NCBI RefSeq assembly: GCF_000337835.1
Contig: NZ_AOLM01000003.1
Location: forward strand, 186,001 to 250,000
Length of the DNA stretch: 64,000 nucleotides
Source of the DNA: Haloferax sulfurifontis ATCC BAA-897
Lineage (GTDB): Archaea > Halobacteriota > Halobacteria > Halobacteriales > Haloferacaceae
Reading direction: 5' to 3'
Under the pieces are notes generated by a model, which ran no database searches, was not told where the DNA came from, and was given only the letters and a program-made list of their open reading frames with translations. Each line of letters opens with the position of its first letter. Position 1 is the first letter of the stretch. A program made the position numbers and the translations under genes. This document shows, one piece after another, positions 1 through 64,000 of this stretch.

Positions 1-2
1 CC

Positions 3-1595
3 CTGGCCGGAGCTATCGCGCTTCCGTTCCCCCTCCTCGTCCGCATCCCCGTGTTCCTCCTCGGCGTGTTGCTCTTGGGCGGGGCCGTCCTCTACCCGCG
101 GCTCCTCGTCGAGCAGACCCGCCGCAGTCTGGAGAACCAGCTCCATCTCCTCATCACGCACATGACCGTGCTCTCGACGACGAACATCGACCGCGTCGCC
201 GTGTTCCGAACGCTCGCGCGCGAGGAGGAATACGGCGAGTTGGCGACCGAGATGAACCGCATCGTCCAACTGGTCGACGCGTGGAACCAGTCGCTCGACG
301 ACGCCTGTCAGCGGCGCGCGCGGGAGGTGCCGTCGAAGCCCCTCGCGGACTTCCTCGACAGGCTCGCGTACTCCATCAACGCCGGCCAGAGCATCGACGA
401 CTTCCTCCTCGGCGAGCAGAACGCGATGATTCAGAAGTACATCACCGTCTACGAGAGCGCGCTGGGGAACCTGGAGGTCATGAAGGACCTCTACCTCTCG
501 ATGATTCTGTCGATGACGTTCGCCATCATCAACGCCATCGTGCTCCCCATCCTGACGGGGACCGACGCGACGATGACCATCGGCGCGGTCATCGTGCTTT
601 TCGTCTTCGTGCAGTTGGGCTTTTACTTCGTCATCCGGACGATGTCGCCGTACGACCCGCTTTGGTTCCACCAGCCCGAGTACCGGACGAAGGCGAACCG
701 GCAGATAGACATCACGCTGTACGGCGCGGTCGGCCTCTCTATCACGATGGTGCTCGTGCTCGCGTTGGGCACGTTCGACCTGACCCCCGTCGGCGCGACG
801 GTCCGGCCAATCATGATTGAACTCCCGATTCCGCTTCTCATCTCGACGCCGCTGACGCCGCTTGCGGTTCCCGGCATCGTCGCGCGTCGCCACGAAAAGC
901 GCATCGGCGAGCGCGACGAGGAGTACCCCGGCTTCATCCGCGCGCTCGGGGCCTCGGAGACGGCGAAACAGAGCACGACCACGGCCGTCCTGAAGACGCT
1001 CAAGACCAAGGACTTCGGCGTCCTCTCGCGTGAAATCTCCCGGCTGTACACCCGGCTTCGGATGCGGCTCGACCCCGACCGTTCGTGGTTCTTTTTCACC
1101 GCGGAGACGAACTCCTACCTCGTCCAGAAGTTCTCCGAGATGTACAACGTCGGCCGGTCGATGGGTGGCAAGCCGAAGCTCCTCGGCGAACTCATCAGCC
1201 GCAACATGAACGAGATTATCAAACTCCGCCGACAGCGAAAGCAGTCGACTGTCACCCTCATCGGCGTCCTCTACGGCATCACGGCCTCCGCGTCGTTCGC
1301 CTTCTTCATCGGGCTGGAAGTCGTCGAGATTCTCGCGTCGTTTTCGACGCAGATGAACCTCGACAGCCTCCAGTTCGGGACGCTCATCTACGCAGGCGTC
1401 TACGACGTGCCCTTCATCGAGTACATGCTGACGCTCATCATCCTGTTTAACGCCCTGCTGTCGTCGCTCATGATTCGGATGGTCGACGGCGGGCACAAGG
1501 CGAACGCCTACCTCCACTTCGTGATGCTCGTCTGGGTGGGCTCGCTGATGGCGGTCGCCACCTCGTCGCTCGCAGGAGCGCTGATTAGTGTATGA
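3..1595 (+). CDS. arlJ: Archaellum assembly membrane protein ArlJ (FlaJ), 5' end cut by window
   Basis: Polytopic platform protein of the archaellum motor, which works with the ATPase ArlI to assemble archaellins. The reading frame is open to the first base of the window, so the true start lies upstream and the GTG at 51 is only an internal candidate. Visible are an N-terminal hydrophobic segment, a T2SSF/TadC-type cytoplasmic helical domain (about residues 60-150), paired membrane segments near residues 155-205 and 230-275, a second cytoplasmic domain, and three C-terminal membrane helices. Length fits FlaJ (about 550 residues). It overlaps the following cheF by four bases, so the two are probably cotranscribed and archaellum and chemotaxis genes are physically linked here. 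Confidence 0.93.
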   Translation: MAGAIALPFPLLVRIPVFLLGVLLLGGAVLYPRLLVEQTRRSLENQLHLLITHMTVLSTTNIDRVAVFRTLAREEEYGELATEMNRIVQLVDAWNQSLDDACQRRAREVPSKPLADFLDRLAYSINAGQSIDDFLLGEQNAMIQKYITVYESALGNLEVMKDLYLSMILSMTFAIINAIVLPILTGTDATMTIGAVIVLFVFVQLGFYFVIRTMSPYDPLWFHQPEYRTKANRQIDITLYGAVGLSITMVLVLALGTFDLTPVGATVRPIMIELPIPLLISTPLTPLAVPGIVARRHEKRIGERDEEYPGFIRALGASETAKQSTTTAVLKTLKTKDFGVLSREISRLYTRLRMRLDPDRSWFFFTAETNSYLVQKFSEMYNVGRSMGGKPKLLGELISRNMNEIIKLRRQRKQSTVTLIGVLYGITASASFAFFIGLEVVEILASFSTQMNLDSLQFGTLIYAGVYDVPFIEYMLTLIILFNALLSSLMIRMVDGGHKANAYLHFVMLVWVGSLMAVATSSLAGALISV

Positions 1596-2710
1596 CTGAC
1601 GACGGACCACAGAGACAGACCCGAGATACGATGCCAGACACAGGAGGCGAACAGACCGCACAGGAGGCTCGTTCCCGCGCGCCCGAGGGGGGCGACGTGG
1701 CGAAAAGCGACCTCCTGCAGGCGTACCGTCGGAAGAAGTCCGAACCGTCGGACGAACGCGAGGAACAAGAGCGGGAGCGCTCGAAGAAGCAGACGGAAAA
1801 ACGGACCAGCGACGGCGAGTCCATCGTCGTCGACTTCGTCGCCAACTTCGTCGCCGGCGGCAACGCCTCGTTCGAACCCGTCAAGGGCCGCGTCCTGATG
1901 AGCCAACGGCGGCTCATCCTCGCCACGTCGAAGGCGAAGACCGTCATCCCCATCACCTCCATCTTCGACATCGCCGTCGGGCAGGTCCCTCCGGAGGTCG
2001 AGGAGTTCTTCGACTACACGGTGATGGTGGGCTACATCATCGGCCGCCAGCGCCGGACGACCGTCATCGGCGGCGACCGCGAGACCATCGAGAAGTTCTC
2101 GCTGTTGCTGTTCCGCGCGGCGCTCAACGGCTCGCGCGCGCAGGTCACTCACCCGGCCCGCATCGGCGGGCGCGTCCTCGACACGGAGCGCCGCCCCTCG
2201 GGCCTGCATCTCGACTACGAGGCCGTCACGTTCCCCGACGACGACGGCCCGCTCACCGAGAACGGCGAGCCGTTCCACATCGACCTCGCGAGCGTCATCT
2301 TCTTCGAGGTGCTCGAACGGACCGTCGACGGCGAAAAGCGACTGGTGCTTTCGGTCCAGCACGTCAAGCAGGGCCAGACGGTCACCTCCGAGATAACGCT
2401 CGACTCCCGGCGGAAGATGAACATCCTCGGGCGCTACCTCAGACTCGTCTACCACTGGATAAAGTCGGGCGTCCGCAACGTCGAGGTCACAGAACAGGGC
2501 CTCGAAGTCCTCGTCGGGCTGTACTCCGCCGGCGAGATGGCCGCCGAGGTCGACTTCAGCGAACTCCTCGGCGTCGAAGAGGCGGTCCTCGACGCGGAAC
2601 TGGAGAAGCTCCACGAGGAGGAACTCATCGGCGACGACGAGCTTCCGACCTCGCTGACGCCGCAGGGGCGGTTCGTCGTCAACGAGGAAATCGAAGACGT
2701 GAACGTCTGA
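1592..2710 (+). CDS. cheF: CheF-family chemotaxis/archaellum adaptor, long form
   Basis: CheF proteins are archaeal adaptors that bind CheY and transmit the switch signal to the archaellum motor. Residues 1-75 are a charged, low-complexity extension rich in Glu, Arg and Lys. The rest aligns by eye with the second CheF-like protein at 3205-4071: both have a segment of the type GRVLMSQRRLILA / GRILLSNRRLILA, a central beta-rich domain, and a C-terminal winged-helix-like region ending in LTPQGR versus LNARGR. At 372 residues it is longer than the usual CheF (about 290) because of the extension. The start overlaps the arlJ stop (ATGA). Which paralogue does what cannot be told from sequence. Confidence 0.85.
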   Translation: MTDDGPQRQTRDTMPDTGGEQTAQEARSRAPEGGDVAKSDLLQAYRRKKSEPSDEREEQERERSKKQTEKRTSDGESIVVDFVANFVAGGNASFEPVKGRVLMSQRRLILATSKAKTVIPITSIFDIAVGQVPPEVEEFFDYTVMVGYIIGRQRRTTVIGGDRETIEKFSLLLFRAALNGSRAQVTHPARIGGRVLDTERRPSGLHLDYEAVTFPDDDGPLTENGEPFHIDLASVIFFEVLERTVDGEKRLVLSVQHVKQGQTVTSEITLDSRRKMNILGRYLRLVYHWIKSGVRNVEVTEQGLEVLVGLYSAGEMAAEVDFSELLGVEEAVLDAELEKLHEEELIGDDELPTSLTPQGRFVVNEEIEDVNV

Positions 2711-2784
2711 AGCTGTTTTCCGGCGGAACCGGTGCCGTCCGGTAGTTGCGAAGAACTATCAGCCCTTCAACCAATTCTGTCACT

Positions 2785-3147
2785 ATGCGGACGCGGACTT
2801 CGGCGCTCGTCGGACTGGGAATCGGAAGTGCGGTCAGCTACTCCTTCGGCTTCCGACACGGCAGCGCCTTGGTCGGCGTCACCCTGCTTCTCACGTACAC
2901 AATCGCTGGCTTCGGGTTCGTTGCCTTTCCCGCGTACCGCTGGCGGTGGTCCGGGCCGAACGACCACTTCTGGTACACGATAATCGGGGTCTTGAGCGCT
3001 CTGTTACCGATTCTTGCGATTCACGGTCTAGGCTTCGAACCCGGCGAGCGCGTGCGGGGCATCGTTCTCTTAGCCGGGGTCTGGTTGGGAGGCGTCTACG
3101 CCGGAATCGCGCTCGAACGCGCCTCGCGGCGCGCGAGCGACGACTGA
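2785..3147 (+). CDS. Small membrane protein of unknown function
   Basis: A 120-residue protein with about four hydrophobic segments (residues 5-25, 28-48, 60-80, 88-108), few charges except at the C terminus, and no recognised motif. The ATG at 2785 is preferred to an earlier in-frame codon at 2746 because the extra residues are polar and do not extend the first membrane helix. It sits between the two cheF genes, which points to the chemotaxis locus, but nothing in the protein supports a signalling role. Convergent with the leftward che operon. Confidence 0.6.
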   Translation: MRTRTSALVGLGIGSAVSYSFGFRHGSALVGVTLLLTYTIAGFGFVAFPAYRWRWSGPNDHFWYTIIGVLSALLPILAIHGLGFEPGERVRGIVLLAGVWLGGVYAGIALERASRRASDD

Positions 3148-3204
3148 CGAGCGCGACGCGTCGCTCTCCGTCCGGTGACTGCGCCGCGAAAAACCGAGTG
3201 CCGA

Positions 3205-4071
3205 CTACTGTTCGTTGATGGCGTCCGAGGCGATGCTACGGCCGCGGGCGTTGAGTTGCACCTCGTGGCGCACGCGAATCTCCTCGACGACGTTGTGGTC
3301 GATGAGTCGCTGAAAGAGCTCTTCGACCTCGTCCACGTCGAGGCCGAGGAAGCTCGGGATGTCGAACGGCGAGACGCCGGAGTACAGCGCCGTGAGGACC
3401 TGCTTGTCCGTCTCGCTCAGGTCGATAGAGGTCTCCGAAAGCTCCTCGCCCTCCCGGAGGAGCGTGTAGAGGAAACTGACGGCGCGGTCGGAGCCGGAGA
3501 TGTACGTCTGGAGGCTCGTCCCCTCGTCGTCGGAGTGTTCGACCTCGATGACGCTCCGGTGTTCGTCGACGATGGTCCGCTCGCCGGTCTTCACGTCGCC
3601 GATGTCGTCGAGGCGGATTTCGACGAACTTGCCGCCGACGGTCGCCATGCTCACGGCCTCCGTCTCGACTTTGAGCCGGGATTTCTCCCACTCGGTGTTC
3701 TGGACGACGCCGCCGGCGACCGCGGGGTGTCGCGCGAGGAACTGCTCGGTGTTGAGGAGCGCGCCGAAGAAGTCCGTCTCGAACTCGTCGTAGTCGACGG
3801 GCGCGAGCAGGACGACGCCCGACGGGATGTGGACGCTGAAGTAGTCGGAGACGGTCGCGATGCGCTGGTTCACGTCGTATCGGCCGCCGAACTCCCGTAT
3901 CTTCGAGAGCTGAATCGTCCGCTTGCCGCCGGTGCCAGCGAGGATGAGCCGCCTGTTCGAAAGCAGGATGCGACCGCTCGTCCAGTCCACGTCGTGCATC
4001 TCCCGGCCGTTCTTGACGACCTGGAGGAACCGCCCGCGGGTGTCTCCGAGCTTTTGCTCACCGGGCTTCAT
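3205..4071 (-). CDS. cheF1: CheF chemotaxis/archaellum adaptor
   Basis: A 288-residue CheF of standard length, last gene of the leftward cheB-cheA-cheR-cheF operon. CheF links CheY to the archaellum switch. It shares with the long paralogue at 1592-2710 the N-terminal GRILLSNRRLILAGTG segment (about residues 33-48) and a C-terminal helical/winged-helix region. Only three bases separate it from cheR, so it is translated from the same transcript. The symbol cheF1 follows the H. volcanii convention of naming the copy beside cheR; the numbering is my inference. Confidence 0.87.
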   Translation of the reverse strand: MKPGEQKLGDTRGRFLQVVKNGREMHDVDWTSGRILLSNRRLILAGTGGKRTIQLSKIREFGGRYDVNQRIATVSDYFSVHIPSGVVLLAPVDYDEFETDFFGALLNTEQFLARHPAVAGGVVQNTEWEKSRLKVETEAVSMATVGGKFVEIRLDDIGDVKTGERTIVDEHRSVIEVEHSDDEGTSLQTYISGSDRAVSFLYTLLREGEELSETSIDLSETDKQVLTALYSGVSPFDIPSFLGLDVDEVEELFQRLIDHNVVEEIRVRHEVQLNARGRSIASDAINEQ

Positions 4072-4074
4072 CGC

Positions 4075-4917
4075 TCACCTCCCGACCGCGGTGTCGCTCG
4101 CGCGGTAGATGCGGAGTCGTTTCTCGACGGGGTCGAACTGCTGTCGACACGTCGGTGGGATGGTTTCGGTCATGCCGATGGTGAGGTAGCCGTCCGGCTT
4201 CAGCGCGGAGCCGAGCGTCTCGAAGACGGCCCGTTTCGACTCGGTGTTGATGTAGATGAACAGGTTCCGGCAGACGACGAGGTCGAACGTCCCCGGCGGC
4301 TCCTCGCGGATGAGGTCTCGCCGCTCGAAGCTGACCATGTCGGTGACGGCGTCTTTCACTTGGAAGCTGTCGCCGTCGCGGTCGACAAAGCGCTCCCACC
4401 GGCCGATGGGGTCGAGCTGTTCGGCCACGTCGTTGGTCTCAGACGCGCGGTACTCCCCCGCTCTGGCGGCGCGAAGAATCTCGCGTTTGATGTCCGTGCC
4501 GACGATTTCGATGCGGCGCTCGTCGACGCGGTCGTCGTCGTGGGCGAGCATCGCCAGCGAGTAGGCCTCGCGGCCGTCGGAGCAGGCGGCGCTCCACACC
4601 TTGATGGGGTCGTGGCGGCTCCCCCGCGAACTCAGGTCGCGGAGCACCTCGCGGAGCGCCTCCCACACCTCGGGGTTCCGGAAGAAGCTCGTCACGTTGA
4701 CCGAAAGCGCGTCGAGGAGCGCCTGCTGTTCCTCCTCGTCGTCGGTGAGCAGGTCGTGGTACGTCCCGTAGTCGTCGACGCGCCGCCGCCGCATCCGGGC
4801 GGAGATTCGGCGGTCGAGATAGGCGTCGTTGTACGAGCTCGTCTGGAACCGCAGGGCGTCTTCGATGTAGTCCAAGAGCCGGCCGAACGCCGGGTCGTCG
4901 GTCGCCGACGAGGGCAT
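4075..4917 (-). CDS. cheR: Chemotaxis protein methyltransferase CheR
   Basis: Uses S-adenosylmethionine to methylate glutamates on chemoreceptors, opposing CheB. The 280 residues show the short helical N-terminal CheR domain followed by the methyltransferase fold. Visible motifs are NVTSFFRNPEVW (about 75-86, the family TxFFR signature), VWSAACSDGREAYSLAM (cofactor-binding loop, about 107-123), and DLVVCRNLFIYI (about 208-219). Length is normal. The ATG overlaps the cheA stop by one base. Confidence 0.95.
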   Translation of the reverse strand: MPSSATDDPAFGRLLDYIEDALRFQTSSYNDAYLDRRISARMRRRRVDDYGTYHDLLTDDEEEQQALLDALSVNVTSFFRNPEVWEALREVLRDLSSRGSRHDPIKVWSAACSDGREAYSLAMLAHDDDRVDERRIEIVGTDIKREILRAARAGEYRASETNDVAEQLDPIGRWERFVDRDGDSFQVKDAVTDMVSFERRDLIREEPPGTFDLVVCRNLFIYINTESKRAVFETLGSALKPDGYLTIGMTETIPPTCRQQFDPVEKRLRIYRASDTAVGR

Positions 4918-7127
4918 CAGTCGGCCGCCTCCTCGGTGGTCCCGGGGAGCTGGCTCGGGTCGAACTCGCGCATCGCCTGCTCGCTTTCGGCCGGGAGCGC
5001 GAGCGTCGACACGTCCAGAATCGGGATGACGTTCCCGTCGCCGATGACGGCCGTTCCCGACAGCCCGCCGACGCCCGAAAGCGGCCCCTGCAGGGGCGTC
5101 ACGACGACTTCCTCCTGTTTCGTCACGCCGTCGCAGTGGAGCGCGACCTGCCTGTCGTCGGGGCGGATGCGGACCACCATGCCGTCGTCGGGCTCGGGCG
5201 AGTCGATTTCGAGCGCCTCGCGGAGCCGAATCAAGGGGAAGATGGTCTCCTCGTGGACGATGACCTCCGCGCCGTTGACCGTCTGGACGCGGTCGCGGCG
5301 GCTAATCTCGTCGATGTACTTGATGGGGACGCCGAACTCGCGGTCTTCGACCTGGACGAAAAGCACCTTGATGATGGCGACCGACACCGGAAGCCGGATG
5401 TTGAACGTGCTTCCCTCGCCGGGTTCGCTGTCGACCGACACCGAGCCGTCGAGCGACTCGACGGTCGTCTTCACCACGTCCATGCCGACGCCGCGGCCGG
5501 AGACGTCCGTGATTTCGTCGTTGGTCGAGAAGCCGGGGTGGAAGATGTAGTCGTACACCTCGCTGTCGGGCATCTGGTCCAGTTCCTCGCGGGTCGCCAC
5601 GCCCTTGTCGACCGCCTTGTCGCGGACGGCGTCGGCGTCGATACCGCTCCCGTCGTCCTCGACGGTCACGATGACGGTGTCGTGTTGGCGGCGCGCGGAG
5701 AGCCGGATGGTCCCCGTTCGGGACTTGCCGTTCGCCTCGCGCACGTCGGGTTCCTCGATGCCGTGGTCGACGGCGTTCCGGAGGACGTGCATCAGCGGGT
5801 CGGAAATCTCGTCGAGGATGGTGCGGTCGAGTTCGATGTCCGCGCCCTCGACTTTGAACGAGACGCGCTTGTCCTGCTCGCGGGCGAGGTCGCGCACGAG
5901 CCGGGGGAACTTGTCGAACACCTTCTTCAGCGGGATGAGCCGCATGTCCATCACGGTGTTCTGGAGGTTCGACGATATCTTGTCCAGCTCGTCGAGCGTG
6001 TCGAGCGCGGTCGTCTGCCCCACGTCGATAGCGTTTCTGAGCTTGATGCGGCTCGTCACCAACTGCTCGACGAGCTCGTGGAGTTCGTCGAGCTGGTCGA
6101 CGTCCACGCGGACGGACTTGACCGCCGAGATGGAACGGGCCTCCTTTTTCTTCTCGTTGCCGGACTCCGGTTCTTCGTCGCTCTCGGTCGACTCGGCCTC
6201 GTCGGCGTCTCCTTCGCTCCCGTCGTCAACGCTGGGAGCGTCGTCGGACGCCGCGTCGCTGTCACTGTCGACAGCGCCGTCAGCGTCGGCGGACTGGCCG
6301 GAGCCGTCCGATGCCGGGGCGTCAACCTCCGACTCGGCCGCCGGGGTGTCGCCGGCGTCGGCGACCTGTTTGTCCCCGGCGGCGAGCGCGTCGGACACGT
6401 CGGTCGTCTCGACCGTCGAAACCTTCCAGAGGCCGTCGAGTTCGCTCTCGACGACCGCGGCGTCGCGCTCGGCGACGAACAGGTCGAAGCCGTCGCCGAA
6501 CTCGCCGTCCTCGATGGCGTCGCGGCTCGGGTTCGCCCCGACCACGTCGAGGTCCTCGGGGATGCTACTGAGGAAGATACCGGCGTCGACGCCCTTCATC
6601 TGGCCCGCGTCGAGTTCGACGTGGGCGTGGGTGAGCGTGGTCGCGTCGAGGGTGTCCGCGTCGACGCAGTTGGCGGCGAGCGTGTCGAGGTCGACCGACT
6701 CGCGGTCGGCCTCGTCAGACGCCGCCGTGTTCGAGTTTCCCGCGTCACCGCCGTCCTCGACGGCCGCGCGAATCTCCTCGACCGTGTCGGTCGGGTCGAT
6801 GGTGGACTCGCCGTTCTCCTCGATGTCGTGGAGGATTTCCACGATGAGGTCCATCCCGTCGAAGACGAGGTCCATCCGCTCGGCCGTGACGTCGAGTCGC
6901 CCGTGGCGAATCTCGTCGAGGAGGTCCTCGACGGCGTGGGCGACCGTCGCGGCGTTGTCGAAGCCCATCGCGCCGAAGTTGCCCTTCAGCGTGTGGGCCT
7001 GCCGGAAGATGTCGTCGATTGCCTCGGTGTCGTCCGGGTTCGACTCCAAAGACAGAAGCGAGTTGTTCAACTGCGTGATGCTCTCTTCGCTCTCGGTGAT
7101 GAATGCTTGGTAGAGTTCTTCGTCCAT
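4917..7127 (-). CDS. cheA: Chemotaxis sensor histidine kinase CheA
   Basis: Central kinase of the chemotaxis complex, phosphorylating CheY and CheB. An N-terminal HPt domain has the phospho-acceptor His45 in RQAHTLKGNFGAMGF. A P2-like substrate-docking domain lies at about 150-250, then a very acidic Asp/Ser linker at about 250-335, a dimerisation domain from about 340, an HATPase domain with the N box HVLRNAVDHGIE and GRGVGMD glycine box, and a C-terminal CheW-like regulatory domain. At 736 residues it is full length. The long acidic linker is a normal haloarchaeal elaboration. Confidence 0.96.
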   Translation of the reverse strand: MDEELYQAFITESEESITQLNNSLLSLESNPDDTEAIDDIFRQAHTLKGNFGAMGFDNAATVAHAVEDLLDEIRHGRLDVTAERMDLVFDGMDLIVEILHDIEENGESTIDPTDTVEEIRAAVEDGGDAGNSNTAASDEADRESVDLDTLAANCVDADTLDATTLTHAHVELDAGQMKGVDAGIFLSSIPEDLDVVGANPSRDAIEDGEFGDGFDLFVAERDAAVVESELDGLWKVSTVETTDVSDALAAGDKQVADAGDTPAAESEVDAPASDGSGQSADADGAVDSDSDAASDDAPSVDDGSEGDADEAESTESDEEPESGNEKKKEARSISAVKSVRVDVDQLDELHELVEQLVTSRIKLRNAIDVGQTTALDTLDELDKISSNLQNTVMDMRLIPLKKVFDKFPRLVRDLAREQDKRVSFKVEGADIELDRTILDEISDPLMHVLRNAVDHGIEEPDVREANGKSRTGTIRLSARRQHDTVIVTVEDDGSGIDADAVRDKAVDKGVATREELDQMPDSEVYDYIFHPGFSTNDEITDVSGRGVGMDVVKTTVESLDGSVSVDSEPGEGSTFNIRLPVSVAIIKVLFVQVEDREFGVPIKYIDEISRRDRVQTVNGAEVIVHEETIFPLIRLREALEIDSPEPDDGMVVRIRPDDRQVALHCDGVTKQEEVVVTPLQGPLSGVGGLSGTAVIGDGNVIPILDVSTLALPAESEQAMREFDPSQLPGTTEEAAD

Positions 7128-7129
7128 GG

Positions 7130-8230
7130 TCAGGTAGTGAGCCCGCTGAGTGCTTCGTCTGCGATTCGCTCGTCGGCGGAGACGGTGTCGACACAGCCGG
7201 CCTCGATGGCCCGCTTCGGCATCCCGAAGATTGCGGACGTCTCCTCGTCCTGTGCGACCGTGTGGCCGCCCGCCCGCTTGATTCGGGTCATCCCCTCGAC
7301 GCCGTCGCGGCCCATGCCCGTCAGCAGGACGCCGGCCAGCGGCGCGTCGACCGCCTCCGCGGCCGACGCCATCGTGAGGTCGATGGCCGGTTTGACGCCG
7401 TGGAGCGGCTCGTCGTCGGAGAGTTCGAGCCGGAGGCGTCCGGCGCGGTCGCCGGTCACGAGGAGGTGCGAGCCGCCGGGTGCGATTCGAATCTGTCCGG
7501 GGCCGATTCGCTCGCCGTCTTCGGCCTCGCGGACCTCGTAGTCACAGCGGCCGTCGAGCCGCGCCGCGAAGCGCTTCGTGAACCCGGCCGGCATGTGCTG
7601 GACGACGAGCACGCGGAGCCCGGCCTCCTCGGGGAGCGCCGCGAGCAACCGCTCGACGACGTTCGGTCCGCCCGTGGACGCGCCGATAATCAGCGTCGAA
7701 CCCTCGGTCGGAAGCGACTCGGCGGCCGCCGCGGTCGAGGTCGTCGCCGCCGCGGTCGCCGCCGGCTTCTGTCCCGTCTTCGGCGGGCGAGCCCCCCGGC
7801 GCGTCGCCGAGAGGTCGACCGCCGCGGCGGACTGAATCTTCTCGACCAGTTCCCGCTTGACGCGGGGCATCTCCGAGGTGACTTCGCCGCCCGGCTTCGT
7901 CACGAAGTCGACCGCCCCGCGGTCGAGCGCCTCGAACGTCACGTCGGCGTCCTCCTCGGCGTGCGCCGAGAGCATGAGGACGGGCGTCGGACACTCCTCC
8001 ATGATGGCCTCGACCGCGTCGAGCCCGTTCATCTCGGGCATCTCGATGTCCATCGTCACCACGTCCGGTCGGTTCGCCTCGACCACCGATACCGCCTCGC
8101 GGCCGTCTGCCGCCTCAGCGACGACCTCGACGTCGGCGTCTTCGAGGAGCGTGCGAATCAGCGTCCGCATGAACCGCGAGTCGTCGACGACGACCGCTCG
8201 CGTCGAGTCCGCGCCGGCGGCCGAACTCAT
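7130..8230 (-). CDS. cheB: Chemotaxis response regulator / protein-glutamate methylesterase CheB
   Basis: Removes methyl groups from chemoreceptors once activated by CheA. The N-terminal receiver domain has the acidic VVVDDSR cluster and phospho-acceptor Asp61 in VTMDIEMPEMNG. A Pro/Ala/Thr-rich linker leads to the CheB catalytic domain with Ser in IGASTGGP, His in QHMPAGFT and Asp in TGMGRDG. I chose the ATG at 8230 rather than the longer frame to 8389 because a strong GGAGGTGG ribosome binding site lies five bases upstream and the extra residues look like untranslated leader. Product 366 residues; only two bases separate it from cheA. Confidence 0.95.
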   Translation of the reverse strand: MSSAAGADSTRAVVVDDSRFMRTLIRTLLEDADVEVVAEAADGREAVSVVEANRPDVVTMDIEMPEMNGLDAVEAIMEECPTPVLMLSAHAEEDADVTFEALDRGAVDFVTKPGGEVTSEMPRVKRELVEKIQSAAAVDLSATRRGARPPKTGQKPAATAAATTSTAAAAESLPTEGSTLIIGASTGGPNVVERLLAALPEEAGLRVLVVQHMPAGFTKRFAARLDGRCDYEVREAEDGERIGPGQIRIAPGGSHLLVTGDRAGRLRLELSDDEPLHGVKPAIDLTMASAAEAVDAPLAGVLLTGMGRDGVEGMTRIKRAGGHTVAQDEETSAIFGMPKRAIEAGCVDTVSADERIADEALSGLTT

Positions 8231-8235
8231 CGCCC

Positions 8236-8243
8236 CCACCTCC
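8236..8243 (-). promoter_or_regulatory. Ribosome binding site of cheB
   Basis: On the minus strand GGAGGTGG sits five bases before the ATG at 8230. It decides the cheB start and indicates a leadered transcript, unlike the many leaderless genes in this window. Confidence 0.8.
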
Positions 8244-8360
8244 CGGTGCGGGAACGACGGGCGCGACGGGTCGCCGAGCGGGCCCCCCGTCGAGGGGTCG
8301 GTGGATTGTTTCGTGTGCCGTTTCGTAGACCGCTCATCTACCCCGAGGTTCGGAAATCGG

Positions 8361-8369
8361 GTATATAAA
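8361..8369 (-). promoter_or_regulatory. Probable TATA box of the cheB-cheA-cheR-cheF operon
   Basis: The AT-rich stretch read as TTTATATAC on the minus strand is the only TATA-like element between cheB and cheW in that direction. It would start transcription near 8335-8340 and give cheB a leader of about 105 bases, in keeping with its strong ribosome binding site. Confidence 0.5.
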
Positions 8370-8409
8370 CACTCGGCGAGGATAATCACGGCTGATAATC
8401 GGGTACGTA

Positions 8410-8468
8410 CCTTTATACGCTGAATCTGACCACTCTGAAGCGATCAGGTGGCGGCGTCTGTCGCCGCC
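8410..8468 (+). promoter_or_regulatory. cheW promoter and 5' leader hairpin
   Basis: CCTTTATACG at 8410-8419 is a haloarchaeal TATA box, predicting transcription from about 8440. The leader then begins with a perfect seven-base inverted repeat (GGCGGCG 8450-8456, CGCCGCC 8462-8468, five-base loop) ten bases before the ATG. The hairpin could limit ribosome access or stabilise the transcript; that is inference. Confidence 0.5.
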
Positions 8469-8478
8469 GGGGTTGACC

Positions 8479-8952
8479 ATGCGACAAGATGCAATCACGA
8501 CCGAGGTGAGCGCGGACGAGACCGACGCGGAGGACTCCGCCGAAGAAGTACAGGTGCTGGAATTCCAACTCGGCCCGGAGACGTACTGCGTCGACATCGA
8601 GTACGTGAGCGAAATCGTCGACAAGGGCCAGCTCACGGCGGTGCCGAACGCGCCGGACTACGTCGAGGGCGTGATGGACCTCCGCGGCCGGACCACGTCC
8701 ATCATCAACCCGAAGTCGCTTCTCAACATCGACGCCGAGGGCGAGTCGAAGCGCATCGTCATCTTCGACCCCAACAAGTTCGAAGACGAGGCGGCGACCG
8801 GCTGGCTCGTCGACGAGGTGTATCAGGTCGTGCGCGTCTCGATGGACGACGTGGAGGACCCGCCGCTCGAAAAGGACGACTCCATCGAGGGCGTCATCAA
8901 ACGCGACGGCGACCTCGTCGTCTGGATTTCGCCGGTGCACGCCATCGAGTAA
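8479..8952 (+). CDS. cheW: Chemotaxis adaptor CheW
   Basis: Couples chemoreceptors to CheA. The 157-residue product is a single CheW domain preceded by an acidic tail of about 25 residues; QVLEFQLGPETYCVDIEYVSEI, the YVEGVMDLRG segment and SIEGVIKRDGDLVVWI are typical. ATG 8479 is preferred to the TTG two codons upstream. It is divergent from cheB, completing a locus of cheW, cheB, cheA, cheR and two cheF; cheY, cheC and cheD are not in this window. Confidence 0.93.
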   Translation: MRQDAITTEVSADETDAEDSAEEVQVLEFQLGPETYCVDIEYVSEIVDKGQLTAVPNAPDYVEGVMDLRGRTTSIINPKSLLNIDAEGESKRIVIFDPNKFEDEAATGWLVDEVYQVVRVSMDDVEDPPLEKDDSIEGVIKRDGDLVVWISPVHAIE

Positions 8953-8991
8953 GGCGGTTCGACGACCGGCCCCGCATTCGTTTTCGAGACC

Positions 8992-10341
8992 CTAGTCGGC
9001 GAGCGACTGCTCTCCCGCCGCGACGCCCCGACCGCTTGTGAGCAACACGACGACGAGCGCACAGCCCACGACGACCCCCGCGAGCCCGAACGCCGCGACG
9101 TAGCCGGCGGCGTCGGCGACGAAGCCGCCGAGCGCCGAGCCGACCCCGCCGCCGAGGCTCGAAAGCGCCGTGTACGCGCCGAGGGCCTCCCCGCGAATCC
9201 GATCGGGCGCGAGCCGCGTCACCATCCCCGTCGCCGTCACCGCGATGATAGCCCACGTGACGCCGATGACGAGGAACGTCGCGCCGAGGGTGACGAGCGC
9301 GGCGAGCGCGGCGAACTGTGTACCGACCACGGCGACAGCCGGGAAGGCGAATCCGCGGGTCGCCAACGCGCCGACCTGCAGGCGACGGGGGTCGTGTCGC
9401 GCCGCGAACGCGCCGACCTTCGCGTAGCTCACCGCCGACCCGAGACTCGAAAGCACGAACAGGGCGAACACCTCGTCGGCGGTCCGCCCGGAACCGACGA
9501 GGTACGCCGGGAGCGGCCCGAAGAAGACAGAGAAGCCGACGAAAAACAGCGTCGCGGCCGCGAGGTACCGGAGGAGCTCGGGTGTCATCCGCTTCCGGAA
9601 GTCGTCGAGGTCGAAGCTATGGAGCGCCCAGTAGAGCCGCGAGGGGCCGTACGGGACCGCGCGGACCGAGCGCCCGACGAGACCGCTCCGCCGGCGGATG
9701 CCCGCCGAGACGCGGGCGAACCGCCGCGCCGACACCGTCGAGCGCTCGGGGTACCAGACGCGGACGAGGACGGCCCCGAGGGCGGCGGCGACCGCGGCGG
9801 CGACGAGGAACCGCCGTTGCACGGCGAGCGCGTCGAGGCCGAACAGCCGCGGGGCCAGCGCCGACCAGACCGCGCCGACGACGAGGCCGCCGAGCCAGCC
9901 GTAGCCCTGATAGTGGTTGAGGACGCCGAACCGGCGGTTCCAGTCCTTCGAGGGGACGCCCTCGACGACGATGAGGTTCAACACCGGCGCGGCCGCCGCG
10001 ACGACGAACCACAGGAGGGCGTTGGCGACGAGGACCGCGGCCGGCGACGACACGGCGGCGGTGAGAGAGAGCGCGCCCGCGGTCGCCGCGAGCGCGACGA
10101 GGATGAACGGCCGTCTGCGCTTCGCGCGGGCCGCCAGTCGGCCCCAGAGCACCGCGCCCGGCGCGCCGGCGAAGGCGGCGGTCGCGGCGATGAGGCCGAC
10201 GAACAGCGCGTTCGCACCCAGTTCGATGGCGTACAGCGGGACGACGAGCGACGACGCGCCCACCGCGGCGTAGCCCAGCGCCCAGCCGAACAGCCATCGG
10301 TCGCGGTTCCTCGCCTCCGAACGCCCGTGTCGGTCGGTCAC
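8992..10341 (-). CDS. Major facilitator superfamily transporter
   Basis: A 449-residue protein with about twelve hydrophobic helices in two halves, separated by a basic cytoplasmic loop around residues 195-240. The MFS loop 2-3 motif appears as GRLAARAKRRRPFIL, and a matching GALGAYTALSSLGGGVGSALGG segment occurs in the second half. It begins with GTG (no better ATG nearby). Substrate cannot be assigned; multidrug efflux or sugar transport are both possible. It diverges from the nucleobase permease. Confidence 0.82.
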   Translation of the reverse strand: MTDRHGRSEARNRDRWLFGWALGYAAVGASSLVVPLYAIELGANALFVGLIAATAAFAGAPGAVLWGRLAARAKRRRPFILVALAATAGALSLTAAVSSPAAVLVANALLWFVVAAAAPVLNLIVVEGVPSKDWNRRFGVLNHYQGYGWLGGLVVGAVWSALAPRLFGLDALAVQRRFLVAAAVAAALGAVLVRVWYPERSTVSARRFARVSAGIRRRSGLVGRSVRAVPYGPSRLYWALHSFDLDDFRKRMTPELLRYLAAATLFFVGFSVFFGPLPAYLVGSGRTADEVFALFVLSSLGSAVSYAKVGAFAARHDPRRLQVGALATRGFAFPAVAVVGTQFAALAALVTLGATFLVIGVTWAIIAVTATGMVTRLAPDRIRGEALGAYTALSSLGGGVGSALGGFVADAAGYVAAFGLAGVVVGCALVVVLLTSGRGVAAGEQSLAD

Positions 10342-10403
10342 ACGTCACGAATGAGACCGGTGAAACAAAGTCGTTACTCCCCGAAGGCGCGCGAAAAGCA
10401 GGA

Positions 10404-10411
10404 CATATATA
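10404..10411 (+). promoter_or_regulatory. TATA box of the NCS2 permease gene
   Basis: CATATATA lies about 65 bases before the GTG start at 10475, predicting initiation near 10435 and a leader of about 40 bases carrying the purine-rich GGGGGGAC just upstream of the start. Confidence 0.5.
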
Positions 10412-10474
10412 GTCTGAACAAAATCCTCGGACAACCATGCTCGGGAGCGAACCACCACATACGGGGGGACGGTC

Positions 10475-12061
10475 GTGACGGACGACTCCTCTCCCTCCTC
10501 GTTCGTGCAGTACGGTATCGACGACAAACCACCCCTTCCGACCGCTCTCCTTCTCGGCGCCCAACACTACCTCACCATGGTGGGCGCGAACATCGCCGTC
10601 CCCCTCATCCTCGCCGGAGCCCTCGGCATGCCCGCCGACGTGGTGCCGCGGTTCGTCGGGACGTTCTTCGTCGTCTCCGGCATCGCGACGCTGATGCAGA
10701 CGACGTTCGGGAACCGCTACCCCATCGTGCAGGGCGCGCCCTTCTCGATGCTCGCGCCGGCGCTCGCCGTCGTCGGCGTGGCGACGGCGGCCGACCAGTC
10801 GGGGGTCGCGTGGCAGAGCGCGCTGTTACAACTGCAGGGCGCGATTATCGTCGCGGCCGTCGTCGAGGTGTTCGTCGGCTACTTCGGCCTGCTCGGACGC
10901 CTCCGGAAGTTCATCTCGCCGGTCGTCATCGCGCCGACCATCGCGCTCATCGGGCTGTCGCTTTTCAACGCCCCGCAGGTCGCGTCCGCCACGAACAACT
11001 GGTGGCTCCTCGGCCTGACGCTCGCGCTCATCGTCCTGTTCTCGCAGTACCTCGACACCGCCCATCCGGCGTTCAAGCTGTTTCCGGTGTTGCTCGGCGT
11101 CATCGTCTCGTACGTCGTCGCCGCCGGCCTCTCGGTCGCGGGCGTCATCGCCCCCGGCGCGGCGGGCTACGTGAACCTCCAGACGGTCATCGAGGCCCCG
11201 GCGCTCATGCCCATCTACCCCCTGCAGTGGGGCTTCGCGGGCGGCCCGGGGGCGACGACCGTTTCGCTCCCCGTCGTGGGCTCGGTCGCGTTCGGCGTCC
11301 CGCAGTTCACGACCTCCTTCATCATCGGGATGCTCGCGGGCGTCGCGGCCTCGATGGTCGAATCGTTCGGCGACTACCACGCCGTCGCCCGGCTCTCGGG
11401 CGTCGGCGCGCCCTCCGAGCGCCGCATCAACCACGGCATCGGCATGGAGGGCCTGATGAACGTCTTCTCGGCCGTCATGGGCGGGAGCGGCTCGACCTCC
11501 TACTCCGAGAACATCGGCGCAATCGGCCTCACGGGCGTGGCCTCCCGCTACGTCGTCCAAATCGGTGCCGCCGTGATGCTCGTCATGGGCTTCGTCGGCT
11601 ACTTCGGCCAGCTCATCGCGACGATTCCCGACCCCATCGTCGGCGGCCTCTACGTCGCCATGTTCGGCCAAATCGTCGCCGTCGGCCTCTCGAACCTGAA
11701 GTACGTCGACCTCGACTCTTCACGGAACGTGTTCATCGTCGGCGTCGCCATGTTCACCGGCCTCGCCGTCCCCGCCTACATGGGGAACGTCGGGAGCGCG
11801 GCGGCGTTCCGCGAGGGGATGCGGCAGGTCGCGCTCGTCGGCCCCGTCCTCGGGACGCAACTCGTCGCCGACACGGTGTTCGTCATCGGCTCGACCGGCA
11901 TGGCCGTCGGCGGCCTCATCGCCTTCTTCTTCGACAACACCATCGCGGGCACCCGCGCCGAGCGCGGCCTCGAAGAGTGGGAAGACACCGTCGAAGACGA
12001 CAGCGACTTCGAGTCGGCGCTTGACCGCTTCCGCGGCGACGAGTCGGCGACGGCCGACTGA
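10475..12061 (+). CDS. NCS2-family nucleobase (uracil/xanthine) permease
   Basis: Inner-membrane nucleobase:cation symporter of the UraA/xanthine permease family, 528 residues with about 14 hydrophobic segments. Family hallmarks seen are the N-terminal LLLGAQHYLTMVGANIAVPLI, the first substrate-binding region around NRYPIVQGAPFSMLAP, the conserved MVESFGDYHAVARLSG near residue 300, and GSGSTSYSENIGAIGLTGVASR near 340. A charged tail follows the last helix. The start is GTG behind a G-rich sequence. Uracil versus purine specificity is not decidable here. Confidence 0.9.
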   Translation: MTDDSSPSSFVQYGIDDKPPLPTALLLGAQHYLTMVGANIAVPLILAGALGMPADVVPRFVGTFFVVSGIATLMQTTFGNRYPIVQGAPFSMLAPALAVVGVATAADQSGVAWQSALLQLQGAIIVAAVVEVFVGYFGLLGRLRKFISPVVIAPTIALIGLSLFNAPQVASATNNWWLLGLTLALIVLFSQYLDTAHPAFKLFPVLLGVIVSYVVAAGLSVAGVIAPGAAGYVNLQTVIEAPALMPIYPLQWGFAGGPGATTVSLPVVGSVAFGVPQFTTSFIIGMLAGVAASMVESFGDYHAVARLSGVGAPSERRINHGIGMEGLMNVFSAVMGGSGSTSYSENIGAIGLTGVASRYVVQIGAAVMLVMGFVGYFGQLIATIPDPIVGGLYVAMFGQIVAVGLSNLKYVDLDSSRNVFIVGVAMFTGLAVPAYMGNVGSAAAFREGMRQVALVGPVLGTQLVADTVFVIGSTGMAVGGLIAFFFDNTIAGTRAERGLEEWEDTVEDDSDFESALDRFRGDESATAD

Positions 12062-12078
12062 GCCGACCGACGCGCGGA

Positions 12079-12084
12079 TTTTTT
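12079..12084 (+). terminator. Oligo-T terminator after the NCS2 permease gene
   Basis: Six T residues follow a GC-rich stretch 18 bases after the stop codon, a typical archaeal termination signal. Confidence 0.5.
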
Positions 12085-12118
12085 CGGGTCGCCTAAAAAC
12101 CGATGCGTTTTTCTATAG

Positions 12119-12132
12119 TTAGGCGCGCCTAA
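12119..12132 (+). promoter_or_regulatory. TTAGG-type palindromic operator before the repeat/cupredoxin lipoprotein
   Basis: The perfect 14-base palindrome TTAGGCGCGCCTAA lies five bases before the ATG at 12137, between the TATA-like TTTTCTATA (about 12108-12116) and the predicted leaderless start. A protein bound here would block initiation. The TTAGG...CCTAA form matches the DtxR/IdeR class of metal-dependent regulators, to which haloarchaeal SirR/Idr iron regulators belong. A single half site, GCCTAAAA, also occurs at about 12091. Confidence 0.65.
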
Positions 12133-12136
12133 AACC

Positions 12137-14602
12137 ATGAACTACAGCAGACGGCGTCTCTTGCAGACGACGGGACTCGCAGTCGCGACCGCCGGACTCG
12201 CGGGCTGTAACGGCCAATCGAGCGATGAATCGACCACCGCCGCCGAGACCGATTCGGAGACGGAGACCGCGGACGGAACGACCACCGAGGACGCCGAGTC
12301 GTCGGTGAGCGTCGACGCCACCGTCTCCGTCGCGGCCGAGTGGAACGCCATGCGCGCTCGGCTCTACGACACCGTCGCGCTGGCCGACGCGGGGCGACTG
12401 GGCACCGCCGCCCGCGTCACCGGCGACGTGTTCACCCGGTTCGAACAGTCGTCGGGCGAGTGGGGCGCACACGAGCAGTTGGAGGCGACGAACGAACAGA
12501 ACTACGAGACGTTCGAATCGCACCTCGGCGGCGCGCGAGAGGCGTACGCCGCCGGCGACGCCGAGCGCGGTGCGGACCTCGCGGTGCAGGCGGCCGACAA
12601 CCTGCTGGCGGCCCAGCGCGGCCGGGTCGACGCCGCCGTGGTCGACGCGCTGGACGTCCTGCTGTTCGGCGCTCGCGCCCGCGACGCCGGTCTGCTCGCC
12701 GCGGCCGGCGAGGTCGACGCCGCGGCCGAACTGGCGAACGCGGTGTACGAGGGCTTCGAGGACGCGCCCGCCCACTCGGCGCTCGAGTCCGCCTCGGGCG
12801 AACTGTACGAGACCTTCGAGGCGGCCGTCGAGGGTGCGGCCGACGCCGGCGACGCCGAGACGCTCGCCGCCTCGGCCCGGACCGCCGCCGCGGCGACGGT
12901 CGACGCGAGCTACGAACTCGCCCCCGAGACGGTCGCGGGCGCGGGCCACCTCGCGCTCATGCAGGCGGTCGGCTTCGACGCCGAGGTGCTGGCCGGGCTC
13001 GGCGGTCCCGGCGACGAGTTCGCCCACGCGGCCGCGCTGTCGCTCTACCGCGCCCGCGCCGCCGACGTGCCCCGGTTGGTCGCCGCGGGCGAGGCCGACT
13101 TCGCCGCGACGGTGGCGAGCGACGTGTTCGCCCACTTCGAGGGCGCTCGGGCGCACGAGGCGTTAGAGGAGGCCGACCACGACGCCTACGAGGGCTTCGA
13201 GGGCGGACTTGAGTCGCTGACTGAAGCCGCCGAGTCGGGCGACGTCGCGGCGGCCGAGGAGGCGGTGGCGACGGTCGACGAGAACCTGCTCGCGGGAATC
13301 TCGGCGCTCGTCGGCGGCGAGGCCGCGACCGTCCTCGAAGCGGCGTTCTTCCGCGCCCGCCTCGGCGACGCCCGCGAGCTGGTCGCGGTCGGCGAGACGG
13401 ACCGCGCCGCCGCGGTCGGCGAGGACCTCTTTTCCCGCTTCGAGGAGAACGAGGCGGACCTCCACGAGTCCGTCGAGGAGGAGTCCGAAGAGCTGTACCA
13501 CCGCTTCGAGGAGGAGCACCTCGCGGGGCTCGTCGAGGACGCGGCCGCCGGGAACGCCGGCGCCGCCGCGGCCCACGCCGAGGGCGCGACGGACGCGCTG
13601 TTCGAGTTCGAGGCGGCCGTCGGCGCGACCGCCGAGGTGTCGGCCGCCGAGGCCGCGTTCTTCGGTGCTCGCGGGTTCGACGCCGCGGCGCTCGCGCAGG
13701 TCGGTGCGTCGGCCCGTGCCGCGACGGTCGTCCAGTCCACGTTCGCCTTCTTCGAGGCCGGCGCGGGCGGCTACCACGAGACCTTGGAGGAGGCCGACCA
13801 CGACCTCTACGAGTCGTTCGAGGGCGCGCTCGGCTCGGTCCGAACCGCGGCCGAGGAGGGCGGCGACACCTACGGCGCGGCCAAGACCTACGGCCAGCGA
13901 GCGGTCGATTCGATGTACGCCGTCGTCGCCACCGCGGCCGCGGACGCCGGTCTCGGAGCCGCCGCGTCGGAGCGCATGACCGGCGTCTTCCAGACCTTCG
14001 AGGAGGCCCGCGTCCACGAGGCGTTAGAGGAGGCCGACCACGACGCCTACGAGGGCTTCGAGGCGGCCCTGTCGGACTACGTCGCCGCGCTGGAGGACGG
14101 AAGCGAGGTCGACGCCGCCGCGGAGACGTACGCGACGGCGACGGCTCGCGCCCAGTTCGCGGTCGTCGGCGAAGTCGGGAAGGCCCCCGAGGCCGGGAGT
14201 ACCGATGAAAGCGGCTCCGCGGACACGTCACTCACCGGCGGTCCGAACGTCGTCGAGGGCGTTCCCGAGGAGGCAGACCACGTGGTGAAGATGAACGCCG
14301 TCGCGTTCGAACCGGCGGAACTGACCGTCTCCGTCGGCGACACGGTCGCCTTCGAGCACACCGCCGGCGAGGCGCACTCGGTCACGGCCTACGGCGACGA
14401 CCTCCCCGAGGGCGCGGCGTACTGGGCCTCCGGCGGCTTCGAGTCCCAAGAGTCGGCCGAGACCGGATGGGGCGAGGGGAAGGGTGCGGTCCAGTCGGGC
14501 CAGTCCTACGTCCACACCTTCGAGACGGCCGGCGAGCACGCGTACTTCTGCGTGCCCCACGAGGCCGCGGGCATGACCGGAACCGTCGTCGCCGAGGAGT
14601 AG
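12137..14602 (+). CDS. Lipoprotein with six helical repeats and a C-terminal cupredoxin domain (DUF5059-like, EfeO-like candidate)
   Basis: An 821-residue secreted protein. A twin-arginine-like start (SRRRLLQTTG) leads to the lipobox LAGC with Cys at about 24, followed by a Thr/Ser/Glu-rich spacer. The body has six divergent repeats of about 80-125 residues, each containing xHxxLE then YxxFE, at about residues 111, 212, 338, 441, 545 and 625 (best copies HEALEEADHDAYEGFE). The last 110 residues are a halocyanin-like type-1 copper domain with ligands His746 (EAHSVTAY) and Cys, His and Met in YFCVPHEAAGM. Cupredoxin plus helical His/Glu domains recalls bacterial EfeO. Together with the metal-regulator-like palindrome at the start, I infer a role in iron or copper acquisition at the cell surface; direct function is unknown. 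Confidence 0.8.
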   Translation: MNYSRRRLLQTTGLAVATAGLAGCNGQSSDESTTAAETDSETETADGTTTEDAESSVSVDATVSVAAEWNAMRARLYDTVALADAGRLGTAARVTGDVFTRFEQSSGEWGAHEQLEATNEQNYETFESHLGGAREAYAAGDAERGADLAVQAADNLLAAQRGRVDAAVVDALDVLLFGARARDAGLLAAAGEVDAAAELANAVYEGFEDAPAHSALESASGELYETFEAAVEGAADAGDAETLAASARTAAAATVDASYELAPETVAGAGHLALMQAVGFDAEVLAGLGGPGDEFAHAAALSLYRARAADVPRLVAAGEADFAATVASDVFAHFEGARAHEALEEADHDAYEGFEGGLESLTEAAESGDVAAAEEAVATVDENLLAGISALVGGEAATVLEAAFFRARLGDARELVAVGETDRAAAVGEDLFSRFEENEADLHESVEEESEELYHRFEEEHLAGLVEDAAAGNAGAAAAHAEGATDALFEFEAAVGATAEVSAAEAAFFGARGFDAAALAQVGASARAATVVQSTFAFFEAGAGGYHETLEEADHDLYESFEGALGSVRTAAEEGGDTYGAAKTYGQRAVDSMYAVVATAAADAGLGAAASERMTGVFQTFEEARVHEALEEADHDAYEGFEAALSDYVAALEDGSEVDAAAETYATATARAQFAVVGEVGKAPEAGSTDESGSADTSLTGGPNVVEGVPEEADHVVKMNAVAFEPAELTVSVGDTVAFEHTAGEAHSVTAYGDDLPEGAAYWASGGFESQESAETGWGEGKGAVQSGQSYVHTFETAGEHAYFCVPHEAAGMTGTVVAEE

Positions 14603-14620
14603 CGTCGTCGAGAAGCGGAC

Positions 14621-14758
14621 TTAGTCCCCGTCGCGCCCGGTCCGCCCGAGCGCGACGAGCACGAGGTAACCGACGAACCCGGCGGCGAACAGCAAGACGG
14701 GAATCGCGAAGGGGCCGAACGTCTCGATGAGCCCGTCCACGGGACCGAGTTGAAGCAT
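14621..14758 (-). CDS. Small single-helix membrane protein
   Basis: A 45-residue protein starting MLQLGPVDGL, with one strong hydrophobic helix (about residues 16-36) and a basic tail. ATG 14758 is preferred to the upstream in-frame codon at 14839 because the extra 27 residues are Arg-rich and unlike a leader peptide. I believe similar short proteins occur in other haloarchaea, but no function is known to me. Confidence 0.55.
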   Translation of the reverse strand: MLQLGPVDGLIETFGPFAIPVLLFAAGFVGYLVLVALGRTGRDGD

Positions 14759-14860
14759 ATCCGAGCCACGGCCGCGCCGCGGATAACGTTCCCGGCGGCG
14801 GCCGGTGCGGGCGACCGAACCGGTTCGCGGCGGGCGCACCCACCGAGCGACGCCGGGCGC

Positions 14861-16069
14861 TCACTCGTCGTAGGCGCTGTCGTCCACGTCCGGGTCTGCC
14901 GCCGCGTCCGCGACGTCGTCGGCCACCGTCCCGTCGGCCGCGTCGCGGGTGCGAGCCGGTCGCCGAACGCCGCCGTTCGAGAGTCCGGCCGCGGGCGATT
15001 GCCGGGTCGCCTCGGCGTCCGCCGAGTGGACGTGCACGTCCCGCTGGGGGAACGGAATCCCGATGCCCGCGTCGTTCAGGCGCTTGTATATCTCGCGGTT
15101 GAGGTTGTGCGTCGCCTTCCCGCGTTTGAGCGGGCTGTTGACCCAACAGACGAGTTCGTACTCCAGCGCGTCGGGACCGAACCGACGGAGCCGCGGCCGC
15201 GGGCGGGGGCTGTCGAGGACCAGCGGCTCGTCGAGGGCGATGTCGGTCAGGAGTTCTTCGAACTCGTCGACGTCGGTGCCGTAGGCGACGCCGACCGGGA
15301 CTTTCAGCCGGCGGCGGCGGTTCGGCGCGGACTCGTTGATGATTTTGGCGGCGTTGAGCACCGAGTTCGGCACCGTCACGAGCAGTTCGTCGCGGGTGAG
15401 AAGCGTGGTCGAGCGGATGCCGACCTTGACGACGGTGCCCGCCTCGCCGGAGTCGAGGACGACGTAGTCGCCGATTTTGTAGGTGTCGTCGAAGTACAGC
15501 GCGATGCCGCCGAAGAAGTTGGCGACAGTGTCCTTGGCGGCGAAGCCGACGGCGATGCCGGCGATGCCCGCACCGGCGAAAAGCGGCGTGATTTCGATGC
15601 CCCAGATGTACAACAGCACGCCGATGGTGCCGACCGAGACGACGATGGTCCAGACGTTCGAGAAGACGGGCGCGAAGTCGTAGCGACTGCCCTTGTCCTT
15701 GACCGCGTCGACGAGGCGGTTGACGAGGCGGTTGAGCGCCCACGCCCAGATGACGATGCCGACAGACAGCGACGGCAGGCCGAAGAAGTCGTTGAGCGTC
15801 GCCGCGTCGACGACGAGCGCCTCGGCGACCGCGGGCGCTCTGGAGAACAGGAAGACGCCGGTCAGCGAGACGGTGACGACGATTGGCCACCGAAGCTCTT
15901 GGACGACGATGTTGTCCAGAGAGGTCTCGGTCCGGCTGGTGTACCGAAACAGGAGTCGGATGACCACCGTCTCCATGACGAACGCGCCGCCGACGGAGAT
16001 GAGAAGCACGAGGGCCGTCACCTCAAGCGCCGACAGGCCCGAGAGGAACGACGAGAGGTGTTGGCTCAT
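14861..16069 (-). CDS. MscS-family mechanosensitive ion channel
   Basis: Membrane channel that opens on osmotic downshift. The 402-residue product starts at MSQHLSSFLS; the same frame stays open far upstream, but that part is an artefact of GC-rich antisense. Four membrane helices precede the pore region, where the glycine/alanine-rich GAGIAGIAVGFAAKDTVANFFGGIALYFDD marks the MscS pore helix and beta domain. A Val/Asp-rich acidic tail of about 60 residues is added at the C terminus. Confidence 0.9.
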   Translation of the reverse strand: MSQHLSSFLSGLSALEVTALVLLISVGGAFVMETVVIRLLFRYTSRTETSLDNIVVQELRWPIVVTVSLTGVFLFSRAPAVAEALVVDAATLNDFFGLPSLSVGIVIWAWALNRLVNRLVDAVKDKGSRYDFAPVFSNVWTIVVSVGTIGVLLYIWGIEITPLFAGAGIAGIAVGFAAKDTVANFFGGIALYFDDTYKIGDYVVLDSGEAGTVVKVGIRSTTLLTRDELLVTVPNSVLNAAKIINESAPNRRRRLKVPVGVAYGTDVDEFEELLTDIALDEPLVLDSPRPRPRLRRFGPDALEYELVCWVNSPLKRGKATHNLNREIYKRLNDAGIGIPFPQRDVHVHSADAEATRQSPAAGLSNGGVRRPARTRDAADGTVADDVADAAADPDVDDSAYDE

Positions 16070-16165
16070 GCCGCGGAAATCGCGGCCACCGGGGATAACG
16101 ATTGCTCCGCTGACGGTCGCGGCGGCCGAAAGGTTTTGTTCGCCGGGGGCGCGAGGGCACACCAG

Positions 16166-16660
16166 ATGTACCGATTCGGTCACTGGGGCGTCTCGCTCCT
16201 CGTGTTCGCCCCGCTCGGCTTCGCGCTCGTGCAGGCCGGCCGCCCGGAACTCGCCTTCGCCGCCGGCGCGGCGATGTGCTGGCTGGCGATGCTCCCCGAC
16301 TACGACATGCGCGTCCCCGGCATCTCCCACCGCGGGCCGACCCACACCGTCCTCTTCGCCGCCCTCGTCGGCGGCGTCGGCGGCGGCGGCGCGTACCTCC
16401 TCGCCAGCAACGCGGGCCAACCCGAGACCGTGGCGACGACGCTCGGCGCGTTCGGCTTCGCCGTGGGCGCGCTCACCGTCCTCGCACATCTCCTGGCCGA
16501 CGTGCTCACGCCGGCCGGCATCCGCCCCCTCTGGCCGCTTTCGTCCCGGAAGTTCACGCTCTCGCTTTGGACCGCGGACAACACCGTCGCCAACTACGGC
16601 CTGTTCGCCGTCGGCGTGTTCGCGGTGGCCGCCTCGGCGTACCTCTCGGTCGCGCTCTGA
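16166..16660 (+). CDS. YdjM-family membrane-bound metal-dependent hydrolase-like protein
   Basis: A 164-residue membrane protein with four to five helices. The family signature is visible as LPDYD near residue 50, SHRGPTHTVLF near 60, and HLLADVLTPAGIRPLWP near 115; these conserved Asp and His residues define the YdjM/DUF457 group, for which metal-dependent hydrolase activity is predicted but not well shown. Starts at ATG 16166; it diverges from mscS with about 95 bases between. Confidence 0.85.
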   Translation: MYRFGHWGVSLLVFAPLGFALVQAGRPELAFAAGAAMCWLAMLPDYDMRVPGISHRGPTHTVLFAALVGGVGGGGAYLLASNAGQPETVATTLGAFGFAVGALTVLAHLLADVLTPAGIRPLWPLSSRKFTLSLWTADNTVANYGLFAVGVFAVAASAYLSVAL

Positions 16661-16735
16661 GCCCCGGAACTCGGGACGGCGAGCGCCCCTCGAACCTGAG
16701 GAATCGTTAAGGTCTGTCCGGGAGAGCGGAGACGC

Positions 16736-17317
16736 ATGGACGACGACGCCATGCGCCGCTTCCCCGTTCCCGACCGCGACGACCTCCCCGAAGACCTCCG
16801 CGAGCGCATCGACGACGAGACCGAGCGCGCCGGCTTCACCCCGAACGTCTTCGCCGCGTTCGCGTACAAGCCCTCGCACTTCCGGCCGTTTTTCGAGTAC
16901 CACGACGCCCTCGTCGAGGACACCGACCTCGAACGCCACGAGGTGGAGATGATAATCGTGGCCGTCTCCGGCGTCAACCACTGTTACTACTGCAACGTCG
17001 CCCACGGCGCGCTGGTCCGCATCTACGCGAAAGACCCGCTCCTCGCGGACCAGCTGGTCGCCAACTACCGCACCGCCGACATCCCCGAGAAACACAAGAC
17101 GATGCTCGACGTGGCGGTCAAACTCACCGAATCCCCCGTCGAGGTCGGCGAGGACGACCTCCAGCGACTCCGCGACGCCGGCTTCTCCGAGGAGGCGGTC
17201 TGGGACATCGGCGCGGTCACGGCCTTCTTCAACCTCAGCAACCGCATGGCGATGTTCGCCGACATGCGGCCGAACGAGGAATTCCACACACTCGGCCGCC
17301 AACCGCGCGACGACTGA
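16736..17317 (+). CDS. AhpD-like peroxidase-related protein (carboxymuconolactone decarboxylase family)
   Basis: A soluble 193-residue all-helical protein. The AhpD catalytic motif is intact: Glu in RHEVEMIIVAVSGVNHCYYCNVAHG, followed by CxxC (Cys-Tyr-Tyr-Cys) and His four residues later, around residues 75-90. Members reduce peroxides or relay thiol electrons. The product is the length of the 'uncharacterised peroxidase-related' subfamily. It lies upstream of the cold-shock gene but with its own spacing of about 85 bases. Confidence 0.88.
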   Translation: MDDDAMRRFPVPDRDDLPEDLRERIDDETERAGFTPNVFAAFAYKPSHFRPFFEYHDALVEDTDLERHEVEMIIVAVSGVNHCYYCNVAHGALVRIYAKDPLLADQLVANYRTADIPEKHKTMLDVAVKLTESPVEVGEDDLQRLRDAGFSEEAVWDIGAVTAFFNLSNRMAMFADMRPNEEFHTLGRQPRDD

Positions 17318-17401
17318 CTCTCGGGAGCAGAACCAATACCACGGTCATTGGTGTCAATTGCCGGAATCCTTATGCCACCGACCGGCGAGGTTCGACACGC
17401 A

Positions 17402-17596
17402 ATGGCGAAAGGTAAGGTTGCATTCTTCAAGTCCTCCGGGGGCTACGGCTTCATCGAGACCGACGACCACGACGACGACGTGTTCTTCCACATGGAGGAC
17501 ATCGAGGGTCCCGACCTCGAAGAGGGTCAGGAAGTGGAGTTCGACATCGAGGAGGCCGACAAAGGTCCGCGGGCGACGAACGTCACCCGACTCTGA
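17402..17596 (+). CDS. cspA: Cold-shock domain protein CspA
   Basis: A 64-residue single cold-shock domain that binds single-stranded RNA/DNA. The RNP1 motif is GGYGFIETD and RNP2 is DVFFHMED; the surface is strongly acidic as expected in a halophile. The ATG at 17402 begins the canonical MAKGKVAFF; an earlier in-frame GTG at 17348 would add a non-homologous leader. Confidence 0.95.
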   Translation: MAKGKVAFFKSSGGYGFIETDDHDDDVFFHMEDIEGPDLEEGQEVEFDIEEADKGPRATNVTRL

Positions 17597-17718
17597 GGCC
17601 GGCGCGTTCCGCCCGACGACGACTCGACAGCGAATCAGAGTTCTGCATTTTCAGCCCGTCAGCCGCGGCGCTCGCGCGTCGGCGGCCGCCAACTTCGGAC
17701 GGCCGGTCGTCGCCCGCC

Positions 17719-19215
17719 TCAGAGCGTCCCCGCCCGCCCCATCCGCCGAATCTCGTCGGCCCGCGTCCGGATGGCCTCCCACTCCTCGTCGTCCTTGCGG
17801 TCGACGTGGGAGTACATGAGCCCCATCCGGCCCGTTCCGCGGAGGCGCTGTTCGTTCTCCTTCAGGAAGTCCCAGTACAGCGCGTTGAACGGGCAGGCGT
17901 CCTCGCCGATCGTCTTCGACACCGCGTAGGGACACGACGAGCAGTAGTCGGACATCTCGTTGACGTAGTTGCCCGACGAGGCGTAGGGCTTCGACGAGAG
18001 CACGTCGGTGGCGAACGACCCCATCGCGACCACGTTCGGCGTCGTCACCCAGTGGAACGCGTCGACGAAGCCGAGGTGGAACCACCGGTCGAGTTCCGCC
18101 GGGTCGACGCCGTAGACGAGCGCGAAGTTCGAAAGCACCATCAGGCGCTCGATGTGGTGGGCGTAGCCGCGGTCCCGAACGTGGCCCACGGCCTCCGAGA
18201 GACAGCGCATGTCCGTCTCGCCGGTCCAGTACGCCTCGGGAAGCGATTCGGTCTGGTCGAGTTGGTTCGCCTCGGCCAGTTCGGGCATCGACCGCCGGTA
18301 GACGTGCCGCACGAACTCCCGCCAGCCGAGGACCTGCCGGACGAACCCCTCGACGCTGTTGAGCGGGGCGTCGCCCGCCTCGTAGGCATCTTCGACGGCC
18401 TCGACCGCCTCGCGCGGGTGAAGCAGACCGAGGTTGATGGCCGCCGAGAGCAGGGAGTGACAGAGCGCCCACTCGCCGTCGACCATCGCGTCCTGATACG
18501 GGCCGAACTCGGGGAGGCGGACCTCGACGAAGTGCGCCAGCGCCTGTCTCGCCTCTTCGCGCGTCACCGGCCAGACGAACGGCTCGGGCGACCCCCACGC
18601 GTCGGGGTAGCGCTCGCGGACGAACGCGATGACCTCGCGCGTCGTCTCGTCCGGGTCGAACCGCGGTGCCTCCGGCGGCGTCCACCCCTCCGGTGGCGTC
18701 TCTCGGTTCTGGTCGTCGTAGTTCCACTCGCCGCCGACGGGGCCGTCGCCGTCCATCAGGACGCCCGTCTCCCGGCGGGCGTGCCGGTACCACTGTTCCT
18801 GTCGGTAGCTGTCGGCGTCGCCGGCCCAGTCGTCGAAGCCGGCGGGCGTCGTGAGAAACAGGTCGTTCTCGACGAGCGTGAGCGACCCGCCGCGGGCGGA
18901 AACGAGCTCCCGAAGCCGCTCGCCCGCCCCGTGGCTCGGCGGGTCGAGCACGACGAGGTCGTCGCCGGGCGCGGCGTCGAAGTAGCGGTCGAGGCCCTCG
19001 CCGAACGTCTCGACTTGGAGGTAGGTCACCTCGTAGCCGCGCTCGCGGAGGTCGTCGCGGAAGTGCCGCATCGCCGAGAAGACGAGCGCGAGCTTCTGGG
19101 GGTGGTACGGCAGTCGATCGCCGAAGGCGTACGCCTCTATCATCAGCACGCGGTCGTCGGACTGGAGCGGCGCGGCCGACGGGTCGAGTTGGTCGCCGAG
19201 GACCCAGACGGTCAT
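17719..19215 (-). CDS. Deoxyribodipyrimidine photolyase-related protein (iron-sulfur photolyase/cryptochrome, PhrB-like)
   Basis: A 498-residue FAD flavoprotein of the bacterial (6-4) photolyase/FeS-BCP group, which repairs UV photoproducts or senses light. It starts MTVWVLGDQLDP, typical of the group, with an N-terminal Rossmann domain and C-terminal helical FAD domain (about 210-480; LNSVEGFVRQVLGWREFVRHVYRR is the family core). Cys in MRCLSE, the pair in YCSSCPY and Cys in DACPFNALYWDF are placed to bind the [4Fe-4S] cluster. Full length. Confidence 0.9.
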   Translation of the reverse strand: MTVWVLGDQLDPSAAPLQSDDRVLMIEAYAFGDRLPYHPQKLALVFSAMRHFRDDLRERGYEVTYLQVETFGEGLDRYFDAAPGDDLVVLDPPSHGAGERLRELVSARGGSLTLVENDLFLTTPAGFDDWAGDADSYRQEQWYRHARRETGVLMDGDGPVGGEWNYDDQNRETPPEGWTPPEAPRFDPDETTREVIAFVRERYPDAWGSPEPFVWPVTREEARQALAHFVEVRLPEFGPYQDAMVDGEWALCHSLLSAAINLGLLHPREAVEAVEDAYEAGDAPLNSVEGFVRQVLGWREFVRHVYRRSMPELAEANQLDQTESLPEAYWTGETDMRCLSEAVGHVRDRGYAHHIERLMVLSNFALVYGVDPAELDRWFHLGFVDAFHWVTTPNVVAMGSFATDVLSSKPYASSGNYVNEMSDYCSSCPYAVSKTIGEDACPFNALYWDFLKENEQRLRGTGRMGLMYSHVDRKDDEEWEAIRTRADEIRRMGRAGTL

Positions 19216-19264
19216 AGGCGTCCCTTCGGCGGTGGAGAAAAGAGCGTGTCGGCCAGTCGAGGGG

Positions 19265-20059
19265 TCAGCGACGCGACCCCGGCTGGGGGTCGACGTGGGC
19301 GGGCGCGAGCAGGTCGTCTATCGGCTGGTCGTCGAGCCACGACAGCAGGCGAACGAGCTGGTCGGTCGCGGCCTCGAACAGCTCCTCGCCGGCCTCGGGC
19401 GACGCGTCGGTCTGGTCGCCGAAGACGCCGTTTCCGGAGTTCTCGACGGCGTCGTAGAACGTCCGCGCACCGTGCTCGCGGAGGTGGTCGTCGCTCAGGT
19501 CCGGGACGCCGCCGTCGCGGGCGGATTCGAGTTCGCCCTCGCGGACGAGGTCGCGGGCGATGTGCATAATCATCGAGGTCTCCTTCGGCCCGCCGTGGGG
19601 GCCGGGGTGGTCGAACAGGTCGGTCACGAGGTCCGGAATCGACTCGTCCCACATCCACTCGATGGCGTACATGGTGCCGTCGTCGCGGAGGCGGCGGCCG
19701 ACCTCCCGGAGGTGCTGGACGTTGCCGCCGTGGGCGTTGACGAACACGACCCGGTCGACGCCGTGGTACGCGAGGTTGCGCGTCATCGACTCCACGTAGT
19801 CGCGGAACTGCGGCGGGTCGACCCACATCGTCCCGTGGAACTGGCGGTGGTGGGGGCTGACGCCGACGTTGACGGTCGGCGTGCAGAGGAAGCCGGTCCG
19901 GTCGGCCGCCTCGCGGGCCAACGCCTCCGCGATGAGGTGGTCGGTTGCGAGCGGGAGGTGCGGGCCGTGCTGTTCCGTCGAGCCGAGGGGGACGACCGCG
20001 AGCGACGACTCGGCCACGTAGTCGCCGAGTTCGGGCCACGTCTGGTCCGCGATGTACAT
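19265..20059 (-). CDS. Creatininase-family amidohydrolase
   Basis: A 264-residue metal-dependent amidase-fold enzyme. Conserved ligands appear in VPLGSTEQHGPHLPLATDHLIAEA (Glu, His, Asp) and FVNAHGGN, with a further ETSMIMH motif near residue 165. The archaeal relative MftE/ArfB includes enzymes acting in mycofactocin and F420/riboflavin (FAPy-formyl hydrolase) pathways, so creatinine is unlikely to be the substrate. ATG 20059 is preferred to one 13 codons upstream because MYIADQTWPEL aligns with family starts. Confidence 0.85.
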   Translation of the reverse strand: MYIADQTWPELGDYVAESSLAVVPLGSTEQHGPHLPLATDHLIAEALAREAADRTGFLCTPTVNVGVSPHHRQFHGTMWVDPPQFRDYVESMTRNLAYHGVDRVVFVNAHGGNVQHLREVGRRLRDDGTMYAIEWMWDESIPDLVTDLFDHPGPHGGPKETSMIMHIARDLVREGELESARDGGVPDLSDDHLREHGARTFYDAVENSGNGVFGDQTDASPEAGEELFEAATDQLVRLLSWLDDQPIDDLLAPAHVDPQPGSRR

Positions 20060-20128
20060 GGGCGTCACCAGGCGACGACGCCTAAAGAAAGGTGCCAAAG
20101 GGGAAATGGACTCCCGGAGCGCGCCGGC

Positions 20129-21745
20129 TCAGTCCCGCTCTTGGGACCGCAGTTCGATGCGCCGAATCTTCCCCGAGGAGGTCTTCGGCAGTTCCGCGAC
20201 GAACTCGATTTCGCGCGGGTACTTGTACGGGGCCGTCTGCTCTTTCATGAACGCCTGTAACTCCTCGACGAGGTCGTCGGAGCCCTCGTAGCCGTCGATG
20301 AGGACGACGAACGCCTTGACGATACTGCCGCGCTCCTCGTGGGGGCTGGCGACCGCGGCGGCCTCGGCGACCGCCTCGTGGGAGACCAGCGCGTCTTCGA
20401 CCTCGAAGGGGCCGATGCGGTAGCCCGCCGAGATGATGATGTCGTCGGCGCGGCCCTCGAAGAAGAAGTAGCCGTCCTCGTCGCGGGAGGCGAGGTCGCC
20501 GGTGCGGTAGTAGTCGCCCGAGAACGTCTTCTCGTCGAGGTTCGGCTTCTCGTAGTAGCCGTCGAAGATGCCGGGACAGCCGACCGGGACGGCGATTTCG
20601 CCGATTTCGTCGACGCCGACCACCTCCTCGTTCTCGTCGATGATGGTCGTGCCGAGGCCGGGCGTCGGCTTGCCCATACTGCCGGGCTTCACGTCGATGC
20701 CGGGGTAGTTCGTGAGGAGCGCGACCGTCTCGGTCTGGCCGTAGCCGTCTCGCGGGATGACGCCGAACGCCTCGCGGAACGCCTCTATCGGCTCGCGGTT
20801 GAGCGGTTCGCCCGCCGACAGCGCCTCGGTCAGTTGCAGGTCGTACGAGCCGAGGTCGCGCTGGGCGAACATCCGGTACTGGGTCGGGACGGCGCAGAGG
20901 CGGGTGACGCCCTCTTCTTCCATGATGTCGAGGAACGTGTCGGGTTCGAAGTCGCCGCGGTAGACGAACTGGGTCGCGCCGGTCGTCAGGCCGACGCCGA
21001 CGGGGCTCCAGAACCACTTGGCCCAGCCGGTGCCGGTCGTCGCCCAGAGCAGTTCCTCCGAAAGGTCGTCGTCGGCCGTGACGCCCCACCAGTAGGGGGC
21101 GTTGACGAGTTCGAAACACCGCATCCAGCGGTGGCGGTGGCGGACCGGCTTGGGCTGGCCGGTCGTCCCCGACGTGTAGTTGATGGACATCGGGTCTTCG
21201 GCCCGGAGGTCGGGGCCGTCGTGTTCGGCGGACGCGTCGGCGACGAGGTCGGAAAAGGAGGTCCAGCCGTCGGCGTCGTCGGCGTCGCCGCCGAGGACGA
21301 CGAAGTTCGAAAGCGGCGTCTCGTCGCGCACCTCGTCGACCATGCCGACGAGCGACTCGTGGACGACGGCGGTCGTCGCCTTACAGTCGTTCGCGCGGAA
21401 CGCGATGTCCTTGGGCTTGAGCATCGAGGAACTGGGGACGAGAAGCGCGCCGCGCTTGAGCGCGCCGAGTTGGACGGCGAACACGTCGGGGTCGCGGGGG
21501 AGGAGGTGGATGACCCGGTCGCCCTTCCCGACGCCCATGGATTCGAGCGCGTTGGCGAAGCGGTTCATGTCGTCGCGGAGGTCGCCGTAGGTCCGCTCCT
21601 CGCGGCCGCCGTCGGCGTCGCGGAACTTCAGGGCGACGCGGTCGCCGAAGGCGTCGGCGTGCGATTCGATGACCGCGGGGATGTTGTACCCCTCGGGGAT
21701 GTCCCACTCGAACGATTCCGACTCGGCCGCGTAGTCGACTGCCAT
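20129..21745 (-). CDS. Acyl-CoA synthetase (AMP-forming, ANL superfamily)
   Basis: Activates a carboxylic acid to its acyl-CoA through an acyl-adenylate. The 538-residue protein has the P-loop-like SINYTSGTTGQPKPV (near 180), the TGDLASRDEDGYFFFEGRADDIIISAGYRIGP hinge region (near 410-440), and the catalytic lysine in PKTSSGKIRR near the C terminus. Length and motifs fit the medium-chain acyl-CoA/acetyl-CoA synthetase groups; chain length is not decidable. ATG 21745 (MAVDYAAES) is chosen over a short upstream extension. Confidence 0.9.
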   Translation of the reverse strand: MAVDYAAESESFEWDIPEGYNIPAVIESHADAFGDRVALKFRDADGGREERTYGDLRDDMNRFANALESMGVGKGDRVIHLLPRDPDVFAVQLGALKRGALLVPSSSMLKPKDIAFRANDCKATTAVVHESLVGMVDEVRDETPLSNFVVLGGDADDADGWTSFSDLVADASAEHDGPDLRAEDPMSINYTSGTTGQPKPVRHRHRWMRCFELVNAPYWWGVTADDDLSEELLWATTGTGWAKWFWSPVGVGLTTGATQFVYRGDFEPDTFLDIMEEEGVTRLCAVPTQYRMFAQRDLGSYDLQLTEALSAGEPLNREPIEAFREAFGVIPRDGYGQTETVALLTNYPGIDVKPGSMGKPTPGLGTTIIDENEEVVGVDEIGEIAVPVGCPGIFDGYYEKPNLDEKTFSGDYYRTGDLASRDEDGYFFFEGRADDIIISAGYRIGPFEVEDALVSHEAVAEAAAVASPHEERGSIVKAFVVLIDGYEGSDDLVEELQAFMKEQTAPYKYPREIEFVAELPKTSSGKIRRIELRSQERD

Positions 21746-21808
21746 GGCTCGACAGACAGAACAGACCATAATAATTGTTCGTCCGGGTTGTGCGAGGGAG
21801 CCGCGCCG

Positions 21809-22930
21809 TCAGGCCATCGGCGAGCCCTCTTGTGGGCCCTCGTCCGGCGCGCTCACGCTCTCGTCGCCGTCGTCGCCGGACTCCCCGCGGAGCGCCAGCG
21901 CGAACGCGCCGAGCCCGACGAGGAGGACGACGAATTCGAGGACGCCCCCGAGCGGGACGAAATCGAGGACGGCCAGCACGAACAGGCCGGCGAACAGCGC
22001 GACCCAGCGGTTGTCGTAGTCGGCGAGCGACAGGAGCCACGTCCCGAGGACGAGCGCGCCGTAGATGCCCGCGACCCAGAGGACGAGCAGGAAGCCGACC
22101 CCGCCGGCCAGCGAGAGCGGGATGCCCACGATGGTCAAAAGCAGGAGCAGGAGGACGATGGGCACCGCGACGATGGCGAGCAGGCCGACGCCGCCGCTCC
22201 GCACGGCCTTCTTCGTTCCGAGACCCGTCACGCGGCGGGCGAAGTCGGGGGCGACGAGGACGATAATCGCGCCGACGACGAAGTTGGCGAGGAGCCAGTA
22301 GCCCGAGACCACCCAACCGGGGATGACCGGGCCTTCGAACTGGCCGACCTGGAACGGCGTCCCGGCGACGACGGGCGCGGCGACCGCGAGGTCGTCGACC
22401 TGTCGCACGCCGCCGTCGACGACGGCCGCGGCGTCGACGGTCGCGGTCGCGGCGTCGTATTCGAGCGACCCGCCGACCCGAGCGGTCGGGCCGACCGCGA
22501 GCTCTTCGGCCCCGACGCGGACGTTTCCGTCGACCGCGCCGTCGAGTCGGACGGTGCCGCCGGCGGCGTCTAACGACCCGTCGATGACGGCGGTGTCGCG
22601 GACGAACACCGCGCCGCCAGCGAGGCTCACGTCGCCGTTGACGGTGCCTTCGAGGGTCGCGGAGCCCGCGACTGCGTCGAGGTTCCCGTTGATGACGCCC
22701 GTCTCCGTCACGAGGACGGTCCCGGCCGTCGCGGACACGTCGCCGGTTACCGTCCCGGCGACGACGACCGTGCCGCCGACCGCGTCGAGGTCGCCGTCGA
22801 AGGTCTCGCCTTCGTCGACGACGACGGCACCGCCGGCTGACGGTCCCTGTTGTGCGGCCGCGACGCCCGCGAGCGACCCCACCACGAGGAGGCTCACGAG
22901 GAGCGCGACCAGTTGTTTCGCTGTGAACAT
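21809..22930 (-). CDS. Bactofilin-like membrane protein (polymer-forming repeats plus C-terminal membrane helices)
   Basis: A 373-residue protein with an N-terminal signal peptide (helix at about 5-25, AQQG cleavage region), then about 150 residues of right-handed beta-helix repeats of the form (V/I)xGxLDAxxGTVxxxGTVxGDV typical of the bactofilin/polymer-forming family, then four or five membrane helices from about residue 205. The repeat domain is therefore predicted outside the cell. Starts at ATG 22930 because this begins the signal peptide. Likely a surface or envelope structural protein; inference. Confidence 0.8.
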   Translation of the reverse strand: MFTAKQLVALLVSLLVVGSLAGVAAAQQGPSAGGAVVVDEGETFDGDLDAVGGTVVVAGTVTGDVSATAGTVLVTETGVINGNLDAVAGSATLEGTVNGDVSLAGGAVFVRDTAVIDGSLDAAGGTVRLDGAVDGNVRVGAEELAVGPTARVGGSLEYDAATATVDAAAVVDGGVRQVDDLAVAAPVVAGTPFQVGQFEGPVIPGWVVSGYWLLANFVVGAIIVLVAPDFARRVTGLGTKKAVRSGGVGLLAIVAVPIVLLLLLLTIVGIPLSLAGGVGFLLVLWVAGIYGALVLGTWLLSLADYDNRWVALFAGLFVLAVLDFVPLGGVLEFVVLLVGLGAFALALRGESGDDGDESVSAPDEGPQEGSPMA

Positions 22931-23141
22931 CGGAATCACCGAGGCTACGCCTCGGATTAATGATACGACGCCGGAGAGCATAAACCGAGACAGACGGTTT
23001 CAGACGCCGGGAAACGGCCTGTTCGCCTGACTGTCAGCAATCGCCGCTCGGGCGCGCGGGCGCGCTCCGGCTGTCGGCCCGGTTCCCCACCGAAGCTACC
23101 GCTTGGTCCACCTTTTTGCCGACTCGCGAAGATGTTCGAGC

Positions 23142-24116
23142 ATGGAGTACACGACGCTCGGAGACACCGGCATGGAGGTCTCCCGAATCTGTCTCGGCTG
23201 TATGAGCTTCGGCACGCCGGAGTGGCGCGAGTGGGTCTTAGACGAGGAGGCGGGGCTCGAACTGGTCGACCGCGCCATCGAACTCGGTATCAACTTCTTC
23301 GACACGGCGAACATGTACTCGAACGGCGAGTCCGAGCGCGTCCTCGGGAAGGCGCTTGAGGGCCGCCGCGACGAGGCGGTCGTCGCCTCGAAGGTCTACT
23401 TCCAGATGGACGACGAGGACCCGAACTCCGGCGGTCTCTCGCGGAAGGCCATCGAGCAGGAACTCGACAACTCGCTTTCCCGCCTCGGGATGGACAGCCT
23501 CGACCTGCTCCAGATTCACCGCTACGATTACGACACGCCCATCGAGACGACGATGCGCGCGCTCGACGACGCGGTTCGGCGCGGCAAGACGCGCTACGTC
23601 GGCGCGTCGTCGATGTGGGCCCACCAGTTCGCGGAGGCGCAGTACACCGCCGACTCGCTCGGACTCGACCGCTTCGCCACGATGCAGAACCACTACAACC
23701 TGCTGTACCGCGAGGAGGAACGCGAGATGCTCCCGCTCTGCGAGAAGCAGGGCGTCGGCGTCATGCCGTGGTCGCCGCTCGCCCGCGGCTATCTCACCCG
23801 CCCCCACGAGGAGTTCGAGGCGACGACCCGCGGTCGGACCGACGAACACGCCAAGGGCCACCCGTACTTCGAGGGCGGCGGCCGCGAGGTGAACGAGCGC
23901 GTCGAGGAACTCGCCGACGAGAAGGGCGTCAAGATGGCGCAACTCGCCCTTTCGTGGGTTCTCCACAAGGACTGGGTGGACGCGCCCATCGTCGGCACGA
24001 GCAGTATCGAACACCTCGAAGACGCGGTCGAGGGGCTCGACATCAAGCTCTCGGACTCCGACATCGACTACCTCGAAGAACCCTACCAGCCGGTCCGCGT
24101 CTCCGGCCACGACTAA
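23142..24116 (+). CDS. Aldo/keto reductase
   Basis: A cytosolic 324-residue NADPH-dependent oxidoreductase with TIM-barrel fold. The catalytic tetrad is visible: Asp and Tyr in FFDTANMYSNGESE (about 48-61), Lys in VVASKVYF (about 84) and His in LLQIHRYDYDTP (about 125). The C-terminal PIVGTSSIEHLEDAVEGL is the nucleotide-binding end. Resembles the YajO/Tas group. Substrate unknown. Confidence 0.93.
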   Translation: MEYTTLGDTGMEVSRICLGCMSFGTPEWREWVLDEEAGLELVDRAIELGINFFDTANMYSNGESERVLGKALEGRRDEAVVASKVYFQMDDEDPNSGGLSRKAIEQELDNSLSRLGMDSLDLLQIHRYDYDTPIETTMRALDDAVRRGKTRYVGASSMWAHQFAEAQYTADSLGLDRFATMQNHYNLLYREEEREMLPLCEKQGVGVMPWSPLARGYLTRPHEEFEATTRGRTDEHAKGHPYFEGGGREVNERVEELADEKGVKMAQLALSWVLHKDWVDAPIVGTSSIEHLEDAVEGLDIKLSDSDIDYLEEPYQPVRVSGHD

Positions 24117-24159
24117 GGCTAAGGGAAACAGCCTTCAGCGCCCGTCGAGAGAGTCGGTT

Positions 24160-24654
24160 GTGTACGGGACACTCGCTCGAATCGCCCGCGACGAGCCGGA
24201 GACGGCGATTCTCGGCGTCGAGTCGCTCCTCGCGGCCGGCGTCCTCCTCGGCGTCGCGCTGACGCTCGTCTCGCCGCTCGCGTCGGCGCTCCCGCTCGCC
24301 CACGTCGGCTTCACGCTCGCGGCCGCGGCGACGCTCCTTCTCACGGTCGTCTCGCTTCTGGCCGCGTCGCGGCGAATCGCCCTCCTCCTCACCGGCCGCG
24401 GCGACCTGCGAATCGAGACGTTCTGGCGGCTCCTCGAACTGATGCTCGCGTTCCTCGTCGCCGGTATCGTCGCCTTCGCGGTTCAACTCGGCGAGTTCGC
24501 GGCGGCCGTCCCCGACCCGCGGGGCGGCGGCGTCTTCGTCGGTCTGTTCTTGGCGTTCGTCCTCGCGGGCGTCGGCCTCGCCGTCGTCGTCTGCCTCCGC
24601 GGGATGTGGCTCGTCGTGAACGCCGAGCTTCAGTCGGCGCTCGACGGCGTCTGA
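24160..24654 (+). CDS. Membrane protein of unknown function
   Basis: 164 residues with four hydrophobic helices (about 23-43, 48-70, 92-112, 128-150), GTG start. No recognised motif. Its 3' end overlaps the converging MFS transporter gene by 25 bases, which is unusual spacing for this genome and suggests that one of the two transcripts is dominant. Confidence 0.65.
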   Translation: MYGTLARIARDEPETAILGVESLLAAGVLLGVALTLVSPLASALPLAHVGFTLAAAATLLLTVVSLLAASRRIALLLTGRGDLRIETFWRLLELMLAFLVAGIVAFAVQLGEFAAAVPDPRGGGVFVGLFLAFVLAGVGLAVVVCLRGMWLVVNAELQSALDGV

Positions 24655-25847
24655 GCCGCGTCGATACCGTCGAGCCGCTTCACCGCCCGGAGCGCGACGA
24701 CGGCGATGGCGACCTCGGCGAAGCCGACGACGAGGAACGACGGGAGGTAGCCGACCGCGTCGGCGACGACGCCCCCGATGAGGAAGCCGGCGAGGAAGCC
24801 GAGGCTCCCGAAGACGTTGAAGCCGCCGAGGGCCGCCCCGCGCTCGCCCGAGTCGGCGAGGTCGGTCACGAGCGCCATCGTCGCGGGGGCGACGAGCGCG
24901 CCGAAGACGCCGACGACGACCATGAGGGCGGCCGCGAGTTCGAAGGCCGGAGCGACGCCGACGGCGACGATTGCGACGCCGTAGAGCATCGACCCCGCGA
25001 CGACGGGGACGAACCGGCCGACGCGGTCCGAAAGCGATCCCAGCGGGTACTGCAAGAGCGCGAAGGGGACGAAAAAGAGCGCGAGCACTCCACCCGCAAC
25101 AGCGGCGTCCACGCCGAACGCCTCGCGGAAGTAGTACACCCCGACGAGGGCGAAGAAGCCGGCGGTCATGCGGTCGATGAAGCCGAAGGCGTAGGGCACC
25201 GCGAACGCCGGGCGGGCGGCCAGTTTCTTGAGGACGACGCCGACGCCGACGCGGGTCGAGTCGGGCGTCCGGTCGGTGACGGTCGTGACGAGCAGGGCGA
25301 CAGCGGTGAGCGACGCGGCGGACGCGTACAGCGGCGCGAGCGGGTCGATAGTGGTGAGTTGGCCGCCGACGACCGAGCCGAGCGCCGCGCCGAGGCCGAT
25401 GGCGATACCCGCCGCGCCCATGTTCCGGCCGTTGCCCCCCGAGAGGTCCGCGAGCATCGTAATCGACAGCGAGAACGCGCCGATGGTCATCGCGCCGCCG
25501 ACGAGGCGAACCGCGAGGACCGCGCCGAACGTGGCGTCGAGCCACGGGAGCGTGGCGAGCGCGAGGAGCGCGACGTAGCTGGCCGCGCCGCCGAGCGCGC
25601 CCGCGACGATGAGCCGCGTCCGCCGGCCGAGCGCGTCCGAGAGCGCGCCCCAGACGCTGGAGAAGGCGACGAACGAGGCGAACTCGGCGACGAGAAACAG
25701 CATCCCGGCAGAGAGGTCGTACTCCCCCCGCCCGCCGCCGAGGGCGGTCACGAGGTCGGAGACGCCGGGATAGAGGAGCACCTGCGAGACGAGGACGCCC
25801 CAGACGGCGAGCGCGAGCGTCGCGCGTTCGCGGCGCGTCGAGTCCAT
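24630..25847 (-). CDS. Major facilitator superfamily transporter
   Basis: 405 residues, twelve predicted helices. The loop 2-3 motif reads GALSDALGRRTRLIVAGAL, and a second copy GSLSDRVGRFVPVVAGSML marks the other half. Such proteins with LSDRxGRR motifs are often drug or metabolite exporters; substrate unknown. Convergent overlap with the preceding gene. Confidence 0.87.
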   Translation of the reverse strand: MDSTRRERATLALAVWGVLVSQVLLYPGVSDLVTALGGGRGEYDLSAGMLFLVAEFASFVAFSSVWGALSDALGRRTRLIVAGALGGAASYVALLALATLPWLDATFGAVLAVRLVGGAMTIGAFSLSITMLADLSGGNGRNMGAAGIAIGLGAALGSVVGGQLTTIDPLAPLYASAASLTAVALLVTTVTDRTPDSTRVGVGVVLKKLAARPAFAVPYAFGFIDRMTAGFFALVGVYYFREAFGVDAAVAGGVLALFFVPFALLQYPLGSLSDRVGRFVPVVAGSMLYGVAIVAVGVAPAFELAAALMVVVGVFGALVAPATMALVTDLADSGERGAALGGFNVFGSLGFLAGFLIGGVVADAVGYLPSFLVVGFAEVAIAVVALRAVKRLDGIDAAQTPSSAD

Positions 25848-25903
25848 ACGGGTTCGGTCGGTCCCGACGAAAATAGCCCTGTCCTTGTTCGATTCGGTTG
25901 CCG

Positions 25904-26966
25904 TTACCCGAGGCGGACGGGGTCGAAGTCGAGGAAAGCCGTCTCGTAGCCCTCGTGGCGAGCGACCTGCGGCGGCACGTCAACCGCGAGGTCGACGGTC
26001 GCGTCGCCGCCGGCGAGCCCCGGCACCGACGCGCCGTAGTGGAACCCGAGGTCGGCGTCGAGGCCGGGTTCGAGGCGGCCATCGAAGCGGGTCGAGCCGC
26101 CGGACGCGACGGTCGCGGTGAGGCCCAGCCGCGGGACGAGAAGGCGGTTATAGGGCGTCGAGCGGGAAGACGGCGAGGTACGGGTCGTCGCCGAAGCGGT
26201 CGGCGTCGAGGGCGGTGCCGACGAGTCGGAGGCCCCCAGTCGCCGCGGCCCCCAGCGCCGTCCCCGGAAGCGTCGCGGGGCCGAGGCCGAGGGGGAGACC
26301 GTCCATCTCCATCGGCCTGACCGCGCCGGGGTCGCCCTGCTGGTCGTCGAACGTCGTGTACGGGATGTCGTCGCGGTCGCCGGAACTGTACTCGAAGTCG
26401 AGCGTCGCGCTCGCGGGGGAATCGAACCGGCCGGCGAGGTCGCCGAACAGGCGCAGGGAGGGCGCGCCCACGTCCACCGTCACCTCGTAGGTGCCGTCGC
26501 CGTCGAGGCCGAAGTTCGAGCCGTAGTGGAAGCCCATCCGCTGGGAGAGCATCGCGTAGACGACCTCCTCGCTCACGAGGTCCCCGTCGCGGGCGATTTC
26601 GATAGAGAGGCCGGTGTCGGGGACGACGACGCCCGTCTCGGGGTCCCAGACGGACGCCATGAGATGCACGTCGTCGCCGGCCTCGACCGAGATTTTCGAC
26701 GTGCCGAAGCCGTCGCCCTCGTCGGCCATCACCCAGAATCGGTGGGGGTAGCTGTAGAAGACGCCCACGCGGAGGTCGCCGGCGTCGGCGCTTCCGACCA
26801 TGCGCATCCCCTCGGTGTGGGTCGGGACGTACACCCCGTCGGGACGGTTCGAGACGACCGGCGGCTCGTTCGACGTGTAGAGCCGGCCGAGCTCGGCGAG
26901 ACAGCCGGAGAGCCCGGCGGCTCCGACGGTCCCGCTCGCCGCGAGGAATCGACGCCGACTCGTCAT
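25904..26966 (-). pseudogene. Tp34/P19-like iron-transport-associated Tat lipoprotein, broken by a frameshift
   Basis: The first frame (26148-26966, 272 residues) has a Tat signal TSRRRFLAAS, lipobox LSGC, and a beta-rich domain with MGFHYGSNFGLDGDGTYEVTV near residue 145, resembling the Tp34/P19 periplasmic iron-binding family. It stops at TAA 26148-26150 after PYLAVFPLDAL. Removing one base from the CCC at 26153-26155 lets translation continue in frame through a second copy of the same domain (LGFHYGASVPGLAGGDATVDLAVDV) to TAA 25904-25906, giving about 353 residues. The second copy is clear coding sequence, so the gene is disrupted or the sequence has a one-base error. Its start overlaps the sco gene by four bases. 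Confidence 0.8.
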
Positions 26967-27634
26967 GCCTCCCGGAGCGCAGTGAGGTCGTCGATGAGCG
27001 CCTGTTCGTCCGGCTGGTTGCCGCGGTAGGTCCGCTCGACGTAGCCGTCGCCGTTGACGAGCGAGACGAGACCGAGGTGGGTGAACATGTAGTTGCCCTC
27101 GTCGTTCGGCTCGTTCTTCTGGAAGAAGACGCCGAACTGGTCTTCGACGACGGACTTCGCCTCGGCCTCGTCGGCGGGCCGGAGGAAGTGCCAGTTACCC
27201 GCGTCCATGTCGACGTTCATCTGGTCGGCCTCCGCGCGGAAGGCGTCGGCGTCGTCGCGGGCGGGGTCGAACGTGATGGGGTAGAACGACACGCCATCGG
27301 CGTAGCCCTCGGAAATCGAGTGAATCTGGACCTCGCGGAGCGCGCTGATGAGGACCGGACAGACGGTCATGCAGTTGGTGAAAAAGTACGTGTGGAAGTG
27401 CGGCCCGTCGATGTCGCGGACCGACACCTCGCTCCCCGCGATGGGGTCCGAAAGCGTCACGTCGGGGACCCGCTGGCCCCACGCCGGATACGGGAGGTCC
27501 TCGCTGGACACGTCGTTCTCGCGGTCTGGCTTCGACAGCGACACGTTCGGGTTGGCGTCGCCGCCACCGAGACAGCCCGCCAGCCCGACGGCCGCGCCCG
27601 CCCCGGCGGCGCGGAGATACGTTCGTCGTTTCAT
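26963..27634 (-). CDS. SCO1/SenC-family copper/thiol protein
   Basis: A 223-residue extracytoplasmic thioredoxin-fold protein. The start has a Tat motif and lipobox (KRRTYLRAAG ... LAGCLGG). The metal/thiol motif is CMTVCP (CxxxC) near residue 89-93, and the C-terminal His is in FTHLGLVSL. Sco proteins deliver copper to the CuA centre of cytochrome oxidase or act as thiol reductases. It is first in a two-gene unit with the frameshifted Tp34-like gene, linking it to metal handling. Confidence 0.9.
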   Translation of the reverse strand: MKRRTYLRAAGAGAAVGLAGCLGGGDANPNVSLSKPDRENDVSSEDLPYPAWGQRVPDVTLSDPIAGSEVSVRDIDGPHFHTYFFTNCMTVCPVLISALREVQIHSISEGYADGVSFYPITFDPARDDADAFRAEADQMNVDMDAGNWHFLRPADEAEAKSVVEDQFGVFFQKNEPNDEGNYMFTHLGLVSLVNGDGYVERTYRGNQPDEQALIDDLTALREA

Positions 27635-27781
27635 TGCTCCTCGCTAGAGCCCCGGTACTGAAATGCCGTTTGGTGTGCGTTTCGAACGCCAGCGCGCGTG
27701 TTCTCGTCTCGCACGACCGTGGATGAAAGCTTCGACGCACACACCAGAACGGACTTCCCCGCGAGGTGCCTAGCCGGGCGT

Positions 27782-29080
27782 ATGTTCGACGGGCCTCCGT
27801 CCCGCCGGGAGTTCCTGAAGGCCGCGGTCGCCGCCGGCGGCGCGGCGGCGCTGTCCGCCTGCCTCGACAGGGCACCGGACGCCCCCGTCCCGGCGGGGAC
27901 CGACGCGTTCGAGACGCTCCCGAGCCGACAGCACGCATGGAACGAGTTCTGCCGTGAGGACGACCACGGCAACGCCGAGATGCCCAGACATCAGGTGCTC
28001 CTCTACCTCGACCTCGACGGCGAGGGCCCGCCCGACGAGGCCGACCGCGAGACCGTCGAGCGCGCCTTCCGCGTCCTCGACCGCGCCTACGAGCGGAGCC
28101 ACGAGGGCGTCGTCTGGTCGGCCGCCTACTCCCCGCGGTATTTCGACCGCTTCGACGACCCGCTTCCCGACAGCGTGGACCTGCCCGAACCGCGGGCGCT
28201 GTCGCCGTTCGAGACGCCCGAGTTCGACCGGCAGGACGCGCTGGTCCACCTCGCGTCGGACCGCGCCGACGCGGTTCTCGAAGCGGAACAAGCCCTCCTC
28301 GGCGAGGCGGACGAGGCCAACGGCGTCGCCGTCGACGCCGACCTCTCGGGCGTCTTCTCGGTCGCCTCCCGGCGGACGGGCTTCGTCGGGGCCGGACTCC
28401 CCGCGGAGCACCAGTCCGACCTGAACGGCATCCCGGACGGGAACCCCGTTCCCGAGGAATCGCCGCTTTTCATGGGGTTCAAAGCGGGCTTCGCCGGGAA
28501 TCAGGCCACCGAGGAGTACGTCACCATCGACGAGGGGCCGTTCGCGGGCGCGACCACGAAGCACGTGGCGAACATCCGCCAGCGCCTCTCAGACTGGTAC
28601 GACGAGGAAGACCGCTACCACCGGGTCATGAAGCTGTTTTCGCCCGCGCACGCCGAGCAGGACCTCGTCGACGGCGTCGGCGACAACCTCGGCGACGACA
28701 GCGGTATCGACGCGATGCTGGACGGCCTCCGCGACGACGCCTTCGAGTTCGGCCACGTCGGCCACGCCCAGAAGGCCGCCCGCGCCAACCGCGACGAGGA
28801 GGGGAACGTCAGACTCCTCCGCAGGCACTTCGAGTCGGCCGACGACGGCGTGGCGAGCCTGCACTTCCCGTCGCTCCAGCGCGGTATCTCGGCGTTCGAG
28901 GAGGTCCGCGAGGCGATGAACGGCACCGACCTGACCGACGTGCCGACCGTCCGCCAGCGCGTCAACAACGGGATTTTAGAGTACATCTTCGTCAAGCGCC
29001 GCGGCAACTTCCTCGTGCCGCCGCGGGAGATTCGCGCGTTGCCGACGCCGACGGGCGAAGCGCCGGGACTGGACGGCTGA
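27782..29080 (+). CDS. Tat-exported lipoprotein resembling DyP-type peroxidase (DUF7405-like)
   Basis: A 432-residue protein with Tat signal SRREFLKAAV and a lipobox-like ALSAC. The body has a ferredoxin-like arrangement seen in DyP peroxidases: HQVLLYLDLDG near 75, then FMGFKAGF near 230 where classical DyPs have GFxDG, and HVGHAQKAARANRDEEGNVRLLRRHF near 325, which resembles the DyP proximal-heme-His segment. The catalytic Asp of GxxDG is replaced here (KAGF), so peroxidase activity may be lost or altered. EfeB, a DyP, works with EfeO in bacterial iron uptake, so the neighbourhood fits an iron/heme role; inference. Confidence 0.65.
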   Translation: MFDGPPSRREFLKAAVAAGGAAALSACLDRAPDAPVPAGTDAFETLPSRQHAWNEFCREDDHGNAEMPRHQVLLYLDLDGEGPPDEADRETVERAFRVLDRAYERSHEGVVWSAAYSPRYFDRFDDPLPDSVDLPEPRALSPFETPEFDRQDALVHLASDRADAVLEAEQALLGEADEANGVAVDADLSGVFSVASRRTGFVGAGLPAEHQSDLNGIPDGNPVPEESPLFMGFKAGFAGNQATEEYVTIDEGPFAGATTKHVANIRQRLSDWYDEEDRYHRVMKLFSPAHAEQDLVDGVGDNLGDDSGIDAMLDGLRDDAFEFGHVGHAQKAARANRDEEGNVRLLRRHFESADDGVASLHFPSLQRGISAFEEVREAMNGTDLTDVPTVRQRVNNGILEYIFVKRRGNFLVPPREIRALPTPTGEAPGLDG

Positions 29081-29119
29081 ATCGAGCGCCTCCCGTTACG
29101 TCTCTGGTCGGCCGCGCCC

Positions 29120-29811
29120 TCAGACGTGTCCCAAGAACGACAGCGCCAGCCAAATCTGCCAGAGGCCGGCCAGCACCATCACGACCGCGGCGACTTTCTG
29201 AATCGACCCGACGTAGCCCGACAGCGACCGAATCCGGTCGCCGCCGAGCGCGGCCGCGACGGTGACGACCGCTAGCGGGAGCGCCGCGGCGGCGGCGTAG
29301 GCTCCGAGCGAGACGACCGCCTGCGCGGTCGGGAGCGCGAGCGACTGGGTGACGACGCCGAGGAAATCGGGACGACACAGCCGGCGGCGGCGAGGCCGTA
29401 CACCCCGCCGAAGACGGCGAAGCCGGTGACTGACGACCGGTACTCCGGGAGGACGACGTGGAGGCTCGGCGCGCGACCGGTGAACATGAGGACGCCGAAG
29501 CCGACGAGCGCCGCTCCGACGAGCGGTTCGAGGAGCGCGAGGTGCGAGGCGATGCGGCCGCCGACGACCGCGAGGGCGCTCCCGATAGCGCCGAGAACGA
29601 CCAAGGCGGCGAGCGACGCGACCGCCCCGCGGACGACCGCGCCGCCGAGGTCGGCCTCCTCGCTGGAGAGGTAGTAGCCGACGTAGCCGGGCAAAAGCGG
29701 GTAGGCGCAGGGCGCGAAGAAGGTGGCGACGCCGGCGCTGACGGCGAACGCGAGCGTGCCGGCGAACGCGGAGTCGAACCCCAAGGCGGGGCCGAGACCG
29801 AACCCGGGCAT
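29120..29811 (-). pseudogene. ccdA: Cytochrome c biogenesis/thiol-relay membrane protein CcdA, broken by a frameshift
   Basis: CcdA moves electrons from thioredoxin across the membrane to extracytoplasmic thiol proteins. The first half starts MPGFGLGPALG with the redox Cys in FFAPCAYPLLPGYVGYYL and the second Cys in AAGCVVPI. There the frame is lost: the minus-strand run TTT (plus-strand AAA 29364-29366) appears one T short. Adding one T restores VVPIFLGVVTQSLALPT, followed by the remaining helices to TGA 29120-29122, a standard CcdA of about 230 residues. Start overlaps the tlpA-like stop by one base, so it should be translationally coupled. Confidence 0.88.
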
Positions 29812-30398
29812 CAGGCGACGTCCTCGACGGCCGCCCGGAGGTTCTCCTCGCTGGCGAGGCCGCGGTGGGTCCACGCTATCGACCCGTCGGCGTCGAAGAC
29901 GACGAGATACGGGAGACCGTTCGCGCGGACCGCGCGCATCAGGTCGCTGTCGGGGTCGTGGCCGACCGTCCAGTTCCCGTCGTGTTCGGTCCACCAGTCG
30001 CGGATATCGTCCATCGTGAGGCCGCCGCCGAGGCGCTCGTTCGTCACCGAGACGAACGCCACGTCGTCGCCGAACTCATCGTGGAGCGCCCGGAGCGACT
30101 CCATCTGGGCGACGCAGGGCGCACACCACGTCGCGAAGAGGTCGAGGACGGTCGGCGTCCCCTCGGCGGGGATTCGGACCTCGCCGGCCGACGATCCTTG
30201 CGCGTCGACGGTGTCGATGACGAGCGGGAGGTCGCCGGCCTCGGACGACGCCGTCGCTGAGGCGGTCTCGGTGCTCTCGTCCGCGGCTCCGGCCGTCGTC
30301 TCGGTCGCGTCCGCGGGTGCGGACCCGTCGCCGAGACAGCCCGCGACGCCGGCGACACCCGCGCCCGCGAGAAGAGAGAGGAGGGCGCGTCGTCTCAC
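29811..30398 (-). CDS. TlpA-like thioredoxin-domain lipoprotein
   Basis: Extracytoplasmic thiol reductant of 195 residues. A basic start and hydrophobic segment lead to a lipobox (VAGCLG) and Thr/Ser/Ala spacer. The thioredoxin fold carries WCAPC (about residues 89-93) in LFATWCAPCVAQM and cis-Pro in NGLPYLVVF. Partner of the adjoining CcdA, which should supply its electrons; coupled by a one-base stop/start overlap. Confidence 0.92.
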   Translation of the reverse strand: MRRRALLSLLAGAGVAGVAGCLGDGSAPADATETTAGAADESTETASATASSEAGDLPLVIDTVDAQGSSAGEVRIPAEGTPTVLDLFATWCAPCVAQMESLRALHDEFGDDVAFVSVTNERLGGGLTMDDIRDWWTEHDGNWTVGHDPDSDLMRAVRANGLPYLVVFDADGSIAWTHRGLASEENLRAAVEDVA

Positions 30399-30545
30399 GG
30401 GTCGTCACCTCGGCGGAGTCGGGAGCGCGGTCGCGTCGTGTGCATACTCGTGGCTAGTGAATCCCATCGTAAAGCGTCGCTGGTGTCGTGCGCGAATCCC
30501 GCGTGAGAGATGGTGTGGGCGTCGAATCGTGGGACTCGCGTCCGA

Positions 30546-31229
30546 TTATCGGGCGTTCTCGACGGCGCTCCGGAGGTCGGACCACCGCGGAGCGACCTGC
30601 TCGCCGTCGACGAGGACGGTCGGCGTGCCCTGAAAGCCGCGCTCGTCGACGGCCTCGGTCCGCTCGGCTTCGACGAGCGGGCGGTAACGCTCGCGGGAGG
30701 CGGCCGCGGCGACAGAACAGCCGTCGAGGTCGGCGTCGTTCGCGAGAGACTGGAGCGTCGACAGCGAGCCCTCGGCGTCGCCGCCGCTGAACTCCGACTG
30801 GTTCTCGTAGAGCGTGTGGGCGAAGTCGAAGAAGGTCTCGTCGTCGGCCTCGTCCTGAGCGGCGCGGGCCGCCGAAGCGCCCTTCCACGACCACCAGTCG
30901 TCGACCGGAATCGGGAAGTCGTGGTGGCGGTAGCGGACGACGCCCTCGGAGACGTACTCGGACCGGAGTTGCGGGGCGACGTCGACCGCGAACGTCGCGC
31001 AGTGGGGACAGGCGAAGTCCTCCCAGACGTCGACGACGACGCTCGCGTCCTCGGACCCGATGACCGGCGTGGGGAGGGAGCTGACCGTGTCGCGCTCGGG
31101 GACTTCGCAACCGATGGCGGCGACGGCGTCGTTTCCGGAACCGCCGCTTCCGCCGCCGAGACACCCGGCGGTGCCCAGCGTCAGCGCACCCGCCGTCGCG
31201 GCGAGATACGCGCGTCGTGTGTTGCGCAT
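30546..31229 (-). CDS. DsbA-family thiol oxidoreductase lipoprotein
   Basis: 227 residues with a Tat-like start (RRAYLAATAG), lipobox (GTAGCLGG), and the DsbA-type active site CPHC in DVWEDFACPHCATFA near residue 74-77, helical insertion, and cis-Pro in FQGTPTVLVDG. Most like the DsbG/BdbD group of the DsbA superfamily. Located upstream of tlpA and ccdA in the same orientation, completing an extracellular disulfide system. Confidence 0.92.
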   Translation of the reverse strand: MRNTRRAYLAATAGALTLGTAGCLGGGSGGSGNDAVAAIGCEVPERDTVSSLPTPVIGSEDASVVVDVWEDFACPHCATFAVDVAPQLRSEYVSEGVVRYRHHDFPIPVDDWWSWKGASAARAAQDEADDETFFDFAHTLYENQSEFSGGDAEGSLSTLQSLANDADLDGCSVAAAASRERYRPLVEAERTEAVDERGFQGTPTVLVDGEQVAPRWSDLRSAVENAR

Positions 31230-31408
31230 GGTCGGGTTCGGGGGCGAACGAACTTAGATTCTCCGAGGCGAATCGGGGGTTTCGGAGGGCGTTGCCGCTT
31301 TTCGTGGTTCGGTTCGGGAACCGCGATATCGGCGGCCGCCGACGTCGCCGCGATTTCCGTCGTCCCCCAAACGACACTGATTAACCCCCCTGCGGCGTCC
31401 CCTCACAC

Positions 31409-31795
31409 GTGCCAACCGTCCACTTCCGCGGCCGGGAAATCGAGTGCGACCGCGGGGACGTCCTCCGCGACGTGCTCCGCGCGGCCGGTGAGTCGCCGCA
31501 CAACGGTCACTCGTCGTGGTTCAACTGCCGCGGCGGCGGCTCGTGCGGGACCTGCGCCGTCGAGGTCCGCGGCCCCGTGACCTACCGGACGAAAAAGGAG
31601 CGCCGCCGGCTCCGGTTCCCCCCGCACGACCCCGACTCGGGGCTCCGACTGGCGTGCCAGACGGTCGTCCTCGGCGACCTCTGGGTGGAGAAGTACCCCG
31701 GCTTTTGGGGCCAACACGCCGACGGCGACGACGGCGACGAAGCTGAGGTGCGCGACGGTGCCGACGCGCGCGGAACGCCGAAACGGGCCGACTGA
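31409..31795 (+). CDS. [2Fe-2S] ferredoxin
   Basis: A 128-residue plant-type ferredoxin with cluster ligands in WFNCRGGGSCGTC and a fourth Cys in LRLACQTVV near residue 90. A charged tail follows. The GTG start at 31409 begins MPTVHFRGREIECD directly at the beta-grasp fold. It serves as an electron carrier; partner unknown. Confidence 0.9.
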   Translation: MPTVHFRGREIECDRGDVLRDVLRAAGESPHNGHSSWFNCRGGGSCGTCAVEVRGPVTYRTKKERRRLRFPPHDPDSGLRLACQTVVLGDLWVEKYPGFWGQHADGDDGDEAEVRDGADARGTPKRAD

Positions 31796-31808
31796 GTCGG
31801 CGACCCGG

Positions 31809-32387
31809 TCAGTCGCCGGCGACGTGGTCGTACCACGAAAGCAGGTCGTCGCGGTCGCGGGTGTCCGCCGGGAGCTCCGAGACGCGGAACCACCGCGCGG
31901 CCGATATCTCCTCGTCGGGGTCGTTCACGCTGAGTTCGGCGGCCACGTCGGCGCGGGCGCGGTAGACGGGCATCACGCCCCACGTCTGGTGGCCGTCACA
32001 GCGGATGTCGATTCTGGTGGCCATCGCGAGGCCCCCGTAGTCGGCGCTGATACCGGCCTCCTCGGCGAGTTCGCGCCGGGCGGCCTCGGTGAAGCCCTCG
32101 TCGTCGCCGTCGACGCCGCCGCCGGGGAGGACCCAGAGGTCGACGCCCTCGTGGCGGACGAGCAGTATCTCGTCGTCGCGGCGGCGGACGACGGTGTGGA
32201 CGCCGTAGGGCGTCCCCGTGGACTTCACGCGGGAGGCGAGCGTGCGGAACCGCGGGCGGGAGACGCGGCGGGTGTGGACCGGTTCGAGGTAGTCGGCGTC
32301 GGCGTGGCTCCGGCGCAGGCGGTGGTAGGCCTGCTCGGCGCGCTGTCGCGCCTCGTCCGCGAGGAACCACAGGTCGTCGACCGTCAT
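31809..32387 (-). CDS. NUDIX hydrolase
   Basis: A 192-residue hydrolase of nucleoside diphosphate derivatives. The Nudix box is seen as GGGVDGDDEGFTEAARRELAEEAGI (23-residue GX5EX7REUXEEXGU pattern), preceded by a helical N-terminal domain of about 55 residues. ATG 32387 (MTVDDLWFLADE) is chosen over an upstream in-frame extension that has no homologous character. Substrate unknown. Confidence 0.9.
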   Translation of the reverse strand: MTVDDLWFLADEARQRAEQAYHRLRRSHADADYLEPVHTRRVSRPRFRTLASRVKSTGTPYGVHTVVRRRDDEILLVRHEGVDLWVLPGGGVDGDDEGFTEAARRELAEEAGISADYGGLAMATRIDIRCDGHQTWGVMPVYRARADVAAELSVNDPDEEISAARWFRVSELPADTRDRDDLLSWYDHVAGD

Positions 32388-32548
32388 CGGCGCGCGTCCG
32401 GCGGTCGATGTGCGAGCGGGCGACTCGGCATACTCCACGGTTCGGCGCGACTCCACAAATCGGCTTCGACACGCGCCGTCCTGAGGGGGAGCCGGCGACT
32501 TCGCGGCCAATCATCGCCCTTTTATCCGGTGGCGCGGAACCTGTGCGT

Positions 32549-32749
32549 ATGAGCTTCGAGAAAGACGACAAGGTCGTTCTGCACGACAAGCACAGCGAGT
32601 TCGACGGCGAGACCGGCACGGTCACGCAGGTCATCGAGAGCATGTTCGGCGAGCCGACCTACACCATCAGCTTCGACGAGGGTCAGGAGGTCGGCATCGC
32701 GCAGGACCAGCTCGAAGCCGCCGACGCCGACGAAGCCGACGAAGAGTAA
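32549..32749 (+). CDS. DUF1918-like small SH3-fold protein
   Basis: 66 residues, beginning MSFEKDDKVVLHDKHSEFDGETGTVTQV, a small barrel with KOW/SH3-like spacing and an acidic tail. DUF1918-type proteins are conserved small haloarchaeal/actinobacterial proteins of unknown role. Followed 34 bases later by the COG1325-type gene and probably cotranscribed. Confidence 0.75.
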   Translation: MSFEKDDKVVLHDKHSEFDGETGTVTQVIESMFGEPTYTISFDEGQEVGIAQDQLEAADADEADEE

Positions 32750-32783
32750 CGCGACCCACCGACCGACGCCTCCCAGACCCACT

Positions 32784-33212
32784 ATGCCACGCGTTCCGTT
32801 CCACTACATCGACCTCCGAACGTTCTGCTACGAGACGGAAGACGAAAAACGGGTCGAGGAGGCGCTTCGGGCGTTCCTCCCCGACGAGTTCGACGTCGAC
32901 CGCGTCGAGAGCGCCGGCCACCACGGCGACCGCATCATCGTCTTCTCCGCGCGCGTCGAGCGCGCCAACGACGTGCGGCACGTCCTCGACAAGATTCGCG
33001 ACCTCCCCGACTTCGAGACGCTCCTCGACGAACTCGACCAGCGCGTCACGGACAACACGGAGTTCTTCCTGCGGCTGGACAAACAGGCCGCGTTCAAGGG
33101 CGAGGCCCGCCGCGGCGGCGGCCTCACGCTCCGCGCGAAAGTCGAGGCCTACCCGGCGAAGAAGGAAGCCGCGGTGGAGAACGCCCGCGAAGCCCTCCTC
33201 GGCGACGAGTAG
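32784..33212 (+). CDS. RNA-binding protein (COG1325-type, exosome-associated candidate)
   Basis: 142 residues with PFHYIDLRTFCYETEDEKRVEEALRAFLP at the start, typical of the COG1325 family predicted to interact with RNA and to associate with the archaeal exosome. No enzymatic motifs. The prediction is from family context, not from catalytic residues. Confidence 0.8.
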   Translation: MPRVPFHYIDLRTFCYETEDEKRVEEALRAFLPDEFDVDRVESAGHHGDRIIVFSARVERANDVRHVLDKIRDLPDFETLLDELDQRVTDNTEFFLRLDKQAAFKGEARRGGGLTLRAKVEAYPAKKEAAVENAREALLGDE

Positions 33213-33251
33213 GGTCGTCCGAAGTCGGTCGAATTCTCGCGGTGAACTATT

Positions 33252-33815
33252 CTACGCGTCTTTCCACTTGATGGAACAGCCCTGCGAGGGGTACTCCTCG
33301 ACGGGGATGTCGTCGCCGGCGAGAAGCGCCTCGACGGCCGTGCGCATCTCGTAGTCGGTCACCTCGTCGTCGGGGCTCATCGCGTCGTCGATGCGGGAGT
33401 GGAACGCGAGTTCGAAGTCGTCGCTGGTGTTCTCGAAGAGGAACGGGTCGGGTGTGCAGACCGCGCCGTACTCGGCGGCGACCGCCTGTGACTCGTCGCG
33501 GAGATACGCGGTGTACCCAATCGTGCCGTCCTCGACGAGTTCCTGCATCCGCTCGAAGGAGTCCTCGGGGCGGTCCTCGGCGTCGTTGGGGTTGATGCCG
33601 ACGACAGCGAGGTCGTCGTAGGCGCTGGCGAGGTGGTTCAGTTCCTCGAACTTCGCCTTCGCGTACGGACAGTGGTTACACGTGAAGACGAGGAGGAGGG
33701 CGTCGTAGTCGGCGAACGACGAGAGGGAGTACGTCTCTCCGTCGGTGCCGGGGAGTTCGAAGTCGGGCGCGGCGTCGCCGCGTTCGAGCTCGGAGTCGGA
33801 TTCCAGGAGTACCAT
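33252..33815 (-). CDS. Thioredoxin-fold (AhpC/TSA-type) protein with CxxC
   Basis: 187 residues; APDFELPGTDGETYSLSSFADYDALLLVFTCNHCPYAKAKFEEL shows the peroxiredoxin-like fold with Cys-Asn-His-Cys in place of the usual resolving arrangement, near residue 53-56. This NHC variant is common in thioredoxin-family proteins of unknown substrate. A further Cys pair lies in the tail (VCTPDP, QGCSI). ATG 33815 is chosen over an upstream start in the same frame. Confidence 0.85.
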   Translation of the reverse strand: MVLLESDSELERGDAAPDFELPGTDGETYSLSSFADYDALLLVFTCNHCPYAKAKFEELNHLASAYDDLAVVGINPNDAEDRPEDSFERMQELVEDGTIGYTAYLRDESQAVAAEYGAVCTPDPFLFENTSDDFELAFHSRIDDAMSPDDEVTDYEMRTAVEALLAGDDIPVEEYPSQGCSIKWKDA

Positions 33816-33897
33816 GCCGCCACGTTGGCCCGCGAGCATGAAAAGCGGTTGGCCCGCGGCAGTCCCGCGTCGGCGTCGGCGGCCCCGGGACGCCCGC

Positions 33898-34323
33898 TCA
33901 GTCGAGGGAGACGAGGGCGATTGCGAGGACCGCGAAGCCGATGCCGGCGACCTTGCGAACCGTCAGCGGCTCGCCGAGCGCGACGATGCCGACGACCGAC
34001 GAGACCGCGAGGAACATCCCGAAGATTGGCGCGACCACGGAGACGGGACCGAGCGCGAGCGCCCGGTAGTACGCGAGGATGCCGACCGCGAGGCAGACAC
34101 CGGCGGCGAGGACGTAGGGGAGGTTCGGGCTGACGACCGAGTCGGTGACGCGCTGGCCGGAGACGACGATGACCCCGGCCGTCGCCACGACGAGGACGCC
34201 GTTGGCGACCAACGCGGCCACGTCGCTCGGGATTTTGTCCTGGCCGGTCGTCGCCACTTTCATCAGCGGTGCGACGAGCGAGTAGGCCCCGAGCGCGACG
34301 ACCGCCCACGAGATGTAGTTCAC
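33898..34323 (-). CDS. EamA/DMT-family transporter-like membrane protein
   Basis: 141 residues, five hydrophobic helices, similar in pattern to one half of a drug/metabolite transporter (IAYYRALALGPVSVVAPIFGM is a DMT-like signature). Half-size DMT proteins function as dimers. Substrate unknown. Confidence 0.8.
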   Translation of the reverse strand: MNYISWAVVALGAYSLVAPLMKVATTGQDKIPSDVAALVANGVLVVATAGVIVVSGQRVTDSVVSPNLPYVLAAGVCLAVGILAYYRALALGPVSVVAPIFGMFLAVSSVVGIVALGEPLTVRKVAGIGFAVLAIALVSLD

Positions 34324-34488
34324 GGATAGAACGCGGCCCCGAGTCGTGTATAGGGTTACGATTCAGCGCCGAGTCGGCGCGAACGAGCCGTGATAACACG
34401 GAGACGGGCCAGTGAAACCAGATTTAGAATCGAGTACATGCCACTATCATGTATAGACAAACGAAAACCCATACAGCCACCAGCCAAA

Positions 34489-34496
34489 TTTTTATC
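34489..34496 (+). promoter_or_regulatory. TATA box for the small zinc protein gene
   Basis: TTTTATCA is centred about 28 bases before the ATG at 34521, the expected spacing for a leaderless haloarchaeal transcript; this supports the ATG at 34521 over an earlier in-frame codon. Confidence 0.6.
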
Positions 34497-34520
34497 AAGT
34501 ATTATCCCGTAATGGTGTGT

Positions 34521-34718
34521 ATGTCCCAGGAAGTACAACCCTCGGTCATCGCGCACACGTGGGACGACCCGACTCGGTGTCCGTTCTGTCTCGACGAACT
34601 GGAGAGCGAAGGGGAGGGGTTCATGGACCACCTCGAAGAGAGCCCCATCTGTCAACAGGGGTTCGGCATGTGGCGCGACGCGGTCGCCGACGACGTCCGC
34701 GGCGAGTGGTCCGGATAG
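34521..34718 (+). CDS. Small zinc-binding protein (DUF7501-like)
   Basis: 65 residues with Cys-x2-Cys (RCPFCL), then His (DHLEE) and Cys (PICQQG) spaced as a C2HC zinc finger. Acidic and small, like many haloarchaeal zinc-finger proteins of unknown role. A leaderless TATA box defines the start. Confidence 0.7.
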   Translation: MSQEVQPSVIAHTWDDPTRCPFCLDELESEGEGFMDHLEESPICQQGFGMWRDAVADDVRGEWSG

Positions 34719-34724
34719 GCGGCC

Positions 34725-34741
34725 AAAAAACGGTTGTTTTT
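34725..34741. terminator. Bidirectional terminator between convergent genes
   Basis: An A6 run and a T5 run flank CGGTTG between the zinc-protein stop (34718) and the SnoaL-like gene stop (34757), so each strand carries an oligo-T stretch just past its gene. Confidence 0.55.
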
Positions 34742-34756
34742 CGCGGTTCGGCCTGC

Positions 34757-35203
34757 TCACTCGGGAGCGACGCCGAGTTGCGACAGCATCGACATGATGT
34801 CGGTGCTGTTCCACTCCTCGACGCACAGGCCTCCCTCGTAGCGCGCCTGCACGATTCCCCACGTATCGAGTTTCCGGTGGGTCGCCGGGATGTCGCCGCG
34901 GGCGCTCCGAAGCGTCCCGTCGTGCGTGCCGGTCAGGCGGTACCGACCGTAGACGCTGTCGTCTCGCGCCGTCACGTCGAACAGTTCGACGTGGAAGTCG
35001 GAGAAGGCGTCGTGATACCGGCGCGCCCACTCTTCGACCGCGTCGGTGCCGATGAGCCCCTCGGGCTCCGAAAACGTGTGAACCTCGACCAGCGGGTCGT
35101 ACTCCTCGTTGATAACCTCGTAGTCGCGTTTGTTCCACAGTTCGTCCGCCACGCGCATGAACGAGTCTCGGTGCTGTTGTTCTCTCTCGGATGTTGCCGA
35201 CAT
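34757..35203 (-). CDS. SnoaL-like ester cyclase / NTF2-fold protein
   Basis: 148 residues with the cone-like NTF2 fold pattern: FMRVADELWNKRDYEVINEEYDPLVEVHTF at the start and EWARRYHDAFSDFHVELFDV in the middle. Belongs to the SnoaL-like polyketide cyclase/ester cyclase family; the reaction is unknown. ATG 35203 is preferred to a GTG three codons upstream. Confidence 0.8.
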   Translation of the reverse strand: MSATSEREQQHRDSFMRVADELWNKRDYEVINEEYDPLVEVHTFSEPEGLIGTDAVEEWARRYHDAFSDFHVELFDVTARDDSVYGRYRLTGTHDGTLRSARGDIPATHRKLDTWGIVQARYEGGLCVEEWNSTDIMSMLSQLGVAPE

Positions 35204-35328
35204 TTCCACCACCGTTCGGAGAGACGGCCGACAGCGGCTTAGTTATGGATTCTTGCTCTCACGAACGTCGCCGGAGAAGGGAACCGAAGACCGGTCGCAC
35301 CTGCCGGTCGCTCCGCGCGCAACCGCCC

Positions 35329-36567
35329 TCAGTCGCTCGGGGCCGCCTGCGGCCGCCGCGCCGACCCGTCGACCCGTCCGAGGAGCCACCGGGTCAGCCC
35401 GAACGAGAGCAGGCCGAGGACGGCGACGACGCCGAAGGTGACGCGGACGCCCGCGAGGTCGATGAGCGCCCCGAACGCCGGGGGCGCGACGGCCCCGCCG
35501 AGCGAGATGCCGATAGTGACGACGGCGAAGTTCTTCCCGAGGTCGGCGCGCTCGGAGAGGCGGTCGGCGAGCGTCGAGCGCGCGGGCCGCGAGACGCTGA
35601 TGGTCCCGCTGAAGGGGAGAATCAACACGACGAGCGCGAGCGGGAGCGACCCGCTCGCGAGGAGCGTCGCCAGTCCGGCGAGCGCGGCGTAGCCGCCGAG
35701 GGCGACGGTGCCGGGGCCGACCCGGTCGGTGAGCGCGCCGCCGACGAGAATCGTCCCCGCGCCGACGACGAGCATCGCCGAGACGAGGAGGTTCGCCGTC
35801 CCCGGCGCGAGGCCGTAGCCGGCGGTGAGCAGTTGCGGCGCGTACGTCCGGATGCACCACGCGGCCGCCGAGGTGAGAAACGACAGGAGCGTGAGACCCA
35901 TCAGCCCCGACGACGAGAGGAGCTCCGACGCGCCCCGCCGAATCCCCGCGAGCGTGGGGCGCGACGACGGGCGGTCCTCCGCCGCCGGCTTTCGGATTCG
36001 GTCGGGGAAGCCGCGGGCGACCGGGAGCGCGACGAGCGCGAACGCCGCGCCGAAGACGGCGATTCCCGCGACGGTCCACCGCCAGCCGAGGCCGAGCGCG
36101 CCGACGCCGGCGGCGATGGCGTACGAGACGGCGAAGCCGAGCGACCCGCCGAGCGCGTGGAGCGAGTACGCCCGCCCGCGGTTCGTCTCCGAGGAGGCGG
36201 TCGCCAAAAGCGGGTAGTGGGCGGGGTGGTGGCCCGCGATGCCGACGCCGAGAAGCGCCTGCGAGGCGAGGAGCCACGGGTACGAGGGCGCGAGCGCGGT
36301 GGCGACGATGCCCGCCGCGCCGAAGCCGAGCGAGATCGCGAGGACGAGCGTCCGGCTCCGCGCGTCGGAGAGGTAGCCGAAGGGGAGTTGCAGGAGCGTC
36401 ACGACGCCGCCTTGGACGCCGATGGCGAGGCCGACGGCGGCGATACTCACACCGAAGTCGTCGGCGACGAGGCCGATAACGGGCGCGAGCGCGACCAGAT
36501 ACGCGTGGTTGACGACGTGCGAGCCGGCGACGAGGCCGACCACGCGGCGCTCCTGTGTCTCCGTCAC
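35329..36567 (-). CDS. Major facilitator superfamily transporter
   Basis: About 412 residues with twelve helices. FGYLSDARSRTLVLAISLGFG near 60 and GGALTDRVGPGTVALGGYAAL near 265 are the two loop motifs, and YLVALAPVIGLVADDFGVS is a typical first-half segment. Start GTG at 36567; a TTG three codons earlier is possible. Substrate not assignable. Confidence 0.83.
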   Translation of the reverse strand: MTETQERRVVGLVAGSHVVNHAYLVALAPVIGLVADDFGVSIAAVGLAIGVQGGVVTLLQLPFGYLSDARSRTLVLAISLGFGAAGIVATALAPSYPWLLASQALLGVGIAGHHPAHYPLLATASSETNRGRAYSLHALGGSLGFAVSYAIAAGVGALGLGWRWTVAGIAVFGAAFALVALPVARGFPDRIRKPAAEDRPSSRPTLAGIRRGASELLSSSGLMGLTLLSFLTSAAAWCIRTYAPQLLTAGYGLAPGTANLLVSAMLVVGAGTILVGGALTDRVGPGTVALGGYAALAGLATLLASGSLPLALVVLILPFSGTISVSRPARSTLADRLSERADLGKNFAVVTIGISLGGAVAPPAFGALIDLAGVRVTFGVVAVLGLLSFGLTRWLLGRVDGSARRPQAAPSD

Positions 36568-36633
36568 ACCGGTCAATGGGAGGTGATTCGTGAAAAGCCC
36601 GCCGTCCGCGGCGACGTTGGTCCTGCGTGTGGG

Positions 36634-37533
36634 TCAGCCGCCACCCCGGCCACCGCGGCGCTCGCCGCCGAGCCGCGCGCCGAGCCAGAGGTCGGCGAAC
36701 GTGTCGAAGAAGTCCGCGCCGGTGTCGACGAGTTCGCGCTCGACGCCGAGCGCCTGACACCGCTCGTCCACCGCCGCGAGATGCGATTGGAGCCGGTCTG
36801 TGTACTGCCGCGCCGCCGACCCGCCGAAGTAGGTCCGCCGGGTCGCCTCGGACTCGGGGTCCTCGAAGATGGCGTCGCCCGTCGCCTCCGGGCCGAGTTC
36901 CTCCGAGGTGAGCACCTGTGCGACGAGCACGTCGTTTCGCGCGAGCGCGGCGAGGCCGGAAGCGACGTCGTCGGGGTCGAAAAGCAGGTCGCTCACGACG
37001 ACCACGAGCGACCGCGAGTGGATGGTCTCGGCGTAGGTCGACAGCGCGGCCGTGATGTCGCCGTCGCCGCCGGGCGTCGTCTCGTTGAGCCGCTCGACGA
37101 GCCGGAGCACCTCGCCGCGGCTCGACGCGTCGGTGTCGATGCGGTCGGGTAAGTCGCCGAGGAGGGAAAACCGGAAGTCGTTGTTCTCCTCGGCCGTCAG
37201 GTGGCAGAAGCCGAGGCCGAGCTTCGCGCCGTACTCGAACTTGTTCGCGTCGCCCTCGCCGAAGTCCATCGACGCCGAGGCGTCGAGGAGGACGTGGACC
37301 GTCAGGTTCCGCTCGGCCTCGAACCGCTTTATGAACAGCTCTTCGGTCCGGGCGTACACCTTCCAGTCGATGAGCCGCGGATCGTCGCCGGCGGCGTACC
37401 GGCGGTGGTCGCTGAAGGTGAGCCCCTCGCCCACGTCCGGCGACTCCTGTTCGCCCTGCCGCCGGGCGTTCGAGACGCGCTTCAGCGAGGTGTCGAACCG
37501 GTCGAGTTCGTCGAGGAAGCCGGGGTCTATCAT
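36634..37533 (-). CDS. DUF58 domain protein
   Basis: 299 residues. The DUF58 signature is clear: HRRYAAGDDPRLIDWKVYARTEELFIKRFEAERNL near 45-80, preceding a von Willebrand-like fold (HVLLDASASMDFGEGD has the DxSxS metal site). Last gene of the MoxR operon. DUF58 proteins pair with MoxR ATPases in cofactor or complex maturation. Followed by a short glycine-rich tail. Confidence 0.9.
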   Translation of the reverse strand: MIDPGFLDELDRFDTSLKRVSNARRQGEQESPDVGEGLTFSDHRRYAAGDDPRLIDWKVYARTEELFIKRFEAERNLTVHVLLDASASMDFGEGDANKFEYGAKLGLGFCHLTAEENNDFRFSLLGDLPDRIDTDASSRGEVLRLVERLNETTPGGDGDITAALSTYAETIHSRSLVVVVSDLLFDPDDVASGLAALARNDVLVAQVLTSEELGPEATGDAIFEDPESEATRRTYFGGSAARQYTDRLQSHLAAVDERCQALGVERELVDTGADFFDTFADLWLGARLGGERRGGRGGG

Positions 37534-37540
37534 CGCTCGG

Positions 37541-38557
37541 TCACTCGTTCAACAGCCGCTGAATCACGTCGTCGGGGTCGAGTCCCTCGCGCTCCGCCCG
37601 GAAGTCGAGGATGATGCGGTGTCTGATGACCGGCGGGGCCATCTCGACGACGTCCTCCCACGAGACGTGGGTGCGCCCGTGGACGAACGCCCGCGCCTTC
37701 GCGGCGAGGACGAGCGCCATGCTCGCTCGCGGGCTCGCGCCGAACTCGACCTGCTCGTCCTCGCGGGTCTTGCGGACCAGTTCGATGGTCCGGTCGCGGA
37801 TGTCGTCGGAGATGGGGACCTGCCGGACGAGCTGTTGGGCCGCAAGCAGGTGCGTTCGCGGCAGGACGCGCTCGACCTCGGGCGACGCCGCGCCCTCGGC
37901 GTACTGCTTGACGATGGTCCGCTCCTCGTCGAACTCGGGGTAGCCGACGAGAATCTTCATCAGGAAGCGGTCGGTCTGCGCCTCCGGGAGCGGGTAGGTG
38001 CCGCCCTGGTCGATGGGGTTCTGCGTGGCGAGGACGAAAAACGGGTCCGGAAGCTCGTAGGTCTCGCCCGCGGCGGTCACCTGCTTTTCCTGCATGGCTT
38101 CGAGGAGCGCGGCCTGCGTCTTCGGCGTCGCCCGGTTTATCTCGTCGGCGAGGACGACGTTGGCGAAGATGGGGCCGCGCTCGAACACGAAGTCCCGGCC
38201 CTCCGGCGTCTCGCGGATGATCTCGGTGCCGGTGATGTCCGAGGGCATCAGGTCGGGCGTGTTCTGCACGCGCGAGAACCCCAGGTCCGTCGCGTCCGAG
38301 AGGGCGCGAACCAGCGTCGTCTTCCCCAGTCCGGGGTTCGATTCGAGGAGCGCGTTGCCGTCGCAGAGGACGCAGACGAGCAGTCGTTCGACCACGTCGT
38401 GCTGGCCGATGATGCGCTTTCCGACCTCGTCTCTGACCGCGCCGACGCTCGCTTGGAGCTCCTCGATGCTGAGGTCGTCGTCTGTCGGGGCCGCGGCGTC
38501 GCCGTCGACCGCGGTCCGCTGTCCGTCGTCTCCGAGCCGGTCTGGGTTGTCACTCAT
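37541..38557 (-). CDS. MoxR-family AAA+ ATPase
   Basis: 338 residues. Walker A is LLESNPGLGKTTLVRALS, Walker B VVLADEINRATPK, followed by sensor-1 ATQNPIDQGGTYPLPEAQTDRFLMKI, all as in MoxR. An acidic N-terminal extension of about 30 residues is present. MoxR proteins act as chaperone ATPases with VWA-domain partners, which are encoded upstream here. Overlaps the preceding gene by eight bases (ATGAGTGA). Confidence 0.95.
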   Translation of the reverse strand: MSDNPDRLGDDGQRTAVDGDAAAPTDDDLSIEELQASVGAVRDEVGKRIIGQHDVVERLLVCVLCDGNALLESNPGLGKTTLVRALSDATDLGFSRVQNTPDLMPSDITGTEIIRETPEGRDFVFERGPIFANVVLADEINRATPKTQAALLEAMQEKQVTAAGETYELPDPFFVLATQNPIDQGGTYPLPEAQTDRFLMKILVGYPEFDEERTIVKQYAEGAASPEVERVLPRTHLLAAQQLVRQVPISDDIRDRTIELVRKTREDEQVEFGASPRASMALVLAAKARAFVHGRTHVSWEDVVEMAPPVIRHRIILDFRAEREGLDPDDVIQRLLNE

Positions 38558-39509
38558 CTTCGGTCTCTCGTATCTCTAAGGTGTAGTCGCGAATCAGGTC
38601 GGCCTCTTCGAGCGTGTCGTCGGCGAGGTAGCCGGCGCGCTGGCTCTCGACGGCGCTGTCGCCGCCGTAGCCGGTCGAGTCGTAGGCCGCGGCCGCCGAC
38701 TCCGGCCCGTCTCCGTCGCCACTGCCGCCGGTCCCGGCGACGGTGGCGTTCAACTGCTCCGACCCGGCGGCCACGTCCTCGGGGTCGCCGAGGATGGAAC
38801 TCCCGTTCTGGAGCCGCGTCTCCTCGTCGGAGAACTGGTCGGGGCGGTCGCCCGCGGACGCGGCGTCGCCGGCGAGCCCCTCGAACTGGATGTCCGAGAT
38901 GGCGACCTGAATGCTCCCCGCCGAGAGGAGCAAGGCGACCACGAGCGCGCCGACGATGCGGCGGGTCGGAAGCAGTTCCACCGACGACGACTCCCGCAGG
39001 CGGGACAGCACGTCGTCGTAGAGCGCGGCCGACATGCGCGAGTCTCGGTTCGGGTTCCCGTCGTCGGCGACGAGGTCGCGGGCGGTCCGCAACGCCTCGG
39101 CGACCGACGGGTTCACCGCCTCGAACTGCTCGACCGGCGGCTCCCGCATCAGAATGAGGTACTCCGCGACGCCGACGAGGAGGCCCACCGCGAGGGCGAG
39201 CGGGACGGCGACGTGGACCGAGACGGCCGGGTCCACCCGCGGGAGGAAGCCGAGCGACACCGACGGCTCGACGGGCAACTCGACGACCCGGAACGCGACG
39301 TTCGCCAACAGCGTCGCCACCGCCGCGTCAACGACGCTGGAGACGGCGGCGGCCTTCGCGGCCTCGCGGCGAACCTCGCCCACGGCGTCGGCCATCGCCT
39401 CGCGGCGGGCGGTCCCCGCGTCGTCGGGCGACCCGCCCTCGTCAGCGGCGGCGTCGGCGGTATCGATATCGGCGTCGGCGTCGGCGTCGCCGGGAGTCGT
39501 TTCAGACAC
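38550..39509 (-). CDS. Membrane protein of the MoxR/VWA operon (DUF7502-like)
   Basis: About 319 residues with an acidic N-terminal segment, a predicted membrane hairpin near residues 85-140 (FRVVELPVEPSVSLGFLP, VAVPLALAVGLLVGVAEYLILM), a cytoplasmic helical segment, a third helix near 200 (IVGALVVALLLSAGSIQVAI), and an extracellular Ser/Gly/Asp-rich domain. GTG 39509 is chosen since it overlaps the coiled-coil gene stop (GTGTCTGA). No known catalytic motif; presumably a structural partner of MoxR. Confidence 0.7.
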   Translation of the reverse strand: MSETTPGDADADADIDTADAAADEGGSPDDAGTARREAMADAVGEVRREAAKAAAVSSVVDAAVATLLANVAFRVVELPVEPSVSLGFLPRVDPAVSVHVAVPLALAVGLLVGVAEYLILMREPPVEQFEAVNPSVAEALRTARDLVADDGNPNRDSRMSAALYDDVLSRLRESSSVELLPTRRIVGALVVALLLSAGSIQVAISDIQFEGLAGDAASAGDRPDQFSDEETRLQNGSSILGDPEDVAAGSEQLNATVAGTGGSGDGDGPESAAAAYDSTGYGGDSAVESQRAGYLADDTLEEADLIRDYTLEIRETEDE

Positions 39510-40125
39510 CGCTACACACCGCCGGTTCGTTGTCGGCTTGGTAGCCGGCACAGGCCTCTTGGAGGTCGAGCTCAAGTTCGCTGACTTGGCCTTCGAGGTC
39601 GGAGACCTCGGCCCGGAGCGACCCGATGCGGTCCTCCAGTCGGTCGTTCGTCGCTTCGAGCTCCTCGTTGTCCGCTTCGAGGTCGTCTATCTGGTTTTCG
39701 AGGCGGTTGCGCTGTTCTTCGAGGTCGTCGAGCGTCGCCGTGAGGTCGCTGATTCGGCTCCGGGCGTCTTCGAGGCTGTTTTCCGTCTCCTGAAGCTCGC
39801 CCCGCGTCGACGACAGTTCGCTCTGCGTCGACGACAGCTGTGACTCCGTGTCTTCGAGGCTGTTCGAGACCTGCGAGACGTCGCCGCGGGTGCGTTCGAG
39901 GCTGTTGTTCAGCTCCCGTAGCTCCGTCCGCGTCGCCGACAGGTCCTGTCGGGTCTCCGAAAGGTTCTCTTCGAGCGCCGCGTTTCGCTCGCGCAACTGC
40001 TCGTTCTGTTGGTCGAGCGAGTCGACCGAGTACTGGTAGAACATCGTCGCGCCGACGGTTCCGGCGGTGAGGAGGACGACGATGACGACGAGACCGAGGT
40101 TGAGGGACCGACCCAGCGCACTCAT
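39502..40125 (-). CDS. Coiled-coil membrane-anchored protein
   Basis: 207 residues with an N-terminal membrane helix (about 8-28) followed by an almost continuous heptad-repeat coiled coil (about 32-190) rich in Glu, Leu, Ser and Arg, ending in a short Cys-containing tail (EACAGY, PAVCSG). Probably dimerises on the outer face of the membrane. Overlaps the VWA gene by four bases; it is an unusual member of this otherwise Bat-like operon. Confidence 0.75.
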   Translation of the reverse strand: MSALGRSLNLGLVVIVVLLTAGTVGATMFYQYSVDSLDQQNEQLRERNAALEENLSETRQDLSATRTELRELNNSLERTRGDVSQVSNSLEDTESQLSSTQSELSSTRGELQETENSLEDARSRISDLTATLDDLEEQRNRLENQIDDLEADNEELEATNDRLEDRIGSLRAEVSDLEGQVSELELDLQEACAGYQADNEPAVCSGV

Positions 40126-42584
40126 ATCAAACCACCTTCACTTTGCGTTCGACCCCGATACACTTGAAGACGCCGGGCGAGCACCTCGGTGAGATACAGG
40201 AGGAACGCGGCGGCGACGAACGCGACCGCCCAGTCGTCGCGCACGGGCTGGACGCCGGCGGCGTTGTCGCGGGCGGATGCGGCGATTTCGTCGGCGTCGT
40301 TCGGGCCGTATATCGTCCCGCCGCTGTCGGAGACGGCGGCTTCGAGCGCGGCCGACCGGCCGAATCCCGCGTACTCGACGGGGTAGTTCACCGCGAAGGC
40401 GGTGTCGAGCACGTCTCGGTAGCCCGTCTCCGTGGGGACGACGGTCGCCTCGTAGACGCCGGGACTGACCGCCGAGAAGCTCAGTTCCTCGACGCCCCGC
40501 GGGCGCTCGCCGCCGCGGTAGACGACGGTCGTCGGCTGGTCGACGCGGGTGTCCGCCACCTCGGCGACGCCGGTCGCCTTCCGCTCCGGGTCGCCGATGA
40601 CGTAGTTCGTGGTCTTCGTGAGCAGAAGCGAGTCGGGGCGCTGGAGCAGGCCGTCGAGCGTGCCGTCGCCCGCGTAGGCGGTGACGGTGGCGACGCGGCC
40701 GAGGCCGTAGCGCCACGAGGCGACCGCGGGGGTGCCGTCGTCGGCCGCGACGAGGAAGTTCGCGCCGCTCCTGACCGACACGTCGTTGACGCTGCCGGGG
40801 TTCGCGGTCAGCTCCACCCCGGCGGTGACGAAGTTGTTCTGGTCGACGACCGTGAGGCCGTCGCCGGCGTACTGGCGGTTCGACCCGCCGAAGAGGATGC
40901 GGAGCCGGTCGGTCTCGTCGGCTCTGAGGTAGTTCCCGCCGGACGCCCGCGCGATGGCCCGGAGGGTCCGTTCGTTCGGGCTCGGGCCGGTCCCGATGGC
41001 GATGACGCGGACCCCGTCGCGGCCGAGTTGGTCCGCGAGCGTCGCGGCGTCTTGGAACCGGTCGTGGCCGTCGCTGATGAGGATAATCGTCCCGCGCCTG
41101 TCGCCGAGTTGCTGGGCCGCGCCGTCGAGGCCGACGGCGATGTCGGTCGCGCCGCCGGACTGGAGCCGGCGGATGAGGTCGGCGGTCGACTCCCGGTTCG
41201 GCCCGAGCGGGCGGAGCGGTGCGACGTCGTAGGCGCGGTAGTTGAAGCCGACGATGCCGACTCGGTTCTCGTCGCCGAGCTGGTCGAGCGCGTCGAGCGC
41301 GACCGACTTCTGGACGCGCATGCCGCTTTCGGCGCTCCCCGAGACGTCGATGGCGAAGACGAGGTTCGTCTGCTGAGACGCGCCCTCGCCGGTCGTCACC
41401 GGGAGCATCGACGCGAGGCTCGACCCGTCGTACCCGCCGTTTTCGAACGAGTTGCGCCCGCCGACGGTCAGCAGGCCGCCGCCGTCGATGACGAACCGCT
41501 GGAGCGAGTCGGCGTTGCCCACGTCCTCGGCGCGGAGGTCCTGGAGGACGACGGCGTGGTACGACGAGAGGTCCGCGGGAACGGTCTCGGCGGTCTCCAC
41601 GTCGTACAACTGCGAGAGGTAGTCGCGGAACGGGTAGTCGCCGCGGGAGACGTACAGCACCCGCGGCGGCTCGACCACGCGGACCGTCTTGCGGAACACG
41701 TCGTTCGTCTCGAAGCGGTCGTCGCCGGCGATGCGGGCGGTGACGCGGTGGGTTCCGGTCGTCTCGAACGTCCGCGTGAACTCGACGCCGTCGGTGGTGT
41801 TGACCGTCTCGCGGGCGACCTCCTCGCCGTCGATTTCCACGGCGAGTTCGACGGTCGCGGTCTCGACGTCGTCGGGGACGACCCCGTCGACCTGCGCGAG
41901 GAACGCGTTCTCGACGCCGACGCTGGTCTTCGACGGGCCGCTGACGGTGACGTACTGTTCGGTCTCGGTCGGTTCGACGCCGACCGCGCTCACCGTCGCG
42001 TTGAGGTCGCGGGCGAGCGTCGTCGCGGACGCGAGGCTCCGCCCCGAAGTGACCTGTCCGTCGGAGACGAGGACAACCGTCCCGTCCGGTCTGAGGTTGG
42101 CCGCGACGGCGTCGCCGATGGGCGACTCGTCGCCGCGGGCGACCGTCGAGGTCGTGACGGGGACGCCCTCGTTCTCGATGTCGGCCGCGAGTTGCGACGC
42201 CACGTCCTCGGTGACCGCCGCGCTGTCGGAGTCGTCGACGAGGAGCGTCACCTGCGGGTCGCCGTCGGTCATCCGGGTCGTGACGGTGTACGGCCCCGCG
42301 GCCGCGACGACCAACAGGAGGACGACGAGGAACCGGGATGCGAACAGGAGCCGCCGGGAGCGCCCGCCGGCGGTCCCGTCGGCCCCGCGGAAGATGAGCG
42401 CCCACGCGAGGAGCGCGGCCACCGGGAGCGCGACGAGGAACAGCGGGCGCTGGAGGCCGAAGGTCCGGCCCGCGGCCTCGGCCGTCCACGCGAGGGGCGT
42501 CGTCGCGGCGGCGGGAGCCGTGCCGGCGACGGCGACATCCGCCAGCGCGGTCAGCGCGGCCGACGCCGATCCGAGCGCCGCCAT
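40122..42584 (-). CDS. VWA-domain membrane protein with two MIDAS-like regions
   Basis: 820 residues. Two N-terminal membrane helices lead into a first VWA-like region (VTLLVDDSDSAAV near 110), an Ig-like segment, a glutamine-amidotransferase-like VLYVSRGDYPFRDYL domain, then a canonical VWA domain with DVSGSAESG near 425 and TDIAVGLDGA. A single membrane helix near 790 closes the protein. Arrangement resembles BatB/BatA-type proteins that work with MoxR. Overlaps its neighbours by one and four bases. Confidence 0.85.
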   Translation of the reverse strand: MAALGSASAALTALADVAVAGTAPAAATTPLAWTAEAAGRTFGLQRPLFLVALPVAALLAWALIFRGADGTAGGRSRRLLFASRFLVVLLLVVAAAGPYTVTTRMTDGDPQVTLLVDDSDSAAVTEDVASQLAADIENEGVPVTTSTVARGDESPIGDAVAANLRPDGTVVLVSDGQVTSGRSLASATTLARDLNATVSAVGVEPTETEQYVTVSGPSKTSVGVENAFLAQVDGVVPDDVETATVELAVEIDGEEVARETVNTTDGVEFTRTFETTGTHRVTARIAGDDRFETNDVFRKTVRVVEPPRVLYVSRGDYPFRDYLSQLYDVETAETVPADLSSYHAVVLQDLRAEDVGNADSLQRFVIDGGGLLTVGGRNSFENGGYDGSSLASMLPVTTGEGASQQTNLVFAIDVSGSAESGMRVQKSVALDALDQLGDENRVGIVGFNYRAYDVAPLRPLGPNRESTADLIRRLQSGGATDIAVGLDGAAQQLGDRRGTIILISDGHDRFQDAATLADQLGRDGVRVIAIGTGPSPNERTLRAIARASGGNYLRADETDRLRILFGGSNRQYAGDGLTVVDQNNFVTAGVELTANPGSVNDVSVRSGANFLVAADDGTPAVASWRYGLGRVATVTAYAGDGTLDGLLQRPDSLLLTKTTNYVIGDPERKATGVAEVADTRVDQPTTVVYRGGERPRGVEELSFSAVSPGVYEATVVPTETGYRDVLDTAFAVNYPVEYAGFGRSAALEAAVSDSGGTIYGPNDADEIAASARDNAAGVQPVRDDWAVAFVAAAFLLYLTEVLARRLQVYRGRTQSEGGLI

Positions 42585-44380
42585 CAGAGGTCACCCCGCC
42601 GGCGCAGGTAGGCCAACTCGACCATCGTCGCCGCGAGCGCGACCAGCGCGGCCCACTCGGTCAGCGGGTCCGGGACCTCGCGCTCTTCGACCCGCGTCGG
42701 GTAGTCTCCGGGGGCCGACTCGCCGTCCAGCGGCGCGGCGGCCACGTCGGACTCGGCCTCGCTGAGGAGCGACGCCGCGAACCGCTCGTCGCCGACGCGG
42801 TAGAAGCCGGCGTCGCCGAGGCGGACCTCCGGGCCGGTCGCCTCGCCGGCGGGCGTCTCGACGGTCTGGTTCGCGCCCGCCGCGAGCGACCCGCCCGTCT
42901 CGCGGTTCAACTCCGAGAGCGTCGAGCGCCCGGCGAGGTAGAACACCGAGCGCTTCCAGAACACGGGGTACTGGTAGTTGTACTTGAACGCCGAACTGTC
43001 CTCCATGAAGCCGTAGTAGAGGACGCGACCGGCCCCGCGGCGCTCGACGGCGACGAGCGAGGTGCCGCCGGTCGTGTTCACGAGCGACTGGCCCGACCGG
43101 AGGTCGCCCGCGACGTACTCGGTCGGCGGCGGGAAGGTGATGTCGCGGGTAATCGGGTGGCTCTCGACGGTCCCGATGGTCGGGTTCGTCTCGACGCTCC
43201 CCTGCGAGACGAGGCGCAGGTCGCCGTAGTTCGGCGACTCCTCTTGGGCCTGAATCGCCACGCCGCCGCCGTCGGCGACGATTTCCCGGCCGGCCTCGAC
43301 GTTGCCCGCGAGCAGGCGACCGGGGTTGACGTTGCTGTAGATGACGACGTCGTAGTTCGTCGAGACGGCCGTCGGCGGGTTGTCCACGGTCAGAGACACC
43401 TCGGGGATGACGGACAGCGCGGCCGTCAGATAGCGGTTCTCGTCGTTCGTGAGGACGAGCACGTCCACCGAGGCGTCCTCGGGGGCCGCGACGAACAGCG
43501 CGTCGTCGGTCGGGAAGGCGTCGCCCGGCGAGAGCGCGACGCGACCGCCGCCCGCGGGGACCGGGAGCGTCGCGGTCGCCACGTCGCCGGGGTCCATTCG
43601 GACCTCGCGAGTGGCTCCGCCGAGCGAGAGCGTCCGCGTGGCGGCCGACTCGCCGTAGTTCTTCACCGTCACGGTGACGTTCGCGCCGGAGAAGCGCCGG
43701 TCGACGATGCCGACGTTGCCCCGTCCGCCGCCCGCGAACTGCTGGAGTTGGACGACGAGGCCGCGGGCGCGGGCCTCGCGGACCGCGTCGCTCCACGGCG
43801 AGTCGTCGGCGAAGTCGCTCAGAACGACGACGCGGGCGTCCTCGCCGGCGACGGAGGCGGCGGCGGTAATCGCGGAGCGGAGGTCGCCCGGCGCGTCGCT
43901 CGCTTGCAGGCCGTCGAGGGCGGCGCGGGCGTCGGGCGCGCTCCCCCGGCGAAGCACCACGTCCGCGTTCGCCCCCGCCGCGACGACCGACGTCGTGCCG
44001 GAGACCTCGTCTCGCGCCGCGGCGAGGGCGCTGTCGAATCGCGTCCCACCGCCGTCGCGGACGCCCATGCTCGCGCTCGTGTCCACGACGAGGACCGTCT
44101 CTTGGACGGTCTCCGACTCGGGGACCAGCACGTACGGCGTCGCCAGCGACCCGACGAGCGCGACGAGCGCGACCAGCTGGATGAGGAGGAGCAGGCTCCG
44201 AAGCAGGCGGTCGAAGATGGGGTTCGAGGCGTTTCGTCCGGCCGAGTCCGCGAGGAACCGGAAGGTCGGGAGCGTGCGCCGGACCGGCTCCGGCCGGAGC
44301 AGATAGAGGACGACGAGCGGGACCGCCCCCAAGAGGGCGACCAACCCGAGAGGGAACAAGAAGAACTCGGAGAGGGCCAT
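42584..44380 (-). CDS. BatA-like membrane protein with VWA domain (first gene of MoxR operon)
   Basis: 598 residues. N-terminal BatA motif (FFLFPLGLVALLGAVPLVVLYLLRPEPVRRTLPTFRFL), then a second membrane helix and a VWA domain whose metal site is TVLVVDTSASMGVRDGG near 90. Residues 330-500 form a GATase-like/Ig-like region. ATG 44380 is preferred to the upstream in-frame codon at 44440, since MALSEFFLFPLG begins the membrane helix. Heads the six-gene unit with MoxR and DUF58. Confidence 0.88.
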   Translation of the reverse strand: MALSEFFLFPLGLVALLGAVPLVVLYLLRPEPVRRTLPTFRFLADSAGRNASNPIFDRLLRSLLLLIQLVALVALVGSLATPYVLVPESETVQETVLVVDTSASMGVRDGGGTRFDSALAAARDEVSGTTSVVAAGANADVVLRRGSAPDARAALDGLQASDAPGDLRSAITAAASVAGEDARVVVLSDFADDSPWSDAVREARARGLVVQLQQFAGGGRGNVGIVDRRFSGANVTVTVKNYGESAATRTLSLGGATREVRMDPGDVATATLPVPAGGGRVALSPGDAFPTDDALFVAAPEDASVDVLVLTNDENRYLTAALSVIPEVSLTVDNPPTAVSTNYDVVIYSNVNPGRLLAGNVEAGREIVADGGGVAIQAQEESPNYGDLRLVSQGSVETNPTIGTVESHPITRDITFPPPTEYVAGDLRSGQSLVNTTGGTSLVAVERRGAGRVLYYGFMEDSSAFKYNYQYPVFWKRSVFYLAGRSTLSELNRETGGSLAAGANQTVETPAGEATGPEVRLGDAGFYRVGDERFAASLLSEAESDVAAAPLDGESAPGDYPTRVEEREVPDPLTEWAALVALAATMVELAYLRRRGDL

Positions 44381-44538
44381 GCCCGACCCGTGGTGCGCCT
44401 CCAGTATGGCTGTTTCCCTACTCGTTGACACGTTCCGCATTATCGACCTGTCCGAGTACGTGAACGATGGGGTCGCTCGCGCGGGTCGATTCCGGCGAGA
44501 TATTATCGATAGTCATTATACTGTCAGCTAAAAGTACG

Positions 44539-44588
44539 GCATTGCATAACAATGCTCTTAAATCATAACACGACACAATTTTATGCTC
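44539..44588 (+). promoter_or_regulatory. nhaC promoter with short inverted repeat
   Basis: ATTTTATGCTC, centred about 28 bases upstream of the ATG at 44611, is a TATA box placing transcription at the start codon. Just upstream GCATT (44539-44543) and AATGC (44551-44555) form a small inverted repeat. The surrounding 44480-44600 is markedly AT-rich compared with the genes. Confidence 0.5.
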
Positions 44589-44610
44589 TAAAGTTATTTG
44601 TCGAGCTACG

Positions 44611-46068
44611 ATGGGAACTGATAGGTACACACCGCGGTCGTACGACGACATCGCTCCGGACCAGCGTCCGACGCTGAAACAGGCGCTCGTTCCGGTGCTC
44701 GGACTCGTCGCCTTCCTCGGCCTCGGGTCGGCGTGGCTGGGACTCGACCCGCACATCCCGCTCGTCTGGAGTATCGCGCTGGTCGGCCTCCTCGGCCGGT
44801 TCGTCTGGGGCTACACCTGGGAGGACCTCTACGAGGGCATCGAACGCAGTCTGTCGATGGGGCTACAGGCGATTCTCATCCTGTTTACCATCTACGGCGT
44901 CGTCTCGACGTGGGTCGCCGCGGGGACGATTCCGACGCTGATGTACTACGGTCTCGACCTGCTGTCGCCGCAGGTGTTCCTGCCCGCGACGGCGCTTCTC
45001 GTCGGCATCGCCACCTTCGCCATCGGCTCGTCGTGGACCGCGGTCGGCACGCTCGGCGTCGCCTTCATCGGCATCGGCTCGGGGCTCGGCGTCCCCGAAC
45101 CGATGACGGCCGGCGCGATTCTCACCGGCGCGTACGCGGGCGACAAGCAGTCGCCTCTGTCGGACACGACGAACCTCGCGGCCGCCGTCACGAACACCGA
45201 CCTCTACGACCACATCCGCGCGATGCGGAGCGGAACGGCCGTCGCGTTCGGCCTCTCGCTCGTCGGCTTCGTCGTCCTCAGCCTCGGAATCACCGGGACG
45301 ATTCCGGCCGGTCAAATCGCCGATATTCAGACCGCGCTCGCCTCCTCGTACGACATCACGCTCCTCGCGTTCCTGCCGCTGGCGGTCACCTTCGGCCTCG
45401 CCGCGGCGGGCTACCCCGCGCTGACCGTCCTCCTCGCCGGCGCGTTCGCCGGCGCGTTCACGAGCGTCCTCGTGCAGGGCGCGTCGTTCGTCGCGGCGTG
45501 GCAGACGTTCATGAGCGGCACCGGGCCGGAGACCGGCTCCGAACTCGTCAACAGCCTGCTCGCCTCCGGCGGCGTCTCCGGCTCCGCGTGGACCATCGCC
45601 GTCGTCGTCGCGGCGCTCACCCTCGGCGGCCTGCTCGAACAGACGGGCGTGCTCGCGGTCCTCGCCCACCGCCTCCAGCGCGGGATTCGGAGCCCGCGCC
45701 TGCTCGTCGCCTCGACCGGCGTCTCGGCGATTCTGACCAACGCGCTCACCGCCCAGCAGTACATGAGCATCGTCGTCCCCGGCATGACGCTCCGCGACAC
45801 CTACGACGAGTTCGGCCTCGACAGTTCGGACCTCTCGCAGGCCATCGAGTCCGCGGGGACGCCGACCGGCGCGCTCCTCCCGTGGCACGCCGGCGGCGCG
45901 TACATGGCCGGCGTCCTCGGCGTCTCGACGCTCCAGTACGCCCCGTACTACTTCTTCGGCTACCTCTCGCCGCTCGTGCTGTTCGCCTTCGTCCTCGCGG
46001 GCGTCGGCTTCTCGGGGAACAGCACGGCACGGCCCGGCCCCGCCGCTACCGCGTCTGACGACGACTGA
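44611..46068 (+). CDS. nhaC: Na+/H+ antiporter of the NhaC family
   Basis: 485 residues, twelve or so helices. The NhaC signature GDKQSPLSDTTNLAAAVTNTDLYDH is complete near residue 178. Exchanges sodium for protons, essential for pH and sodium homeostasis in a halophile. A leaderless TATA box supports the ATG at 44611. Preceded by a divergent, longer intergenic region than usual. Confidence 0.92.
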   Translation: MGTDRYTPRSYDDIAPDQRPTLKQALVPVLGLVAFLGLGSAWLGLDPHIPLVWSIALVGLLGRFVWGYTWEDLYEGIERSLSMGLQAILILFTIYGVVSTWVAAGTIPTLMYYGLDLLSPQVFLPATALLVGIATFAIGSSWTAVGTLGVAFIGIGSGLGVPEPMTAGAILTGAYAGDKQSPLSDTTNLAAAVTNTDLYDHIRAMRSGTAVAFGLSLVGFVVLSLGITGTIPAGQIADIQTALASSYDITLLAFLPLAVTFGLAAAGYPALTVLLAGAFAGAFTSVLVQGASFVAAWQTFMSGTGPETGSELVNSLLASGGVSGSAWTIAVVVAALTLGGLLEQTGVLAVLAHRLQRGIRSPRLLVASTGVSAILTNALTAQQYMSIVVPGMTLRDTYDEFGLDSSDLSQAIESAGTPTGALLPWHAGGAYMAGVLGVSTLQYAPYYFFGYLSPLVLFAFVLAGVGFSGNSTARPGPAATASDDD

Positions 46069-46131
46069 CGCGACGCGAAACCTTCCCTGCGTCGCGATAC
46101 CGATACCGAACCGAAAACTATCGCTTTTCTA

Positions 46132-46779
46132 CTATCGCTCTAGGGCCGCTCTGAGCGCCCGCACCTCGTCGCGAACGGCGGCCCACTGCTCGACCGTGCC
46201 GGGGAGTTCGTCGCCATCGCGGTCGTCGCGGCCCTCGATTCGGTCGCGCACGGCACCGGGGTCGTCCACGTCATCGAAGCGGATTGCGCCGCCGCCCGCG
46301 GCCTCGACCGCGACGGTCCCGTAGCCGAACAGCGACCCGGTGACGCCCTGCGAGAGCGCGCTGTTCTGGACGCGGTCGATGGAGACGCGCTGGACGCTCC
46401 GAGAGAGGACGCCCGTCTTCCGGTAGAGCGCCCTGTCGGTGACCACGTAGCGGGTGTTGGTGACGCGGAGGTACGACCACGCGGGCAAGAGAAAGCCGAC
46501 GAGGCCCGCGACCGCGAGTTCGGGCACGCCGTTCGCGGCGGCCGCGACGGCCGCGACGACGACGATGGCGAGACCGACGACTGCGGCGGGGATGACGGTC
46601 TGTATCCGCGGCCGACCCTCCCAGCGGACGGCCTCGTCGTCGCCGCGGGCCAGCCAGTCGTCGACGGCCGCGACGGTCTCCGAGTCGGTCGCTGAGCCGG
46701 CCACCGAGTCGGTCGCGGCGCTCTCCGCGGCGGAGTCGTCCGGAGTCGAATCGACGGGTCCCGAATCGCCGCCCGTCAT
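46132..46779 (-). CDS. Bacterial PH-domain (bPH2, YdbS-like) membrane protein
   Basis: 215 residues with a Ser/Thr/Asp-rich N-terminal region, two membrane helices (about 68-115), and a bacterial PH domain (NTRYVVTDRALYRKTGVLSRSVQRVSIDRVQNS). Closely parallels the next gene upstream (NTNYVVTSDALYRKSGVLSRSVQRIEFDKVQDT), so the two are tandem paralogues. The ATG overlaps the stop of that gene by four bases. Confidence 0.85.
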   Translation of the reverse strand: MTGGDSGPVDSTPDDSAAESAATDSVAGSATDSETVAAVDDWLARGDDEAVRWEGRPRIQTVIPAAVVGLAIVVVAAVAAAANGVPELAVAGLVGFLLPAWSYLRVTNTRYVVTDRALYRKTGVLSRSVQRVSIDRVQNSALSQGVTGSLFGYGTVAVEAAGGGAIRFDDVDDPGAVRDRIEGRDDRDGDELPGTVEQWAAVRDEVRALRAALER

Positions 46780-47444
46780 CGCTCGTCGGTCGTCGCGTCG
46801 AACTCGAAGTCGCTCGGTTCGATGGCGTCGGAGTCGGGGTCTGTGTCGGGTTCGTCGCCCGCTCGGTCGGTCGCGTCGTCGGTCACGTCGTCGGTCACGT
46901 CGTCGGGCACGTCGTCGGTCACGTCGTCGGGCACGTCGTCGCCCTCGACGGCCCGCCGAATCGCGCGGAGTTCCGTCAGGATGTCGTCGAGGACGGCCGC
47001 CTTCCCCTCCGCGTCGGTCTCCGGCCCGGAGCGGCGCTTGATTCGCTCGTTGACGAGCGTCTGGAGCGACTGCGGGTCGGCGACGTTCCCGAAGCTCATC
47101 TCGATGCCGCTTCCGCCGGCGGTGCTGATGTTGACGGAGCCGTAGCCGAACTGCGCGCCGAGGAACGTCTGGCTGTAGGAGGTGTCCTGCACCTTGTCGA
47201 ACTCGATGCGCTGGACGCTCCGGGAGAGGACGCCCGACTTCCGGTAGAGCGCGTCGGAGGTGACGACGTAGTTCGTGTTCTTGTGTGAGAGGTACGACCC
47301 GACGAGGAGCGGAATGCCCACGAGGACGAGCGACAGCGGGACGCCGACGATGAAGGAGGGCACGAGGCTGTAGGGATGCGGGGTGTCGGCCCAGAGGACC
47401 GCTTCGTCGTCGTCGAGGGTGAGCCAATCGAACTCGGTGTCCAT
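46776..47444 (-). CDS. Bacterial PH-domain (bPH2) membrane protein with repetitive acidic tail
   Basis: 222 residues. Starts MDTEFDWLTLDDDEAV, has two membrane helices (about 27-50), the PH domain, and a C-terminal tail from about 175 made of DDVPDDVTDD repeats encoded by a 12-base DNA repeat. ATG 47444 is preferred to upstream in-frame codons as MDTEFDW leads directly into the conserved WLTLDDDEAVLW segment. Tandem paralogue of the downstream gene. Confidence 0.83.
   Translation of the reverse strand: MDTEFDWLTLDDDEAVLWADTPHPYSLVPSFIVGVPLSLVLVGIPLLVGSYLSHKNTNYVVTSDALYRKSGVLSRSVQRIEFDKVQDTSYSQTFLGAQFGYGSVNISTAGGSGIEMSFGNVADPQSLQTLVNERIKRRSGPETDAEGKAAVLDDILTELRAIRRAVEGDDVPDDVTDDVPDDVTDDVTDDATDRAGDEPDTDPDSDAIEPSDFEFDATTDER
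46873..46942. repeat. 12-base tandem repeat inside the PH-domain gene
   Basis: The unit GTCGTCGGTCAC (or with GGGCAC) is repeated five to six times in register with the codons for Val-Thr/Pro-Asp-Asp in the acidic tail. Confidence 0.8.
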
Positions 47445-47580
47445 GGCGGACAGGTTTCCGCCGGCGGTGGAATAGTGTTCCGCCGGAGGGGACCGCCATC
47501 CTTGGTCCACGGTACCGCCTAACACGACAATTCCGCCCGGTTGGGCAAACCATTTTACGGATGCCTGCAACGGACTGTCC

Positions 47581-48066
47581 ATGGACAAGCAGTCACTGCT
47601 CGACTTGCTGCGTCACGACGCTCGCGAGAGCGTAGATGACATCGCCCGCCAACTGGGCGCAGACGCCGAAGCAGTGGCAGCAGCGCTCGAGGAACTCGAA
47701 GACGACGGGGTCATCCGCGGCTACCAGGCGGTCGTCGACTGGAACAACGTCGAGGAGGAACGCGTCCGCGCGCAGGTCGAAGTCGACGTCGAACTCGACC
47801 GCGAGACGGGCTACGAGGAGATCGCCCGCCGCATCGCGCGGTTCCCCGAGGTCGCCACGCTCAGACTCGTCTCCGGCGACTACGACTTCTTCATCGAGGT
47901 CGAAGGCGAGTCGATGCACGCCGTCTCGAACTTCGTCTCCGAGCGCATCGCCCCCATCCCCGAGGTCACGAAGACGGTCACGCACTTCGTGATGGACTCC
48001 TACAAGGAGGAGGGCATCGAACTCGGCGACGGCGACGACGACGACCGGCTGTCAGTGTCGCCATGA
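47581..48066 (+). CDS. Lrp/AsnC-family transcriptional regulator
   Basis: 161 residues: N-terminal helix-turn-helix (residues 1-55, LLDLLRHDARESVDDIARQLGADAEAV) and C-terminal RAM/AsnC ligand domain. Overlaps the aminotransferase gene by four bases (ATGA), so the two form one operon and this regulator probably controls the amino-acid pathway of its neighbour. Confidence 0.92.
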   Translation: MDKQSLLDLLRHDARESVDDIARQLGADAEAVAAALEELEDDGVIRGYQAVVDWNNVEEERVRAQVEVDVELDRETGYEEIARRIARFPEVATLRLVSGDYDFFIEVEGESMHAVSNFVSERIAPIPEVTKTVTHFVMDSYKEEGIELGDGDDDDRLSVSP

Positions 48067-49214
48067 CGCTCGGCGACCAGCTTTCGGACCGCGTCAAACA
48101 GGTGCCGCCGTCGGGCATTCGGAAGTTCTTCGAACTCGCCGAGGAGGTCGACGACGTCATCTCCCTCGGCGTCGGCGAGCCCGACTTCTCCGCGCCGTGG
48201 GCCGCCCGGACCGCCGCCATCGACTCGCTCGAACGCGGCAAGACCTCCTACACGTCGAACCGCGGGATGCGCGAACTCCGCGAGGCCATCTCGGAGCGCG
48301 TCACCCGCTACGGCCAGGAGTACGACCCCGAAGACGAGATTATCGTCACGACGGGCGCGAGCGAGGCCGTCGACCTCGCGTTCCGGGCGTTCGTCGACCC
48401 CGGCGACGTGGTGGCGATACCCCAGCCGTCGTACATCTCGTACACGCCGGGAGCCATCTTCGCCGGGGGCGAGCCGCTTCCGGTCCCCACCCGCGCCGAA
48501 GACGAGTTCACGCTCACGCCCGAGGCGCTCGAAGCCGCCGGGGCCGACGAGGCCGACGTGCTGGTGCTCTGCTACCCGAACAACCCGACCGGCGCGGTGA
48601 TGACCGACGACGAACTCGCCGACGTGGCCTCGTTCGTCAGGGACCACGACCTCGTCGTGCTCTCCGACGAAATCTACTCGGACCTCCGGTACGAGGACGA
48701 CCACGCCTCCATCGCCACCCACCCCGGGATGCGAGAGCGGACCATCGTGTTCAACGGCTTCTCGAAGGCCTACGCGATGACCGGCCTGCGCCTCGGCTAC
48801 GCCATGGGGCCGCCGGGGGCTATCGACGCGATGAACAAGGTCCACCAGTACGCGATGCTGTCGGCGCCCACGACGGCGCAGTACGCGGCCATCGAGGCGC
48901 TCCGGTCGTGCGACGACTCCGTCGAGGAGATGCGCCGCGAGTACGACCGCCGCCGCCGGTTCGTCCTCGCCCGCTTCGAGGAGATGGGACTCGACTGCTT
49001 CGAGGCGAAAGGCGCGTTCTACGTCTTCCCCGAGGCCCCCGACGGCGACGACGAGGCGTTCGCCGAGGGGCTCCTCGAAGAACAGAACGTCGCGCTCGTC
49101 CCCGGAAGCGTCTTCGGCGAGGGCGGCGCGGGCCACCTCCGCGTCTCCTACGCGACGGGGATGCGCGAACTCCGCGAGGCGATGGACCGCATCGAAGCGT
49201 ACGTCAGCGACTGA
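48063..49214 (+). CDS. PLP-dependent aminotransferase (class I/II)
   Basis: 383 residues. The PLP lysine is in FNGFSKAYAMTGLRLGYAMG near residue 237, with NPTG in CYPNNPTGAV near 176 and DEIYSDLRYE near 202. Most like aspartate/alanine/aromatic aminotransferase group I; substrate not decidable. Sits directly behind an Lrp-type regulator. Confidence 0.93.
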   Translation: MTLGDQLSDRVKQVPPSGIRKFFELAEEVDDVISLGVGEPDFSAPWAARTAAIDSLERGKTSYTSNRGMRELREAISERVTRYGQEYDPEDEIIVTTGASEAVDLAFRAFVDPGDVVAIPQPSYISYTPGAIFAGGEPLPVPTRAEDEFTLTPEALEAAGADEADVLVLCYPNNPTGAVMTDDELADVASFVRDHDLVVLSDEIYSDLRYEDDHASIATHPGMRERTIVFNGFSKAYAMTGLRLGYAMGPPGAIDAMNKVHQYAMLSAPTTAQYAAIEALRSCDDSVEEMRREYDRRRRFVLARFEEMGLDCFEAKGAFYVFPEAPDGDDEAFAEGLLEEQNVALVPGSVFGEGGAGHLRVSYATGMRELREAMDRIEAYVSD

Positions 49215-49241
49215 GCCGACCGGGCGACACCCGCAACCCGC

Positions 49242-49248
49242 TTTTTTT
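49242..49248 (+). terminator. Oligo-T terminator after the aminotransferase gene
   Basis: Seven T residues follow a GC-rich stretch, 28 bases past the stop codon and before the universal stress protein gene. Confidence 0.55.
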
Positions 49249-49311
49249 CGAACGAGCGCCGCACCACGAGTATGCGAAGCATTCACACGGTTCGGGCGCG
49301 TACGTTCAGCG

Positions 49312-49737
49312 ATGTACGACGAAATCCTGCTCCCCGTCGACGGGAGTCCGGCGGCCGAACGGGCGATGCCGCACGTGTTCGACCTCGCGGAGCGGTGCGA
49401 CGCGACAGTCCACGTGCTGTTCGTCGTGAACACGACGCGCGACAACGCGGGTATCGTCGGCGGCACGGTCCTCGAAACGCTGGAGCAGGAGGGCAAACGC
49501 GCCGTCGACGAGGTCGTCGAGCGCGGCGAGCGCCGCGGTATCGAGACGGTCGGGGCCGTGCGTCGGGGCGCGCCGTACGACGTCATCCTCGACTACGCGA
49601 CCGAACACGGCGTAGGGGTCATCGCGATGGCGACTCACGGCCGAACGGGCGTCGAGCGCGTCCTCCTCGGGAGCGTCACCGAGCGCGTCGTCCGCACCGC
49701 GCCGGTTCCCGTGTTGACGGTCCGCGCCGCCGAGTAG
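49312..49737 (+). CDS. Universal stress protein (UspA)
   Basis: 141 residues with the USP fold beginning MYDEILLPVDGSPAAERA and nucleotide-binding GRTGVERVLLGSVTERVVR (G-x2-G-x9-GS pattern) near 115. Suggests an ATP-binding USP. Starts at ATG 49312, following MRSIHTV-like leader sequence in another frame. Confidence 0.92.
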   Translation: MYDEILLPVDGSPAAERAMPHVFDLAERCDATVHVLFVVNTTRDNAGIVGGTVLETLEQEGKRAVDEVVERGERRGIETVGAVRRGAPYDVILDYATEHGVGVIAMATHGRTGVERVLLGSVTERVVRTAPVPVLTVRAAE

Positions 49738-49857
49738 GCGGTCCGAAGCGGATACGTCGGCTCGACCGGGCGAACCGGTCGTTGACGCCGCCGGCTGGCG
49801 AAGTGTGTCATCGATTGTCATATACAGCGGTACATTTCGGGAGACCAACACGCAAAG

Positions 49858-49867
49858 TCTTATTAAA
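49858..49867 (+). promoter_or_regulatory. TATA box for the gene at 49891
   Basis: CTTATTAAAT is centred about 28 bases upstream of the ATG, matching a leaderless transcript. Confidence 0.55.
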
Positions 49868-49890
49868 TATCGTTTCGTCGTCCAAAACGA

Positions 49891-50607
49891 ATGGTTTCGG
49901 GAGGTGACGCGGACACCGCCGTAACAGATGACACGTCGACGTTCCAACTCGGGTTGGACGACCTCAAACGACGGGGGAGCGCGCTCCTCGTCGTCGGGTC
50001 GGTTCCGACCGAGCTCTACTCGCGGGCGTCTAAGCAGATGCTCGGCGCTCCCGACGAGCCGCGGCGTCGTCTCTTGGTTCTCAACGACTCGACGCCGCTC
50101 GACGACCGGCTCGACGTCGACATCCAACGCACCACGGAGTGGACGCGCGTGGTTCGGTACGGGTCGCTCGAACGGAGCGCGGCGGCATCGCCGTCACCGT
50201 CGTCCGCCGTGCCGAGTGCGGTCGACGCGTGCGAGCGCCGAGTCAGCGGCGGTCTCGGCAAACTCGGCGCGGCACTCGCCAACGACGTGACCGAGTTCGA
50301 CACGCTCGCCGGCGGGCTCTCTCCGGCCGAACTCCGCGTCGCGTTCGACTGTCTCCCGTCGCTCCTCTCGCGGTACGACCGAGACCGCGCGTTTCGGTTC
50401 CTCCACGTCATGACCACCCACATCCGCTCGCGAAACGGGATGGTCCACGTCTGGTCTCCCGGTGAGCGCGAAGGCGAGGTCAACCGACTGTTCGAGCCGC
50501 TTTTCGACGCCGTCGTCGAACTCGACGTCGAGGGTTCCGAGGCCCGTCAACGCTGGCATCTCCGGCAGAAGGACGTCTCGTCCGGCTGGTTCCCGTTGGA
50601 GTCGTGA
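49891..50607 (+). CDS. Conserved haloarchaeal protein, RecA/RAD55-like fold without ATP motifs (DUF7504-like)
   Basis: 238 residues with no recognised catalytic motif. ALLVVGSVPTELYSRASKQMLG near 31 and ELRVAFDCLPSLLSRYDRDRAFRFLHVMTTHIRSRNGMVHVW near 150-195 recall the layout of degenerate RecA-superfamily proteins; the final HVWSPGEREGEVNRLFEPLFDAVVEL is a typical end-strand of that fold. The N terminus has an unstructured Thr/Asp tail. It lies 50 bases upstream of the CHAT protease gene and may act with it. Confidence 0.5.
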   Translation: MVSGGDADTAVTDDTSTFQLGLDDLKRRGSALLVVGSVPTELYSRASKQMLGAPDEPRRRLLVLNDSTPLDDRLDVDIQRTTEWTRVVRYGSLERSAAASPSPSSAVPSAVDACERRVSGGLGKLGAALANDVTEFDTLAGGLSPAELRVAFDCLPSLLSRYDRDRAFRFLHVMTTHIRSRNGMVHVWSPGEREGEVNRLFEPLFDAVVELDVEGSEARQRWHLRQKDVSSGWFPLES

Positions 50608-50641
50608 ACTTCTCACGACCAGTACGTTTTTCACCTTAATC

Positions 50642-50656
50642 GTGTCACGTAGACAC
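50642..50656 (+). promoter_or_regulatory. Inverted repeat next to the CHAT protease start
   Basis: GTGTC (50642-50646), five-base spacer, GACAC (50652-50656), ending one base before the ATG at 50658. CACCTTAATC at about 50631 may be the TATA box, so the repeat would overlap the start of transcription. Candidate operator; arms are short. Confidence 0.35.
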
Positions 50657-50657
50657 A

Positions 50658-52775
50658 ATGGAACCGACCGGGGAGGGCGAGCGGGCCGACGCGTCTTCGA
50701 CGCTGGAAGTCGGCTTTTCGCTCCCTTCAGACGGGGCGGGGTTAGTCGTTCGGGACAACGTCGAACGCCACCAGTTCGTGCTCCGAACGCCGTCACCCGT
50801 CGACCCGGAACCGACAGATAGCAGTCGGTTCTCGCTTCCGACGGACGCCGCGGTTCGCATCGAGACCGGCCGCATCGGGCTGGCGGCGAACACGGTCGTC
50901 TGCGTCCGCGACGAGGCGGGGTCGATGCTCGCACAGGTCGACCAACAGGGGCGCGAGGAACTCGGGTCGGGAACCTACAGCATCGAACTCTTCGGCGCGG
51001 TCAAGACGTATCTCCGGGCCGACGGGCCGCTGACCGTCGACGCGCAACCGCTCGAAACCGTGCTCTCCTTCGAGGAGCCCCAGACGGTGTCCGTCGGCGC
51101 GCGGTCGTCTCACGAGAGTCCCGCGACGACGATTACGACGACCGACGACCCCCTCGACGTGATGGCGGCCGTCTCGGCGTTCAGCTCCGCGCTCAAGACC
51201 ACGAGCGTCGAGCGGTCGTACCCGACGCTCCGGGGACATCCGCCGCTTCTCGAACTGGGCGACGAACTCGACGTCCCCGATGCTCTCGATGTCCCCGAGA
51301 CCGGCGTCCGAATCGAACTCCCGCCGACGCTGAGCCACGTCTTCGTGGCGACGCCGCTGGCGTACTACCTCGGCGCGCGGCTCGTCCCCGGCGACTCGCC
51401 CCGACTCGTCACCGAAGGCGGGTTCGCCCACGACTTCGACGGCCCTCACGGCTTCGAGGAGGCGGTCGAACGCGCGCTCAAACGGACGTTCTTCCTCGAC
51501 TGCGTCGTTCGAACGGAGGGAATCTACGACGTGCCGCTCCACGAGCGCCAGACCGTCGAGTCGCGGACGGACATCGACGTCGAGGGGTTGTACGACGCGT
51601 CGCTCGGCGAACGGCTCTCGGCGTACTTCGAGATACCGTACGAGGACATCGCCGACCTGCTCCCGGAGTGGAAGCTGACGACGCACGTCGCGCCGCGGGC
51701 CGACAACATCGAGCTTCTCCCCTTCGTCACGAACGACCTCGCGGTCGTCCGGACGCCGTCGGGGACCGAAGTCCCCCACTCGGAGGTGCAGGCGGCGGTC
51801 GTCGACGACTTCCTCCGGGGCGACGCCGACGCCGACGACATCGTCAGGAGCGCAGGGACGACGACGCCGAGCGAGACGTACGTCAAACCCAGTTCGACCG
51901 ACTCGGTCGAGCAGGCGTGGATTAGCGACGGGACGCCCGTCGGCGCGAGCAAGACCACGCCCGCCGCCTACCGGAATCGCCTCCAACGGGAGCCGGCGCA
52001 GGGCGACATCGGCATCACGGTCGTCTGTAACGACCCCGAGATGCTCGCCGAGACGGACATCGTCGACGAGGTGTACGGCTCGCGCGACGGGCTCTCGTTC
52101 GACGTCGACGCCCACTACGACCTCAGCAGGGCGGAGCTTCGGGCAACGCTCGCGGAGTCGACCGACTTCCTCCACTACATCGGCCACATCGACGACGACG
52201 GCTTCCAGTGTCGCGACGGCAAGGTCGACGCGGAGACGCTCGACACCGTCGGAACGGGGGCGTTTTTCCTCAACGCGTGTCAGTCGTACGACCAGGGGTT
52301 GGCGCTCGTCGAGGCCGGCGCAATCGGCGGCATCGTCACGTTCAGCGAGGTCATCAACAGTCAGGCGGTCGGCGTGGGGCGCACGCTGGCTCGACTCCTC
52401 AACGGGGGGTTCCCGCTACAGGCGTCGCTGGAGGTGGTCAAGGTCGACAGCGACGTGGCACACCAGTACGGCGTCGTCGGGGACGGTAGTCTCTCCGTGG
52501 TACAGTCTGAGAGCGGAGTCGCAGTCTACTGCGAAGTATCTGACAAACCGGGCGACCAGTTCGAAGTGTCGTATCACGCATTCAACACATCGAGGGCAGG
52601 AATCGGGTCGCTGATTAGGCCCGCCCTCACCGATAGTATGCCGTACTATCTCTCTTCTTCCGGCGTCTCGAATACGGACCTGACTGAGGACGAACTTCGG
52701 GACTTCCTCGCGTTAGAACAAATTCCGGTTATCTACGACGATGCCGTCTACTGGGACCGCGAGTTCCTTTCGTGA
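50658..52775 (+). CDS. CHAT-domain (caspase-like) protease
   Basis: A 705-residue protein ending in a CHAT domain, a peptidase of the caspase/separase clan. The predicted catalytic pair is His510 in FLHYIGHIDDDGFQCRDG and Cys541 in FFLNACQSYDQG, each after a hydrophobic strand as in CHAT/TRADD caspases. The domain spans about residues 455-600. The first 450 residues contain no obvious tetratricopeptide or ATPase motif; they are beta-rich, with an SSRFSLPTDAAVRIET stretch and a longer segment of TTTPS-type linkers. A Cys-protease of this clan in an archaeon may cleave a partner on activation. Substrate unknown. Confidence 0.75.
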   Translation: MEPTGEGERADASSTLEVGFSLPSDGAGLVVRDNVERHQFVLRTPSPVDPEPTDSSRFSLPTDAAVRIETGRIGLAANTVVCVRDEAGSMLAQVDQQGREELGSGTYSIELFGAVKTYLRADGPLTVDAQPLETVLSFEEPQTVSVGARSSHESPATTITTTDDPLDVMAAVSAFSSALKTTSVERSYPTLRGHPPLLELGDELDVPDALDVPETGVRIELPPTLSHVFVATPLAYYLGARLVPGDSPRLVTEGGFAHDFDGPHGFEEAVERALKRTFFLDCVVRTEGIYDVPLHERQTVESRTDIDVEGLYDASLGERLSAYFEIPYEDIADLLPEWKLTTHVAPRADNIELLPFVTNDLAVVRTPSGTEVPHSEVQAAVVDDFLRGDADADDIVRSAGTTTPSETYVKPSSTDSVEQAWISDGTPVGASKTTPAAYRNRLQREPAQGDIGITVVCNDPEMLAETDIVDEVYGSRDGLSFDVDAHYDLSRAELRATLAESTDFLHYIGHIDDDGFQCRDGKVDAETLDTVGTGAFFLNACQSYDQGLALVEAGAIGGIVTFSEVINSQAVGVGRTLARLLNGGFPLQASLEVVKVDSDVAHQYGVVGDGSLSVVQSESGVAVYCEVSDKPGDQFEVSYHAFNTSRAGIGSLIRPALTDSMPYYLSSSGVSNTDLTEDELRDFLALEQIPVIYDDAVYWDREFLS

Positions 52776-52916
52776 TTACGGCCCGTAGATGACGCTGGTG
52801 TTTCCGGCCGCCACGCTTCCCGCCTGTGAGAGCAGGAGCGCGAGCGTGAACAGGACGCCCATCATCCGGGGGTTCTGACGCAGGTACGCGAGCATCTGGT
52901 TGCTGTCTTCCGACAT
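52776..52916 (-). CDS. 46-residue membrane protein (DUF7503-like), too short for most gene calls
   Basis: Reads MSEDSNQMLAYLRQNPRM and continues through one hydrophobic helix (VLFTLALLLSQAGSVAAG) to NTSVIYGP and TAA 52776-52778. Codon use is haloarchaeal. It begins at ATG 52916 and ends directly at the CHAT gene stop (52775), so the two genes converge with no gap. I recall similarly short proteins of pattern MSExxQLLxYLxENPRMxGVLFTLLLLLSQAG in Haloferax, some beside DUF7504/CHAT-type genes; this supports it as real but is memory, not a search. Confidence 0.7.
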   Translation of the reverse strand: MSEDSNQMLAYLRQNPRMMGVLFTLALLLSQAGSVAAGNTSVIYGP

Positions 52917-53113
52917 GTGCACTTACCCCAAGGAGCGAGTCCAAAATACAATTTTTCGTGTATATCTGATATGAAATTAAATGAATTAAGTGACCGAGAC
53001 CCGCAAGTAATCGTCAGTCAGACGAACGGTACCCGTCAGAGACGAGAACTGCCCGTCAGAGACGAACACGGAGAACAGAGAAAACGGTCGGCGTCCGAAA
53101 CGGGCGGGTTCGT

Positions 53114-53704
53114 TCAGGAGCTGTCGATATCGGCTTCGCCGCCGATGTCCCGGTACACCGCGGAGATGCCTTCGGTCTCGTCGAGCTGGCCGAGCGTCTC
53201 GTCGAGCTCGCGCCGGAGCTCGGTCAGGCGGGCGGTGAGCCGCTGGTACTCCTCGTTTTCTTCGAGCGCCGCCTCGTCCTTTTCGGACTCCAACAGCGCC
53301 TTCTTCGATGCGAGGGAAAACAGGTCCTGGATACCCACGTCGTAAGCGTTTCGCAGGATGAGGTTCGAGACCGTCTCGGTCAGCGCTTCGCGCGAGACGG
53401 GCTTGACGAGGTAGTCGTCGAAGCCCATCGCGATGATGTCGAAGTCGGGTTCGACCGCGGTCACCATCGCGACGCGGCACTCGAAGCCACGGTCCCGAAT
53501 CTCCGAGAGCGCCTCGTCGCCCGAGAGGTCGGGCATCCGACGGTCGAGGAGAACAACGTCAACCTCGTCGTCGAGCTTATCGAGCGCCTCGCGGCCGCCG
53601 TAGGCGACACGAACGCTGTAGTCGTTCCTAAGCCAGGTTGCGTACAGGTCGGCGAGGTCAGGCTCATCTTCAACGATGAGCACCAGTGGCTGTTCTGCGC
53701 TCAT
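53114..53704 (-). CDS. Response regulator with HalX domain
   Basis: 196 residues. The receiver has the acidic pair in LIVEDEPDLADLYATWL, Asp in VVLLDRRMPDLSG, and Lys in DYLVKPVSREAL. The C-terminal 80 residues are a HalX helical domain rich in Glu, ending in a coiled coil. No DNA-binding domain, so it signals through protein interaction. Shares a region with the CHAT gene cluster. Confidence 0.93.
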   Translation of the reverse strand: MSAEQPLVLIVEDEPDLADLYATWLRNDYSVRVAYGGREALDKLDDEVDVVLLDRRMPDLSGDEALSEIRDRGFECRVAMVTAVEPDFDIIAMGFDDYLVKPVSREALTETVSNLILRNAYDVGIQDLFSLASKKALLESEKDEAALEENEEYQRLTARLTELRRELDETLGQLDETEGISAVYRDIGGEADIDSS

Positions 53705-53756
53705 TGGTATTGTAGTGGTGTTCCGGGGACGCTCACGAAACTCAATGTCGTGCAGT

Positions 53757-53772
53757 GGTATATCAAAATACC
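53757..53772 (-). promoter_or_regulatory. Inverted repeat in HalX gene promoter
   Basis: GGTAT (53757-53761) and ATACC (53768-53772) with six-base spacer lie 53-68 bases upstream of the ATG at 53704, spanning the TATA-like GATATACC on the minus strand. Confidence 0.35.
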
Positions 53773-53857
53773 TCTTGTCTAACGCCGTCCGAAACCGCGC
53801 TTGTGGGCACTAATTACCCCCCGGAGTTGTTATACATTCCGGCGAACCGAACAGATA

Positions 53858-54946
53858 CTACCCGTCAGGCGTCCCCGAAATCGACTCGATAGTGATGCGG
53901 TTCGCCTCGACGTCTTCCAACACCGCACCCCACCCGCCGACGGTGTAGGTCTCGCCGTCGGCCTCGACGGTCAGACAGACCTGTCCCGCGAGTTCAGAAA
54001 ACGACAGCGTGTCCGTCGGCGTAGAAACGGCCGTGTAGTACACGTCAGTCACCTCACCGGTGAACTCGATGGGGTCTCGACCGTCGGTCTCGTAGCCCTT
54101 GATGTGCGCGACGATTCGGTTCCCGTCGCGAACGAGCGGTTCCGCGTCCTGAACGAAGTGTCTGATATCGGAGTACACGATCGGCGGTTCGCCGGTCTGG
54201 GCGTCGTAGACGACGTCCCAGACCTCCCACAGCGCCGTCTGGAAGTACCAGTGGAAGACGTACGTGAGCGTGTAGTCGTCGACGAGGACGCCGTACTGGT
54301 TCACCGAGTTGTCGTGCGGCGCGAAACACGCGCCCGTCCGGTCGACGATGGCGACGAACGGCGTCGGCAGTGTCCGGTGTCTGACTTCCGTGGCGACCCC
54401 GCGGTACTCCCGCTGTGCGAGCGCTTCGAGGTCGTCGGTCCGCTCGGGGTGGAGCACGACCTTCACCAGCGCGCCGTTCTCGTACGCCTCCGAGAGCGCC
54501 GGCTTGAGCTCGTCGAACTGCTCGGGGGTGACGGACAGTTGGACCTCGCCATCGGCCTCCCGAATCATCTCTTCGGCCCGGTTGAACACCGTCTCGAAGC
54601 GCTTGACGATGCTCAGCATGTGGCGGTCGACCGCGGGCTGTTGCCAGCGCGCCTCGATTTCCTCCGCCGCCTCGTCCAGTTGGACGGCGCGGCTCTTGAG
54701 GTCCTCCATCACCGATTTCGGGTCGCACGCCCGCGCGTGGAGACTGTCCTGCTCGTAGGTCTCGATGTAGCCCTTCGATTCGAGGTCGCGGAGAACATCG
54801 TAGATGCGGGCGGTCGGTACGGCGCAGGCGTCGGCGAGTTCGGTCGCACTCGCCGCTCCGAGTTGGAGGAGCGCGACGTACGCCTCTGCCTGATACTGTG
54901 ACAACCCGGCGTTCCGAAGTGCGGTGCGTAGCTCCGCGGTATCCAT
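53858..54946 (-). CDS. TrmB-family transcriptional regulator
   Basis: 362 residues. N-terminal winged helix (AELRTALRNAGLSQYQAEAYVALLQLGAASATELADACAVPTARIYDVLRDLESKGYIETY) followed by a C-terminal TrmB sugar-binding-type domain (about 120-360). Starts MDTAELRTAL at ATG 54946; the ATG 24 bases earlier is possible, but a TATA box at about 54975-54985 (ATAATTAATAGG on the minus strand) fits leaderless initiation at 54946. Controls carbohydrate or other transport in related organisms; target here not seen. Confidence 0.9.
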   Translation of the reverse strand: MDTAELRTALRNAGLSQYQAEAYVALLQLGAASATELADACAVPTARIYDVLRDLESKGYIETYEQDSLHARACDPKSVMEDLKSRAVQLDEAAEEIEARWQQPAVDRHMLSIVKRFETVFNRAEEMIREADGEVQLSVTPEQFDELKPALSEAYENGALVKVVLHPERTDDLEALAQREYRGVATEVRHRTLPTPFVAIVDRTGACFAPHDNSVNQYGVLVDDYTLTYVFHWYFQTALWEVWDVVYDAQTGEPPIVYSDIRHFVQDAEPLVRDGNRIVAHIKGYETDGRDPIEFTGEVTDVYYTAVSTPTDTLSFSELAGQVCLTVEADGETYTVGGWGAVLEDVEANRITIESISGTPDG

Positions 54947-55120
54947 CGCTTGTGGATGGACGATGTACATCCCTATTAATTATCGCATGTCCTCGTCTCG
55001 CGGCCGTTCGGGAGTCACGCCGGGGGCGACGAACTCGAGCGGAGCGGACACGAGAGAGACGGGGAAATCGGAAACGGAAGAACCGAGAGACGAGAGAAAC
55101 GACGGAGTCGCGAGAACGCG

Positions 55121-56617
55121 TTACTCGCTCGGGCTGTAGTTCGGCGCTTCGTCGGTAATCATCACGTCGTGGGGGTGGCCTTCGGTCTGGCCGGCAGACG
55201 AGACGCGGACGAAGCGAGCGCGCTCTTTGACCTCGGAGATAGTCTCCGCGCCGACGTAGCCCATACCGGACTGCATGCCGCCGACGAGCTGGTGGAGTTC
55301 GGACGCGAGCGAACCCTTGTACGGCGTCGCGGCCTCGACGCCCTCGGGGACGTACTCCTCGTCTTCGTTGTCCTCTTTGAGGTAGCGGTCGGCACCGCCG
55401 GACTGCATCGCGCCGACGGAGCCCATGCCGCGGTACTGCTTGTACTTCTTGCCGTTCATCGTGATGACGCGGCCGGGTGCCTCGTCGGTGCCGGCGAAGT
55501 AGGAGCCGAGCATGACGGCGTCGGCACCGGCGGCGACCGCCTTGATGGCGTCGCCGGAGTAGCGGATGCCGCCGTCGGCGATGACGGGGATGTCGTAGTC
55601 GGCGGCGACGTCGGCGACTTCCGCGACGGCCGAAATCTGGGGCATGCCGGAGCCGGAGACGACGCGGGTCGTACAGATGGAACCGGGGCCGATGCCGACC
55701 TTGATGCCGTCCGCGAAGTCGACGAGTTCGGCCGCGGCCTCGCGCGTGCCGACGTTCCCGACGACCACGTCCGCTTCCACGGACTCCTTGATTTCGCGGG
55801 CGGTGTCGATGACGTTGAGGTTGTGCGCGTGGGCGCAGTCGATGAAGATGACGTCGACGCCGGCGTCGTCGGCCATCTGCGCGCGCTCGTCGTCGAACGG
55901 GCCGACGGCGACGCCGCAGACGAGGCGGCCGTCGTCGTCGCGGGCGGCGTTCTCGTACTCGCGGCGCTGGAGAATACCCTGCATCGTGACGAGGCCGACG
56001 AGGTGGCTCTCGTCGTCGATGATGGGGACGCGCTCTATCTTGTGGTCGTACATGAGTTCGAGCGCGTCGCGGGCGGTCACGTCGCGCTCGGCCGTGATGA
56101 CCTCGTCCGTCATGGCCTCGACGACCTCGTCGGACTCGCCGACTTCGAGGTACGGGCGGATGTCCGTGCCGGAGATGATGCCGAGGACCACGTCGTCGTC
56201 GTCGACGACGGGCGCGCCGGAGACGCCGGCGCGCTCCATCATCTCGTCGACCTCGCTTATCGTCTGGCCGGGGTTGGCCGTGACCACGTCTTCGCGGCGG
56301 ATGACGAGTTCGTCGGCGCGCTTGACGCGCTCGATTTCGCGGACCATCTGCTCGGCGTTCATGTTGCGGTGGAGCACGCCGAGACCGCCCTCGCGGGCCA
56401 TCCCCATAGCCATCCCGCTTTCGGTGACGGTGTCCATCGCCGCAGAAAGGATGGGAATGTTGAGTTCGACGTTCTTCGAGACGCGCGTCGAAACGTCGGC
56501 GTCGTCGGGTTCGACGCGACTCTCCATCGGGCGGAGCAGTACGTCGTCGAATGTGAGGGATTCGGGTACCCGTAGCTTCTCGGTGAAGGGTTCTCGGTCA
56601 GGAACGTCGTTCGCCAT
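55121..56617 (-). CDS. guaB: Inosine-5'-monophosphate dehydrogenase (IMPDH)
   Basis: Converts IMP to XMP, the first step of GMP synthesis. 498 residues with a tandem CBS (Bateman) domain at about 95-215 and the active-site loop GPGSICTTRVVSGSGMPQ near 318-335 (catalytic Cys). Opening LRVPESLTFDDVLLRP and closing GMQSGMGYVGAETISEVKER are family motifs. ATG 56617 (MANDVPDREPFTEKLR) is chosen; the longer frame to 56683 is an extension with no homology. A CCTTTTG element at about -28 fits leaderless initiation. Confidence 0.97.
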   Translation of the reverse strand: MANDVPDREPFTEKLRVPESLTFDDVLLRPMESRVEPDDADVSTRVSKNVELNIPILSAAMDTVTESGMAMGMAREGGLGVLHRNMNAEQMVREIERVKRADELVIRREDVVTANPGQTISEVDEMMERAGVSGAPVVDDDDVVLGIISGTDIRPYLEVGESDEVVEAMTDEVITAERDVTARDALELMYDHKIERVPIIDDESHLVGLVTMQGILQRREYENAARDDDGRLVCGVAVGPFDDERAQMADDAGVDVIFIDCAHAHNLNVIDTAREIKESVEADVVVGNVGTREAAAELVDFADGIKVGIGPGSICTTRVVSGSGMPQISAVAEVADVAADYDIPVIADGGIRYSGDAIKAVAAGADAVMLGSYFAGTDEAPGRVITMNGKKYKQYRGMGSVGAMQSGGADRYLKEDNEDEEYVPEGVEAATPYKGSLASELHQLVGGMQSGMGYVGAETISEVKERARFVRVSSAGQTEGHPHDVMITDEAPNYSPSE

Positions 56618-56944
56618 ATCAAGCGTGGTTGCGGCGACGACAAAAGGGTTGCGAGACAGCACGGGCGTGTCGATGTATCGCAAACCACATCAGCGATATG
56701 TACACGTGTGTGCTTACGCGGTCGCCTCGCGCACACCTACACGACCGCCCCTCTCTCGGCGGGCGGGGTCGCAATCGGACGACGTGGTCGTCGCCGCATC
56801 GGGGGATTCCCTCGACACGACTGTCGAGACACTCGTCCCCTCGTCACGGTGTACCGAACCGCAAGACCTTCGTGAATAATCACCATATTCACGAACGTGT
56901 ACCACGAGTTTTCCGAGATTTCAGAGTACAGCCGACGAATCATT

Positions 56945-56965
56945 GCCTTCGTTTATAAACAAGGC
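56945..56965. promoter_or_regulatory. Palindrome around a TATA-like core
   Basis: GCCTT and AAGGC flank the perfect palindrome GTTTATAAAC, with one extra base on the left side. A TATA element inside a palindrome would place a bound repressor over the promoter and allow use in either direction. Confidence 0.45.
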
Positions 56966-57005
56966 AGAAATTCCTGTGTCCCGTGCGGTCGTATCCCACA
57001 CAACG

Positions 57006-57012
57006 TTTAATA
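57006..57012 (+). promoter_or_regulatory. TATA box upstream of DUF5794 gene region
   Basis: TTTAATA centred 27 bases before an ATG at 57036. A second TATA-like ATTTAAAC lies at about 57121, so two promoters may serve the DUF5794 gene. Confidence 0.5.
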
Positions 57013-57035
57013 CTCCTGTCCTATTGTAATCTCGT

Positions 57036-57233
57036 ATGGACTCCACGCGTCCCGCCGCATCGCGCATTGCCGGTCAAACGACCTCCGACTCCGGCATTCT
57101 CTTTACAGCGATGTGGCAGACATTTAAACGGGAGTTCAATATCGGACGAAACGGGCTTCGCGTGCGGAGCGCCCGTACCCCGTTGTCCGAATTGCGATCC
57201 TATCGCCGCTTAGGCCATGGTGACGGCCAGTAA
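57036..57233 (+). CDS. Possible small leaderless ORF upstream of DUF5794
   Basis: 65 codons ending six bases before the DUF5794 start, with a TATA box at exactly leaderless distance. Against it, third-position G/C is only moderate, well below neighbouring genes, and the product (TTSDSGILFTAMWQTFK, then an Arg-rich end) shows no fold or motif. It may be a leader ORF or untranslated leader. Confidence 0.3.
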   Translation: MDSTRPAASRIAGQTTSDSGILFTAMWQTFKREFNIGRNGLRVRSARTPLSELRSYRRLGHGDGQ

Positions 57234-57239
57234 CATCGA

Positions 57240-58205
57240 ATGAGTGTCTCACGCCACCCAGTCGCCCTTCGCCTCGAGCAACAGGTCGGGGGTGCCACCC
57301 GACTGCTCGCCACCGTCATGGGACTGCCCCTCATCGACGGTATCTTCCCCGCACTCATCATCGCGGGGGCGTTGACGACTTCAGCGGGCGACCCCTCGAT
57401 TGCGGGCATCCTCCAGACCGGGCTCCTCATCTTCGGCGGCTCCGCGACGGTCGCGGTCATCCTCGCCGAGATGGACGGCACGCGCCGCGAACAGCTCACG
57501 TCCATCCTCCTGCTCGGCGCGCTGCTCATCCCGGTCGCCGTCGCCGAAGCCGCCGTCGCCGAGACCATCGAGACGCTCCTGAACTTCGAGGTGTTCCACC
57601 GCTTCGCCGGCCTCGTCATCCTCGCCGTGGCGGCGAAGACGGCCTCCTCGAAGGTCGGCGAGTACCTCCCGTCGCCGAGCGTCATCATCGGCCTCGGCCT
57701 CGTCGCGAGCTTCAACCCCGCCGGGTTCGAACTCATCGTCACCCCCGACCCGATGCGTCTGCTCAGCGCCGGCGCGGCGGCCGGCACGGGCGTCGGCTTC
57801 GCCGGTGCCGTCGCGCTGTTCGCCCCGCGGCTCCGCGGCAACGTCGACATCGACCTCTTCCGCTTCGGAAGCTCGGTCGCCCTCGGCATGCTGGCGCTCG
57901 AAGTGCTCGGCCTGATGCCGACGCAGGCGCCCGTCGCCCTCGGCGTCCTCGGCGTCACCGCGCTGTTCGCGTTCGACCCCGGCTCCGACGGCGCTGACCT
58001 CGACGAGTTCGTCGACGACGCCCCCGCCACCGAGTCGGCCACGCCCGACGCCAACGCCAACGGGGCGGTCGCCGACGGCGGCGACGACGTCGAGACGTCC
58101 GAGGACTACGACGCGCTGGTCGACGACGACGACGACGATAACGACGGCTCCGCTCCGGGGTACGGCTACCCCGGCGAAGAGGAGTCCCGCGCGCCCTGGC
58201 TGTAA
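57240..58205 (+). CDS. DUF5794 membrane protein
   Basis: 321 residues; six or seven hydrophobic helices in the first 240 residues (LLATVMGLPLIDGIFPALIIAGAL is the first), followed by a strongly acidic cytoplasmic tail of about 75 residues with an Asp run. Conserved in haloarchaea, function unknown. Starts ATG 57240. Confidence 0.8.
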   Translation: MSVSRHPVALRLEQQVGGATRLLATVMGLPLIDGIFPALIIAGALTTSAGDPSIAGILQTGLLIFGGSATVAVILAEMDGTRREQLTSILLLGALLIPVAVAEAAVAETIETLLNFEVFHRFAGLVILAVAAKTASSKVGEYLPSPSVIIGLGLVASFNPAGFELIVTPDPMRLLSAGAAAGTGVGFAGAVALFAPRLRGNVDIDLFRFGSSVALGMLALEVLGLMPTQAPVALGVLGVTALFAFDPGSDGADLDEFVDDAPATESATPDANANGAVADGGDDVETSEDYDALVDDDDDDNDGSAPGYGYPGEEESRAPWL

Positions 58206-58218
58206 CCCGCCGGGCGAC

Positions 58219-58223
58219 TTTTT
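58219..58223 (+). terminator. Oligo-T terminator after the DUF5794 gene
   Basis: Five T residues after GGGCGAC, 14 bases past the stop. Confidence 0.4.
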
Positions 58224-58247
58224 CTCCCGGCAGACCAAGCCCGTCGC

Positions 58248-58634
58248 ATGCGACGGACCTTCGATATCCGAACCGAGCGCCGGCTTCAGGTCGTCGATGT
58301 GACCGACGAAGTCGAGGCGGCGCTTCCGCTGGGGGACGACGGCGCCTGTACGGTCTTCTCGAAACACACGACGACCGGCGTCTGCGTCAACGAGGCCGAG
58401 TCGCGGCTTCTCGGCGACATCGAGTCGATGCTCGCCGAGGCGGTCCCCGACGACGGCTGGGCCCACGACGAACTCGACGGCAACGCCGATGCGCACCTCC
58501 GGGCGCTCCTCGTCGGCAACGGCGTCTCGATACCCGTCGCCGACGGCAACCTCGACCTCGGCCGGTGGCAGTCGGTCCTCCTCGTGGAGTGCGACGGCCC
58601 GCGCACCCGGACCGTGACGGTAGCGACGCCCTGA
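58248..58634 (+). CDS. YjbQ-family (UPF0047) protein
   Basis: 128 residues with the conserved FSKHTTTGVCVNEAE and HDELDGNADAHLRALLVG motifs, bearing His, Asp and Glu residues thought to bind metal. Members can replace thiamine-phosphate synthase in bacteria, but the natural reaction is unsettled. Confidence 0.9.
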   Translation: MRRTFDIRTERRLQVVDVTDEVEAALPLGDDGACTVFSKHTTTGVCVNEAESRLLGDIESMLAEAVPDDGWAHDELDGNADAHLRALLVGNGVSIPVADGNLDLGRWQSVLLVECDGPRTRTVTVATP

Positions 58635-58735
58635 ATCCTCTCGGGGTGCGGTCTCGTGGACGACGGAGTTGTCGACTCCCAACCGACGCCGACCGCTGGC
58701 GGAGGGCTTACTTACTTCGGGACGGTTGCACGGGT

Positions 58736-58963
58736 ATGAGCAACCGCGTCGTACAAGGACGGATGGTCACGCCCGAGACGCTCGCCGAACTCGTCGAGGG
58801 CGAGCGCCCGATGGACGCCGAGCCGATTCAGGACGCCGACTTCGACTGCCCGGAGTGCGGCGAGAACGTCATCCAGGTGGGCTACATGCCGAGCGTGACG
58901 GAGTTCGTGACAGCCTACAAGTGTCAGGAGTGCGACTGGGCCGACGACGACCGCGACGAGTAG
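58736..58963 (+). CDS. DUF5795 small zinc-ribbon protein
   Basis: 75 residues with two CxxC pairs (DCPECG and KCQECD) forming a zinc ribbon, acidic elsewhere. Haloarchaea-specific. Its promoter is not obvious in the 100 bases upstream. Confidence 0.82.
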   Translation: MSNRVVQGRMVTPETLAELVEGERPMDAEPIQDADFDCPECGENVIQVGYMPSVTEFVTAYKCQECDWADDDRDE

Positions 58964-59019
58964 AATCGAAACCCCTTTAAGAAAAATCGCCATACGAGAG
59001 AGTGCAGACAGAACGAATC

Positions 59020-59196
59020 GGGGCTGTGGCCAAGCCCGGCATGGCGACTGACTCCAGAGGCTTGGCGCCCGGGACGACACTCCAGCTGATATACTGAGCG
59101 ACCGACTGATCATCGGTCGTGTTGACGACCCTCTGGAGTTCCGAGGTGCCCACCGGAGATATCAGTCGATCGGGGGTTCAAATCCCTCCGGCCCCA
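59020..59196 (+). tRNA. tRNA-Trp (anticodon CCA) with a 103-base intron
   Basis: Exon 1 (59020-59057) runs from GGGGCTG through anticodon CCA (59054-59056) to G37; exon 2 (59161-59196) continues ATCAGTC, with T-arm GGGGGTTCAAATCCC and discriminator A, and the acceptor stem closes with CGGCCCC. The intron is 59058-59160. Its position between nucleotides 37 and 38 and length of 103 match the H. volcanii tRNA-Trp intron, which is a box C/D RNA directing 2'-O-methylation. TTTAAGA at about 58974 upstream is the likely TATA box. CCA is not encoded. Confidence 0.95.
59058..59160 (+). ncRNA. Box C/D guide RNA within the tRNA-Trp intron
   Basis: Two guide segments are complementary to the tRNA exons. 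CTGATAT (59086-59092) pairs with ATATCAG (59159-59165), placing U39 opposite base 59089, exactly five bases before the box D motif CTGA (59094-59097). CCTCTGGAGT (59130-59139) pairs with ACTCCAGAGG (59051-59060), placing C34 opposite base 59136, five bases before a degenerate CCGA box (59141-59144). This fits methylation at Um39 and Cm34. TGATCAT at 59107 is a C'-like element. Confidence 0.85.
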
Positions 59197-59489
59197 TACC
59201 TAAAATAACCTTTTTGTTGGGAGTAATAAAGGAAGAGAGCAACTGCGCTAACCTTACGTTAGTCCCCTCTCAGGCGGTGATTCCGCGTGAGTCTCGCGCC
59301 CTCAAAGCACGCGGGAGAATGCGCTGAAGCCGACCAGATTTAGCGCGTCGACGGCTTTGAAGCCGCATCGAAGTCCGAAGGCGACCCGTCGTCGGTATCT
59401 CGGTGCGCTCGAACGGTACCGACTCATCGAACAAGAAGACGCGACGCGAGGGACCCGGTATCGGCTCGTCGAGCCGTGATTCTCACAGG
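59197..59489. other. Gap after tRNA-Trp with a gene relic
   Basis: A T5 stretch at 59211-59215 can end the tRNA transcript. The rest contains no intact gene. On the plus strand, about 59390-59480 reads as the last 30 or so residues of a winged-helix protein (RYLGALERYRLIEQEDATRG, then TRYRLVEP and TGA) without an upstream start. This looks like a decayed 3' end left by recombination next to the tRNA. Confidence 0.55.
59211..59215 (+). terminator. Oligo-T terminator of tRNA-Trp
   Basis: Five T residues 15 bases past the tRNA 3' end, in an AT-rich stretch. Confidence 0.5.
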
Positions 59490-59894
59490 CTACGGTGCGG
59501 CGGCACCGACGTTGTTGTTCGAATCCTTGAACGGAAGGTCGATTTCGAGACCGTCGTAGGCTAATACTGGTTTCTTCGGGAGTCCCGGCCCACCGCCTTC
59601 GAAGTCGATGACACCGATATCGGCCAGCTCGGTCAGATTTCGATGGACCTGCTTGTAGTCACGGTCCACCAACTCCGCGGCTTCGCGGATGCTGTCAGGC
59701 TCGGACTCGGAGATCGCCTCTAGCAGTTCGAGATTCTTCGGGCTGAGCAGTCGACTGAGTTCTGCGAACGAGTCGAAGTTCAGCACCGGCTGAGCGTCTT
59801 CGAGTTCTTCGCCTGCTTGTGCCGCTTTGAGCCGCTGTCTCGTGCTTTTGTCGAGGTCGTTCCCCTCACCAACCGTCACTTTGAGCTTCGTCAT
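59490..59894 (-). CDS. HVO_A0114-type winged-helix DNA-binding protein (antitoxin candidate)
   Basis: 134 residues with an N-terminal helical segment and a MarR-like winged helix (LLEAISESEPDSIREAAELVDRDYKQVHRNLTELADIGVIDF). It starts at ATG 59894 behind a GGAG ribosome site; the longer frame upstream overlaps the partner gene and is not coding. Together with the TumE-like protein immediately upstream it forms a toxin-antitoxin pair of the type annotated as TumE plus HVO_A0114-family. As the DNA-binding partner it presumably represses the operon through the inverted repeat at 60244-60267. Confidence 0.8.
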   Translation of the reverse strand: MTKLKVTVGEGNDLDKSTRQRLKAAQAGEELEDAQPVLNFDSFAELSRLLSPKNLELLEAISESEPDSIREAAELVDRDYKQVHRNLTELADIGVIDFEGGGPGLPKKPVLAYDGLEIDLPFKDSNNNVGAAAP

Positions 59895-59917
59895 GTTTGT
59901 CTCCTCTCCGTGATTTC

Positions 59918-60223
59918 TCACGTTTCCCAGTCCCAAGAGATGGACGACATCTCCTCGGCCTCTTCTTTGAAGCGGTCGTAGAGCGTCAGCATCCCAGGGA
60001 AGTCGATTATCTCGACTTCGGACCCGGCATGTCGCTCGTGACCTTTCGTCCGTTCGTGGGCGTTGTCGTACCGGAGGATGGTGTCCCCAGCAATCTTGCC
60101 GAGATGGAGGCTGTAGTCCCACCCACTAGGATACGTTTCGTCCTCCGTTTGGCGGATGGTTACATTGACGACGTAGTCGTCTTTGACAGCCTTCCAGTCT
60201 GCAATCGTGATGTAGGGCGCCAT
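59918..60223 (-). CDS. TumE-family toxin (DUF6516-like)
   Basis: 101 residues starting MAPYITIADWKAVKDDYVVNVTIRQTEDETYPSGWDYSLHL, resembling proteins of the TumE/DUF6516 family, found next to helix-turn-helix antitoxins in archaea and bacteria. Only 23 bases precede the antitoxin gene. The toxic activity of this family is not firmly known to me. First gene of the pair; an operator-like repeat covers its TATA region. Confidence 0.75.
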   Translation of the reverse strand: MAPYITIADWKAVKDDYVVNVTIRQTEDETYPSGWDYSLHLGKIAGDTILRYDNAHERTKGHERHAGSEVEIIDFPGMLTLYDRFKEEAEEMSSISWDWET

Positions 60224-60243
60224 CCGTTATCCTATGTTATTGG

Positions 60244-60267
60244 GTCCATAGGAATAAGCCTATGGAC
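60244..60267 (-). promoter_or_regulatory. Operator of the toxin-antitoxin pair
   Basis: Perfect 9-base inverted repeat GTCCATAGG (60244-60252), six-base spacer, CCTATGGAC (60259-60267), lying 21-44 bases upstream of the toxin start and covering the place of the TATA box. A further CCTAT half site is at 60231-60235. This is the usual arrangement for autorepression by an antitoxin. Confidence 0.75.
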
Positions 60268-60379
60268 TTATCCACATATGTCCCCCGGTGGCTCTGTTGA
60301 AATCTCAGTTGATGCCGTGCTGAATACGAACGTATATCCCAGTCCCAGTATGTGGTCGCACAGCCAACCTCAAGAGCTC

Positions 60380-61702
60380 TCACTCAGGGAAGCTAACTTC
60401 CAGATGGTTCTTCTCAATCTCATCAGCTAATTCTCTCAGAATAGCGCCATGTCCATCGTAATCATCCCGATTCTCTAAGAAAAACAGAAGCAAACGTTCC
60501 ACATAACGCCGAGCAGTCTCCAGAGAATCCTCACCTAGTGTGGTTTTACCACCTCCATGAGCGACACCCCAGACGCCGCTCCGCTCATCGTAGAGATTAC
60601 TGAACCCATCGAAGATGTTCTGCCTCTCCTCAAAATCGTCTCCTAAAATGATTGCCACACGTTGTGCCAGCATGTTCTTTGAAAGATTACTCTTGCCAGA
60701 ACAGAGCGCCTCAGCGACTATCATCAAATCGGCAAATGCAACTCTATCGCTCTCACGGATATAGCTTGAATTGAACCGCTCGACGGACATCTTTTGGTTT
60801 GGCTCCATTGATTCGAAATCCATCGATTTTAGCATATCATAGAGGCGTTTCAGTTCGTCAATATCGGTTGCCTCCATGCTCCCTACAACAAACAAAGGCC
60901 GTACAGTCCGTCGTCTCGTCGTGATCTCTCCTCCCCATGCGCAGGGTGAGTGGTCATAGTGATTTGAATACCCGACATCACCCGGAAACGCCAATCTAAG
61001 AGCTGTAATAACACTCCTGATTCTGTGCTGTGCCTCTCGGAGCTCTTCAAAACCAATATTCCCACAACCGATGCTATTCACAGTCTTCTCTACAACCTGC
61101 TCAAATTCGAACAAGAAATGGGTCGATGTATCGTCCCAGTCTTCTGGTATGGATCCACCCATCGGAGATTCAAAGTCCGTGACTAACTCTATGTCTGACT
61201 TCTGTACTCTTCGAATTCGACTTTTATCGTCTAACTCGATTAGCTCGCCTTCATAGCTTAGACCATGAAGCGGAACGAAACTTCGAACCAAAAACTCCTC
61301 GGCAAGTAGATCTCTTTTGTATTCTAGATAGACTTTTTCAAATTCATGGTCAGTAAATGTGAGATTCCGATTGTTTTCTGCAAATACATTCACTGCAAAA
61401 CCAATTAAAATCTCACCTAAACCTCTCCGATTGTTATGGTACTTCGAAATTACCTCGTAGTTTCCGATCGCAAAATCGAGACACTCATCATATTCCGCTA
61501 AATCACGAATCGCCTTGTGTCGTTGATAGAAGAACTTCTCAAATTTGAGCCGAACATCATCGCGCCATGTGATCTCCCCACGATCATATTCTAAAATCTG
61601 TTTCGTAGGTTGTTTTTCAACAAGATGAAATTCGTCAGCAAGTTCATCTTGGACGGCGTCAACGAATGCTCGGAATTTCTCTTTTAATTCCGGTTCCTGC
61701 AT
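60380..61702 (-). CDS. HEPN/ApeA-like protein of unknown function, AT-rich
   Basis: 440 residues. The C-terminal 130 residues follow the Apea-like HEPN pattern: FADLMIVAEALCSG, KNMLAQRVAIILGDDFEERQNIFDGFSNLYDERSGVWGVAHGGGK, then a helix ETARRYVERLLLFFLE. The potential RNase motif is R-x7-H here rather than the usual R-x4-6-H, so activity is uncertain. The N-terminal 300 residues are not recognised. Base composition and codon use are much more AT-rich than the rest of the window, indicating recent acquisition. TATA at 61728-61735 supports the ATG at 61702. Confidence 0.65.
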   Translation of the reverse strand: MQEPELKEKFRAFVDAVQDELADEFHLVEKQPTKQILEYDRGEITWRDDVRLKFEKFFYQRHKAIRDLAEYDECLDFAIGNYEVISKYHNNRRGLGEILIGFAVNVFAENNRNLTFTDHEFEKVYLEYKRDLLAEEFLVRSFVPLHGLSYEGELIELDDKSRIRRVQKSDIELVTDFESPMGGSIPEDWDDTSTHFLFEFEQVVEKTVNSIGCGNIGFEELREAQHRIRSVITALRLAFPGDVGYSNHYDHSPCAWGGEITTRRRTVRPLFVVGSMEATDIDELKRLYDMLKSMDFESMEPNQKMSVERFNSSYIRESDRVAFADLMIVAEALCSGKSNLSKNMLAQRVAIILGDDFEERQNIFDGFSNLYDERSGVWGVAHGGGKTTLGEDSLETARRYVERLLLFFLENRDDYDGHGAILRELADEIEKNHLEVSFPE

Positions 61703-61727
61703 ATTCTACGCGGTTCGTATCATATTG

Positions 61728-61760
61728 ACATATATCTCTGGGTGGGGAAACGCCACCCAG
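61728..61760 (-). promoter_or_regulatory. Promoter of the HEPN-like gene with upstream inverted repeat
   Basis: ACATATAT/GATATATG-type TATA at 61728-61735 is about 29 bases from the start codon. Directly upstream is CTGGGTGG (61738-61745), seven bases, CCACCCAG (61753-61760), a perfect 8-base inverted repeat that could bind a regulator beside the transcription-factor-B site. Confidence 0.5.
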
Positions 61761-61999
61761 ACTGATTCGCTCATCTTGCCAATCGACAGACTGCGCTAGG
61801 ATTCGTTCATTCGCCCAGTTTCGCTCATTCGAAAGAAGAGACGCGAGAGTGCGACAAAGCCGGGGATCAGAACGTCGAATCCTTCCGGGGCACTTAATGT
61901 CAATTCTAACGCAGGGTTTTAACACGGAGTAGCGACGCTCTCGCGTGGGTTCTCTCCCACTCGGGAGACGGTTGCCCCACGAGACTCACGAACCCGTAC
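61761..61999. other. Gap at the right edge of the accessory patch
   Basis: No gene supported. Contains repeated short motifs (CGCTCATTCG / TTCGTTCATTCGCC) around 61765-61835 and returns to high GC by about 61940. No copy of the tRNA-Trp 3' end was found here. Confidence 0.6.
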
Positions 62000-62257
62000 T
62001 CACAGGAGAAGCGCGAGGGTACCCAGCGCGACGCCCGCGGCCACGACGACCACCAGCCGAACCGCCTGCTCGTCGGGCACGCGAAAAACGCCCGCCGCCA
62101 TCACCGAGGCGAACGCGCCGAGGAGCGCGCCCCGGAGAACCCCGGCCGCGCCCGCGACTGAGTCCGCCGGAACCAACACGCTGAGCGCGACCAGTCCCGC
62201 GAGTCCGACGAGAACCAACGCGCCGTCGCGCCGGAGGTCACGCGGCTGTTTCTCCAT
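62000..62257 (-). CDS. Small membrane protein of unknown function
   Basis: 85 residues, three hydrophobic helices (LVLVGLAGLVALSVLV, VLRGALLGAFASVMAAGVF, LVVVVAAGVALGTLALLL) after a basic start MEKQPRDLRRDG. No motif. Haloarchaeal codon use. Confidence 0.65.
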   Translation of the reverse strand: MEKQPRDLRRDGALVLVGLAGLVALSVLVPADSVAGAAGVLRGALLGAFASVMAAGVFRVPDEQAVRLVVVVAAGVALGTLALLL

Positions 62258-62362
62258 CGCGCTGAGTTAGTGTGCTCTGTTTGAAAAGTATTGGTGCCCG
62301 TCCCGGAAGATATTACCACAAAAATACCAATCGATTATAGTCGCTCGGGGTGACGGCGCGGT

Positions 62363-62743
62363 ATGGTACGGGACACAGCGCATCGACTCGCCGAGTATCT
62401 GAGCAGGCGCATCGGCGACGGGCTTCGGACGGTCGTCATCGCCGCCGGCGACGACTACGAACTGGAATACATCCGCGACGACCTCTCGGAGCGGTACACC
62501 GAACGGACGCTGGGGGAGGCCGTCTCCGACCTCAGCGTCGAGACGCCGTTCACAACTCCCGGTGCCGACTCGCATCCGGCCGGCGAGCGCCGCGCCGTCG
62601 TCTACTACTACGAGAACGCGTTCGTCCTGCAGTTTCCCTTCTCCGAGGCGGAGCGAATCATCATCAGCATCGGAACCGACGCGGGGACCGACCTCCTGCG
62701 GTTCATCGAGGACTGCCGGCGCATCGTCGACCGGAACAACTGA
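62363..62743 (+). CDS. Conserved haloarchaeal protein (DUF7522-like)
   Basis: 126 residues, soluble, alpha/beta ([27 protein letters not shown] near 22). No catalytic motif recognised. Similar short proteins are widespread in haloarchaea; role unknown. Confidence 0.65.
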
Positions 62744-62832
62744 GCACCGGGGCGTTCGCGTCGCGGGCCCGCCGGCCGCGGCGACGTCGCCGGGGCACAA
62801 CGATTTTCTCTCAGGCGGCCGAGGGGAGAGTG

Positions 62833-63318
62833 ATGGAACTCGTCTCTGTCGCCGCGCTCGCCGAGAACCGCGTCATCGGCCGCGACGGCGAACTCCCGTG
62901 GCCGAGTATCCCCGCCGACAAGGAGCAGTACCGCGCCCGCATCGCCGACGACCCGGTCGTCCTCGGTCGGGCGACGTTCGAGTCGATGCTCGACGACCTG
63001 CCGGGGAGCGCCCAAATCGTCATGAGCCGAAGCGAGCGGTCGTTTTCGGTCGACACCGCCCGCCGCGCGGCGAGCGTCGAGGACGCGGTGGACATCGCGG
63101 CGTCGCTGGGCGCGGAGACGGCCTACGTCATCGGCGGCGCGGCCATCTACGCCCTGTTTCAGCCCCACCTCGACCGGATGGTGCTGAGTCGCGTCCCCGG
63201 CGAGTACGAGGGCGACGCGTTCTACCCCGAGTGGGACGACGACGAGTGGGAACTCGACTCGGAGACGGACTACGAGGGTTTCACGCTCCAAGAGTGGGTC
63301 CGGGCCGACCGCGACTGA
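62833..63318 (+). CDS. hdrA: Dihydrofolate reductase
   Basis: 161 residues. NADPH-dependent reduction of dihydrofolate, required for thymidylate and other one-carbon syntheses. [19 protein letters not shown] at the start, then [22 protein letters not shown], and [13 protein letters not shown] match the DHFR family and closely match the H. volcanii HdrA sequence as I remember it. Starts at ATG 62833. The thymidylate synthase partner is not in this window. Confidence 0.93.
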
Positions 63319-63416
63319 GGTCGAGGCCACGCCCGCACGGCCGGCGTCCGCGTACCTCGCGGCGAGGGTCGCTGGGTCACGTAGCTTGATACGCCGGAAT
63401 GCCGTAGCGGGCGACG

Positions 63417-64000
63417 ATGCGTCCGAACGTCGACACGCGGATTCTCGCGCTCGCGTTGGCTCGGATGGTCGACGCCCTCGCCAACTCGTTTCTGGTCGTC
63501 GTCCTCCCGTTGTACATCGGGAGCCAACTGGTGTCGATGCCCTCGTTCGTCGGGACGACGCTCTCTCTCGGTCCCGTTGGGGTGCCCCTCTCGACCGAAC
63601 TCCTCATCGGAATCGTGCTCTCGCTTTTCGGCTTTCTCAACAGCTTGAGCCAGCCGTTCACGGGGTCTCTGTCTGACCGGACGGGACGCCGGCGGGTCTT
63701 TCTCCTGACCGGCCTCGCGCTCGTCGCCGTCGGGAGCGCCGGCTACCTCGTGTTCACGGACTACGGCTCGATACTCGTCATGCGCGCGTTGCAGGGCATC
63801 GGCGCGGCGTTCACCATCCCGGTCACGGTGGCGCTCGTGAACGAACTCTCCGGCGAGGACGAACGCGGCGGCAACTTCGGGCTGTTCAACACCTTCCGAC
63901 TGCTCGGCTTCGGGACCGGCCCGCTCGTCGCCGGCGGGGTCGTCACCGCCGGCCCCTACTCGCTCGCCGGCGTCGAGCTCTCCGGCTTCGACGCCGCGTT
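63417..64000 (+). CDS. Major facilitator superfamily transporter, 3' end cut by window
   Basis: The first 194 residues of an MFS protein, with helices from residue 8 on and the loop 2-3 motif GSLSDRTGRRRVFLLTGLAL near 80. LMRALQGIGAAFTIPVTVALV is motif-B-like (RxxQG). Start ATG 63417. Most like drug-exporter subfamilies with a 12-helix fold, but the substrate cannot be told. Confidence 0.88.
   Translation, partial: MRPNVDTRILALALARMVDALANSFLVVVLPLYIGSQLVSMPSFVGTTLSLGPVGVPLSTELLIGIVLSLFGFLNSLSQPFTGSLSDRTGRRRVFLLTGLALVAVGSAGYLVFTDYGSILVMRALQGIGAAFTIPVTVALVNELSGEDERGGNFGLFNTFRLLGFGTGPLVAGGVVTAGPYSLAGVELSGFDAA

Follow-up and report, generated by a model that had tools for sequence, protein, structure and literature searches.

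The 821-residue haloarchaeal protein described here probably captures or oxidizes iron at the cell surface and probably has an evolutionary origin distinct from that of bacterial EfeO. Our best explanation, which we hold with modest confidence, is a lipid-anchored surface protein, regulated by iron starvation, that captures iron at several sites and uses a halocyanin domain as its redox partner. Regulation by iron supply is the best-supported step of this mechanism; conservation, residue type, and domain makeup suggest that the protein binds several iron ions and that its copper domain has a redox role. The gene lies in a Haloferax genome, within the window (the whole stretch of DNA analyzed, 64,000 nucleotides), to which coordinates refer unless a locus is named.

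The open reading frame encodes a putative Tat lipoprotein composed of an RR-type signal with a lipobox (MNYSRRRLLQTTGLAVATAGLAGC), a helical region of about 620 residues, and a C-terminal copper-binding domain. DUF5059 (PF16502) covers the helical region end to end (934 bits versus a cutoff of 25; model positions 2 to 619 of 619), and this region consists of six tandem units of about 100 residues, each with an E...HxxxE...YxxxE pattern. The features of the gene are as follows.

12137 to 14602, plus strand: DUF5059-halocyanin lipoprotein gene (PF16502, E = 5.7e-281; PF00127, E = 1e-14), counterpart of HVO_1228/hcpE
12137 to 12208, plus strand: Tat-type signal and lipobox (LAGC, residues 21 to 24), assigned from sequence; C24 and R5-R6 invariant
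12317 to 12625, plus strand: repeat 1 (residues 61 to 163), a four-helix unit; E103, H112, E116, Y123, E127
12626 to 12922, plus strand: repeat 2 (residues 164 to 262), whose site is degenerate, with Tyr replacing His213 in 9 of 21 orthologs
13004 to 13312, plus strand: repeat 3 (residues 290 to 392); E335, H340, E344, Y351, E355
13313 to 13624, plus strand: repeat 4 (residues 393 to 496); E436, H443, E447, Y454, E458
13625 to 13948, plus strand: repeat 5 (residues 497 to 604); E540, H547, E551, Y558, E562
13949 to 14164, plus strand: repeat 6 (residues 605 to 676), sharing its first helix with repeat 5; E622, H627, E631, Y638, E642
14240 to 14599, plus strand: cupredoxin (halocyanin/plastocyanin-like) domain (residues 702 to 821), with type-1 copper ligands H747, C805, H808, M813

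The first-pass annotation had proposed a Tat-type lipoprotein with six repeats and an intact C-terminal type-1 copper site, and all three proposals were borne out. The reading frame, its coordinates, and the signal were confirmed, and Cys24 is invariant in an alignment with 21 orthologs (47 to 80% overall identity); a profile built from the six units gave exactly six matches in the gene and none elsewhere in the genome; and the four copper ligands are kept in 21/21 orthologs.

Near relatives occur in Haloferax, Haloarcula, Halobacterium, Halorhabdus, and other haloarchaea. The DUF5059-halocyanin family was found in 77 of 292 sampled Halobacteria genomes (27 of 77 genera), and its matches in a phylum-wide sample of 295 genomes were confined to the same order. 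HVO_1228 of Haloferax volcanii, recorded as hcpE or as a DUF5059 protein (PMC7714728; PMC9051519), and HFX_RS06015 of Haloferax mediterranei share the family and the architecture, DUF5059 followed by a copper-binding domain; both are annotated only as being of unknown function or as having a halocyanin domain. We take HVO_1228 as the ortholog by family membership rather than direct alignment, because the family search matched H. volcanii and HVO_1228 is the DUF5059 protein of that species. The published descriptions that we found for DUF5059 or HVO_1228 contain no mechanism, operator, or site analysis. Two copies, one in H. massiliensis (L007:6001-8778) and one in another Haloferax (G266:C2:910654-913457), do not stay in frame: the open frames are longer and the profile matches are split, through either a frameshift or an assembly error.

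Upstream of the gene, two TTAGGNNNNCCTAA-like sites 36 bp apart lie on either side of a putative TATA box.

12083 to 12096, unstranded: distal operator TTCGGGTCGCCTAA, matching TTAGGNNNNCCTAA at 9 of 10 positions
12100 to 12117, plus strand: putative BRE/TATA region CCGATGCGTTTTTCTATA, between the operators and about 25 bp before the ATG; presumed promoter
12119 to 12132, unstranded: proximal operator TTAGGCGCGCCTAA, a perfect palindrome; the genome has 24 perfect sites, this one included

The palindrome of the proximal site had been singled out at first pass as the target of a metal regulator. It is indeed perfect, it has the partner just described 36 bp upstream, and its type belongs to a genome-wide iron-uptake regulon (24 perfect sites versus 1 for a reversed control pattern), which supports the operator assignment. 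The ATG stands four bases past the proximal operator, a short spacing that would be expected of a leaderless haloarchaeal transcript. Orthologs carry a TCGAA...CTTTTA-like sequence at the place of the putative BRE/TATA region, and in all six-repeat orthologs checked, a site matching at 8 or more of 10 positions corresponds to the distal operator and lies roughly at -52 to -57. The operator pair, with 34 to 37 bp start to start, is present in every six-repeat ortholog checked (22 loci plus 29 further genome loci, with species partly overlapping); since none of 30,000 mononucleotide shuffles of the ortholog upstream regions yielded such a pair, it is not a product of chance. Conservation of gene neighborhood was sought across the orthologs and not found, flanking genes varying between genera, and no permease or ferroxidase was found linked to the gene, which counts against the proposed role in iron capture. 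The persistence of the operator pair across many genera while flanking genes differ points to control that is specific to the lipoprotein gene. Directly upstream, on the same strand, a gene of the xanthine/uracil permease family (10475 to 12061) ends 22 bp before the distal operator and is apparently unrelated to the lipoprotein gene.

The genes behind the perfect sites of the genome are mostly those for siderophores and iron ABC transport. Operators stand before the genes for seven Peripla_BP_2 lipoproteins of the siderophore-binding type and for a class-III aminotransferase adjoining one of them, before an FAD-oxidoreductase and FecCD operon, and before an operon of a substrate-binding protein (SBP) and a permease. 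The 36-bp spacing recurs exactly at several other operator pairs, and another pair has a DtxR-family gene nearby. The regulator presumably belongs to the DtxR family. The content of the regulon points to iron rather than copper as the probable metal. A number of sites (those in L040, L042, L043, L047, and L051, several of those in L052, and a single one in L053) are not followed by any clear iron gene. In L052:3052-3195 (G000:C18:71751-71894), a perfect 36-bp operator pair is followed by an ATG (L052:3108), 29 codons with an RR motif, and a TGA; this is a decayed lipoprotein gene or a tiny open reading frame, lying about 0.9 kb upstream of a DtxR-family gene. The 402-residue CARDB-domain protein encoded right behind a perfect 36-bp pair at L042:1772-3037 (G000:C27) may match the Ig-fold partner of an iron-induced RND permease reported earlier (PMC11349517). 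The operator-preceded FAD-oxidoreductase and FecCD operon at L053:3192-5290 (G000:C21) matches in gene content an H. mediterranei operon repressed together with siderophore genes during denitrification (PMC11218638).

Published expression data place HVO_1228 among iron genes. In an endA knock-down it is among the ten most induced genes (log2 4.2), together with iucA, iucB, iucD, diaminobutyrate genes, and iron SBPs (PMC7714728), and in another study it is lowered (log2 -2.92) alongside iucA, dat, and an iron SBP (PMC9051519). Both cases are indirect, coming from RNA-processing and DNA-repair strains rather than from an iron shift. Speaking against the proposed role, HVO_1228 is not mentioned by name in the main text of a proteome study of iron-starved H. 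volcanii, which states that fhu genes carry a ferR regulon signal (PMC11349517). From the shared operator type and the published coexpression, membership of the lipoprotein gene in the iron regulon is well supported.

Turning to the helical region, the AlphaFold2 model (mean pLDDT, 86; helices mostly above 90) has four helices per unit, the third of which is broken between its His and Tyr segments. Within each unit, helix B ends with a Glu, and helix C begins with HxxxE, which is followed later by YxxFE. The initial description of xHxxLE followed by YxxFE in all six repeats stands for the repeats themselves but not for the exact motif, as repeat 4 has HESVE and repeat 2 is degenerate. A third conserved element, the Glu of an FE pair ending the preceding helix (E103, E335, E436, E540, and E622), is equally invariant. 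In repeats 1, 3, 4, 5, and 6, all 25 Glu, His, and Tyr residues of the sites are identical across the 21 orthologs, a conservation that is not due to chance, since only 9 of the 88 other Glu, His, and Tyr residues of the helical domain are invariant (Fisher P = 7e-18). The His position of repeat 2 is His in 11 orthologs, Tyr in 9, and Gln in 1, and this exchange between two possible iron ligands would fit a ligand position. By conservation and residue type, the 25 invariant residues are candidate metal ligands; they may instead be structural, and conserved Arg and Asp residues of the first helices (R305, R307, D310, D411, and D515) could pair with the Glu residues.

When 284 genomes were scanned with the repeat profile, six repeats were found in nearly all full-length proteins and three in a shorter form, with extra or weak matches in a few genomes; weak single-repeat matches (E of about 0.001 to 0.01) in genomes without DUF5059 were taken as compositional chance. 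The short form (497 to 514 residues; loci L083 to L088, in six genomes of two other families) has the same copper domain and also carries the proximal operator, in a scan accepting sites of at least 8/10. Its profile matches are equivalent to the first two repeats and the final one of the long form, so that the long form may have arisen by insertion of three repeats or the short form by their loss. A PDB search with sequence profiles of the helical part gave only chance-level matches to designed or repetitive helices; the best (8e1e, 7.6e-5) covers only 39 residues of a construct named SG122_C3 and was counted among them.

The copper domain appears conventional. Its model superposes on plastocyanin 1byo (Z = 14.3; 1.2 Å over 92 residues), full-length searches by Foldseek and VIA-align returned cupredoxins only, and the NCBIfam plastocyanin model TIGR02656 comes closer than the halocyanin domain TIGR03102, both being below their cutoffs (52.7 versus 87.85 bits and 33.1 versus 93.8 bits, respectively). 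From the full type-1 ligand set and the plastocyanin-like model, ordinary blue-copper electron transfer would be expected. The protein has a lipid-anchored type-1 copper domain in common with halocyanin, the haloarchaeal blue copper lipoprotein, and is set apart by the iron-regulon operator on its gene. To our knowledge, classic halocyanins have no helical repeats.

We propose the following mechanism. The two TTAGGNNNNCCTAA operators on either side of the putative TATA box would control transcription, presumably through a DtxR-family regulator; this step is well supported by sequence and by published coexpression in RNA-processing and DNA-repair strains. The signal and lipobox suggest that the protein would be exported by the Tat pathway and anchored on the outer face of the cell. 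Its five to six four-helix units would each offer a Glu, His, Glu, Tyr, Glu site suited to Fe3+ or Fe2+, as their perfect conservation and residue type suggest. The halocyanin domain may then exchange a single electron with the iron, most likely by taking it from Fe2+, and the Fe3+ would be retained and passed to the coregulated Fe3+/siderophore-binding lipoproteins. We favor oxidation of Fe2+ and retention of Fe3+, since a blue-copper center is able to accept an electron and sites of Glu and Tyr are suited to Fe3+; the opposite direction, in which the copper domain reduces bound Fe3+, is a less likely possibility. Such a working mode would resemble that of EfeO or of FtrAB-type cupredoxin systems, while descent appears to be different.

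The first-pass annotation had likened the protein to EfeO, and its likeness in parts (a multisite helical His/Glu/Tyr protein with an intact copper domain) stands, whereas membership in an EfeO system is not supported. M75 (PF09375) had no hmmscan match at E ≤ 1 in the protein and none in the 21 orthologs against Pfam; hhalign against an EfeO alignment gave a probability of about 0.2%, with shallow alignments; and the GxHxxE motif of M75 (G80-x-H82-x-x-E85 in the EfeO alignment) is absent, the DUF5059 repeats having HxxxE. No match to the FTR1-type permease (PF03239) was found in the same genome, and a search of 292 Halobacteria genomes, for which E. coli and B. subtilis served as positive controls, yielded neither M75 nor FTR1 genes. 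After the full-length searches had given cupredoxins only, the helical module R4-R6 was folded and searched separately. In this structural comparison with EfeO's M75 domains, which had been suggested as a check at first pass, Foldseek ranked Algp7 and EfeO 2nd to 4th, but with nonsignificant E values (0.67 to 0.86), and one repeat fits one bundle of imelysin 3n8u with Z = 9.8 (2.4 Å over 104 residues), which is within helical-bundle noise, bundles below Z = 13 being liable to match by chance and not evidence of kinship. In VIA-align, imelysin ranked below both PsbQ and SMBP, a small metal-binding protein. The fold similarity of the modeled module to EfeO/Algp7 is therefore only suggestive. Despite the Foldseek ranks and the imelysin fit, the hhalign and Pfam results, the better-scoring PsbQ and SMBP, and the lack of M75 and FTR1 matches in the 292 genomes make a true, highly diverged EfeO/imelysin homolog with reordered domains improbable, and the likeness to EfeO holds as an analogy of parts, not of descent.

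This analogy has clear bounds. EfeO and EfeM (M75) of the bacterial EfeUOB system are likewise extracytoplasmic and iron regulated, combining cupredoxin and helical bundles with conserved His, Glu, and Tyr residues. EfeO, however, has the reverse domain order and two bundles instead of six or three, and its cupredoxin lacks the full type-1 ligand set (that of E. coli has the Cys but neither the following His nor the Met), whereas the DUF5059 protein has all four; EfeUOB also includes an EfeU-type FTR1, and none was found in the haloarchaea searched. The FtrABCD and P19/FetM systems similarly work with an FTR1-type permease, which was not found in the 292 Halobacteria genomes. We know of no FtrB-type cupredoxin with a helical-repeat domain. 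EfeM Site III consists of Tyr, His, Glu, Glu, and Asp (PMC9174327), and a role in Fe2+ oxidation for uptake has been proposed for FtrB-type cupredoxins (PMC11966278; PMC9174327).

Other explanations concern what the repeats and the copper domain do. The protein might be a respiratory adaptation, a dedicated halocyanin made in iron shortage to replace iron proteins as electron carrier, with the repeats as a scaffold or spacer reaching partners through the S-layer. In favor of this, haloarchaea are considered to use halocyanin as their one-electron carrier (PMC8305020), the protein has an intact copper domain, and replacing iron by copper would fit with induction when iron is low; a scaffold alone, however, would need neither 25 invariant Glu, His, and Tyr residues nor a His/Tyr exchange at one position of repeat 2, and the restriction to six or three repeats suggests that they have a function, so that we consider this explanation unlikely. 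We give still less credence to the capture of heme or Fe-siderophores, with His and Tyr binding heme or a ferric chelate that the copper domain would reduce. His and Tyr are common heme ligands and the gene is coregulated with siderophore biosynthesis and Fhu-type transport, but three invariant Glu residues per repeat would favor a bare metal ion over heme, and the regulon is already rich in Peripla_BP_2 siderophore-binding proteins. Least probable of all is a scavenger of copper or another metal: the copper domain is present, and sensing by DtxR-family proteins can extend to other metals, Mn for example, yet the identified genes behind the operator are mainly iron and siderophore genes, and the published coexpression is with iron genes.

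The DUF5059-halocyanin family occurs in about a quarter of the sampled haloarchaeal genomes and in the model organism H. volcanii, yet the published descriptions that we found present it only as being of unknown function or as a generic halocyanin. Its placement in the iron regulon and its 25 candidate ligands make its role testable in a genetically tractable archaeon. Tentatively, since we hold this broader view to be possible but somewhat less than probable, DUF5059 proteins may form a hitherto unrecognized class of extracellular multi-iron redox proteins, with six or three four-helix iron modules wired to a blue-copper domain, providing an archaeal form of high-affinity iron capture whose evolution was independent of EfeO/FTR1. 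If true, this would represent a convergent use of cupredoxin and helical bundles for iron handling at the cell surface, in organisms where neither M75 nor FTR1 was found.
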